Assembly: GCA_016873165.1 (NCBI GenBank)
Contig: VGXV01000034.1
Span: 1 to 33,741, forward strand
DNA: 33,741 nt
From: Planctomycetota bacterium
GTDB taxonomy: Bacteria > Planctomycetota > Brocadiia > Brocadiales > Brocadiaceae
Direction: 5' to 3'
This document shows, piece by piece, positions 1 through 33,741 of the stretch. Both the position numbers and the translations under genes were made by a program. The notes beneath the pieces were generated by a model. The model made no database searches and was not told the DNA's origin. It was given only the letters and a program-made list of their open reading frames with translations. Position 1 is the stretch's first letter; each line of letters begins with the position of its first letter.

Positions 1-1
1 A

Positions 2-139
2 ACCTTTAATGAATTCAAGAAGGCAATTAATTCTCTTTTGGAATTCTCATCTACACATGCTTTATCAAAGAACGAAAAACTTTCTCAGAAATATTTTAAA
101 ATTAAATCCGCTCGGCTTAAGAAAAAACTCGCCGCTTAA
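2..139 (+). CDS. C-terminal end of an unidentified protein (partial)
   Basis: An open frame enters from the left edge and runs 45 codons to a TAA at 137-139. It reads TFNEFKKAINSLLEF and ends in a very basic tail (SARLKKKLAA). The basic, helical tail would fit the C-terminus of a DDE transposase or another DNA-binding protein, but no diagnostic motif is visible, so no function is assigned. It lies 52 bases before the DUF6883 gene in the same direction. Confidence 0.35.
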   Translation, partial: TFNEFKKAINSLLEFSSTHALSKNEKLSQKYFKIKSARLKKKLAA

Positions 140-191
140 TTTTTTTTAACAAAGTAATGTATAAAGAACGTTATGAAAGTATATTCACTAA

Positions 192-530
192 ATGAAATTA
201 CCCAATTTAGATTTAGTCCAAGTTGAAAAGAAGAAGATAATTGAATATTTACTATCGACGTCGCATCCTGATGGCAGCAGCAAAGCTTCCTTTTTTGCCC
301 AATTCGGCTTTTCAGCGCAAAATTGGGAAACATTAGCACAATCTTTCCGTAAACATGTGAAAATGCATGATATTGCAAAAGTAGTTGAATCGGACTATGG
401 CACACGTTATAGTGTTGATGGCTACATAGAAACACCGGACGGACGAAATCCCAATGTCAGGAGCGTCTGGATAATACCAAAGCAATCCAGAATACCAAGA
501 TTAATTACGGCCCATCCAATAAAGAGGTGA
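192..530 (+). CDS. DUF6883 family protein
   Basis: This 112-residue protein has the layout I associate with DUF6883. An N-terminal helix precedes HPDGSSKASFF (about residues 25-35), a W-x2-L helix follows, then a DYGTRYSVDG strand and a C-terminal VRSVWII-x7-PRLITAH strand pair. It is soluble, with no signal peptide or membrane segment. No good Shine-Dalgarno precedes the ATG. The gene stops 4 bases before the DUF4926 gene, an arrangement I recall as common for these two families and one that suggests a two-gene unit resembling a toxin-antitoxin or toxin-immunity pair. The biochemical function is unknown, and the pairing is inference from context. Confidence 0.7.
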   Translation: MKLPNLDLVQVEKKKIIEYLLSTSHPDGSSKASFFAQFGFSAQNWETLAQSFRKHVKMHDIAKVVESDYGTRYSVDGYIETPDGRNPNVRSVWIIPKQSRIPRLITAHPIKR

Positions 531-534
531 AAAC

Positions 535-765
535 ATGATAAAAGAACATGACCGTATTGTATTATTAGAGGACTTGCCTGCTGATGGTCTCAAGGCAGGT
601 GATGTTGGCACAGTTATCTACATCCATCGCCAGGGAGAAGCATTTGAAGTCGAGTTTATGACGCTTGAAGGTGAAACAGTTGCTATTGCAACGTTACGGA
701 CCGCACAAATACGTGCGGTAAGCAAAAAAGACATTGCACATGTTAGAGAAATTACCATTTCTTAG
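535..765 (+). CDS. DUF4926 family protein
   Basis: This 76-residue protein matches the DUF4926 layout: an N-terminal DRIVLLEDLPADGLKAGDVGTVI stretch (reads like a small SH3-like barrel), a central EVEFMTLEGETVAIATL hairpin and a C-terminal IRAV segment. The start is well supported by AGAGGTG a few bases before the ATG. It follows the DUF6883 gene by 4 bases, so the two are almost certainly co-transcribed. Its role is unknown; a partner or antidote role for the upstream protein is only inferred from the pairing. Confidence 0.72.
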   Translation: MIKEHDRIVLLEDLPADGLKAGDVGTVIYIHRQGEAFEVEFMTLEGETVAIATLRTAQIRAVSKKDIAHVREITIS

Positions 766-1130
766 TAATTGGGGTCACACCTTGATTAGTGATTGTATGG
801 TATTGAATTTTTTAACAAGGCGATTCTCTTTGAATATTTTTGATTTCATGGTCGTCACTCGCCTGCTTATAGATGAATAGACAAGGCCAAATAATTTACC
901 TATTTCCTGATTCGTGTACTACTCCATACTCCATAAAAGATAAATTAACAAATCACGATTCAGTTTGTTTGATTCAGACACCTTCGGTGAATCTGCAAAA
1001 TCCTTTATTTTGCATTGTAATATATTGGCGGTTTTACGCAATAAGATTTCATGGTCAGATATCCACCGGGGGTAAAGGTTTTGGCCTTAGATGTTTCTTA
1101 GTTATATTTTTTTGTTATTAATAAGATTTT
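766..1130. other. Intergenic stretch without a supported gene
   Basis: An 82-codon open frame at 873-1121 has no family resemblance and no ribosome binding site, so I do not call it. The start of the stretch (TTGGGGTCACACCTTGATTA) resembles sequence often found beside REP-associated transposases, suggesting insertion scar, but I cannot delimit an element. Confidence 0.3.
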
Positions 1131-1343
1131 TTATGCAAATATTAATATTTCGCCTTTCGGTTCCGGTACGGGATATCCAAATTCTTTAGCTGTGTCAATC
1201 CATAATTGAATTGCCTCTTTGGCATTTTTTAAGGCATCTTCAGGACTTTCTCCATGAGCCATACACCTTGGAAGTTCAGGCACCTCAGCTATAAAAACAT
1301 TGTCTTCATTGCTCCAGTAAATAACAATCTCGTATTTATACAT
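1131..1343 (-). CDS. hicB: HicB family antitoxin
   Basis: This 70-residue HicB-type antitoxin has the partial RNase H-like fold signature: MYKYEIVIYWSNEDNVFIAEVPELP, then CMAHGESPEDALKNAKEAIQLWID. HicB normally binds and neutralises the HicA mRNA interferase and autoregulates its operon. I chose the ATG at 1343 because GGAG lies 9 bases upstream. A TTG 15 bases further up is possible but lacks a good site. The ATG sits inside the stop of an upstream frame (GATGTATAA) that encodes the tail of a HicA, so the original operon order hicA-hicB with translational coupling is visible. No intact toxin gene is present, so this is an orphan antitoxin. It lacks an obvious C-terminal DNA-binding domain. 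Confidence 0.8.
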   Translation of the reverse strand: MYKYEIVIYWSNEDNVFIAEVPELPRCMAHGESPEDALKNAKEAIQLWIDTAKEFGYPVPEPKGEILIFA

Positions 1344-1413
1344 CAATAGTTTCTCCAAGTTTATGCTTTAGTATAATGTTTCTTACTTGTTTTGCCTGAT
1401 AAGGTTTTGCCAT
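1336..1413 (-). pseudogene. hicA: hicA C-terminal remnant
   Basis: Directly upstream of hicB on the same strand a 25-codon frame reads MAKPYQAKQVRNIILKHKL. AKPYQ-x-KQVR is the C-terminal signature of one HicA subfamily. The frame is open a little further up, to a TAG at 1468-1470 (coding strand), and the residues just before the ATG (KINLQREVN) also look HicA-like. The catalytic GSH histidine region is missing, and the upstream AT-rich DNA shows no continuation in any frame. The last codons overlap the hicB start. It is therefore a truncated toxin, not a functional one. Confidence 0.55.
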
Positions 1414-1592
1414 GTTGACTTCACGTTGAAGATTAATTTTTACATAGATCACTTTGTTTAAAATTTTCTAAATATCACATTATTTTGCAACAATTATGAC
1501 ATCTATTTTTATTTAAATATTTTAGCGCTGAGTGTTGGCATCATATTATCTTTCCCGAAAAATATAATCAAGTTTATTTTCCCGTTATATAT

Positions 1593-1627
1593 CGTATTTG
1601 CAACACAATACGACATTATTTCGTATT
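1593..1627. promoter_or_regulatory. Possible regulator binding repeats (CGTATT motif)
   Basis: CGTATT at 1593-1598 faces AATACG at 1607-1612 with an 8-base spacer, and a third CGTATT follows at 1622-1627. The cluster lies about 75-105 bases upstream of the -35 box of the peroxidase promoter. It could be an activator site; no regulator is identified. Confidence 0.35.
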
Positions 1628-1638
1628 AAATTTCTATC

Positions 1639-1656
1639 AATCATTTAATAATGATT
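1639..1656. promoter_or_regulatory. Inverted repeat upstream of peroxidase promoter
   Basis: AATCATT (1639-1645) and AATGATT (1650-1656) form a perfect 7-bp inverted repeat with a 4-base centre, about 43 bases before the -35 box. The AATGATT half resembles Fur-type half-sites, which would suit genes for haem proteins, but the match is loose. Confidence 0.4.
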
Positions 1657-1698
1657 CTAATATGGAGCACGTTGCGTTCTAAATACAAATAAATGGAG

Positions 1699-1727
1699 TT
1701 GACAATTTTAAATTTGATAAATATTAT
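1699..1727 (+). promoter_or_regulatory. Consensus sigma-70 promoter of the peroxidase genes
   Basis: TTGACA at 1699-1704, an exact 17-base spacer and TATTAT at 1722-1727 form a near-perfect housekeeping promoter. Transcription would start near 1734, giving an 80-base leader before the ATG at 1816. Confidence 0.75.
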
Positions 1728-1815
1728 TAAACAAAAAGCATTTTAGATAACAGAGGTGTTTTTGTATTGTTCACTTAATGGTTATGTTTTCATTACACAT
1801 GGAAAAGGAGGGTGC

Positions 1816-2892
1816 ATGAAGATTACGAAATTTGCATTGAGTTGTTGTTTATTGGTGTTTGCCATTATTACCATTGTATTACCGGTAATTGTTTCTGCGG
1901 AGGAACCACCGCGGAATATCGGCTATGGCAGGGGGGGGAGGATGCAGGGGGGCGCTGTTTCTCCCCGATCAAAGGAGCCAATAAAGCCTATCCCCATCAA
2001 TTTTGACGACAACAGGGCGAAGACGGATTTAGGGAAAAAGCTGTTTTTTGAACCAAGATTATCCAAATCAGGTTGGATTACCTGCAATTCATGTCATAAT
2101 ATTTCAACGGGTGGAGCGGATAATCTGCCTTCCTCTATTGGTCACAAATGGATGCTTGGTCCGATAAATTCTCCGACAGTGCTGAACGCGAAATTCAATC
2201 TGGCACAATTCTGGGACGGCAGGGCAAAGGATTTGAAGGATCAGGCAAAGGGGCCTATTGCGAATCCTATGGAAATGGCTTCAAATCACGATCTTGCGGT
2301 AGAGGTGTTACAATCCATACCGGAGTATGTAAAGGAATTTAAAACGGTTTACGGATCGGAAAAAATCACGATTGATAATGTCGCGGATGCTATCGCGGCG
2401 TTTGAGGAAACGCTGACCACTCCAAACTCGCGGTTTGATGCATGGCTAAACGGCTATGACGACAAAATCACTGCGGAGGAAAAGGCGGGGTATGACCTTT
2501 TTAAAGAAAAGGGATGCATTGGCTGCCATAACGGTTTTGGGGTGGGAGGAAATTCCTTTGAGAAGTTTGGTATTAAGAAGGCCTATGATAAAGATACCCA
2601 GACGCTTGGACGGTACAACGTAACAAAAAATGAGAATGATAAATATTTTTTTAAGGTTCCGTTGCTCAGAAATATTGAACTTACCTCACCCTATTTTCAT
2701 GATGCGAGCACGTGGAGTTTGAGCGAGGCAGTAAACGTGATGGCGGAATATCAACTGGGGGTGAAATTTGCCGGGGATGAAACGAAAAAGATTGTCGCGT
2801 TTCTTAAAACATTGACGGGGGATCAGCCTGAAATTGTTTTTCCCATTTTGCCTCCTTCAAATGCGAATACCCCTCAACCAAACAGAAATTAA
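1816..2892 (+). CDS. Di-heme cytochrome c peroxidase (MauG/CcpA family), copy 1
   Basis: This exported di-heme protein of 358 residues would reduce H2O2 to water with electrons from small c-type cytochromes, outside the cytoplasmic membrane. Residues 1-28 are a signal peptide (cleavage after VSA). Two c-haem motifs are visible, CNSCH at 90-94 and CIGCH at 234-238. Family landmarks are LFFEPRLSKSGWITCNSCH, NSPTVLNAKFNLAQFWDGRA and PLLRNIELTSPYFHDAS. VMAEYQLG near the C-terminus carries a methionine that may be the distal ligand of the electron-transfer haem. I prefer the ATG at 1816 over an upstream GTG at 1756, because AAGGAGGG lies just before it and the signal peptide then starts correctly. 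Mature residues near 33-45 are Gly/Arg-rich. A paralog follows directly. A MauG-like modifying role is possible, but Met instead of Tyr favours peroxidase. Confidence 0.9.
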   Translation: MKITKFALSCCLLVFAIITIVLPVIVSAEEPPRNIGYGRGGRMQGGAVSPRSKEPIKPIPINFDDNRAKTDLGKKLFFEPRLSKSGWITCNSCHNISTGGADNLPSSIGHKWMLGPINSPTVLNAKFNLAQFWDGRAKDLKDQAKGPIANPMEMASNHDLAVEVLQSIPEYVKEFKTVYGSEKITIDNVADAIAAFEETLTTPNSRFDAWLNGYDDKITAEEKAGYDLFKEKGCIGCHNGFGVGGNSFEKFGIKKAYDKDTQTLGRYNVTKNENDKYFFKVPLLRNIELTSPYFHDASTWSLSEAVNVMAEYQLGVKFAGDETKKIVAFLKTLTGDQPEIVFPILPPSNANTPQPNRN

Positions 2893-2900
2893 AGAAGACG

Positions 2901-2928
2901 GTAGAGACGCATTGCTATGCGTCTCTAC
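2901..2928. repeat. Dispersed 28-bp palindrome, copy 1
   Basis: GTAGAGACGCAT (2901-2912) and its exact complement ATGCGTCTCTAC (2917-2928) flank TGCT. The element is followed by GTTTG. Closely related copies occur at 25556-25583 and 30777-30804 in the same orientation. Placed 9 bases after the stop of peroxidase copy 1, it could also form an mRNA hairpin that sets the level of copy 2. Confidence 0.85.
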
Positions 2929-2976
2929 GTTTGTTAATTATTGCAGAAATAATAAAGATCGAAAGGGAGGTTGCTT

Positions 2977-4026
2977 GTGAAGATTGTTAAAATACAGGTA
3001 ATGTGTTGTCTGTTTATCGTCATTCTCATTGCTTCAGTTCCGTCATTAAGTTTTGCAGGCGGGTTGATTGATATGGCATATGGGAGAGATATAAAATCAG
3101 ACAGGTCAAAGGAGCCAATTCAACCTGTTCCCTTCAGCTATGATAATAACCGGGCAAAGACGGATTTGGGGAAAATGTTATTCTTTGAACCGAGGTTGTC
3201 CAAGTCCGGCTGGATTACGTGCAATTCCTGCCATAATCTTTCTACAGGCGGCGCGGACAATCTGCCCACCTCCATAGGACATAAATGGATGCTTGGCCCG
3301 ATAAATTCCCCAACCGTGTTGAATGCAAAATTCAATCTGGCGCAATTCTGGGATGGCAGGGCGAAGGATTTGAAGGAACAGGCAAAGGGCCCTATCGCCA
3401 ATCCTATGGAAATGGCTTCAAACCATCAGCTTGCGGCAGAAGTTTTGCAATCAATCCCGGAATACGCGCAGCGGTTTAAAAATGTCTATGGAGAGGAAAA
3501 GATTACTATTGATAATGTTGCGGATGCCATCGCGGCATTTGAAGAGACGCTGGTGACTCCCAATTCACGATTTGATGTGTGGTTGAGAGGGTATGATAAA
3601 ATTACGAAAGAGGAAGAGGATGGATATATCCTTTTTAAAGAAAAAGGGTGCATAGGTTGTCATAATGGGTTTGGCGTGGGAGGAAATGCCTTTCGAAAAT
3701 TCGGTATTGCAAAACCCTATGACAAAGATACCCAGACGCTTGGCCGGTACAATGTGACGAAGAATGAAAAGGATAAGTACGTTTTCAAGGTACCTCTGCT
3801 CAGAAACATTGAGCTTACTGCTCCTTATTTTCATAATGCGAGCACGTGGAGTCTGAACGAGGCGGTGAATGTTATGGCAGAATACCAGTTAGGAACAAAA
3901 TTGACCGATGATGAAACAAATAAGATTGTCGCGTTTTTAAAAACCCTGACCGGCGATCAACCCGAAATTATTTTTCCCATATTGCCGCCTTCAGGCGAGC
4001 ACACCCCGCAGCCAAACAGGAATTGA
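2977..4026 (+). CDS. Di-heme cytochrome c peroxidase (MauG/CcpA family), copy 2
   Basis: This 349-residue paralog of the preceding gene is nearly identical through the catalytic body but diverged in the signal peptide and first mature residues. The signal peptide ends at about LSFA before GGLIDMAYGR. Haem motifs are CNSCH at 82-86 and CIGCH at 225-229. NSPTVLNAKFNLAQFWDGRA, APYFHNAS and VMAEYQLG are conserved. The likely start is GTG at 2977, with AAAGGGAGG 6 bases upstream and alignment with the MKI start of copy 1. A TTG at 2971 overlaps that site and is less likely. One difference is FHNAS here against FHDAS in copy 1, close to the peroxidatic haem side. Transcription probably reads through from copy 1, past the palindrome. 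Confidence 0.9.
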   Translation: MKIVKIQVMCCLFIVILIASVPSLSFAGGLIDMAYGRDIKSDRSKEPIQPVPFSYDNNRAKTDLGKMLFFEPRLSKSGWITCNSCHNLSTGGADNLPTSIGHKWMLGPINSPTVLNAKFNLAQFWDGRAKDLKEQAKGPIANPMEMASNHQLAAEVLQSIPEYAQRFKNVYGEEKITIDNVADAIAAFEETLVTPNSRFDVWLRGYDKITKEEEDGYILFKEKGCIGCHNGFGVGGNAFRKFGIAKPYDKDTQTLGRYNVTKNEKDKYVFKVPLLRNIELTAPYFHNASTWSLNEAVNVMAEYQLGTKLTDDETNKIVAFLKTLTGDQPEIIFPILPPSGEHTPQPNRN

Positions 4027-4081
4027 TGTCGTTTTTTAATTAGAGTATCTTGCAAAGAGCAAAAACCCAACGGCTTTTACT

Positions 4082-4170
4082 CCCCACCCCTAAATCCCCT
4101 CACGATAGGGGAGTTGTCAAATTCCCCTCTTGAGAGGGGCAGGCCTGCTTGTCTGGTAGGCAGGGGTGTG
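4082..4170. repeat. Multi-hairpin dispersed-type repeat
   Basis: Outer arms CACCCCT (4085-4091) and AGGGGTG (4162-4168) enclose hairpins TCCCCT/AGGGGA (4095-4112), CCCCTCT/AGAGGGG (4124-4139) and CCTGC/GCAGG (about 4144-4164). It fills the gap between the convergent peroxidase and hydrolase genes and may terminate transcription from both sides. The composition and layout suggest a MITE or REP-like unit, though only one copy is in this window. Confidence 0.6.
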
Positions 4171-4261
4171 TTTTATCATTGTAATAAACAACAATTTAAA
4201 TATTCGGGGATTTTGTTGAAGTAAATAAAGGATTATTTTGCAATGATCTTTTGCAGTGGTA

Positions 4262-5029
4262 TCATATTTCAAATCGGTCAAAATCTTCCGCGAAAACAAT
4301 CATTCCATTGTAAATAACATTGAGTTCGGCAAGCAGGTGTTTGTTATTTTTTATCATTTCGCTGCAAACCGGGTAGAAATGGGAAAGTATCAGCTTTTTA
4401 CACCGCGCTTCTTGCGCTATTTGGGCACAAAGTCGGGGGGTGAGGTGTCCCTCCACTTTTTGATCATTGGGGAAGGAGCATTCGAGCACTAACAAATCGG
4501 CATTCTTTGCCAGACGAATGATGCCGTCACAATAATCCGTGTCTCCCGAATAAGTAATCGAAGCGCCTTCAGAGGATTCGATACGGTAGCCAATACTCCG
4601 TGATGAATGTTTCAATGGTTCTACGGAAATTTCCCACCCGTCATACGTAAGCCTCCCTTTTTCAATTTCTTTCAGATGAAGTTCAAAGGTCTTTGGTATG
4701 ATTGTGTTGCCATAGACAGATACTAATCCCTGGTGAAACTCACGCAGTCCCGGAGGGCCTGTAACATAAAGGGGTTTCGTCCTTGCGGGAGATTCATATT
4801 TCATCGCGAAAAGAAAGGAAACAAGATCAAGCGAATGGTCGGGATGGAAATGCGAATAATAGATAGAGTCGATATCCGTATACGTAACACCGGCAAGAAA
4901 CAATTGGCGCAATGAACCGGGGCCTGTGTCAAAAACAAGATGTTTGTTTTTGACTTTTATCAATGTGCAAGGATATGCCCTGGTTTTGGAAGGCACTCCC
5001 GTCCCCGAACCGATAATGATTAATTCCAT
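4262..5029 (-). CDS. Metallo-beta-lactamase-fold hydrolase (RNase Z-like)
   Basis: This 255-residue cytoplasmic protein starts with the MELIIIGSGTGVPSKTR strand-loop typical of the RNase Z/ElaC branch. It has the zinc motif H60-F-H62-P-D64-H65. Further metal ligands are likely in SGDTDYCD (about 155-162), in EGHLTP (about 192-197) and in the last histidine of LILSHFYP. It lacks the extended exosite arm expected of a full tRNA 3'-processing RNase Z, so a phosphodiesterase or general MBL hydrolase is as likely as tRNA maturation. It is the last gene of a minus-strand series behind the Fe-S flavin reductase (58-base gap) and ends against the repeat at 4082-4170. The substrate is not predictable from sequence. 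Confidence 0.8.
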   Translation of the reverse strand: MELIIIGSGTGVPSKTRAYPCTLIKVKNKHLVFDTGPGSLRQLFLAGVTYTDIDSIYYSHFHPDHSLDLVSFLFAMKYESPARTKPLYVTGPPGLREFHQGLVSVYGNTIIPKTFELHLKEIEKGRLTYDGWEISVEPLKHSSRSIGYRIESSEGASITYSGDTDYCDGIIRLAKNADLLVLECSFPNDQKVEGHLTPRLCAQIAQEARCKKLILSHFYPVCSEMIKNNKHLLAELNVIYNGMIVFAEDFDRFEI

Positions 5030-5087
5030 TCAGAAATTATCGCTGTTCAAATGGATGAAGATTGCAATGCCATTACAGTAAATAGTT

Positions 5088-7013
5088 TTATATTTTTAAT
5101 CCTATTTCGACTCCCTCTGCTATAGCCTCCAACGCCGTGCGGCCTTCTTTCGCGTCACCGATGGTATATACTTCGGGAACGAAGGTCTTGAGTTGCGACT
5201 CAAGTTCCGTATTAGGTTGGTGAAGGGTAGGAATCACTATCGTGTCAAATCCTTCAAGTTTCTCGTCAGGCATCTTCCTGCGGCTGATGATGATATAATC
5301 GCGTCCTACTTCTGTCACCTTCGCGTTTATAATAAGCGTAGCCCCTCTTTTCCTCAATCGTTCGCACACATGGAAACGCGGGTGAGCGACAAGTCCAAGA
5401 CCAAGGACACGCCTCATTTCGATCACGGAAACTTTTTTGCCCTGTGAAGAAAGATAGTCCGCCAGTTCGCACCCTTCTGCCGCGCCGCCAACAATTGCGA
5501 CATTATTGCCGATAGTTTCAATCGAGGAAAATGCGCGTTTGACATTTAATACTCCGTCACCCTCTGTGCCTTTTATTTCGACAGGAACGTCTTTGGCTCC
5601 GTGCGCAAGGACAACGGCATCTGCCGCAAATTGTTTTATATTATTTTCAGTGGCTTCTTTATTCAGTGATACCGAAATACTCTTCTTTTCTGTTTGTTTT
5701 AGCAAATACCGCAGAAATTTCCCTACGGGTTCCTTTTTCGGGGGCATGGCAGCATAGCGTAAATTGCCGCCAAGTTCTCCCTTTTTTTCCCACAGGGAAA
5801 CATTATGTCCGCGGCCGGATAATGTAATGGCGGCAGACATGCCCGCAGGGCCTCCTCCGATAATCAATACCTTTTTTGGTTTTACGGTTTTCTGCAGGTG
5901 AAAGAGTTCGTCTTTCCCGACATAGGGGTTGACCGTACAAATGAGCTTCTTGTCGGAGATACTTTCGATACACCTGTTGCAGCTTAAACATACCTGTATG
6001 TCTGCAAGTTTTCCCTCCTTAACTTTATTGGGCAAATAGGGATCGGCAATGAGCGGACGTCCCAAAACGATGAGATCCGCCTTGTTTTCCCGCAGGACTT
6101 TTTCTGCCATTGCGGGATCATGAATTCTGCCCACGGATAACACAGGAATTTTTACTACCTTCTTAATTCCTTCCGCGAGATGGACAAAGCATCCTTCTTC
6201 GAGATAATAACATGGTATGTTAAAAAAGGCCGATGCGTAATTACACGCGGAGGCGTGAATAGCGCTTGCCCCTGCCTTTTCCAGTATTTTTGCGATCTCC
6301 TTGCTTTCTTCCAGTTTCAGCCCCGTTTCCGTATACTCGTCAGCGCTGATCCTGCATATTACCGGATAATCATCGGGCACTTTTTTTCGTATGCTTTCAA
6401 CGATTTCTTTGCCAAACCTTGCCCTTCGTGAGGTGTCGCCTCCATAATCATCCGTTCGCGTATTGGATTCCGGCGAAAAAAACTGATTTACCAGATATCC
6501 GTGCGCCATGTGGATTTCGACACCGTCAAATCCGGCTTTCAACGCGCGTTCCGCGCCGCATGCAAACGAGTTGACAATTGCTTTCACTTCGTCGGAGGTT
6601 AATTCCTTCGGCATTTCTTTTGTTAAAGGGCTTGGTATTGCCGAGGGGGCTACCGTTCCCGTACCCGTAAAATAGGGCAATGCCTCTCTGCCCGCGTGAC
6701 TTAACTGAAGGACAATTTTCCCCCCCCCCGCGTGAATAGCATCGGCAAGTTTCTTTAAATCGGGGATATATTTATCGTCATGAACGCACATCATACCGTC
6801 ATTTACCCTTCCCGCAGGGTCAACGGCAGTATTTTCCACGGTAATATATCCTACGCCTCCAAGAGAGCGTTCTTTATAATAACTGATGAGTTCTTTTGTG
6901 ACGAAGCCTTCAGCGTTGCATAGATGCGTTTCCATGGGCGACATCACAATGCGATTCTTAATGCTTAATGAACCTATGCGGAAAGGACTGAAAAGATTTG
7001 GAAATGCTGTCAT
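5088..7013 (-). CDS. Fe-S old-yellow-enzyme reductase (2,4-dienoyl-CoA reductase/NADH:flavin oxidoreductase type)
   Basis: This 641-residue enzyme is built like FadH, TMADH and BaiCD. Residues 1 to about 330 form an FMN-binding TIM barrel (LFSPFRIGSLSIKNRIVMSPMETH; HMAHGYLVNQFFSPESNTRTDDYGG). A 4Fe-4S cluster site follows with cysteines 342, 345, 348 and 359, then a two-part FAD/NAD(P) domain starting at VLIIGGGPAGMSAAITL. The HMAHGYL histidine pair normally anchors the flavin-bound substrate. It would reduce an activated C=C bond using NAD(P)H; the substrate is unknown. AGGAGGT precedes the ATG. It lies between mqnE upstream and a metallo-hydrolase downstream, with a possible terminator at 7039-7064 separating it from mqnE. 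The length is normal for the class and all domains are intact. Confidence 0.88.
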   Translation of the reverse strand: MTAFPNLFSPFRIGSLSIKNRIVMSPMETHLCNAEGFVTKELISYYKERSLGGVGYITVENTAVDPAGRVNDGMMCVHDDKYIPDLKKLADAIHAGGGKIVLQLSHAGREALPYFTGTGTVAPSAIPSPLTKEMPKELTSDEVKAIVNSFACGAERALKAGFDGVEIHMAHGYLVNQFFSPESNTRTDDYGGDTSRRARFGKEIVESIRKKVPDDYPVICRISADEYTETGLKLEESKEIAKILEKAGASAIHASACNYASAFFNIPCYYLEEGCFVHLAEGIKKVVKIPVLSVGRIHDPAMAEKVLRENKADLIVLGRPLIADPYLPNKVKEGKLADIQVCLSCNRCIESISDKKLICTVNPYVGKDELFHLQKTVKPKKVLIIGGGPAGMSAAITLSGRGHNVSLWEKKGELGGNLRYAAMPPKKEPVGKFLRYLLKQTEKKSISVSLNKEATENNIKQFAADAVVLAHGAKDVPVEIKGTEGDGVLNVKRAFSSIETIGNNVAIVGGAAEGCELADYLSSQGKKVSVIEMRRVLGLGLVAHPRFHVCERLRKRGATLIINAKVTEVGRDYIIISRRKMPDEKLEGFDTIVIPTLHQPNTELESQLKTFVPEVYTIGDAKEGRTALEAIAEGVEIGLKI

Positions 7014-7038
7014 TTGTGATACGACCTCCTAAAATAGT

Positions 7039-7064
7039 CAGGCATAAAAACATCGCTATGCCTG
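7039..7064 (-). terminator. Possible weak terminator between mqnE and the reductase gene
   Basis: CAGGCATA (7039-7046) and TATGCCTG (7057-7064) form an 8-bp stem with a 10-base loop. Read on the minus strand it is followed only by ACTATTTT, so termination would be partial at best. Confidence 0.4.
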
Positions 7065-7151
7065 CTTAAAATGGCAAATTATAAGAAACGGGATTTTTTG
7101 TTTTCTAAAAATAATTACGAGAAGTTGGTACATTGTTGCGATATTGAAAAC

Positions 7152-8273
7152 TCATACTCCCTGTAATACAACGTCGCTGGACTTTCTTACTACCGGATTA
7201 TAGAGCGTATCCCTTTCAACGGGTTCGCGCCCTGCCTCTCTGATCAATCGAATAATTTCACTTACGGAAAGAGCCTCGGGCGTACTGGCGCCTGCGGCAT
7301 GGGTAATCTTTTCTTCCTGCACAGTGCCGTCAATATCATCGACACCGAAACTGAGGGATATCTGGGAGAGCTTGATTCCCAGCATAATCCAGAATGCCTT
7401 GAGATGATCAAAATTATCGAGCATGAGGCGGCTGATGGCAATTACCTTCAGATCGAGCATGGCGGTGGTGCTTGAATAAAAAGACAATTCAGTGTTTTTT
7501 GGATGGAATGCAAGAGGTATGAATGACATAAACCCCCCCGTCTCATCCTGCAATTCGCGGAGTTTTATAAGGTGATTCACCCTGTCTTCAGGCGTTTCTG
7601 CATGGCCGTATAACATAGTGGCATTGCTTCTCAGCCCAAGATTGTGGGCTTCACGCATTACACGAAGCCATCCTTCTCCGCTAAGTTTCTCAGGACACAG
7701 TTTTTCCCGGACAGAAGGAGAAAAAACTTCCGCGCCTCCTCCGGGAAGCGAGCCAAGCCCCGCCTTTTTCAGCGTTTTCAAAGTATCTTTTACGGAAAGC
7801 CCTGCCATGTGCGACAAATGTTCGATCTCTACGGCAGTAAATGCCTGTATGTGAATATCGGGATGATTTTCATGGATTGCGCGAATCATCGTTACATAAA
7901 AATCAAAGGGCAATTCAGGATGCAAACCGCCCACAATGTGAAATTCCGTTGCGCCTTCATCGGAGGCATAAGCGGCTTTGTCAAGAATTTCCGCCATATC
8001 CATAGTGTACCCCCGTGGATCTTCCTGCTTTTTACTGAATGCGCAAAACCTGCACTGATTCTTGCAAATATTGGAATAGTTGATGTGGCGATTAATAATG
8101 TAGTAAGCCTTATTGCCGTTTTTCCGTTCCCTGACAGTATTGGCGACCAGACCTGTCTGAAGGATATCATTCGATTTGAAAAGTTTAACACCATCCTCAA
8201 AGCTGAGACGCTCTTTCTGTTCTGCCTTGAGTAAAATATCATAAATTGAAGATTGTTTTAATAACCATTCCAT
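7152..8273 (-). CDS. mqnE: Aminofutalosine synthase (radical SAM)
   Basis: This 373-residue radical SAM enzyme joins the 3-[(1-carboxyvinyl)oxy]benzoate precursor to an adenosyl group to give aminofutalosine, in the futalosine pathway to menaquinone. The cluster motif is C70-x3-C74-x2-C77 in NICKNQCRFCAF. SFIPLAFHPKNT and GVDDIDGTVQEEKITHAAGA fit MqnE better than its paralog MqnC (dehypoxanthine futalosine cyclase) or CofH. The length is normal and no part is missing. The other mqn genes are not in the window, so the pathway must be scattered. The downstream neighbour on the same strand is the Fe-S flavin reductase. Confidence 0.88.
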   Translation of the reverse strand: MEWLLKQSSIYDILLKAEQKERLSFEDGVKLFKSNDILQTGLVANTVRERKNGNKAYYIINRHINYSNICKNQCRFCAFSKKQEDPRGYTMDMAEILDKAAYASDEGATEFHIVGGLHPELPFDFYVTMIRAIHENHPDIHIQAFTAVEIEHLSHMAGLSVKDTLKTLKKAGLGSLPGGGAEVFSPSVREKLCPEKLSGEGWLRVMREAHNLGLRSNATMLYGHAETPEDRVNHLIKLRELQDETGGFMSFIPLAFHPKNTELSFYSSTTAMLDLKVIAISRLMLDNFDHLKAFWIMLGIKLSQISLSFGVDDIDGTVQEEKITHAAGASTPEALSVSEIIRLIREAGREPVERDTLYNPVVRKSSDVVLQGV

Positions 8274-8641
8274 TTCTGAAAAATATCAAAAATTAACAGT
8301 TAAATCAAGGACTATGTAAACCTTAAGATGTGGCCGGCAAAAAGATTATTTGATTTGAACCGGTTAAAGATCACGTAAATGCCATTACAAATAAAGTCTG
8401 ATACATTCCTGTTTTTTGATACATCATTTTTTCTCTGTCCATTTCTACCTTGCTATAAACGCATCGGGATGTTATTTTTAAGAAAATGAATACACTGAAT
8501 TACGTAAAAATGTAACACCATATATTTTTGTCCTTCCATGTAAACCTGTCGCCTTTGCGATCCTGTAAAATGTGATAGTAATGGTTGTGAACATTTTTTT
8601 ATTAATCTAATTTACTCTTTATATTATGAAAGGAGAAAGGA
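8274..8641. other. Divergent intergenic region mqnE / FKBP gene
   Basis: 368 AT-rich bases separate two divergent genes, so promoters for both should be here. I see a short direct repeat TGATACAT (around 8400-8425) but no convincing -35/-10 pair and no reading frame worth calling. Confidence 0.3.
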
Positions 8642-9073
8642 ATGGCACAGGTGAAGCCGGGTGATACCGTTCAGGTTCACTATACGGGTAAATTGGAAGA
8701 CGGCACAATCTTCGATTCGTCGGAAAATCGAGAACCATTGGAATTTACCGTAGGAACGGGGCAAATAATTCCGGGTTTTGAACAAATTGTAATGGGAATG
8801 AATTCCGGTGAATCCAGAACCGCAACAATTCCTTCGCATATGGCTTACGGGCATTATGATAATGAGATGGTAATTGTAGTAAATCGCAATCAGGTTCCTG
8901 ATGATATAGAGCCAAAAGTCGGCCAGCAGATTCAAATGCGAAATAATGAAGATGGCAGGGAGGTGATTGCTACCATAACAAAAGTTTCAGAGTTTAGCAT
9001 TACATTGGATGGCAACCATCCCTTGGCGGGAAAAGACCTGACGTTTGACGTTCGTCTTGTGGGAATTATTTAG
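8642..9073 (+). CDS. FKBP-type peptidyl-prolyl isomerase, SlyD-like
   Basis: This 143-residue cytoplasmic isomerase catalyses cis-trans isomerisation of prolyl bonds and probably acts as a folding chaperone. The FKBP core is seen as VKPGDTVQVHYTGKLEDGTIFDSS, then EFTVGTGQIIPGFEQIVMGMNSGE. A SlyD-type insert-in-flap domain occupies about residues 70-125, and the chain closes with the LTFDVRLVGI strand. It has no histidine-rich metal-binding tail of the kind found in E. coli SlyD and no signal peptide. The start is well supported (GAAAGGAG upstream of the ATG). Confidence 0.9.
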   Translation: MAQVKPGDTVQVHYTGKLEDGTIFDSSENREPLEFTVGTGQIIPGFEQIVMGMNSGESRTATIPSHMAYGHYDNEMVIVVNRNQVPDDIEPKVGQQIQMRNNEDGREVIATITKVSEFSITLDGNHPLAGKDLTFDVRLVGII

Positions 9074-9108
9074 ATATTTTATTATACACTTCGTCAAAAA
9101 AATCAGTT

Positions 9109-9204
9109 ATGAATCTGAAAATGTATATCATTATGTCCGGCGCTCTGATATTTGTTATCCTTGGTTTTATGATTTTCTTTGAATTTTTTGTCAGGGCACA
9201 TTAA
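9109..9204 (+). CDS. Tiny single-helix membrane protein (31 aa)
   Basis: A 31-codon frame encodes MNLKMYIIMSGALIFVILGF followed by MIFFEFFVRAH. This is essentially one transmembrane helix with a positively charged start and end. There is no good Shine-Dalgarno. It fits the gap between the FKBP gene and the lipoprotein gene, 9 bases before the latter's ATG, which argues mildly for a real small gene. Function unknown. Confidence 0.35.
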   Translation: MNLKMYIIMSGALIFVILGFMIFFEFFVRAH

Positions 9205-9213
9205 TCTGCAAAA

Positions 9214-9609
9214 ATGGCGTATAGACCTAAGAAAAAAATGTATAAAAAGGTAATTTTCGCTTTAGGCATATTGCCTTTTCTCCTCTTCAATTCATGCGCG
9301 CAGTCGCCTGCCCTCCGCGATGAAATACATTTGTTTGCAACTCCTTTTAAATTGAATGTGCACTCGGGATCGGTAAATAACGGCTTCGTTGAGGCGCTGG
9401 ATAAACAAGGCTCGCCGATTTCGGGCTTAAAAATTAAAGTATTTAGCGCTTTTCCCTCAGTAGCCACGGTAAAACCGGAAGATATCATCACAGACACGCA
9501 GGGTAAAGCTGCCGTATCGATATATGGCATTTCCCCCGGCGGGACGAAAATTATCTTTTCCGTCGACGGGGAGGAAGCCTCTATTGATGTTGTATTTTCA
9601 GAACATTAA
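9214..9609 (+). CDS. Lipoprotein with a bacterial Ig-like domain
   Basis: This protein of up to 131 residues has an N-terminal basic-hydrophobic segment ending in LLFNSC, a lipobox-like site with the cysteine at residue 28 (20 if the ATG at 9238 is used). After cleavage the mature part is a single invasin/BIG-type Ig-like domain. LNVHSGSVNNGFVEALDKQG followed by ITDTQGKAAVSIYGISPGGTKIIFSVDG is the pattern of Big_1-like repeats. It would be anchored in a membrane and face the periplasm-like space. Neither start has a strong ribosome site; the shorter version gives a cleaner signal peptide. Function unknown. Confidence 0.6.
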   Translation: MAYRPKKKMYKKVIFALGILPFLLFNSCAQSPALRDEIHLFATPFKLNVHSGSVNNGFVEALDKQGSPISGLKIKVFSAFPSVATVKPEDIITDTQGKAAVSIYGISPGGTKIIFSVDGEEASIDVVFSEH

Positions 9610-9699
9610 GCAAAAATGCGCAGAGTATTCCACGTTGCTCATAATTATCTGTAATTATACATTTCACGTTTCTTACTGGTTATTTTAGGAGAAGAAAAA

Positions 9700-9912
9700 A
9701 TGCCTGTTCCAATGGAGCTCGAACCTGGTAGTTACCAATGGTGCGGCTGCGGGAAATCAAAAAAGGTTCCGTTTTGTGACGGCACGTATGAAGGTTCGGA
9801 ACACGCTTCGCATCAATTTGCCATTACTGTGAAAAAGCGTGTGGTACTTTGCAATTGCCAGCACACAAACAAACCGCCGTATTGCGACGGCTCACATGAT
9901 TTTTACCGGTAA
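9700..9912 (+). CDS. CDGSH iron-sulfur domain protein
   Basis: This 70-residue protein has two mitoNEET-type 2Fe-2S motifs in tandem: C-x-C-x10-FCDGT near the start and CNCQHTNKPPYCDGSH at the end. The second is a complete three-Cys, one-His ligand set. The first has T in place of the usual S before an offset His (CDGTYEGSEH), so its His ligand is displaced or differs. It is probably a small soluble electron-transfer or redox-sensing protein. AGGAGAAG precedes the ATG. Confidence 0.85.
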   Translation: MPVPMELEPGSYQWCGCGKSKKVPFCDGTYEGSEHASHQFAITVKKRVVLCNCQHTNKPPYCDGSHDFYR

Positions 9913-10013
9913 CAAACATATTCTGTCTTTCGAAAATATTGCCCTATCAAAAAAATGAATGAAGGATATCTCTCTGGTTTCTTTCGGAGTTCAATAGCTT
10001 GAGGTTCCTGGAA

Positions 10014-11156
10014 TTAATGGAGAGATTTGTGATGATCAGGCTTCATTTCTGATTTCAAAAATAACGCGTTCAGTTTTGATTCTTGCATTTTTAACTGCCC
10101 TCCCTCTCCGCCATAGCGAACCATGATAATTTCCGCCATGATGCTTACCGCTATTTCTTCCGGGGTAATAGCCTTGATATTCAAACCTATTGGCGCGTGT
10201 ATTTTTTTTATTTTTCCCCATGAAACATTTTCCTTCAAAAGGCTTTTAAATATTTCCAGCGATTTCCTTTTACTGCCCAGAAGTCCGATGTAACGGGCTT
10301 GCGTTTGGATAGCCGCAAAAAGAGCAAGATCATCATAACGGTGCCCTCGTGTTGCCACAACAATATAGCTATTTTGAGTTGCCGGAATATTTTCAAGACT
10401 TTTTCTATAGTCAGAAATTACCATTGCTTTCGCGTCAGGAAAGCGTTCTTTCTGAAGATATTCCGGGCGGTCATCAACAATATAGATGTTAAAATCCATC
10501 AGTGAAGCAATTTTCGAAACTGCACTGTTAACGTGTCCTCCTCCAATTAATATGAGTATTGGCCGCGCCTGAAACCTTTCTATGTAAACTTCTGTTCCGT
10601 CGTCCGACCGGAAAATTTTATTTTCTTCGTTAAAAGCCATTTTTTTAAAGACATCTACTATTTCCCGCTCCAGTTTTTCATTATGTATGTTTCCTTGTGT
10701 AGCGCCGTTTTCTCGAACGAGAAATTTCGTTCCTAAAGAGGTTTTCCCCTCGTTACTATTTATAATGGTTGCTAGGGAAAGAGATGTATGGCCTTCATAG
10801 GCACAGAGTATTTCTCTTGCGTAGCTGCCAAAAGCATAGGGTTCTGTCAGCAGGTCAATAAAAATTGATATGGCCCCGCCACATACCATGCCATCCCTGG
10901 AGGCAAATTCCTCGTTTAAATTATACACACGAAGCGCCGCGCCGCTATGATTTTTAAAAATGTCTTTTGCCTGAGACCATATTTCTCCTTCGATGCATCC
11001 GCCTCCAAGGGTGCCAACGCAGCTTCCATCCTTGCGGATTAACATTTTTGCGCCCTCTTTTTGCGGAGTGGAGCCCTTTGTGCGGACAACGGTCGCCAGC
11101 ACACACGGTTCATTTATTTCTGCCAAATGAAGAATTTCTTTAAAAATTTCGTACAT
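10014..11156 (-). CDS. XdhC/CoxI family molybdenum-enzyme maturation factor
   Basis: This 380-residue protein has both XdhC halves. The N-terminal domain has CVLATVVRTKGSTPQKEGAKML and VGTLGGGCIEGEIW. The C-terminal Rossmann domain starts at LILIGGGHVNSAVSKIA and continues to YIVDDRPEYLQKERFPDA. XdhC proteins bind molybdenum cofactor and help sulfurate and insert it into xanthine-dehydrogenase-like enzymes. No such enzyme lies nearby, so the client must be elsewhere. The gene is divergent from the FAD oxidoreductase at 11293. The middle section (about residues 130-190) is longer than in minimal family members. Confidence 0.82.
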   Translation of the reverse strand: MYEIFKEILHLAEINEPCVLATVVRTKGSTPQKEGAKMLIRKDGSCVGTLGGGCIEGEIWSQAKDIFKNHSGAALRVYNLNEEFASRDGMVCGGAISIFIDLLTEPYAFGSYAREILCAYEGHTSLSLATIINSNEGKTSLGTKFLVRENGATQGNIHNEKLEREIVDVFKKMAFNEENKIFRSDDGTEVYIERFQARPILILIGGGHVNSAVSKIASLMDFNIYIVDDRPEYLQKERFPDAKAMVISDYRKSLENIPATQNSYIVVATRGHRYDDLALFAAIQTQARYIGLLGSKRKSLEIFKSLLKENVSWGKIKKIHAPIGLNIKAITPEEIAVSIMAEIIMVRYGGEGGQLKMQESKLNALFLKSEMKPDHHKSLH

Positions 11157-11292
11157 GATATTTTAAATTGGGTGGCATACTATAAAAACGAAAGAGAAAA
11201 TAGTTAGCGTATAAATTATTTTGATTATGCCTATTTATTATAATACCATGTGAGTAATTTATTAATCTTATTTCAAACTTATTGGAGTCAAT

Positions 11293-12534
11293 ATGGCAAG
11301 TACCTATTTAATCGTTGGCAGCGGGCCTGCAGGCATCACGGCAGCAGAGAGCATACGCAGTCTGGATAATGATGCGGAAATCACTGTGATATCCGAAGAG
11401 AAGGTACCCATGTTCTACCGGCCAAGAATTCCCGAATACTCGGTGGGACGGATAAACATTGAAGGGATTACGGTCAAAAAGAAGGATTTTTATGTACAAA
11501 AAAAAATAAATCTTCAGTTAGGGATAAGGGCTACAAAGCTTGATAAGGAAAACAGAATAATAGAAACGGACACAGGAAAAACATACGGATATGATAAACT
11601 TCTTATCGCCACGGGAATTACACCATTAGAACCAAAATTTCCCGGAAGCAGCCTTGAAGGAGTTTTTACAATGCACGATTTGATTCAGGCGGAAAGAGTA
11701 AAGGATTTTGTAAAAAATACAAGACAAGTTGTTGTGGTTGGCGGCGGGCTTTTGGGCATGGATATGGCGGAAGAATTTAGGTCAATCGGATTGGGTGTTA
11801 CGCTTCTCATTAGAAGAAGTATTATTGGAGACCCCTTTTTTGATGACTATGGATGCAAATTAATACACGATGAATTTAAAACTATGGGGGTTAACATCAT
11901 TGCCGATACCGAGGTTCAGGCATTTGAAGGAACAAACAACCGATTGGCAGCAGTGTTTACGAAAGACGGGAAAAGAATTGATAGTGATTTTTGTTTTATA
12001 GCCATAGGAGCCACTCATGCGGTTGACTGGCTAAAAAACAGTAGTTTGAAAGTAAAAAGCGGGGTTTTGGTGGATGAGTATATGCGAAGCCATGACGATA
12101 ACATATTTTCAGCCGGCAATGCGGCACAATTTATGGATACTGTTTCCAAAAAGTATATTGCTCAAACCAATTGGATAAACGCCATAGCACAAGGGAGTAT
12201 CGCCGGAAACAATATGGTGGGAAGCGAGGTGATGAAATACGAGACAACATCAAACTATTTCAAACGAATAGGCGGACTTTTTTTTAATCTTCTCGGAACG
12301 GGCAATTTGCAGGTAGAGGGGGGAAAGAGAGATTATTTCAAAGGAGACACCCCGAAGGAATACATTATGATTACGACAAAAGAAGGAAGAATTATTGGCG
12401 CTGTGATTTGCGGTCGTCATAAAATTACCGTAAAATTAAAAGAATCCATAGAGAAACAACGGAAAACTTCAATTCCTGATGCATTGCTTACGATGGAAGG
12501 AAAGAACATAGACGATTTGTCAAAAATCCTTTAA
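11293..12534 (+). CDS. NAD(P)/FAD-dependent pyridine nucleotide-disulfide oxidoreductase
   Basis: This 413-residue flavoprotein has an N-terminal FAD site (VGSGPAGITAAESI, residues 8-21), a second dinucleotide site at GGGLLGMDMAEE (residues 150-161) and the closing FAD motif IFSAGNAAQF. The MFYRPRIPEYSVG segment is typical of the nitrite reductase NirB N-terminal/rubredoxin reductase branch. No CxxC redox disulfide is seen, so it passes electrons from NAD(P)H to a partner protein. The last 90 residues form an extra C-terminal domain. GGAG lies just before the ATG. It begins a plus-strand run through 16565. The electron acceptor is unknown. Confidence 0.85.
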   Translation: MASTYLIVGSGPAGITAAESIRSLDNDAEITVISEEKVPMFYRPRIPEYSVGRINIEGITVKKKDFYVQKKINLQLGIRATKLDKENRIIETDTGKTYGYDKLLIATGITPLEPKFPGSSLEGVFTMHDLIQAERVKDFVKNTRQVVVVGGGLLGMDMAEEFRSIGLGVTLLIRRSIIGDPFFDDYGCKLIHDEFKTMGVNIIADTEVQAFEGTNNRLAAVFTKDGKRIDSDFCFIAIGATHAVDWLKNSSLKVKSGVLVDEYMRSHDDNIFSAGNAAQFMDTVSKKYIAQTNWINAIAQGSIAGNNMVGSEVMKYETTSNYFKRIGGLFFNLLGTGNLQVEGGKRDYFKGDTPKEYIMITTKEGRIIGAVICGRHKITVKLKESIEKQRKTSIPDALLTMEGKNIDDLSKIL

Positions 12535-12628
12535 CAGGATTTCACACTTGAATATAAATGAAAAAGCTGTAAAATCCACCGTAAGCACTATTTAATAATG
12601 ATATTCCAAAGCCTTGGGGGAATTGCAA

Positions 12629-13576
12629 TTGAGAACACTCATAACAGGCGGCGCCGGTTTTATTGGCTCGCACCTTTGTGATTATTTTATAGAAAAAGGG
12701 CATGATATTATTTGCATAGATAATCTTTTGACCGGCAGCCCGGATAATATTTCCCACTTAATAGGAAATAGCCATTTCCGGTTTATAAAACATAATGTAA
12801 GTGATTATATATATGTGGACGGACACATCGACAATGTATTGCATTTTGCTTCTCCCGCAAGTCCGTTTGATTATTTAAATTATCCGATACAAACGTTAAA
12901 GGTCGGTTCTCTTGGAACACTGAATAGTCTTGGGCTGGCAAAGGCAAAAGGCGCGCGGTTTCTCCTTGCTTCCACATCAGAAACGTACGGCGATCCGCAA
13001 GTTCACCCACAAAGGGAAGATTATTGGGGACATGTTAATCCGGTAGGGCCAAGGGGAGTGTACGATGAGGCAAAACGATTTGCGGAAGCAATGACAATGG
13101 CATATCACCGATACCATCATATGGATACAAAAATTGTCAGAATATTTAATACCTACGGCCCAAGAATGCGTATCAAAGACGGGCGAGCGCTTCCGAATTT
13201 CATGTGCCAGGCAATAAAAGGTGAAGATATAACGGTATTCGGAAACGGTTCTCAGACAAGAAGTTTTTGTTTTGTTTCAGACCTGATAGAAGGCATTTAC
13301 AAATTGCTTCTTTCAGAGGAACATGATCCCGTAAATATCGGAAATCCCGAGGAAATAACGATTCTGCAACTGGCAAACATTATCCTTTCCATAACTAACA
13401 GTAAAAGCAAGATTGTATTCAAGGAACTTCCTGTTGACGATCCGAAAATAAGACAACCTGACATATCGAAGGCAAAGAGTGTTTTGCATTGGGAACCAAA
13501 GGTTTCCCGGGAAACAGGATTACAAAAAACACTGAAATATTTCCAGGACGCATTAAGTAAAAACAAATCGTCTTAA
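12629..13576 (+). CDS. UDP-glucuronate decarboxylase-like NAD-dependent epimerase (SDR)
   Basis: This extended SDR of 315 residues has the NAD-binding [10 protein letters not shown] at its start and the catalytic Y-x3-K in [10 protein letters not shown]. The [14 protein letters not shown] and [19 protein letters not shown] segments are the usual marks of UDP-xylose synthase/UDP-glucuronate decarboxylase. It would make UDP-xylose or a related sugar nucleotide for exopolysaccharide or cell-surface glycans. I start it at TTG 12629 because a GGGGG stretch lies upstream and the protein then begins at [11 protein letters not shown], as family members do. An in-frame TTG at 12614 is possible. It lies 94 bases after the oxidoreductase and 17 bases before the flavoprotein gene. 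Confidence 0.85.
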
Positions 13577-13593
13577 CCCCATGAGGTGTTTTT

Positions 13594-14166
13594 GTGAAAG
13601 TTATTGCAGTCTTTGGAAGCCCTCGCAGTGGCGGGAATTCTGATATATTACTCAATACCATTATTACGGGTATCGAAGCGAATGGAATTCAGGTTGAAAA
13701 GATTGTTCTGCGTAATTTGCGCTTCAACCCGTGTATTTCATGCGAAAAATGTATGCAGACGGGGAATTGTGCGGTTAACGACGATATGCAGAAAATATAT
13801 CCCATTTTTATTGAAGCCACTGGCATACTTGTCGCATCCCCTATTTATTTTATGGGGGTAAGCGCACAACTAAAGGCATTTATTGATCGTTTTCAGGTAT
13901 TTTGGTCCCGTAAATATATCTTACACTTGCCGGTGCGGAAAGATGGAAATATATCCAAAGGCTTTTTTGTGGCCACTGCCGCACGCAAAGAGAGTGAAAG
14001 TCTTTTTGCCGGATCAATAAAAACGGTAAAATCTTTTTTCCACGTAATAGATACGGAATATATCGGTAACATGTTATGTTCTGAATTGGAAGAAAAAGGA
14101 TCTGTGTATGAAAAACAGGAACTCCTTAAGCAGGCATTTGATACAGGCAAGGCATTATTCGTTTAA
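13594..14166 (+). CDS. Iron-sulfur flavoprotein (Isf-like, NADPH-dependent FMN reductase fold)
   Basis: This 190-residue flavodoxin-like protein has an FMN phosphate loop at GSPRSGGNSDILL and SPIYFMGVSAQLKAFIDR further on. The compact cysteine motif CISCEKCMQTGNC (C-x2-C-x2-C-x5-C, about residues 48-60) is the 4Fe-4S site of archaeal and bacterial Isf proteins, so it probably moves electrons between a ferredoxin-like donor and an FMN-linked acceptor. The start is GTG at 13594, preceded by GAGGTG. It probably belongs to the same transcript as the epimerase and phosphomannomutase. Confidence 0.82.
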   Translation: MKVIAVFGSPRSGGNSDILLNTIITGIEANGIQVEKIVLRNLRFNPCISCEKCMQTGNCAVNDDMQKIYPIFIEATGILVASPIYFMGVSAQLKAFIDRFQVFWSRKYILHLPVRKDGNISKGFFVATAARKESESLFAGSIKTVKSFFHVIDTEYIGNMLCSELEEKGSVYEKQELLKQAFDTGKALFV

Positions 14167-14187
14167 GGCTTTTTTAACTGATTCGTA

Positions 14188-15705
14188 ATGAGACTTATGG
14201 GAAATCAAAAAGGAAAACATCGTTGTCCCGGTGAACCTTACGAGATTAGCGATTCTGTATGCAAGGGCAGACAAAGGGTAAACTATCCAAAATGCAATGT
14301 ATGCCTGGAAAAGGTCGAAGATCAAACTGAATTGGAGCAACCGAAGACGGAATCAAAGGTATCAATGGATATTTTTAAGAGTTATGATATCCGGGGGAAA
14401 TATCCTGCAGAACTTGACGATCTGACTGCCCGGAAGATAGGAACCTCCATGGCCTTGTTTTTTAAAGAAAAAAACCATCGGTCAAAAAACATTGTTGTCG
14501 GAAGAGACATGAGACCGTCTTCCAAGCCATTGGCAAATGCCCTTATAGAAGGCATCTGTTCCACCGGAATGAATGTAATCAACATTGGCGTTGTATCGAC
14601 GGAAATGACCTATTTTGCAGTGGGGTATTACGAATATGATGGCGGGGTAATGGTAACGGCATCCCATAATCCTGCAGAATATAACGGCTTTAAAATATGC
14701 AGAGAACAGGCAATTCCCGTGAGTTTTGAATCGGGAATAGAGCGAATTGCAAAATTAACAAAACAATATCATCCGCCCCGCATTGACCAGCTTGGCAAAG
14801 TAATTTTGAATAACGTTTTTAAAGATTATAAAAAGCACGTATTGAAGTTTGCCGCCAATCTCAGACATCTCCGTATCGTGGTGGACGCCGGAAACGGTAT
14901 GGCGGGAAAAATCATTCCTTTTGTTTGTGAAGGACTTCCTATTGAAATTATCCCGTTATATTTTGAGCTTGACGGAACTTTCCCCAATCACGAGGCAAAT
15001 CCCCTCAAGCCGGAAAATGTTGCAGATTTGCAAAGCAAAGTAAGAGAAACGAAAGCCCACCTTGGAGTTGCTTTTGACGGAGACGGAGACCGATGCGTTT
15101 TTGTGGATGAATTGGGAAGAATCATAGGATGTGATATCATTACCGCACTGTTGGCACAAAAATTTCTGGCACGGGAGACGGGCGCTACAATTGTATACGA
15201 TCTTCGGTCGAGCAAGGTCGTTCCTGAAGAAATAAAGGCAGCAGGAGGAATACCCTGTCGCGAACGTGTAGGCCATGCATATATGAAGGAGGCATTGCGT
15301 GAAAAAAATGCCCCGTTTGGCGGAGAACTTTCGGGACATTATTATTTCAGAGACAATTACTATTCCGACTCGGGAGTTATTGTGTTTCTAATGGTACTGG
15401 AACTCCTGAGTTCAAAGCGAACTCCTTTCTCAAATATTATTGCGCCTTTAAAAAGGTATTATTCCACGGGAGAAACGAATTTTGAGGTAAAGGAAAAAGA
15501 TGCAAAACTGGAAGAAATTGCCAAAAAATTCTCCAATGCAAAAATAGACTACCTGGACGGAATAACCGCTGAATACAATGATTGGTGGTTCAATGTAAGA
15601 AAATCAAACACTGAACCTCTCCTGAGGATGAACATAGAAGGAAAAACGCCGGAAATTATGGAAAAGGGCAAAAAAGCGCTCATCAGTATTATCAAAGGTA
15701 AATAA
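14188..15705 (+). CDS. Phosphomannomutase/phosphoglucomutase with Cys4 N-terminal extension
   Basis: This alpha-D-phosphohexomutase would interconvert hexose 1- and 6-phosphates to supply sugar nucleotides. All four site motifs are present: the phosphoserine loop TASHNPAEYNG (Ser159), the metal loop DGDGDR (297-302), the sugar loop GGELSGHYYF and the phosphate loop RKSNTEPLLRM. The catalytic body starts at about MDIFKSYDIRGKYPAEL (Met60, ATG 14365, with AAAGG before it). The preceding 59 residues are an extra module with cysteines 13, 25, 36 and 39 (C-x11-C-x10-C-x2-C), probably a small zinc site. An internal start at 14365 would give the usual length of about 446. The stop overlaps the next start by one base. 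Confidence 0.9.
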   Translation: MRLMGNQKGKHRCPGEPYEISDSVCKGRQRVNYPKCNVCLEKVEDQTELEQPKTESKVSMDIFKSYDIRGKYPAELDDLTARKIGTSMALFFKEKNHRSKNIVVGRDMRPSSKPLANALIEGICSTGMNVINIGVVSTEMTYFAVGYYEYDGGVMVTASHNPAEYNGFKICREQAIPVSFESGIERIAKLTKQYHPPRIDQLGKVILNNVFKDYKKHVLKFAANLRHLRIVVDAGNGMAGKIIPFVCEGLPIEIIPLYFELDGTFPNHEANPLKPENVADLQSKVRETKAHLGVAFDGDGDRCVFVDELGRIIGCDIITALLAQKFLARETGATIVYDLRSSKVVPEEIKAAGGIPCRERVGHAYMKEALREKNAPFGGELSGHYYFRDNYYSDSGVIVFLMVLELLSSKRTPFSNIIAPLKRYYSTGETNFEVKEKDAKLEEIAKKFSNAKIDYLDGITAEYNDWWFNVRKSNTEPLLRMNIEGKTPEIMEKGKKALISIIKGK

Positions 15706-16565
15706 TGTTCACATCTGTTTTTTGTATCTTTCTACGTTTTATACAAACAGCAACACACACCACAATTGTGATCTTTTCCCTGGTATGCTTCCATCAATTT
15801 ATTAGTTTCGGATCAAATGCCGATGTGGAAGTGTTTGACATCAAATTTTCCAACGGCAAATTATCCGTAAAACTGGAAAATTCTCCATTGGAAAAAGTGC
15901 TGAAGGAAATTATGTCGCAAAGCGGCGCAAGAATATGGCTGACCGATTCGATTGATACAAAGGTCACTATAGAATATCATAACGTCCCTATTCGGGAAGG
16001 AATATGCAGGATTCTGAAAGACAAAAATTATGCGTTTAGTTACGATCCCACCGAATTAAAAGAGGGGAAAATATCAATAGTCAGCGCCAATAAATCTAAA
16101 GAAATCTATACGCCGCCGGGCAGAAAACCACTTGAAAAATTCGCAAAACGAGGCGACAAAAAAAGGAAAAAAGAGAAAAAAGATTCTCAATTTGACGCGC
16201 TTGCCAAAATCGCGCTGGAAAATGAAGATCCGGAAAAAAGGGAAGATGCCATTATAGAATTAGGAGAAACTGAAGATAAAAAAGCAATAGAGATTATTGC
16301 CAAGGCATTGGAAAAAGATACCAATGAAGATGTCAGATTAAGCGCCATCGATGCGTTATTGGAAATAGAAGACGAAGCGGTGGTAAAACCTCTTTCCAAA
16401 GCCGCTCTCAGCGATAAAGACCCATGGGTTCGGGAAAGCGCAGTGGAAGCATTAGGTGAGATCGAGGGGAATGAGGCCATAGAAATTATTAAAAAGGCTC
16501 TCAATGATGAAGACGGCTCTGTTCGTGAAATTGCACAGGAAATTCTGGACGATCTGAATGATTAA
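15705..16565 (+). CDS. Exported protein with STN-like domain and HEAT repeats
   Basis: This 286-residue protein starts with a long hydrophobic signal (about residues 1-38). Residues about 40-125 resemble the secretin/TonB short N-terminal (STN) domain: FSNGKLSVKLENSPLEKVLKEIM, ARIWLTDSI and VTIEYHNVPIREGICRIL. A strongly basic linker (KRGDKKRKKEKK) follows, then three to four HEAT/PBS-lyase-type repeats (EDPEKREDAIIELGE, DVRLSAIDALLEIED, DPWVRESAVEALGEIEG). It should sit in the periplasm-like space as a binding or scaffold protein. Its ATG overlaps the mutase stop (ATAATG), so the two are translationally coupled. I know of no function for this domain pairing. Confidence 0.75.
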   Translation: MFTSVFCIFLRFIQTATHTTIVIFSLVCFHQFISFGSNADVEVFDIKFSNGKLSVKLENSPLEKVLKEIMSQSGARIWLTDSIDTKVTIEYHNVPIREGICRILKDKNYAFSYDPTELKEGKISIVSANKSKEIYTPPGRKPLEKFAKRGDKKRKKEKKDSQFDALAKIALENEDPEKREDAIIELGETEDKKAIEIIAKALEKDTNEDVRLSAIDALLEIEDEAVVKPLSKAALSDKDPWVRESAVEALGEIEGNEAIEIIKKALNDEDGSVREIAQEILDDLND

Positions 16566-16595
16566 CATCTTTTTATTTTTATCCTGATTTTTGTA

Positions 16596-16624
16596 TTGAC
16601 ATTTAACAAAAATTCGTTTAAATT
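16596..16624 (+). promoter_or_regulatory. Promoter of the NusG-like gene
   Basis: TTGACA at 16596-16601, a 17-base spacer and TAAATT at 16619-16624 form a plausible housekeeping promoter. The -35 is perfect and the -10 is fair. It starts a leader of about 105 bases. Confidence 0.6.
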
Positions 16625-16735
16625 AACAAACGTTTACAATATTAAACATTTGTTGCAGTAAAATCTCTCACATCTCCCAATTGTGAGGCCCCGCTCCTCC
16701 CGCAGATTTAACAATCTGCGGGAGGCTTTAAAATT
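16625..16735 (+). promoter_or_regulatory. Structured leader with Shine-Dalgarno-sequestering hairpin
   Basis: Three inverted repeats fill this leader. AACAAACGTTTA (16625-16636) faces TAAACATTTGTT (16643-16654) with one mismatch and, by position, could equally be an operator at the start site. CTCACA (16667-16672) faces TGTGAG (16682-16687). The third is a perfect 13-bp stem from 16696-16708 to 16713-16725 with a TAAC loop. The only Shine-Dalgarno for the NusG-like gene, GGGAGG at 16720-16725, is inside the 3' arm of that stem, 10 bases before the ATG. CTCCC in the second loop (16674-16678) could also pair with it. The stem is followed by CTTTAAAATT, a poor terminator tail, so control of translation is more likely than attenuation. 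Confidence 0.65.
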
Positions 16736-17245
16736 ATGGAAAGAAACGTTGCTTACTGGTTTGCGGTTCACACAAGGTCTCGTCACGAAAAGCAAGTGGA
16801 TTCCTTCTTTAGGGAAAAAAATATCAATTCCTTCCTTCCATTAATGAAAATAATTAGTCGCAGACGAGACAGGAAAAAATTCATCGATGTTCCGCTCTTT
16901 CCTGGGTATTTGTTTGTCAATGTATCATTGGATAATATTTATGAAGTTAAAAGCACGCGGGGAGTGGTAAGGGTTATAGGAAATGGAGAGAGTTTTGAAC
17001 CGTCTCCTATCCCTGAGGCGGAGATAAACAATTTAAAAACATTGATAAACAGCAATGTTTCGATAGATCCTTACAAATACTTGCAAAAAGGCACAAGAGT
17101 AAGAGTTATTTCCGGTCCGCTTATGGGATTGGAAGGAATATTAATTAAAAGAAAAACACATTATCGCGTTGTCGTTTCTGTAAACCTTTTGCAAAAATCT
17201 ACGTCAGCAGAAATTAGCATAGCGGATATAGAATCAATTGACTAG
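16736..17245 (+). CDS. NusG-like transcription antiterminator (UpxY/RfaH type)
   Basis: This specialised NusG paralog of 169 residues has an NGN domain (YWFAVHTRSRHEKQVDSFF to about residue 95, with the signature VPLFPGYLFVNV) and a C-terminal KOW domain (KGTRVRVISGPLMGLEGIL). It lacks the features of housekeeping NusG and is close to UpxY/RfaH/LoaP-like factors that prevent early termination in long polysaccharide or secondary-metabolite operons. The leader upstream appears to hide its ribosome site, so its own synthesis is probably conditional. The winged-helix regulator 90 bases downstream supports an exopolysaccharide link. No ops element is recognisable in the window. Confidence 0.85.
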   Translation: MERNVAYWFAVHTRSRHEKQVDSFFREKNINSFLPLMKIISRRRDRKKFIDVPLFPGYLFVNVSLDNIYEVKSTRGVVRVIGNGESFEPSPIPEAEINNLKTLINSNVSIDPYKYLQKGTRVRVISGPLMGLEGILIKRKTHYRVVVSVNLLQKSTSAEISIADIESID

Positions 17246-17334
17246 AAATAATTAGCCAATGAGAACTTTACGTATCAATTGCTACTGATAGCTTTTTGTA
17301 ATTCGAAATTAATCTGCCAAGAAATGAAAGATTT

Positions 17335-17907
17335 ATGGCAAACGACGAAGAAATCACACAATATAATATACTTGAAACCTTAGCAAACAGTGAGCGGATT
17401 TCACAACGCCAACTGTCTTCACAGTTGGGCATTAACGTTGCCTCGATAAACTTCGCTTTAAAAAAACTTACCAAGCGGGGATTGATAAAGGTTTTAGGGA
17501 CAAATCCACGAAGAATCCGCTATATTTTAACTTCAAAGGGAATTACAGAAAAAACACAGATTGCCTATAATTTTTTAAATAGAAATTTCCATTTATACAA
17601 GGCGGTAAGAAAAGATGTCGAGGCCAAGATCCAAAATATCCCTTTTAACGGTCAGGCTCGTGTCGCTCTTTATGGCGTCACAGACCTTATGGAGATTGCG
17701 TATTTGGTAATTCAGGATAAAGAATTGGATCTGGTTGCCGTTGTTGATGATGAAATGAAAATTAGAATTTTTGGGTATCATGTAATAGGCATCGAAGAAA
17801 TAAATACGTATTCGCCTGATTACCTCCTTTTAACAAAAGAGCTTGACCCCGATATGGCAAAAAAACACATACCGGACTCAACTAAAATTGTAGATATACG
17901 GGTATAG
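17335..17907 (+). CDS. Winged-helix (MarR-like, EPS-associated type) regulator with Rossmann-like C-terminal domain
   Basis: This 190-residue protein has an N-terminal winged helix: EITQYNILETLANSERISQ, then LSSQLGINVASINFALKKLTKRGLIKV (recognition helix about residues 33-50). That half fits the EPS-associated MarR-family group. The second half (about 100-190) reads RVALYGVTDLMEIAYLVIQ, ELDLVAVVDDEMKIRIFGY and VIGIEEINTYSPDYLLL, which looks like the Rossmann-like domain at the N-terminus of CapD/FlaA1 or PglD enzymes with a degenerate glycine loop. It may bind a nucleotide or sugar nucleotide and adjust polysaccharide gene expression. GAAATGAAAG precedes the ATG. The domain assignment of the second half is by pattern only. 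Confidence 0.75.
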   Translation: MANDEEITQYNILETLANSERISQRQLSSQLGINVASINFALKKLTKRGLIKVLGTNPRRIRYILTSKGITEKTQIAYNFLNRNFHLYKAVRKDVEAKIQNIPFNGQARVALYGVTDLMEIAYLVIQDKELDLVAVVDDEMKIRIFGYHVIGIEEINTYSPDYLLLTKELDPDMAKKHIPDSTKIVDIRV

Positions 17908-18089
17908 TGGACCCGGTGTAAAAAACAACGCTTTAATCCGCCCTACCTTAACTTAATGACATCGGTATTCAAGCGTTTTCCCCTTTTTACATTCATCAGA
18001 CCAAACAACCACTGTTTCTGATATTCATACCAGCGGGTTTTCATGGAAACATTCTTTATTTATTTTAAGGTAATTGTCGAAGGATTATT

Positions 18090-18923
18090 ATGAAATTCAC
18101 AAAAATGCATGGCATAGGCAACGATTATGTTTATGTTAATTGTTTTCATGAAGTAGTAAAAGACCCCGTCGGATTATCAAAGAAGATAAGCGACAGGCAT
18201 TTTGGGGTGGGATCCGATGGATTAATACTTATATTATCATCTGAGATTGCGGATTGCAAAATGCGGATTTTTAATGCGGATGGCAGCGAGGCGCAGATGT
18301 GCGGAAACGGCATTCGTTGTGTCGCAAAATACGTGTACGACCATAATCTTGTCAGAAAAAACCCGCTTGCAGTGGAAACGCTGGCAGGCATTAAAACCAT
18401 TGAGCTTTATACGGAAAAGGGATGTGTATATAGCTCAAGGGTCAATATGGGACGTCCGAAGCTTATGAGATCGCAAATACCCATGAAAGGCGCTGAAACG
18501 CAAGTGGTGAACGAACCCCTGACGGTTGACAAAAATATTTCCTTTCAGGTTACCTGTGTTTCCATGGGAAACCCTCATTGTGTAATCTTTGTTGATGACC
18601 TAAAAAAAATCGATATAGAAAAAAATGGGAAGGCCATCGAACATCATAATATTTTCCCGGAACGGACAAATGTTCATTTTGTCAAAGTACACAATTCAAA
18701 AGAAGTTACTATGGCTACGTGGGAACGCGGATCGGGCATTACACTCGCATGCGGAACAGGCGCTTCCGCTGTTTGCGTTGCCGGTTTCCTTAATAAGGCG
18801 ACCGAACGTAAACTTTTGGCTCACCTGCCAGGAGGTGATTTAGAACTGGAATGGGCAAAAGATGAAAACGTGTATATGACAGGCGCTGCTACCGAAGTTT
18901 TTACGGGAGAATGGCTTTTATAG
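18090..18923 (+). CDS. dapF: Diaminopimelate epimerase
   Basis: This cytoplasmic 277-residue enzyme interconverts LL- and meso-diaminopimelate for lysine and peptidoglycan. Landmarks are FTKMHGIGNDYVYV at the N-terminus, the first catalytic cysteine Cys71 in QMCGNGIRC, and the second, Cys221, in TLACGTGASA. GNPHCVIFVDD lies between them. Length and motifs are standard. AAGGATT precedes the ATG. The two-cysteine proton-relay mechanism is established for the family. Confidence 0.93.
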   Translation: MKFTKMHGIGNDYVYVNCFHEVVKDPVGLSKKISDRHFGVGSDGLILILSSEIADCKMRIFNADGSEAQMCGNGIRCVAKYVYDHNLVRKNPLAVETLAGIKTIELYTEKGCVYSSRVNMGRPKLMRSQIPMKGAETQVVNEPLTVDKNISFQVTCVSMGNPHCVIFVDDLKKIDIEKNGKAIEHHNIFPERTNVHFVKVHNSKEVTMATWERGSGITLACGTGASAVCVAGFLNKATERKLLAHLPGGDLELEWAKDENVYMTGAATEVFTGEWLL

Positions 18924-19000
18924 CAACAGAATATTTCTTGTCATAGAATCTTACATAATTACATGAAACCGGAAGTGTTCCTTTTCACCAAATATTTGCA

Positions 19001-19849
19001 ATGAAATCATCTATCATTCAAAGATTGTTTCTTTTTTCTATCGTAGTATCCGGTTGCGCAAGCAGCAGCAAGACGGGAATTACACAAAGATCGATTTGGG
19101 AGGATACTTCTGCTATTTTGAACAATACGGGAGGGGAAGTACAAAACCTTTCTCTGCAACAAATAAAAGATGTTTTAATTGCCAACAACTCGAAACTTGC
19201 CACACTTAAGGCAAAGGCCAGAATAACACTCACTGCACCTGAATTAAATGGGCCTGTTACATGCACCGGTTTTATAGTATATGAAACTCCGGGGCATCTC
19301 CGCACAATTGGTTCCAAACTGGCAACCACCATATTTGACATGTCAACAGATGGGAATAATTTTAGGGTTTATGTCCCTTCAGAGAAAAAAGTTTTCATGG
19401 GTTCCTGTAGCACATTACATAGAAAAAATTCGGCAGAAACAGGCATTTCCCCTGAAGATATGGCAAGGCTGTTTAATTTAAAAGATATTTTAGGAGACGA
19501 AAGTACGGTGTTGGAAATCTGGCCTCATTACTGGGTCGTTCATGCGGTAGATACGACTGAAGGGAAAATAAATCTTAAAGGGAAACTATTGATTGACAGG
19601 ATTAATGCTGATACGTTTCGATGTGAGACATTTAACCCGGATGGTTCCGTCCGGTTGCAAGCGGTATTTACAAATTATTCCACCTTCGAATATTGCCGGC
19701 TGCCGCAAAGAATTGACGTCCGATGGCCGTCGCGTGACGCTTCAATTGGCATCACTCTTTCTGAAATCATCATAAATAGCCAGCTCGATCCAAAAATATT
19801 CACCCCCGCGATGCCCAACGATGCGGAAATCGTCCATCTGGAAAATTAA
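19001..19849 (+). CDS. Lipoprotein, LolA/LolB-like fold
   Basis: This 282-residue protein has a signal peptide ending in a good lipobox (VVSGC, lipid-carrying Cys19). The body alternates strands with phrases such as LATLKAKARITLTAPELNGPVTCTGFIVYETPGHLRTIG and FRVYVPSEKKVFMGSC. This resembles the half-barrel of LolA/LolB and related DUF4292-type outer-membrane lipoproteins that carry lipids or lipoproteins. The specific function is not certain. Its 3' end overlaps the convergent rpiB gene by 4 bases. The start has no strong ribosome site, but the signal peptide fixes it. Confidence 0.65.
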   Translation: MKSSIIQRLFLFSIVVSGCASSSKTGITQRSIWEDTSAILNNTGGEVQNLSLQQIKDVLIANNSKLATLKAKARITLTAPELNGPVTCTGFIVYETPGHLRTIGSKLATTIFDMSTDGNNFRVYVPSEKKVFMGSCSTLHRKNSAETGISPEDMARLFNLKDILGDESTVLEIWPHYWVVHAVDTTEGKINLKGKLLIDRINADTFRCETFNPDGSVRLQAVFTNYSTFEYCRLPQRIDVRWPSRDASIGITLSEIIINSQLDPKIFTPAMPNDAEIVHLEN

Positions 19850-20298
19850 ATCCCTCCTCCGTTTTCCAGTTCCATTATCTTCTCCAAACGGCGTGCGTGC
19901 CTGCCGCCCTCAAACGGTGTTTCTATCCATAACTTTACTTTTTGTTCCAGAAGCTCTTCGTCAATAACATCAGCGCCAATACACAAAACATTGGCATCAT
20001 TATGTCTCCGGCTCATTTCCACCGTATAAAGGTTGTGGCATAATGTCGCCCTGACGCCCTTTACCTTATTTGCCACAAGTGACATGCCAATGCCGGTTCC
20101 ACAGATTAAAATACCCCTGTCACATTCTCCCCGTCCCACCGCACGTGCGGCTTTCAATCCATAATCAGGATAATCAACGGACTCCGAATTTGACGACGTG
20201 CCATAATCTTCTACGGAATGTCCCATTTCTTTCAACGTTGCCTTAACACGTTCCTTAAAATCATAACCTCTGTGGTCTGATGCTATCGCGATCTTCAT
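19846..20298 (-). CDS. rpiB: Ribose-5-phosphate isomerase B
   Basis: This 150-residue LacA/RpiB isomerase interconverts ribose 5-phosphate and ribulose 5-phosphate. The motifs are complete: IASDHRGYDFKE (Asp8, His9), YPDYG, the active cysteine Cys66 in LICGTGIGMS, and TLCHNLYTVEMSRRHNDANVL. Length is normal. It lies 29 bases downstream of tsaC on the same strand, a likely operon, and its end overlaps the convergent lipoprotein gene by 4 bases. Confidence 0.93.
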   Translation of the reverse strand: MKIAIASDHRGYDFKERVKATLKEMGHSVEDYGTSSNSESVDYPDYGLKAARAVGRGECDRGILICGTGIGMSLVANKVKGVRATLCHNLYTVEMSRRHNDANVLCIGADVIDEELLEQKVKLWIETPFEGGRHARRLEKIMELENGGGI

Positions 20299-20326
20299 TG
20301 TATTTCACAATCTTCCATTAAAAAAT

Positions 20327-20980
20327 TTAAAAGAATTTCCATATTTTCTGCCTGTTTTTAAGACAATTTTGGATAGCCGCTTCCGGAATAATGCCAAGGC
20401 GAACTATCTCAAATATTTCATTTTTTATTTTAACTATCGTTGAAGGCACGTGTGACCGTGCTGGCCCGCCATCCAGTATGATATCAATTTTACCCTCAAA
20501 ATATACTGCTACCTGCGCCGCATCGGTTGCAGGAGGATGTCCTGAAATGTTTGCGCTGGTAGTTGCTATCGGAATATTTGCGGTGCGTATTAAATCCCTT
20601 GCAATGGTATTATCAGGAAATCTTATGCAAATATCCGTTTCATCCTTTAAAGGGAAAATAATCGCCAATGGTCCTGGCCAAAAGAAATCCATTAACTTTC
20701 TGGCCGTGTCAGAAATAGCATCCACATATTGCTGTACTTCCCCAATATCAGAAATCATCAAGGTAAGCTTCTTTTCTTCAGGTCTCCTCTTCGCCTCATA
20801 TAACCGTTCAACAGCGCCGGCATTATCCTTGTGAATCCCTAAGCCATACACAGTTTCTGTCGGAAAAGCAACTATTTCGCCATTCCTTAGAGACCTGGCA
20901 GCCGTTTCAATATGGAGCCGGTAACGGTCCTGATTCTGAACGTTAAGCACCTGCGTTATCTTAGAGGGTTCACAATGCAT
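20327..20980 (-). CDS. tsaC: Threonylcarbamoyl-AMP synthase (Sua5/YrdC/YwlC)
   Basis: This 217-residue enzyme makes threonylcarbamoyl-adenylate from threonine, bicarbonate and ATP for the t6A modification of ANN-decoding tRNAs. Family marks are GEIVAFPTETVYGLG, EAKRRPEEKKLTLMI, DFFWPGPLAIIF, IPIATTSANISGHPP and PSTIVKI. It has the YrdC domain alone, without the Sua5 C-terminal extension. The first 25 residues precede the conserved core and could be shorter if an internal start is used. It shares a divergent promoter region with the S55 peptidase gene. Confidence 0.92.
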   Translation of the reverse strand: MHCEPSKITQVLNVQNQDRYRLHIETAARSLRNGEIVAFPTETVYGLGIHKDNAGAVERLYEAKRRPEEKKLTLMISDIGEVQQYVDAISDTARKLMDFFWPGPLAIIFPLKDETDICIRFPDNTIARDLIRTANIPIATTSANISGHPPATDAAQVAVYFEGKIDIILDGGPARSHVPSTIVKIKNEIFEIVRLGIIPEAAIQNCLKNRQKIWKFF

Positions 20981-21029
20981 ACCACATAGTTTAAATGCTT
21001 AACATTAATATTTCAACTTCTTTTATATC

Positions 21030-21059
21030 TTGACAATAAATTGTCAAATTTGGTAGAGT
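21030..21059 (+). promoter_or_regulatory. Promoter with overlapping operator for the S55 peptidase operon
   Basis: TTGACA (21030-21035), an 18-base spacer and TAGAGT (21054-21059) form a plausible promoter. A perfect inverted repeat TTGACAA-TAAA-TTGTCAA (21030-21047) covers the -35 box and could bind a repressor. The -10 ends 6 bases before the ATG at 21066, so the mRNA would start at or next to the start codon. Confidence 0.5.
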
Positions 21060-21065
21060 TGCCCC

Positions 21066-22886
21066 ATGAAATTTCCAGTACAGAATATATATTTTTTATT
21101 GATTTTGCTAATAACGCCTGCCTTTTTTGTCCCATTATCCAATCCACAAACCCTCTCTGCGCATGAAAATTTTATGGGTGTTGACGAGATAAAACCCGGG
21201 ATGAAGGGATACGGCAAAACCGTATTTTCCGGTGATGACATTGAAATTTTCAGTGTCGAGGTGTTAGGTGTTTTAAAAAATTGGGAAACGAAAAGCGATC
21301 TCATTCTGGTTAAGATGACAGGAAGTCCCCTCGAAGAAACCGGCGTAATTGCAGGCATGAGTGGAAGCCCTGTTTACATAAATAACCGTTTAATCGGCGC
21401 TGTTGCCTATGGATGGAGTTTTTCAAAAGAGGCAATTGCAGGCGTCTCGCCAATAAACGAGATGAAAAACACGCTCCTGAACCTTCCGGAAGAAAATAAC
21501 AGCAAGTTATTTCCTTTCCCCGAATGGGAACTTCCCCTGCCGCCGGAAAACAATAGTGAAATAACGCCTCAGACGTCATTATTTCCAACACGTGAAGAAA
21601 CGCCAAATCATCAGGCAAAAGAGATAAAAATCACTCCTATCCTTTCTCCTTTGGCAATGTCGGGATTCCCCGGCAAGGCTATGGAAGATATGAAACCTTT
21701 CTTTAGTTCATATGGTTTGTATCCTTTGCAGGGCGGAAGTTGTGCTTCGCCATCAGTTCAAAAACCAATGAAATTAGTTCCCGGCGCATCGGTAGCCGCT
21801 GTTCTGGTGAGAGGAGATCTGAATGCCGCCGTAGTCGGCACTGTCACCTATGCTGAAGGAGACAATATCATTGCCTTCGGTCATCCCTTTTTACATGCGG
21901 GAACCACAAATATTCCTATGGCTACTGCATACGTGTATGCAATTCTTAGCAGTCAGTCCAATTCAGTAAAAATGGCCTCGCCGGTTGAAATACTCGGCCA
22001 GATTAATCAGGACAGAAGATCGGGAATCGCCGGCACCATCGGTAAATTTTCCCGTATGATTCCCTGCCATATTGAAGTCGATGGAGCACGCAACGTTGAA
22101 TATAATTTTGAAGTAGTAGACAGTAAATTATTAACACCTGTTCTTGTTTTAATGGCAGCTCAGGGAGCTGTTGCAGCCACGGAAAAAAAGTTAGGCGAAC
22201 GGTGCGTAGGCATACGGCTTTTGGCAAAGATTGACGGATGTGAAAAACCTCTGGTATTACAAAATATCTATTATGAATATAATCAGACATGGTTTTCGCT
22301 TGATACCATCGCACAACGCTTTGCAATGGTTCTCAACAATCAGTTTCAGGAAGTTGCCGTCAATGAAATTGACATGAAAATTAATATTACGGATTCACGG
22401 CAAACAGCATCGATCGATGCCCTGCAAATAAAAAAACAATACGCACAACCGGGAGATGAACTGTCTGTAAACGTGTTGCTTAAGCCTTATACCGGAAATG
22501 ATATCTGTGAAACTATCAAGATAAAAGTACCCGAAGATGCACTTCCCGGCAACTTACTGGAAATTACGGCCTGTGATGCGAAATTCAGCCAATCGTTAGA
22601 TATGGGAAGATCGGCAGGAAAACATTTGCCGGTTAATTTTGAACAGCTTTTAGACTATGCCTCCGATATGGAAAAAAATAACAATCTCATCGTACGGATT
22701 CTTCTCTCCAAAAATGGACTAACCTATAAAGGGGAGGGGCTGCCATCGCTTCCCCCATCGATTTTTTCCGTCTTGACCCATACAGGTCAAAGCGGCATAG
22801 GGCCGCTTATGGGGGAAATAATTACCAAGGTACCGACAAAATACGTTCTTAACGGAAGACAAAGCATACAAATTCTGGTGAAATAG
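21066..22886 (+). CDS. Exported S55 (SpoIVB-family) serine peptidase-like protein
   Basis: This 606-residue protein has an N-terminal signal (about residues 1-32). The region from GVDEIKPGMKGYGKTVFSG to about residue 125 carries the S55 nucleophile motif GMSGSPVY, with Ser101 as the expected catalytic serine. A second S55-like piece, GTVTYAEGDNIIAFGHPF with His273, comes later, whereas in SpoIVB of Bacillus the histidine comes first. The linker between them (about 145-205) is Pro/Glu-rich. Residues about 400-606 are beta-rich and may be Ig-like. There is no ribosome site and the promoter is very close, pointing to leaderless translation. The propeller gene follows after 4 bases. Target unknown. 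Confidence 0.75.
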   Translation: MKFPVQNIYFLLILLITPAFFVPLSNPQTLSAHENFMGVDEIKPGMKGYGKTVFSGDDIEIFSVEVLGVLKNWETKSDLILVKMTGSPLEETGVIAGMSGSPVYINNRLIGAVAYGWSFSKEAIAGVSPINEMKNTLLNLPEENNSKLFPFPEWELPLPPENNSEITPQTSLFPTREETPNHQAKEIKITPILSPLAMSGFPGKAMEDMKPFFSSYGLYPLQGGSCASPSVQKPMKLVPGASVAAVLVRGDLNAAVVGTVTYAEGDNIIAFGHPFLHAGTTNIPMATAYVYAILSSQSNSVKMASPVEILGQINQDRRSGIAGTIGKFSRMIPCHIEVDGARNVEYNFEVVDSKLLTPVLVLMAAQGAVAATEKKLGERCVGIRLLAKIDGCEKPLVLQNIYYEYNQTWFSLDTIAQRFAMVLNNQFQEVAVNEIDMKINITDSRQTASIDALQIKKQYAQPGDELSVNVLLKPYTGNDICETIKIKVPEDALPGNLLEITACDAKFSQSLDMGRSAGKHLPVNFEQLLDYASDMEKNNNLIVRILLSKNGLTYKGEGLPSLPPSIFSVLTHTGQSGIGPLMGEIITKVPTKYVLNGRQSIQILVK

Positions 22887-22890
22887 TATT

Positions 22891-25125
22891 ATGAAAAGCA
22901 TTTTATTCTCATTCAAAATATTTGTGTTCTTTTTTTCTATGATAGCATTACCGCTTGCAAATGCGACCACTACTCACACATGGTCACAATCAACGGAATC
23001 TGATTTTAAAAAGGGCTCCTTTCAGAATATTTCGGTTCACAGCAAAGGGGAACTATCTCTTTCTCCTCAAATTGAAACTATCAATGGGATTCATCATACT
23101 TACGTGTGGTCAATCGCCATGGATGAAAAAAAACGCATATTCCTTGGCACCGGCGATCCGGGAACGGTTTATTGCATAAAGAACAATAACGAAGCGACGG
23201 AGATATTCAAAACCCCGGAATTATACGTGCAAAGTATTGTTGCCGATAAAAACGGCAATATATATGCAGGCACTGCGCCACGCGGCATTATTTATAAAAT
23301 TAACCCCGATGGGGAAGGTTCGGTTTTCTGCAGTTTGCCGGCTTCCTATATATGGGATATGGAAATAGATAATAATTCCAATCTCCTTGCGGCAACAGGA
23401 GACGACGGTATTTTGTTCAAGATATCGCCTGGCGGTTGTCCCGAAATTCTTTTCGATTCACCGGAAACAAATCTTTTAGACATCATGCTCGATCAAAACA
23501 ATAACATATACTTAGCAACAGAGCCAAATGGCCTCGTATATAAAATAGATGCCACCGGAAATGCACAGGTACTTTACGATGCGGAAGAAGAGGAAATACA
23601 CTGCCTTGCGATCGATTCTTCCGGGTGTGTGTATGCAGGTACGGCATCCGGTATACAGACAACCGTCCCCAAGGCTTTTGCCGAAAAACCCGTTGAAGAA
23701 ACAGTGGCAATTACATCTCCTTTTAAAGAGGAAAAGACATGGGATATTAATATTCCTGAAGAACTGACTATCGCAAAAGCGGCATATACTCAACGGAAAA
23801 CACCCTCCACTCAGAGATCAGGACTACAACAAAAAGCAATGGGAAGCCCGGTAAAACCAAATTACATATACAAAATCACCGAAGACGGATTTGCAGAAAA
23901 AATTTTTGAAATAGAACAGGCTTTTATATTCGACATGACATTTGATTCGGAAGATAATCTTTTTGTTGTTACAGGAAATGAATCCTCTATTTATAAAATT
24001 TATAGCGACGCTTCATTTACCCGTATGGCAGATGTTGATGTCAGCCAGTTGCTTTGTTGCCTGATTACCAACAACAACGAGTTGTATGTTGGTTCTGGAA
24101 ATGAGGGAAAAGTATATAAAATATTACCCTCTTATGCAAAAACCGGCACCTTTTTCTCCAATATACTGGATACTTCTACCTTATCGTCATGGGGAAATAT
24201 TTCATGGTCGTGCGCGGAACCGCAATCGACTAAAATTACTTTATCCACAAGGACGGGAAATTCTGAAAAACCTGACGTAACGTGGAGTGACTGGTCAATC
24301 CCCAATGCCTCACTTCAGATGAAAATTACAAATCTTCCCGCCCGTTTTATTCAGTATAAGGCAGCATTGCAAACCGGGAATGCTGCAACATCCCCTTCTT
24401 TAAGAACGGTATCTTTATCCTATTTGCCGAAAAATCAGGCGCCTGTTATCATCAAGTTTGAGGTAGAAAAGAATGTCTCTGCGCCTCAACAACCTTCACC
24501 GGTAAAAAATGATGCTGCAGTAGAAACAAAATCGCAATTGTCTTTCAGCCAAAAACCACATCACGAAATCGCCCAGAAAAAGATTCTGTGGGAAATAGAA
24601 GATACAAACAATGATTCCCTGCAAATTACGGTTTCCTATAAGGGCTTGGACGAAAATACATGGAAAATACTGAATAAAAGCAATCAAAACAAAGGCTCAT
24701 GCATATGGGAAACCCTTCGCCTGCCGGACGGAAAATACGAAATCAAGTTGGAGGCCAGTGATTATCCTGATAATCCTCCGGAAACGGCGCTCACTACAGA
24801 AACGCTATTGCAGCAACCCTTGACAGTCGACAATTCAAGACCCATAATTGCCGAATCAATGACGGTTAAAGTTAAATCAGAAGGAATATGTACTATCATT
24901 GGTTCTGCGCAGGACGAATGCACTGAAATCATGAAGATTCAATATACCATTGATGGGCAGGAATGGCTCTCTGCTTCTCCCGTTGACGGGATTTTTGATT
25001 ACATGGAGGAATCCTTTCAGATTACAACGGTACCTTTACGTCAGGGAGATTATACCGTTATTATCAATGTCTTTGATTCCGAAGGAAATATTGGTGTAAA
25101 AAAAGTGATTTTTCATGTAAAATAA
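22891..25125 (+). CDS. Exported seven-bladed beta-propeller protein with C-terminal Ig-like domains
   Basis: This 744-residue secreted protein has a signal peptide cleaved near LANA. Seven copies of a blade strand follow: FLGTGDPGTVYCI, YAGTAPRGIIYKI, LAATGDDGILFKI, YLATEPNGLVYKI, YAGTASG, FVVTGNESSIYKI and YVGSGNEGKVYKI. Each sits next to an asparagine/aspartate-rich turn, as in NHL or two-component-propeller repeats. Blade five is split by about 70 residues (roughly 254-323) of Thr/Pro/Lys-rich sequence before YIYKI resumes. From about residue 410 come beta-sandwich domains and a final Ig-like domain (GDYTVIINVFDSEGNIGVKK). It starts 4 bases after the S55 peptidase, so the two are co-expressed and may interact. 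No enzyme motif is visible. Confidence 0.75.
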   Translation: MKSILFSFKIFVFFFSMIALPLANATTTHTWSQSTESDFKKGSFQNISVHSKGELSLSPQIETINGIHHTYVWSIAMDEKKRIFLGTGDPGTVYCIKNNNEATEIFKTPELYVQSIVADKNGNIYAGTAPRGIIYKINPDGEGSVFCSLPASYIWDMEIDNNSNLLAATGDDGILFKISPGGCPEILFDSPETNLLDIMLDQNNNIYLATEPNGLVYKIDATGNAQVLYDAEEEEIHCLAIDSSGCVYAGTASGIQTTVPKAFAEKPVEETVAITSPFKEEKTWDINIPEELTIAKAAYTQRKTPSTQRSGLQQKAMGSPVKPNYIYKITEDGFAEKIFEIEQAFIFDMTFDSEDNLFVVTGNESSIYKIYSDASFTRMADVDVSQLLCCLITNNNELYVGSGNEGKVYKILPSYAKTGTFFSNILDTSTLSSWGNISWSCAEPQSTKITLSTRTGNSEKPDVTWSDWSIPNASLQMKITNLPARFIQYKAALQTGNAATSPSLRTVSLSYLPKNQAPVIIKFEVEKNVSAPQQPSPVKNDAAVETKSQLSFSQKPHHEIAQKKILWEIEDTNNDSLQITVSYKGLDENTWKILNKSNQNKGSCIWETLRLPDGKYEIKLEASDYPDNPPETALTTETLLQQPLTVDNSRPIIAESMTVKVKSEGICTIIGSAQDECTEIMKIQYTIDGQEWLSASPVDGIFDYMEESFQITTVPLRQGDYTVIINVFDSEGNIGVKKVIFHVK

Positions 25126-25170
25126 GACCTTTCCTTTCTCAGGAACACTTCAATAGCATATCTAATGGTA

Positions 25171-25248
25171 CGGGGCGTGGCTCAGCTTGGCTAGAGCGCG
25201 ACGTTCGGGACGTCGAGGTCGCTGGTTCAAATCCAGTCGCCCCGACCA
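25171..25248 (+). tRNA. tRNA-Pro (anticodon CGG)
   Basis: A full cloverleaf can be drawn. The acceptor stem CGGGGCG (25171-25177) pairs with CGCCCCG (25238-25244), with discriminator A and encoded CCA. The anticodon stem CGACG/CGTCG holds loop TTCGGGA with anticodon CGG at 25206-25208. The T arm is GCTGG-TTCAAAT-CCAGT. It decodes CCG codons. Confidence 0.95.
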
Positions 25249-25258
25249 TTTCAAATTC

Positions 25259-25311
25259 AAATTTTGCTTGATTGCTGAAAATACAAATACATGCATAATC
25301 AGGCAAAATTT
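25259..25311 (+). terminator. Putative terminator after tRNA-Pro
   Basis: AAATTTTGCTTGATT (25259-25273) and AATCAGGCAAAATTT (25297-25311) form a 15-bp stem with one G-T pair and a 23-base loop, followed by TTATTTTA. It starts 10 bases after the tRNA CCA. The loop is long for a classical terminator. Confidence 0.4.
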
Positions 25312-25555
25312 TATTTTACGCGGCGATAAAAGAATGTCTTTCGATAATTGCCACACAGATAAAACTTATAGTTCACATCTTAAACAAAAATCAATTATCA
25401 AGCATGCTGATAAAATCATTTTCATTACCTCACATCTTCTTTTTTCCACAACAATGGAAGGTTTAGCCTGATCCGCATGTCTACAAAAAAGAGACATTCT
25501 ACTCAAGATGTTCATAAAATGTGAATTTTAAATTGATAATAGGGTGGCACTGACT

Positions 25556-25583
25556 GTAGAGACGCATTGCAATGCGTCTCTAC
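25556..25583. repeat. Dispersed 28-bp palindrome, copy 2
   Basis: This is the most perfect copy: GTAGAGACGCATTG (25556-25569) is followed directly by its exact complement (25570-25583), so all 28 bases are self-complementary. As in the other copies, CGTTTG-like sequence follows. It lies between the tRNA and the broken hicB gene. Confidence 0.85.
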
Positions 25584-25735
25584 GTTTGTTCGTGTTGGAC
25601 TTGTACGGCATTGTCTATAAATCACAAATTGTGAGCCTATTGAGTATCTCTTTCTACATTTCATTGAATTATAAAACAAATGATGAAAATCTGTCTATAG
25701 GCAACATTATATACGAGAAACAAGGCGGTAATATA

Positions 25736-26079
25736 ATGCGAGACGTTTTGATACATAAGGGTTTAATGGGATCCGTCCATTTTAGCGCAGAGGATAAGGT
25801 ATTTCACGGAAAAATAGAAGGAATAGACAATTTGGCAACCTTTGAAGGTCTCGTAGCGTAGACGAATTGATAAAGGCGTTCCATGGGGAAGTAGACGACT
25901 ATATAAAACTTTGCAAAGAGACAGGCAAAGAACCCATGAGATCGTATAAAGGAAGCTTTAATGTCCGTATCCCGCCAGAGATGCACAGACGTGTAGTTGA
26001 AACAGCTATCAAAAAAGGCCTGTCATTGAACCAGCTTGTTCAAAAAGCTATTGAAAGAGAGTTGGTGCATAAAGATTGA
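25736..26079 (+). pseudogene. hicB: hicB-type antitoxin gene broken by a 5-bp duplication
   Basis: Two frames together encode one HicB protein of about 113 residues. The first, from ATG 25736 with AAGGCGGT before it, reads MRDVLIHKGLMGSVHFSAED to ATFEGLVA and stops at 25859-25861. The second carries DELIKAFHGEVDDYIKLCKETG, then the ribbon-helix-helix GSFNVRIPPEMHRRVVETAI and GLSLNQLVQKAIEREL. At the break the sequence CGTAG is duplicated in tandem (25852-25856 and 25857-25861). Removing one copy restores FEGLVDELIKAF exactly as in intact homologs. The N-terminal fragment lacks the DNA-binding half. The second fragment could start at ATA/TTG-type codons but has no ribosome site. No hicA gene is adjacent. 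Confidence 0.85.
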
Positions 26080-26213
26080 TTTTTTATTGCCAGAGATTCA
26101 AAGGGAGGTGTATTGAGAAGCAAAGATGAGGAATTCTGGAAAAACGAATGAAAAAAATCGGGCAATAGCCTTTTGCGCAAAAGATATATCCTTTATACAT
26201 ACACCCACCAACC

Positions 26214-26960
26214 CTATTCCATTGGACTATCGCCCGTGGCGAAAAATTTGAGGTTATCCGTTTTGTGCGGATAGCCGGTAAATATTCGCATCTTCCACGG
26301 CGACAGATCATCAAAGTTTACACCCGCATTTTCCAGCACCTCCTTGGACGGCAAAAATACTGCTATTTCCTCATCCATAACCCTTACCATAATAAGCGTG
26401 TGGTTGGGTTTGAATTCGAGTTTTACAATCCTGCCTGCGACCTCAGCAGAGGTAACAGCGGTATCGGCATCCTCTTCATTATAAGACAGGTCTTTTGGGC
26501 GCTTAATCTTGTCGGGGTCTCCGAGCAGGAGGATATTGTCCATCTTCCAGCCGCCGCCGCCTCCTTCTTCTTCTTTAAATGTAATCATCGCCTCCGCGCG
26601 CACGCGGGGGCGTTCGATCTCTTTCATCACAGGCAACTGCAATAGCAGGTAAAGCTCTGCGCCCTTGCCGCTGTTTGTCCATGCCACATGTTGCACCTCG
26701 TATGATTCCGGCGACTGCGCCCGCCCGATCTGTACAAAATAATCTCTATCATCCTTAGACTTTATTTGGCTTCGGATTTCATTCTGCATTTCCGAAGTGC
26801 GAAGCGCCAGCATCTTATCAACATCCCCCGCCCTGGCCAGCTCATTATATGCATCAAACACCTGTGTAAGGCATTTTTCGTTATCCTCCGCCGCCACTCC
26901 ATTCACTACTGCAAATACAACGGGAATTACACACAACAAAGAAAGCTGCATCATGCCCAT
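26214..26960 (-). CDS. Exported protein of unknown function
   Basis: This 248-residue protein has a signal peptide (LSLLCVIPVVFAVVNGVAAED). The first mature helices (CLTQVFDAYNELARAGDVDKMLALRTSEMQNEI) resemble the start of NTF2-like/DUF4878-type domains. A Glu/Gly-rich turn (EEEGGGGGWKMDNILLLGD) leads into the end of that domain. The C-terminal part (VAGRIVKLEFKPNHTLIMVRVMDEEIAVFLPSKEVLENAG) is a separate small beta domain. AAGGAGG precedes the ATG. It is last in a minus-strand series after anmK, with a 67-base gap. I do not recognise the family. Confidence 0.65.
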   Translation of the reverse strand: MGMMQLSLLCVIPVVFAVVNGVAAEDNEKCLTQVFDAYNELARAGDVDKMLALRTSEMQNEIRSQIKSKDDRDYFVQIGRAQSPESYEVQHVAWTNSGKGAELYLLLQLPVMKEIERPRVRAEAMITFKEEEGGGGGWKMDNILLLGDPDKIKRPKDLSYNEEDADTAVTSAEVAGRIVKLEFKPNHTLIMVRVMDEEIAVFLPSKEVLENAGVNFDDLSPWKMRIFTGYPHKTDNLKFFATGDSPME

Positions 26961-27027
26961 CTCATAATCCTCCTTATTGAATGGTTTTGAGAAAAAAACA
27001 ACGCGCCATGCATCACATTATCGGTTA

Positions 27028-28275
27028 TTATAATGATGTATCCTTTCTGTAGTTGCCCGGTATAATTTTTCCTAAAACCACTTGCCCCTTCGCTCCCGTC
27101 GCTCTGGGAATAGTATTGTTGTTTCCTGATATCGTTTCGTTTGCAAGGATAGCAAAGGCAAGCGCTTCTTTGGAATCGGAGGCAATGCCAAATTTGTCTA
27201 TGGGGAATATTCTGACAGGAGCAAGGTATCGTGAAATAGAGGCGACAAGGGTTTTGTTGTGGCAACCGCCTCCGGATAAAATTACCTCCGCAATACGATG
27301 CTTATCTGGTATCCATAGCTTATAGCTTTCTGCAATTGAGTATGCAGTCAACTCTGTGGCAGTCGCAAGGACGTCTATAGTGTTGATGCCGGATTTCATG
27401 GCATCATCGTATATTTTATCAGCATACTGTACTCCAAATTCTTCCCTCCCGGTTGTTTTTGGAGGAGATTTCGTAAAAAAAGAATGTTTTTGCAGTTTTG
27501 ACAGGAGTTCTTTATTTACCTGTCCCTGAGCGGCAAGCAGTCCATCTTTGTCAAAGTGTGCAGTGTTATTGGTAATACGTTCCGTTATTCTGTCAATTAT
27601 CATATTGCCGGGGCCGGTGTCAAAGGCAATTATATCATCAATAGAACAGCCTTCAGGCATAAACGTAACATTTGCAATGCCCCCGATATTTTGTAGTGCA
27701 CGGCCTTTTTCTTCATCTCTGAAAAGAATAAAATCCACGTATGGCACAAGGGGCGCTCCCTGACCTCCGGCAGCTATGTCTCTGGGACGAAAATCTGCCA
27801 CTGTGGTAATGCCTGTTTCCTGGGCAATTACGGAAGGTTCTCCTATTTGAAGTGTCGAGCCAGTGGGGGCAATGCCGGGCGGTGTGTTATTGTCCAAAAA
27901 AGGATCCGGGGACGGATTGGGCATGTGATAAATAGTTTGCCCGTGCGAGCCGACAAGATCAATGTCTAAGAGAGAGATTCCGGACTCTCTTGCTATGCGT
28001 TTTACTGCGTCTGCAAATAGTTTTCCAAGTGAGAAATTCAATTGGCAGATTTTCTCTACCGTACCGGTAAGGGGATTACTCGCTTCCAGAATGGCAGTGC
28101 GGATTTTTTCGTGATAAGGATATGTGGCAAAGGCAATAATGCCGGCTTTGGTATTGACGCCATTGCCTGAAATTTCGGCAAGACAGGCGTCTATCCCGTC
28201 AACAGACGTTCCGGACATGAGCCCGACTATTTTTTTTGTGTTTTTTCCCTGTAATCGTAAAAATTCCGTTAGCAT
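27028..28275 (-). CDS. anmK: Anhydro-N-acetylmuramic acid kinase
   Basis: This 415-residue kinase of the AnmK family opens and phosphorylates 1,6-anhydro-MurNAc released during peptidoglycan turnover, giving MurNAc-6-phosphate. The phosphate loop VGLMSGTSVDGIDACL is at residues 17-32. VGSHGQTIYH, VADFRPRDIAAGGQGAPLVPYVD, NIGGIANVTF, FDTGPGNMIID and LSGGGCHNKTL are all present. It starts 6 bases after the stop of the TPR lipoprotein gene, so the two form an operon. Its presence implies recycled murein. Confidence 0.92.
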   Translation of the reverse strand: MLTEFLRLQGKNTKKIVGLMSGTSVDGIDACLAEISGNGVNTKAGIIAFATYPYHEKIRTAILEASNPLTGTVEKICQLNFSLGKLFADAVKRIARESGISLLDIDLVGSHGQTIYHMPNPSPDPFLDNNTPPGIAPTGSTLQIGEPSVIAQETGITTVADFRPRDIAAGGQGAPLVPYVDFILFRDEEKGRALQNIGGIANVTFMPEGCSIDDIIAFDTGPGNMIIDRITERITNNTAHFDKDGLLAAQGQVNKELLSKLQKHSFFTKSPPKTTGREEFGVQYADKIYDDAMKSGINTIDVLATATELTAYSIAESYKLWIPDKHRIAEVILSGGGCHNKTLVASISRYLAPVRIFPIDKFGIASDSKEALAFAILANETISGNNNTIPRATGAKGQVVLGKIIPGNYRKDTSL

Positions 28276-28281
28276 TAGGCA

Positions 28282-29229
28282 TTAATGATGAGGACTGGCC
28301 TGGTTTTTGTAAATCTCGGCATGGCGGTCTGCTTCACTATGCAGTCCCTGCGCACGATAGATTTCTTCGAGCACTTTGTGTATGTCATAAAATTCAGGGT
28401 CGACCTCAAGCGCTTTGTTAAGGAAAGTTTCCGCGTTTTTAAGATCACCTTTTTCCTTGTGGACAAGCCCGATCAGGTAGAGAAAACTCGATACTTCCTC
28501 GGTATTCTCCATTGCCTTTTGCCACACTATAATGGCATCATCCAGCCTTCCCATCCGTGTGTAGGCGATTCCGAGATTGTAATGAATTTCTGTTTTCTTC
28601 GGGTTTATGTCAAGGGCCTTTGACCACTCTGCGATGGCCTCCTCAAATTGTTCATTTTTGGCATAAAGAATACCCAAATTATACCGGGATTCAACAAGAC
28701 CGGGATTAAGCGCGACAGCCCTGTTAAAATATTTCAAGGCTTCCTCTTTATTTCCTTTGTGAACGTAGACGAGACCCAATCCTTCATGGGCTTCCGCATT
28801 ATAAGAGTTCATATTGAGAACTTTTTCAAATACGGAAATTGCATCATCGGACCTTCCCTTTTTGTTCAATACATTGCCATGTCCGACGAGAGCCTCCTGG
28901 GATGATGGATTGAGTTCGATTACTTTTTTATATGAGTCTAAGGCATCGTCCAGCTTTCCTTTTTTTTCACAAAGAACGGCTAAGTTGTAATGGGCAACCG
29001 GGTCATTCGGATTTGCCTCAACGGTTGCTTTAAGAGTTTCTATTTCTCTGTCCGGCTTTGAAGCTCCATGCATGGAGGGTACATTTCCTCCGTGCACAGA
29101 AGGGGCTTTTTCCTGCTGAGTTACAGGAGGAGAAACATTTGTCTCGCTTTTACCGCAGCCAATAATAGAATAAACAAGAAATAAACCCGCAAGAGAGATG
29201 CCTGTAAAATACCTACTTTCAAATACCAT
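28282..29229 (-). CDS. TPR-repeat lipoprotein
   Basis: This 315-residue protein has a signal ending in SIIGC (lipidated Cys25), a low-complexity His/Gly/Pro linker (about 32-58) and seven consecutive 34-residue tetratricopeptide repeats from about residue 74 to the end. Examples are AHYNLAVLCEKKGKLDDALDSYKKVI and SRYNLGILYAKNEQFEEAIAEWSKAL. It is a membrane-anchored protein-interaction scaffold facing the periplasm-like space. It is the first gene of the operon with anmK and may link murein turnover to an envelope complex, which is only an inference from position. Confidence 0.82.
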   Translation of the reverse strand: MVFESRYFTGISLAGLFLVYSIIGCGKSETNVSPPVTQQEKAPSVHGGNVPSMHGASKPDREIETLKATVEANPNDPVAHYNLAVLCEKKGKLDDALDSYKKVIELNPSSQEALVGHGNVLNKKGRSDDAISVFEKVLNMNSYNAEAHEGLGLVYVHKGNKEEALKYFNRAVALNPGLVESRYNLGILYAKNEQFEEAIAEWSKALDINPKKTEIHYNLGIAYTRMGRLDDAIIVWQKAMENTEEVSSFLYLIGLVHKEKGDLKNAETFLNKALEVDPEFYDIHKVLEEIYRAQGLHSEADRHAEIYKNQASPHH

Positions 29230-29301
29230 AAATAATCCTTTTCTTTCGTTATAATGTTGTATAAGGTATGTAATAATTCTTTATAAACTATAGCAATATT
29301 C

Positions 29302-29329
29302 ATTATATAAAGGAACCGATATTCGTCAA
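29302..29329 (-). promoter_or_regulatory. Promoter of the TPR lipoprotein-anmK operon
   Basis: On the minus strand TTGACG (29324-29329), a 16-base spacer and a perfect TATAAT (29302-29307) are seen. Transcription would begin near 29295, giving a leader of about 66 bases before the ATG at 29229. Confidence 0.6.
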
Positions 29330-29338
29330 TTCGAAAGT

Positions 29339-30634
29339 ATGGACACAGAGAAAAAATCCGTTATGAAAGAACACAATGGTCTGACAAGGGCATTGAATTT
29401 CTTTGATGTTGTTTGTATGGGATTCAATTGTGTTGTCGGAGCAGGTATTTTTTTACTTGCCGGGCAGTTGGACAATTTGGTCGGCATTGGATCTTTATTG
29501 GTTTTCCCGATATGCGGACTGCTTTGTTTTGCCGTTGCCCTGTGTTTTGCTGAAATGGGAAGTATGTATAATAAAACGGGAGGGGCATATCTTTATGCGA
29601 AAGATACCTTTGGTTCATTTGCGGGATTTCTGGTGGGCTGGATAATGTGGCTTGCCTCTATTATTGGCTGGGCGTCTGTTGCCAGTGGTTTTGGTTTATA
29701 TTGCAACTATTTTTTGGCAAAGGATAAAGAATGGTTGAGCAAGGTTATTGTGACACTATTGGTTTTGGGATTAAGCATGATTAATTATTATGGAGTGAAA
29801 CCCGGCGCAAGGGGTATAAATTTTTTTACCGTGGGAAAATTTCTGTCGCTGCTTATCTTCATCTTCGTTGGAATATTTTTTGTAAAAAGGGAAAATCTGG
29901 GGCAATTACATAATGGCGGAAGTTTTAGTATGGCAACGACGCTGGCTCTTTACGCTTACACAGGGTTTGAGTTTTTAGTGGTGCCCGCGGGGGAAATGAA
30001 AAATCCGCAAAAACACCTCCCGCGTGTTATTATGACGGTGTTTATTATTGTGACGCTTCTTTACGTTACAATTCAATATGTCGCCATGGGAACGTATCCT
30101 TATTTGTCCGGTTCCGACAAACCCCTTGCGGAAGCTGCTTCCTATTTTATGGGACCCGTCGGAGGGCTTATTATCGGAATCGGGGCTTTGCTTTCGATAG
30201 GAGGAATTAATGCGGGAATTGCGCTCACAAGTCCCCGGAGCCTTTATGTGCTTTCCGCAGACGGATTCTTTCCCCAATGTTTTGCAAAAATCCATCCAAA
30301 ATATCATACCCCTTATTTTGCAATACTGGTAAATACTGCGTTGATTTTGTTGCTAAGTCTGACAGGAAGTTTCCGTTACTTAATAGAGGCAAGCGTCATG
30401 GTAAGCATATTGCAATACGTTCCCACCTGCCTTGCGGTGATTGTGCAAAGAAGAAAAAGACCTTATGCGGAAAGAGGATACAAGATTCCCGGAGGATACT
30501 GCATCCCTGTTGCAGCGCTCATTATTTGCGGATGGATGCTTTGTCATTTAGAACACAGGGTTTTTGGCGCGACTGCTCTGGCAATAGCCGCATCATTGCC
30601 GTTTTATTTTAGAAAGCGGTATGGAAGGGGTTAG
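29339..30634 (+). CDS. APC-family amino acid permease
   Basis: This 431-residue integral membrane transporter has about twelve hydrophobic segments. The N-terminal half shows the family hallmark in helix 1, VCMGFNCVVGAGIFLLAGQ, followed by FAEMGSMYNKTGGAYLYAKDTFG. TLALYAYTGFEFLVVPAGEMKNPQKHLPR is the typical helix 6 region. It would import amino acids or related compounds by proton symport or exchange; the substrate cannot be told. The ATG lacks a strong ribosome site. AAAGGA lies 23 bases upstream, so an alternative start at ATG 29363 is conceivable. It is divergent from the TPR gene. Confidence 0.87.
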   Translation: MDTEKKSVMKEHNGLTRALNFFDVVCMGFNCVVGAGIFLLAGQLDNLVGIGSLLVFPICGLLCFAVALCFAEMGSMYNKTGGAYLYAKDTFGSFAGFLVGWIMWLASIIGWASVASGFGLYCNYFLAKDKEWLSKVIVTLLVLGLSMINYYGVKPGARGINFFTVGKFLSLLIFIFVGIFFVKRENLGQLHNGGSFSMATTLALYAYTGFEFLVVPAGEMKNPQKHLPRVIMTVFIIVTLLYVTIQYVAMGTYPYLSGSDKPLAEAASYFMGPVGGLIIGIGALLSIGGINAGIALTSPRSLYVLSADGFFPQCFAKIHPKYHTPYFAILVNTALILLLSLTGSFRYLIEASVMVSILQYVPTCLAVIVQRRKRPYAERGYKIPGGYCIPVAALIICGWMLCHLEHRVFGATALAIAASLPFYFRKRYGRG

Positions 30635-30746
30635 AATTCCCGTTCCCAAACCAGAGAAGAATGAAAATTCCAATAACCAAGTACAAAATCACACATAAAT
30701 TTTAATCATCAATATCGGAATTTATGTTTGGAATTTCAAATTCCTG

Positions 30747-30763
30747 GGTGGGCATCACCCACC
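30747..30763 (+). terminator. Possible terminator downstream of the permease gene
   Basis: GGTGGG (30747-30752) and CCCACC (30758-30763) enclose CATCA, followed by GTTTCACATTTTT. It lies just before palindrome copy 3. It may itself be a dispersed repeat unit. Confidence 0.4.
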
Positions 30764-30776
30764 GTTTCACATTTTT

Positions 30777-30804
30777 GCAGAGACGCATAGCAATGCGTCT
30801 CTAC
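30777..30804. repeat. Dispersed 28-bp palindrome, copy 3
   Basis: This is a slightly diverged copy: AGAGACGCAT (30779-30788) faces ATGCGTCTCT (30793-30802) around AGCA, ending TAC-GTTT like the other copies. The first bases differ (GCAG instead of GTAG). Confidence 0.8.
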
Positions 30805-30848
30805 GTTTAGTGGGGTTTTTGCCAATTTATTTTGATAAAACGTTAGCT

Positions 30849-30944
30849 ATGAAGGATACGCAAAAAGCAAACTTTCTTTTAAAAATCTTTGCAATTGTTG
30901 CCGGATGCACGAGCATAGCCGTTGCAGTTTCCAAATTGCTGTAA
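30849..30944 (+). CDS. Possible small membrane peptide (31 aa)
   Basis: The 31-codon frame MKDTQKANFLLKIFAIVAGC followed by TSIAVAVSKLL encodes one amphipathic-to-hydrophobic helix with a basic N-terminus. It could be a membrane peptide or a degenerate lipoprotein start. There is no clear ribosome site. It is a candidate only. Confidence 0.3.
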   Translation: MKDTQKANFLLKIFAIVAGCTSIAVAVSKLL

Positions 30945-31047
30945 GCCATCCTCAGCCCCCGACCCTTTCCTGGCGATAATTTGTCCGGGCACATCGGTCG
31001 TTTGCGGCTTCCCTCCACCGGAATATTTGAAATAGGAAGTATTTCCC

Positions 31048-31761
31048 CTATTTTCTCAAGATCAGCACACCTGCTGTCAATTTTTTGTTTGCATCAAAAA
31101 TCTTTGTTAATCGGGCATTTACTTTTAACGATGCCTGGCCGCCGGAGAGGGTTATCTGGAAATCCGTATTTTTTTCCTGTGCGTTTGCAAGCACATCAAT
31201 GGCTGTTGACAATTCCATTTGTGAAAGATAGGCAAGGATATCCTTTTGTTCTGTTTCAGGGATGTGCAGTAGTTCTCTGGCAGTCTGATTAATATTTTTA
31301 ATTTCCCACTGCCCGTTAACAACAACAACACCTTCTCCCACATTTGACAATATTGCATCGAGTATTCCGTTTTCATCCGTCCTGACCGCAGCGGGTCTTG
31401 TGCGAAGCAAAGATTTTACTCTGGCAAGGAGTTCTGTTTTATTGAAAGGCTTGCTGATAAAATCATCCGCCCCGGCCTCTATTCCTTTAATACGGTCATC
31501 CATTTCATGCAAGGCGGTAATCATTACTATAGGGAGGTTTTTTGTCGCTTCCTCCGCTCGTAATTTTGTGCAAACTTCATATCCGGTAATCTTCGGCATC
31601 ATTACGTCAAGCAGGATTAAATCCGGGTTCTCCGTTTTTGCCTTATGTAAAGCCTCTTCACCATCATATGCCTCGATGACGTCATATTTGGCAGAGGTTA
31701 AAATAACTCTTAATAATTTGACATTTTGTGTAATGTCATCAGCAACCAGTATTTTTGCCAT
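31048..31761 (-). CDS. Response regulator with a PAS domain
   Basis: This 237-residue cytoplasmic protein has an N-terminal receiver domain with acidic pocket Asp8/Asp9, phospho-acceptor Asp52 (LILLDVMMP), Thr82 (MITA) and Lys104 (SKPF). A C-terminal PAS domain begins at about residue 130 (GILDAILSNVGEGVVVVNGQWEIKNINQTA). It has no DNA-binding, GGDEF or kinase output, so it probably signals through protein contacts or as a sensor relay. No histidine kinase is adjacent; it is an orphan here. The upstream region to about 31950 is very AT-rich. Confidence 0.87.
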   Translation of the reverse strand: MAKILVADDITQNVKLLRVILTSAKYDVIEAYDGEEALHKAKTENPDLILLDVMMPKITGYEVCTKLRAEEATKNLPIVMITALHEMDDRIKGIEAGADDFISKPFNKTELLARVKSLLRTRPAAVRTDENGILDAILSNVGEGVVVVNGQWEIKNINQTARELLHIPETEQKDILAYLSQMELSTAIDVLANAQEKNTDFQITLSGGQASLKVNARLTKIFDANKKLTAGVLILRK

Positions 31762-31896
31762 AGAATATCCGCGTTTCTCTTTCCGTTAAAAATATAATGA
31801 GTTATAGAATTCTAAATCTATTTGTATATTTTGTATAATACAATTAGTTAATATATTTTATAGTACATTTATTGCATAATAAAAAAGAATATTTTA

Positions 31897-31932
31897 GTAA
31901 CACTTTAGTTTTTTGAAAAACTAAAGTGTTAC
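31897..31932. terminator. 16-bp perfect hairpin, possible bidirectional terminator
   Basis: GTAACACTTTAGTTTT (31897-31912) and its exact complement (31917-31932) flank TTGA. The minus-strand exit has TAAAATATTCTTTTTT, and the plus-strand exit has ATATTTTAAAG. It lies between the relE remnant and the divergent response-regulator leader. A small palindromic insertion is the alternative. Confidence 0.45.
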
Positions 31933-31949
31933 ATATTTTAAAGTTTATT

Positions 31950-32114
31950 TTATAATGGTTTGGAATAGTATTGCCAGTATCCCTCAAATTTAATTATTGG
32001 CAGGTTGTCTTTGCGATGTCTACTGCGGTATAGCGTAATAATTTTTTGTTTTTCGTCAATGGCATAAATTATCCTAAAATCTCCTACACACAATCTGTAA
32101 TTGTTTTTCTTCCT
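31950..32114 (-). pseudogene. RelE/ParE-type toxin C-terminal remnant
   Basis: A minus-strand frame ending at TAA 31950-31952 encodes YRLCVGDFRIIYAIDEKQKI, then ITLYRSRHRKDN. This is the C-terminal beta-sheet and catalytic-arginine region of RelE/ParE toxins. Upstream a stop (TAA) interrupts the frame after a few codons, and the first half of the domain is missing. Its 5' end abuts and overlaps the tail of a restriction-enzyme remnant in another frame, so two decayed genes are fused here. Confidence 0.65.
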
Positions 32115-32577
32115 TTAACAACCTTAATTTCTTCTTCTGTTAATCCATACAGTTTATAAACTATTTCATTTATCACCTCATCTGTTGTCTGAATTCTGGT
32201 TTTTAATGGTTCGAGGACTGTCATGCTATGAACGAATTGCCTTTCCAGCATTCCTGCTTTTTTCAGTCTGATGGGTCTATGGATAGTTTGTTTTTGTTCT
32301 TTCTGAGGACTTCGAGGAGTTGATTGAAGTCGTGTTCATGATATTCCTTTATGGTGGTTTTATTTGCAAGATTATCAATCTCTGCACCGATTTCATGTTC
32401 AAACCACTTCAGAAAACACGTGATTTCCTCGATTTCCATTTTGTTCATTTCGATAATCTGCTTGACTAAATAGTCAAACAGATTCTTCACGGTGTTCCTA
32501 AGTGAAGCCTCTAAAACTGTCAGTAGGAAATATAGCCAAACAAATCTGATTTTCGAACATTCATATTTATATTGCAC
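32084..32577 (-). pseudogene. Type IIG restriction-modification enzyme C-terminal remnant
   Basis: Two frames together encode the C-terminus typical of Eco57I-like restriction-methyltransferases. The first frame (32577 to the stop at 32263) carries NLFDYLVKQIIEMNKMEIEE, FLKWFEHEIG and LLEVLRKNKNKLSIDPSD. After a one-base frame change at about 32264 the second frame gives LKKAGMLERQFVHSMTVLEP, IQTTDEVINEIVYKLYG and LTEEEIKVVKG, ending at TAG 32084-32086. The methylase and nuclease domains are absent. Homology seems to begin near 32499; the residues upstream are unlike the family. Confidence 0.6.
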
Positions 32578-32590
32578 AAGTCTTTTGATG

Positions 32591-32641
32591 CTTCGACTCC
32601 GCTCAGATGACTCGAACTGTCCACCCTGAGCGGAGTCGAAG
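32591..32641. repeat. Inverted repeat with 16-bp perfect arms
   Basis: CTTCGACTCCGCTCAG (32591-32606) and its exact complement (32626-32641) enclose 19 bases. The arm sequence is of a kind I have seen dispersed in several bacterial genomes. It lies just upstream of the restriction-enzyme remnant. The 235 bases after it (32642-32876) hold no gene I can support. Confidence 0.8.
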
Positions 32642-32876
32642 GGTTGAGTTTCTCAGTGAAATGAGGAACCTTTCGTATTCGGCAGAATATACGCTAATTG
32701 TTTTATTTACAAAAAAATCGGGAATGCTCCCGTTCCGCCTGACCCATTATACATTATAATTATATAGTAGCAACATGATAGGGCATAGCATGCCTGCCGA
32801 ATGAAGCCGCCATGTCCTGACGGTCACAAAGGGGGATGAAATAATCCACAAACATTACAGAGTTAAAATGTTGGTT

Positions 32877-33113
32877 TTATTCTTCTTTAACAACTTTGTC
32901 GCACAATTCTTTTCGCTTTGTCCTTAATTCTTTCAGCAACTTGCGTCCGGCAGCAGTGATTTTGTAATACTTGCGCACCGTCCTGCATGTGCAGGTTAAA
33001 AGACCAGCCTTTCACATTTTTTCCGGTGTCGGATACAGCATGCCTGGTCTGAGTTTATACCCATGCCTTCCGAGTTCCTTTATCAAACCGACAACCGACA
33101 CCAAAGACCTCCT
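32877..33113 (-). pseudogene. PadR-family regulator remnant with in-frame stop
   Basis: The minus-strand frame reads GLIKELGRHGYKLRPGMLYP, then TPEKM, a TGA stop at 33012-33014, then KAGLLTCTCRTVRKYYKITA and AGRKLLKELRTKRKEL to TAA 32877-32879. GLIxELxxHGYxLxPGxLYP and the RKYYxITxAGR wing are diagnostic for PadR winged helices. The TGA falls in the middle of the conserved LHxMExxGLL region, and the N-terminal helix is missing beyond a TAG at 33114-33116. Confidence 0.7.
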
Positions 33114-33148
33114 CTATTACAAATGGTTAGCGTGGCCCGATCCTCTTG

Positions 33149-33255
33149 TTATACTAAGTTGCATTCATACATAAACTAATATATAATATCCTCAGGTAAA
33201 TTTATTATCGGAGGATATTATATATTAGTTTATGTATGAATGCAACTTAGTATAA
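33149..33255. repeat. Perfect palindromic element with 45-bp arms
   Basis: The left arm 33149-33193 (begins TTATACTAAGTTGCATTC) is exactly complementary to the right arm 33211-33255 (ends GCAACTTAGTATAA), with a 17-base centre. The 107-bp unit looks like a MITE. The TA bases at each tip would suit a Tc1/IS630-type TA target, though this is inference. It ends 4 bases before the next small ORF. Confidence 0.9.
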
Positions 33256-33259
33256 ATCA

Positions 33260-33424
33260 ATGCATAAATCCATTAAGTATTTGATGTGGTGTCTGATATT
33301 CTTAACATTAATCGCAGTCTTAGTTCCTACTCATTTTTTCAACAACTCGAAATCTGAACTCGTTACAAATACAGAGCCTGCTGAGAGTCAGACACCGGCT
33401 AAAACAAATACTCAGCCCAAATAA
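33260..33424 (+). CDS. Small membrane protein, probable integron cassette ORF (54 aa)
   Basis: A 54-residue protein starts MHKSIKYLMWCLIFLTLIAV, giving one transmembrane helix or uncleaved signal, and ends in a polar Thr/Pro/Asn tail. It stops 8 bases before the R'' box of the attC-like site, which is where cassette ORFs normally end. No ribosome site is visible, and the palindromic element is immediately upstream. Function unknown. Confidence 0.5.
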   Translation: MHKSIKYLMWCLIFLTLIAVLVPTHFFNNSKSELVTNTEPAESQTPAKTNTQPK

Positions 33425-33432
33425 AAAATGAA

Positions 33433-33521
33433 ACATAACAACGGCATCGAGAGGGACGCGGGAATAGCTGTCGGAATTTTTCATATTTAGATTCCCGCGC
33501 CCCTCATGCTTGGCGTTAGGC
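33433..33521 (+). other. Integron attC-like recombination site
   Basis: The 89-base site has R'' = ACATAAC (33433-33439, one mismatch to RYYYAAC) and R' = GTTAGGC (33515-33521, full match to GTTRRRY). Between them the arms fold as one imperfect hairpin. GCAT-GAG-GGG-CGCGGGAAT on the left (33444-33465) pairs with the complement at 33491-33509, leaving three single extra bases, C33448, A33452 and A33456, on the left arm only. Such one-sided extrahelical bases are a hallmark of attC sites. The left arm text TAACAA...GAGAGGGAC is also close to VCR-type attC sequences. Expected cleavage lies after G33515. No integrase gene is in the window. Confidence 0.7.
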
Positions 33522-33530
33522 CATAACGAT

Positions 33531-33623
33531 ATGACAATCGACGATTTGCTTAAAATAACTCAAATCGCATTTTATATCACTGCTGGAACAGTTGCCATAT
33601 TGACATACATAAAACAGGGCTAA
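33531..33623 (+). CDS. Small membrane peptide, possible second cassette ORF (30 aa)
   Basis: A 30-codon frame encodes MTIDDLLKITQIAFYITAGT followed by VAILTYIKQG, one transmembrane helix. It starts 9 bases after the R' box, a typical position for a cassette ORF. No ribosome site is seen. Function unknown. Confidence 0.4.
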   Translation: MTIDDLLKITQIAFYITAGTVAILTYIKQG

Positions 33624-33671
33624 GTCAAATATAAATGTAAGCAAGGATAAACAAGAAAGATAAAGAAAAAA

Positions 33672-33700
33672 CTGACTTTTTCGGAATAAATTTTTTATAC
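33672..33700 (+). promoter_or_regulatory. Promoter near the right edge
   Basis: CTGACT (33672-33677), a 17-base spacer and TATACT (33695-33700). Transcription would start at about 33707, immediately before the ATG at 33708. Confidence 0.45.
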
Positions 33701-33707
33701 TGTTATT

Positions 33708-33741
33708 ATGAGCGATAAAGAGAGACGAAAAAGCACAGAAC
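33708..33741 (+). CDS. Start of an unidentified protein (partial)
   Basis: ATG at 33708 opens a frame MSDKERRKSTE that runs off the window. The -10 box ends 7 bases earlier and there is no ribosome site, so it would be read from a leaderless or nearly leaderless mRNA. It is too short to identify. Confidence 0.35.
   Translation, partial: MSDKERRKSTE

Follow-up and report, generated by a model that had tools for sequence, protein, structure and literature searches.

The window analysed here is the entire contig C34 (33,741 bp), one of the 191 contigs that make up a draft genome of 4.05 Mb, and the sequence stops at the window's last base. The completeness of the genome is estimated at 100%. 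It is placed in the anammox family Brocadiaceae, in which its relatives include Candidatus Brocadia sp. MAG_8 and B. sapporoensis, and this placement bears out the guess of an anammox-like genome in the initial annotation. Towards the right end of the window, a response-regulator gene (31048-31761) lies within a signalling gene cluster that is intact in two same-genus genomes, and the homology to this cluster ends near 31805. The following stretch (31806-32750) is degenerate and repeat-rich with no clear gene, and copies of it can be found in many genomes of the family (e.g., 32112-32480, 75-87% identical). A PadR-family regulator pseudogene on the minus strand (32877-33115), which is 5′ truncated and contains one internal stop, and a 107-bp palindromic element (33149-33255) with perfect arms of 45 bp (33149-33193 and 33211-33255) come next. 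Near-identical copies of the palindrome are present on C28, C37, and C25. It looks like a MITE, as far as its sequence tells, because one of its arms also serves as the upstream end of a C15 ORF that starts with MRTPKAISDQQ.

The PadR pseudogene is the left neighbour of a cassette ORF of 54 aa with a hydrophobic N-terminus (33260-33424, plus strand), which ends, as first described, 8 bases before a long stem-loop at 33433-33521. A 30-aa ORF (33531-33623) starts 9 bases after the stem-loop. Its position is as initially reported, but it is not a whole cassette gene. It is a truncated gene, because from 33614 onward the sequence is a repeat shared with C14, C15, and C27, and the stop at 33623 falls inside this repeat; the 5′ part of the next cassette gene is therefore about 28 codons long (33531-33613, plus strand). 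The repeat end (33614-33741, plus strand) begins with CAGGGCTAAGTC and the contig ends within it. On each of C14, C15, and C27, the same 127-132 bp adjoin unrelated sequence. The repeat is probably an insertion sequence; no transposase is attached to its copy in genome G015. At the end of C27 (L090, last 180 bases), the same repeat is apparently inserted within an attC-like sequence (ATCTAACAAG...CTGACCGCTAT). Neither the 28-aa nor the 54-aa peptide has a match in Pfam, and a search for their relatives in 294 genomes of the phylum gave, beyond the window, one weak match in the window's own genome. The 54-aa ORF resembles a 136-aa ORF on C37 in the C-terminal part of the latter (26 aa, 50%, E = 0.0016), which is a short and weak match, and the C37 ORF also has an attC site behind it. 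The stem-loop sits in a rearranged and element-rich stretch.

The sequence, the fold, and the covariance models all delimit the same attC-type site on the plus strand (33433-33521). It begins with an R″ box, ACATAAC (33433-33439), and ends with an R′ box, GTTAGGC (33515-33521), in which the crossover is predicted between G33515 and T33516. Between the boxes lie an unpaired central spacer of 4 and 5 bases (AACG, 33440-33443; TTGGC, 33510-33514), the left or L″ arm of the stem (33444-33465), and the right or L′ arm (33491-33509), the two arms being separated by a variable terminal structure (33466-33490). The R′ box fits GTTRRRY perfectly and the R″ box departs from RYYYAAC once, with 2 of the 7 R-box pairs mismatched. 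An A at the third R″ position recurs among the other attC sites of this analysis, for instance in the VIM-1 cassette (GCATAAC). When C33448, A33452, and A33456 are left out, the two arms are exact reverse complements and pair perfectly along 19 bp. These extrahelical bases are confined to the left arm and read G, T, and T on the bottom strand, with a spacing of 4 and 4 and none on the right arm. The same spacing is shown by G16, T20, and T24 of the Vibrio VCR2/1 attC site (PMC2727003). Extrahelical bases are defined as the partnerless bases of the R″-L″ arm, and an attC stem carries two to three of them in that arm together with an unpaired central spacer (PMC2727003); both are present here. 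The R″ and R′ boxes, the long stem, and the three left-arm-only extrahelical bases noticed in the initial annotation can all be read in the sequence.

The stem and R boxes are far beyond chance expectation. In a 4.05-Mb Markov-1 control sequence of window composition, the best stem of the same design beside GTTRRRY and AAC boxes has 10 bp, as compared with 19 bp in the window site. By a looser custom attC score, the window site reaches 20.8 and no site in a 337-kb control scores 18 or higher. Folded as single-stranded DNA, the site has z-scores of −4.2 (top strand) and −4.4 (bottom strand), and no shuffled sequence equalled it.

We then examined the site with two custom covariance models, R1 and R2, in place of the attC_4 model of IntegronFinder; the window site and its close homologues were left out of both training sets. 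R1 was trained on 11 attC sites of ~60 bases, five from plasmid class 1 integrons and six from arrays of relatives. Its seed was kept to sites of this length, as a mixed-length attC alignment (MAFFT) misplaced the right arm. The training set of R2 consisted of 38 R1 matches. With default filters and 222 kb searched, R1 matched exactly 33433-33521 on the plus strand (29.0 bits, E = 0.001), and R2 matched the site with 41.4 bits (E = 1.6e-7 in the window and 1.9e-5 in the whole genome), all of these E-values being rough since the models were calibrated briefly. The R1 score is higher than those of the known attC sites of dfrA27 (27.1 bits), aacA4 (24.7 bits), and dfrA1 (20.8 bits). The window site was not listed by R1 with the filters off and was missed in the R1 search of the whole genome, both of which are taken to be due to length and prefilter limits. 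No second R2 match is found in the window up to an E-value of 5. A significant match of the kind that had been proposed as a check of the attC assignment was thus obtained, at the same coordinates.

Homologs of the site body were found in three relatives with 77-87% identity, much of the terminal loop included, and behind unrelated genes. In the MAG_8 contig (L085) and B. sapporoensis (L086) the gene before the site encodes a PIN/VapC toxin, whereas in G042 (L087) it is an unrelated 201-aa ORF, and the ORF downstream of the latter site is weakly similar to HNH endonucleases. The VapC cassettes of L085 and L086 share 95% identity over 837 bp up to ...GCCGTTA, and beyond the G of GTT the identity falls to 32-43%. 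This is the same place where integron integrases exchange strands; the cassette boundary at the R′ crossover is seen in these two homologous sites and not in the window copy itself. The initial annotation had associated the same stem after unrelated genes with a terminator. The stem does occur in this way, yet it counts as attC behaviour because the two Brocadia copies lose homology at the R′ crossover.

These comparisons bear on a rival reading, in which the 54-aa ORF is simply followed by an intrinsic terminator or some other common RNA hairpin. A stem that is strong, rich in GC, and placed 8 bases past a stop codon would fit such a reading. However, the stem is followed by the R′ box GTTAGGC and no T-run, Rfam has no match at the site, the asymmetric single-base bulges are conserved, and it is at the crossover point, not the stem, that homology between genomes stops. 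Two Nitrospirae MAGs (L162, 6671-6759; L181, 1612-3589) contain the same attC-type stem followed directly by GTGTGTGCCGGACATGGCACAG, which in L181 runs on into a group II intron carrying a reverse transcriptase; the junction sequence is identical in L162. Group IIC introns use attC sites or terminators. The intron directly behind the L181 stem is consistent with attC but not decisive, and may also be claimed for a terminator. With the T-run absent and R′ in its place, we rejected the terminator reading as very improbable; the preference for attC in the initial annotation is upheld by the models, the R boxes, the bulges, and the homology ending at the R′ crossover. It is even harder to credit that the site is a dispersed palindromic repeat of the REP or MITE type unrelated to integrons. 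The neighbourhood is repeat-rich and a palindrome lies ~180 bp off, but the site itself is single-copy in its own genome and shares its R and L boxes with the attC sites of known resistance cassettes, and this candidate was rejected on both grounds. We therefore consider it highly probable (roughly 94%) that 33433-33521 is an integron attC site in canonical orientation, which closes the 54-aa cassette and precedes a second cassette cut by the repeat.

Published integron biology suggests how such a site would function. The bottom strand, when single-stranded, would fold, an integron integrase would bind the R and L boxes via the extrahelical G and T bases, and a cut between G33515 and T33516 would allow cassette exchange. 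Integrons of planctomycetes are already known: a Kuenenia intI has been placed in a phylogenetic tree (PMC3607928) and Planctomycetes attC sites have been used for a taxon model (PMC8352920). The general picture of integrons is therefore unchanged, and the window site is a new member of an element type that has been described before. It is also a case in which a true attC site was recognised from raw sequence alone, through its asymmetric bulges.

Further attC sites are present in the same genome: R2 has 33 matches there at E ≤ 0.1, some of which form clusters on C37 and C8. The integron integrase model TIGR02249 has no match above cut-off in the genome and none on the window contig. The best intI-like copy, on C28, has ~100 aa deleted, and fragments are found on C4, C8, and C96. 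In the array on C8 (L014, 654-8526), the minus strand carries at least four attC sites and the plus strand an integrase fragment (8374-8526); it is a decayed integron of the usual layout. It had been noted that no integrase was in view at the site; this holds, as every intI-like match is on another contig and those to intI itself are broken copies. The expectation of more attC sites or an intI to the right is answered in part, by other attC sites and intI remnants elsewhere in the genome; to the right of the site itself, 220 bp of contig remain.

It is accordingly improbable, though less so than the two readings above, that a complete and active integron has its edge at this site and its intI beyond the contig end. 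The contig break 220 bp to the right and the intact intI genes of both same-genus genomes would suit it. Against it, no intI above cut-off is present in a genome estimated to be complete, all copies being fragments or deleted; moreover, the usual layout puts intI to the left of plus-strand cassettes, where chromosomal sequence and the PadR pseudogene are found. No intact intI lies beside an attI site and an array, no attC or attI was found at the left edge of the 54-aa cassette, and we rejected a complete integron for want of an intact intI. A CALIN, the other reading initially offered along with an integron edge, is defined by at least two attC sites (PMC12444791). The window resembles such elements, as in Xanthomonas, in having an attC site and cassettes without a neighbouring intI (PMC12444791), and that part of the reading stands; but a CALIN cannot be shown at the window because just one attC site is visible before the contig ends.

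Since no intact intI is visible in its own genome, the attC site most likely remains from an earlier array that has been scattered and interrupted by insertion elements, and its recombination would at best depend on an integrase acting in trans. The two same-genus genomes, G030 and G031, have integrons with a full-length intI and attC sites found by the same R2 model, whereas broken intI copies alone remain in the window's genome. From this draft assembly, it is likely that insertion elements broke up the integron platform after its integrase had been lost. The genome adds an anammox case of an apparently dead integron platform with many persisting attC sites. On contig C63 of G030 (L092, 3189-3512 and 6288-7083), an intact PadR gene, toxin-antitoxin-like cassettes, and a deleted intI are found, and the 3′ fragment of a second PadR copy is fused directly behind the intI remnant. 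By this parallel, one may guess that the PadR pseudogene in the window marks a deleted intI, of which no trace is left in the window.

We further scanned 84,980 genomes with a pattern of the L boxes alone, leaving the R boxes free, and obtained 56 stretches. With the window included, GTTR is found just 3′ of the site in 52 of 62 cases and AAC just 5′ in 55 of 62. The majority have a 22-base middle part of the aacA4 type, and ~10 share the long terminal loop seen in the window site. The attC site of the aacA4 (aac(6′)-Ib) cassette of class 1 integrons (L108, 5122-5193) has the same L″/L′ core, CATCGAG.GGGACG / CGCCCCTCATG, as the window site, and the two are alike in their R boxes and left-arm extra bases. 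They differ in their spacers and in the distance between the L cores (39 bases in the window site and 22 in the aacA4 site), and the window cassette carries a hypothetical ORF. It is possible, though rather doubtful, that the window site represents a subfamily of attC sites with a terminal loop (GGGAATAGCYGTC...) conserved across Brocadia, Nitrospirae, Dehalococcoidales, and an archaeal MAG. If true, integron cassettes would have been exchanged recently among phyla sharing anoxic or groundwater habitats, and an anammox species would keep ~30 attC sites usable by a foreign integrase alone. A nearly identical terminal loop was found in five loci (L131, 1197-1293; L163, 1357-1453; L145; L146; and L154) on contigs labelled Euryarchaeota, Dehalococcoidales, and Nitrospirae, which suggests either cassette exchange between phyla or binning errors.
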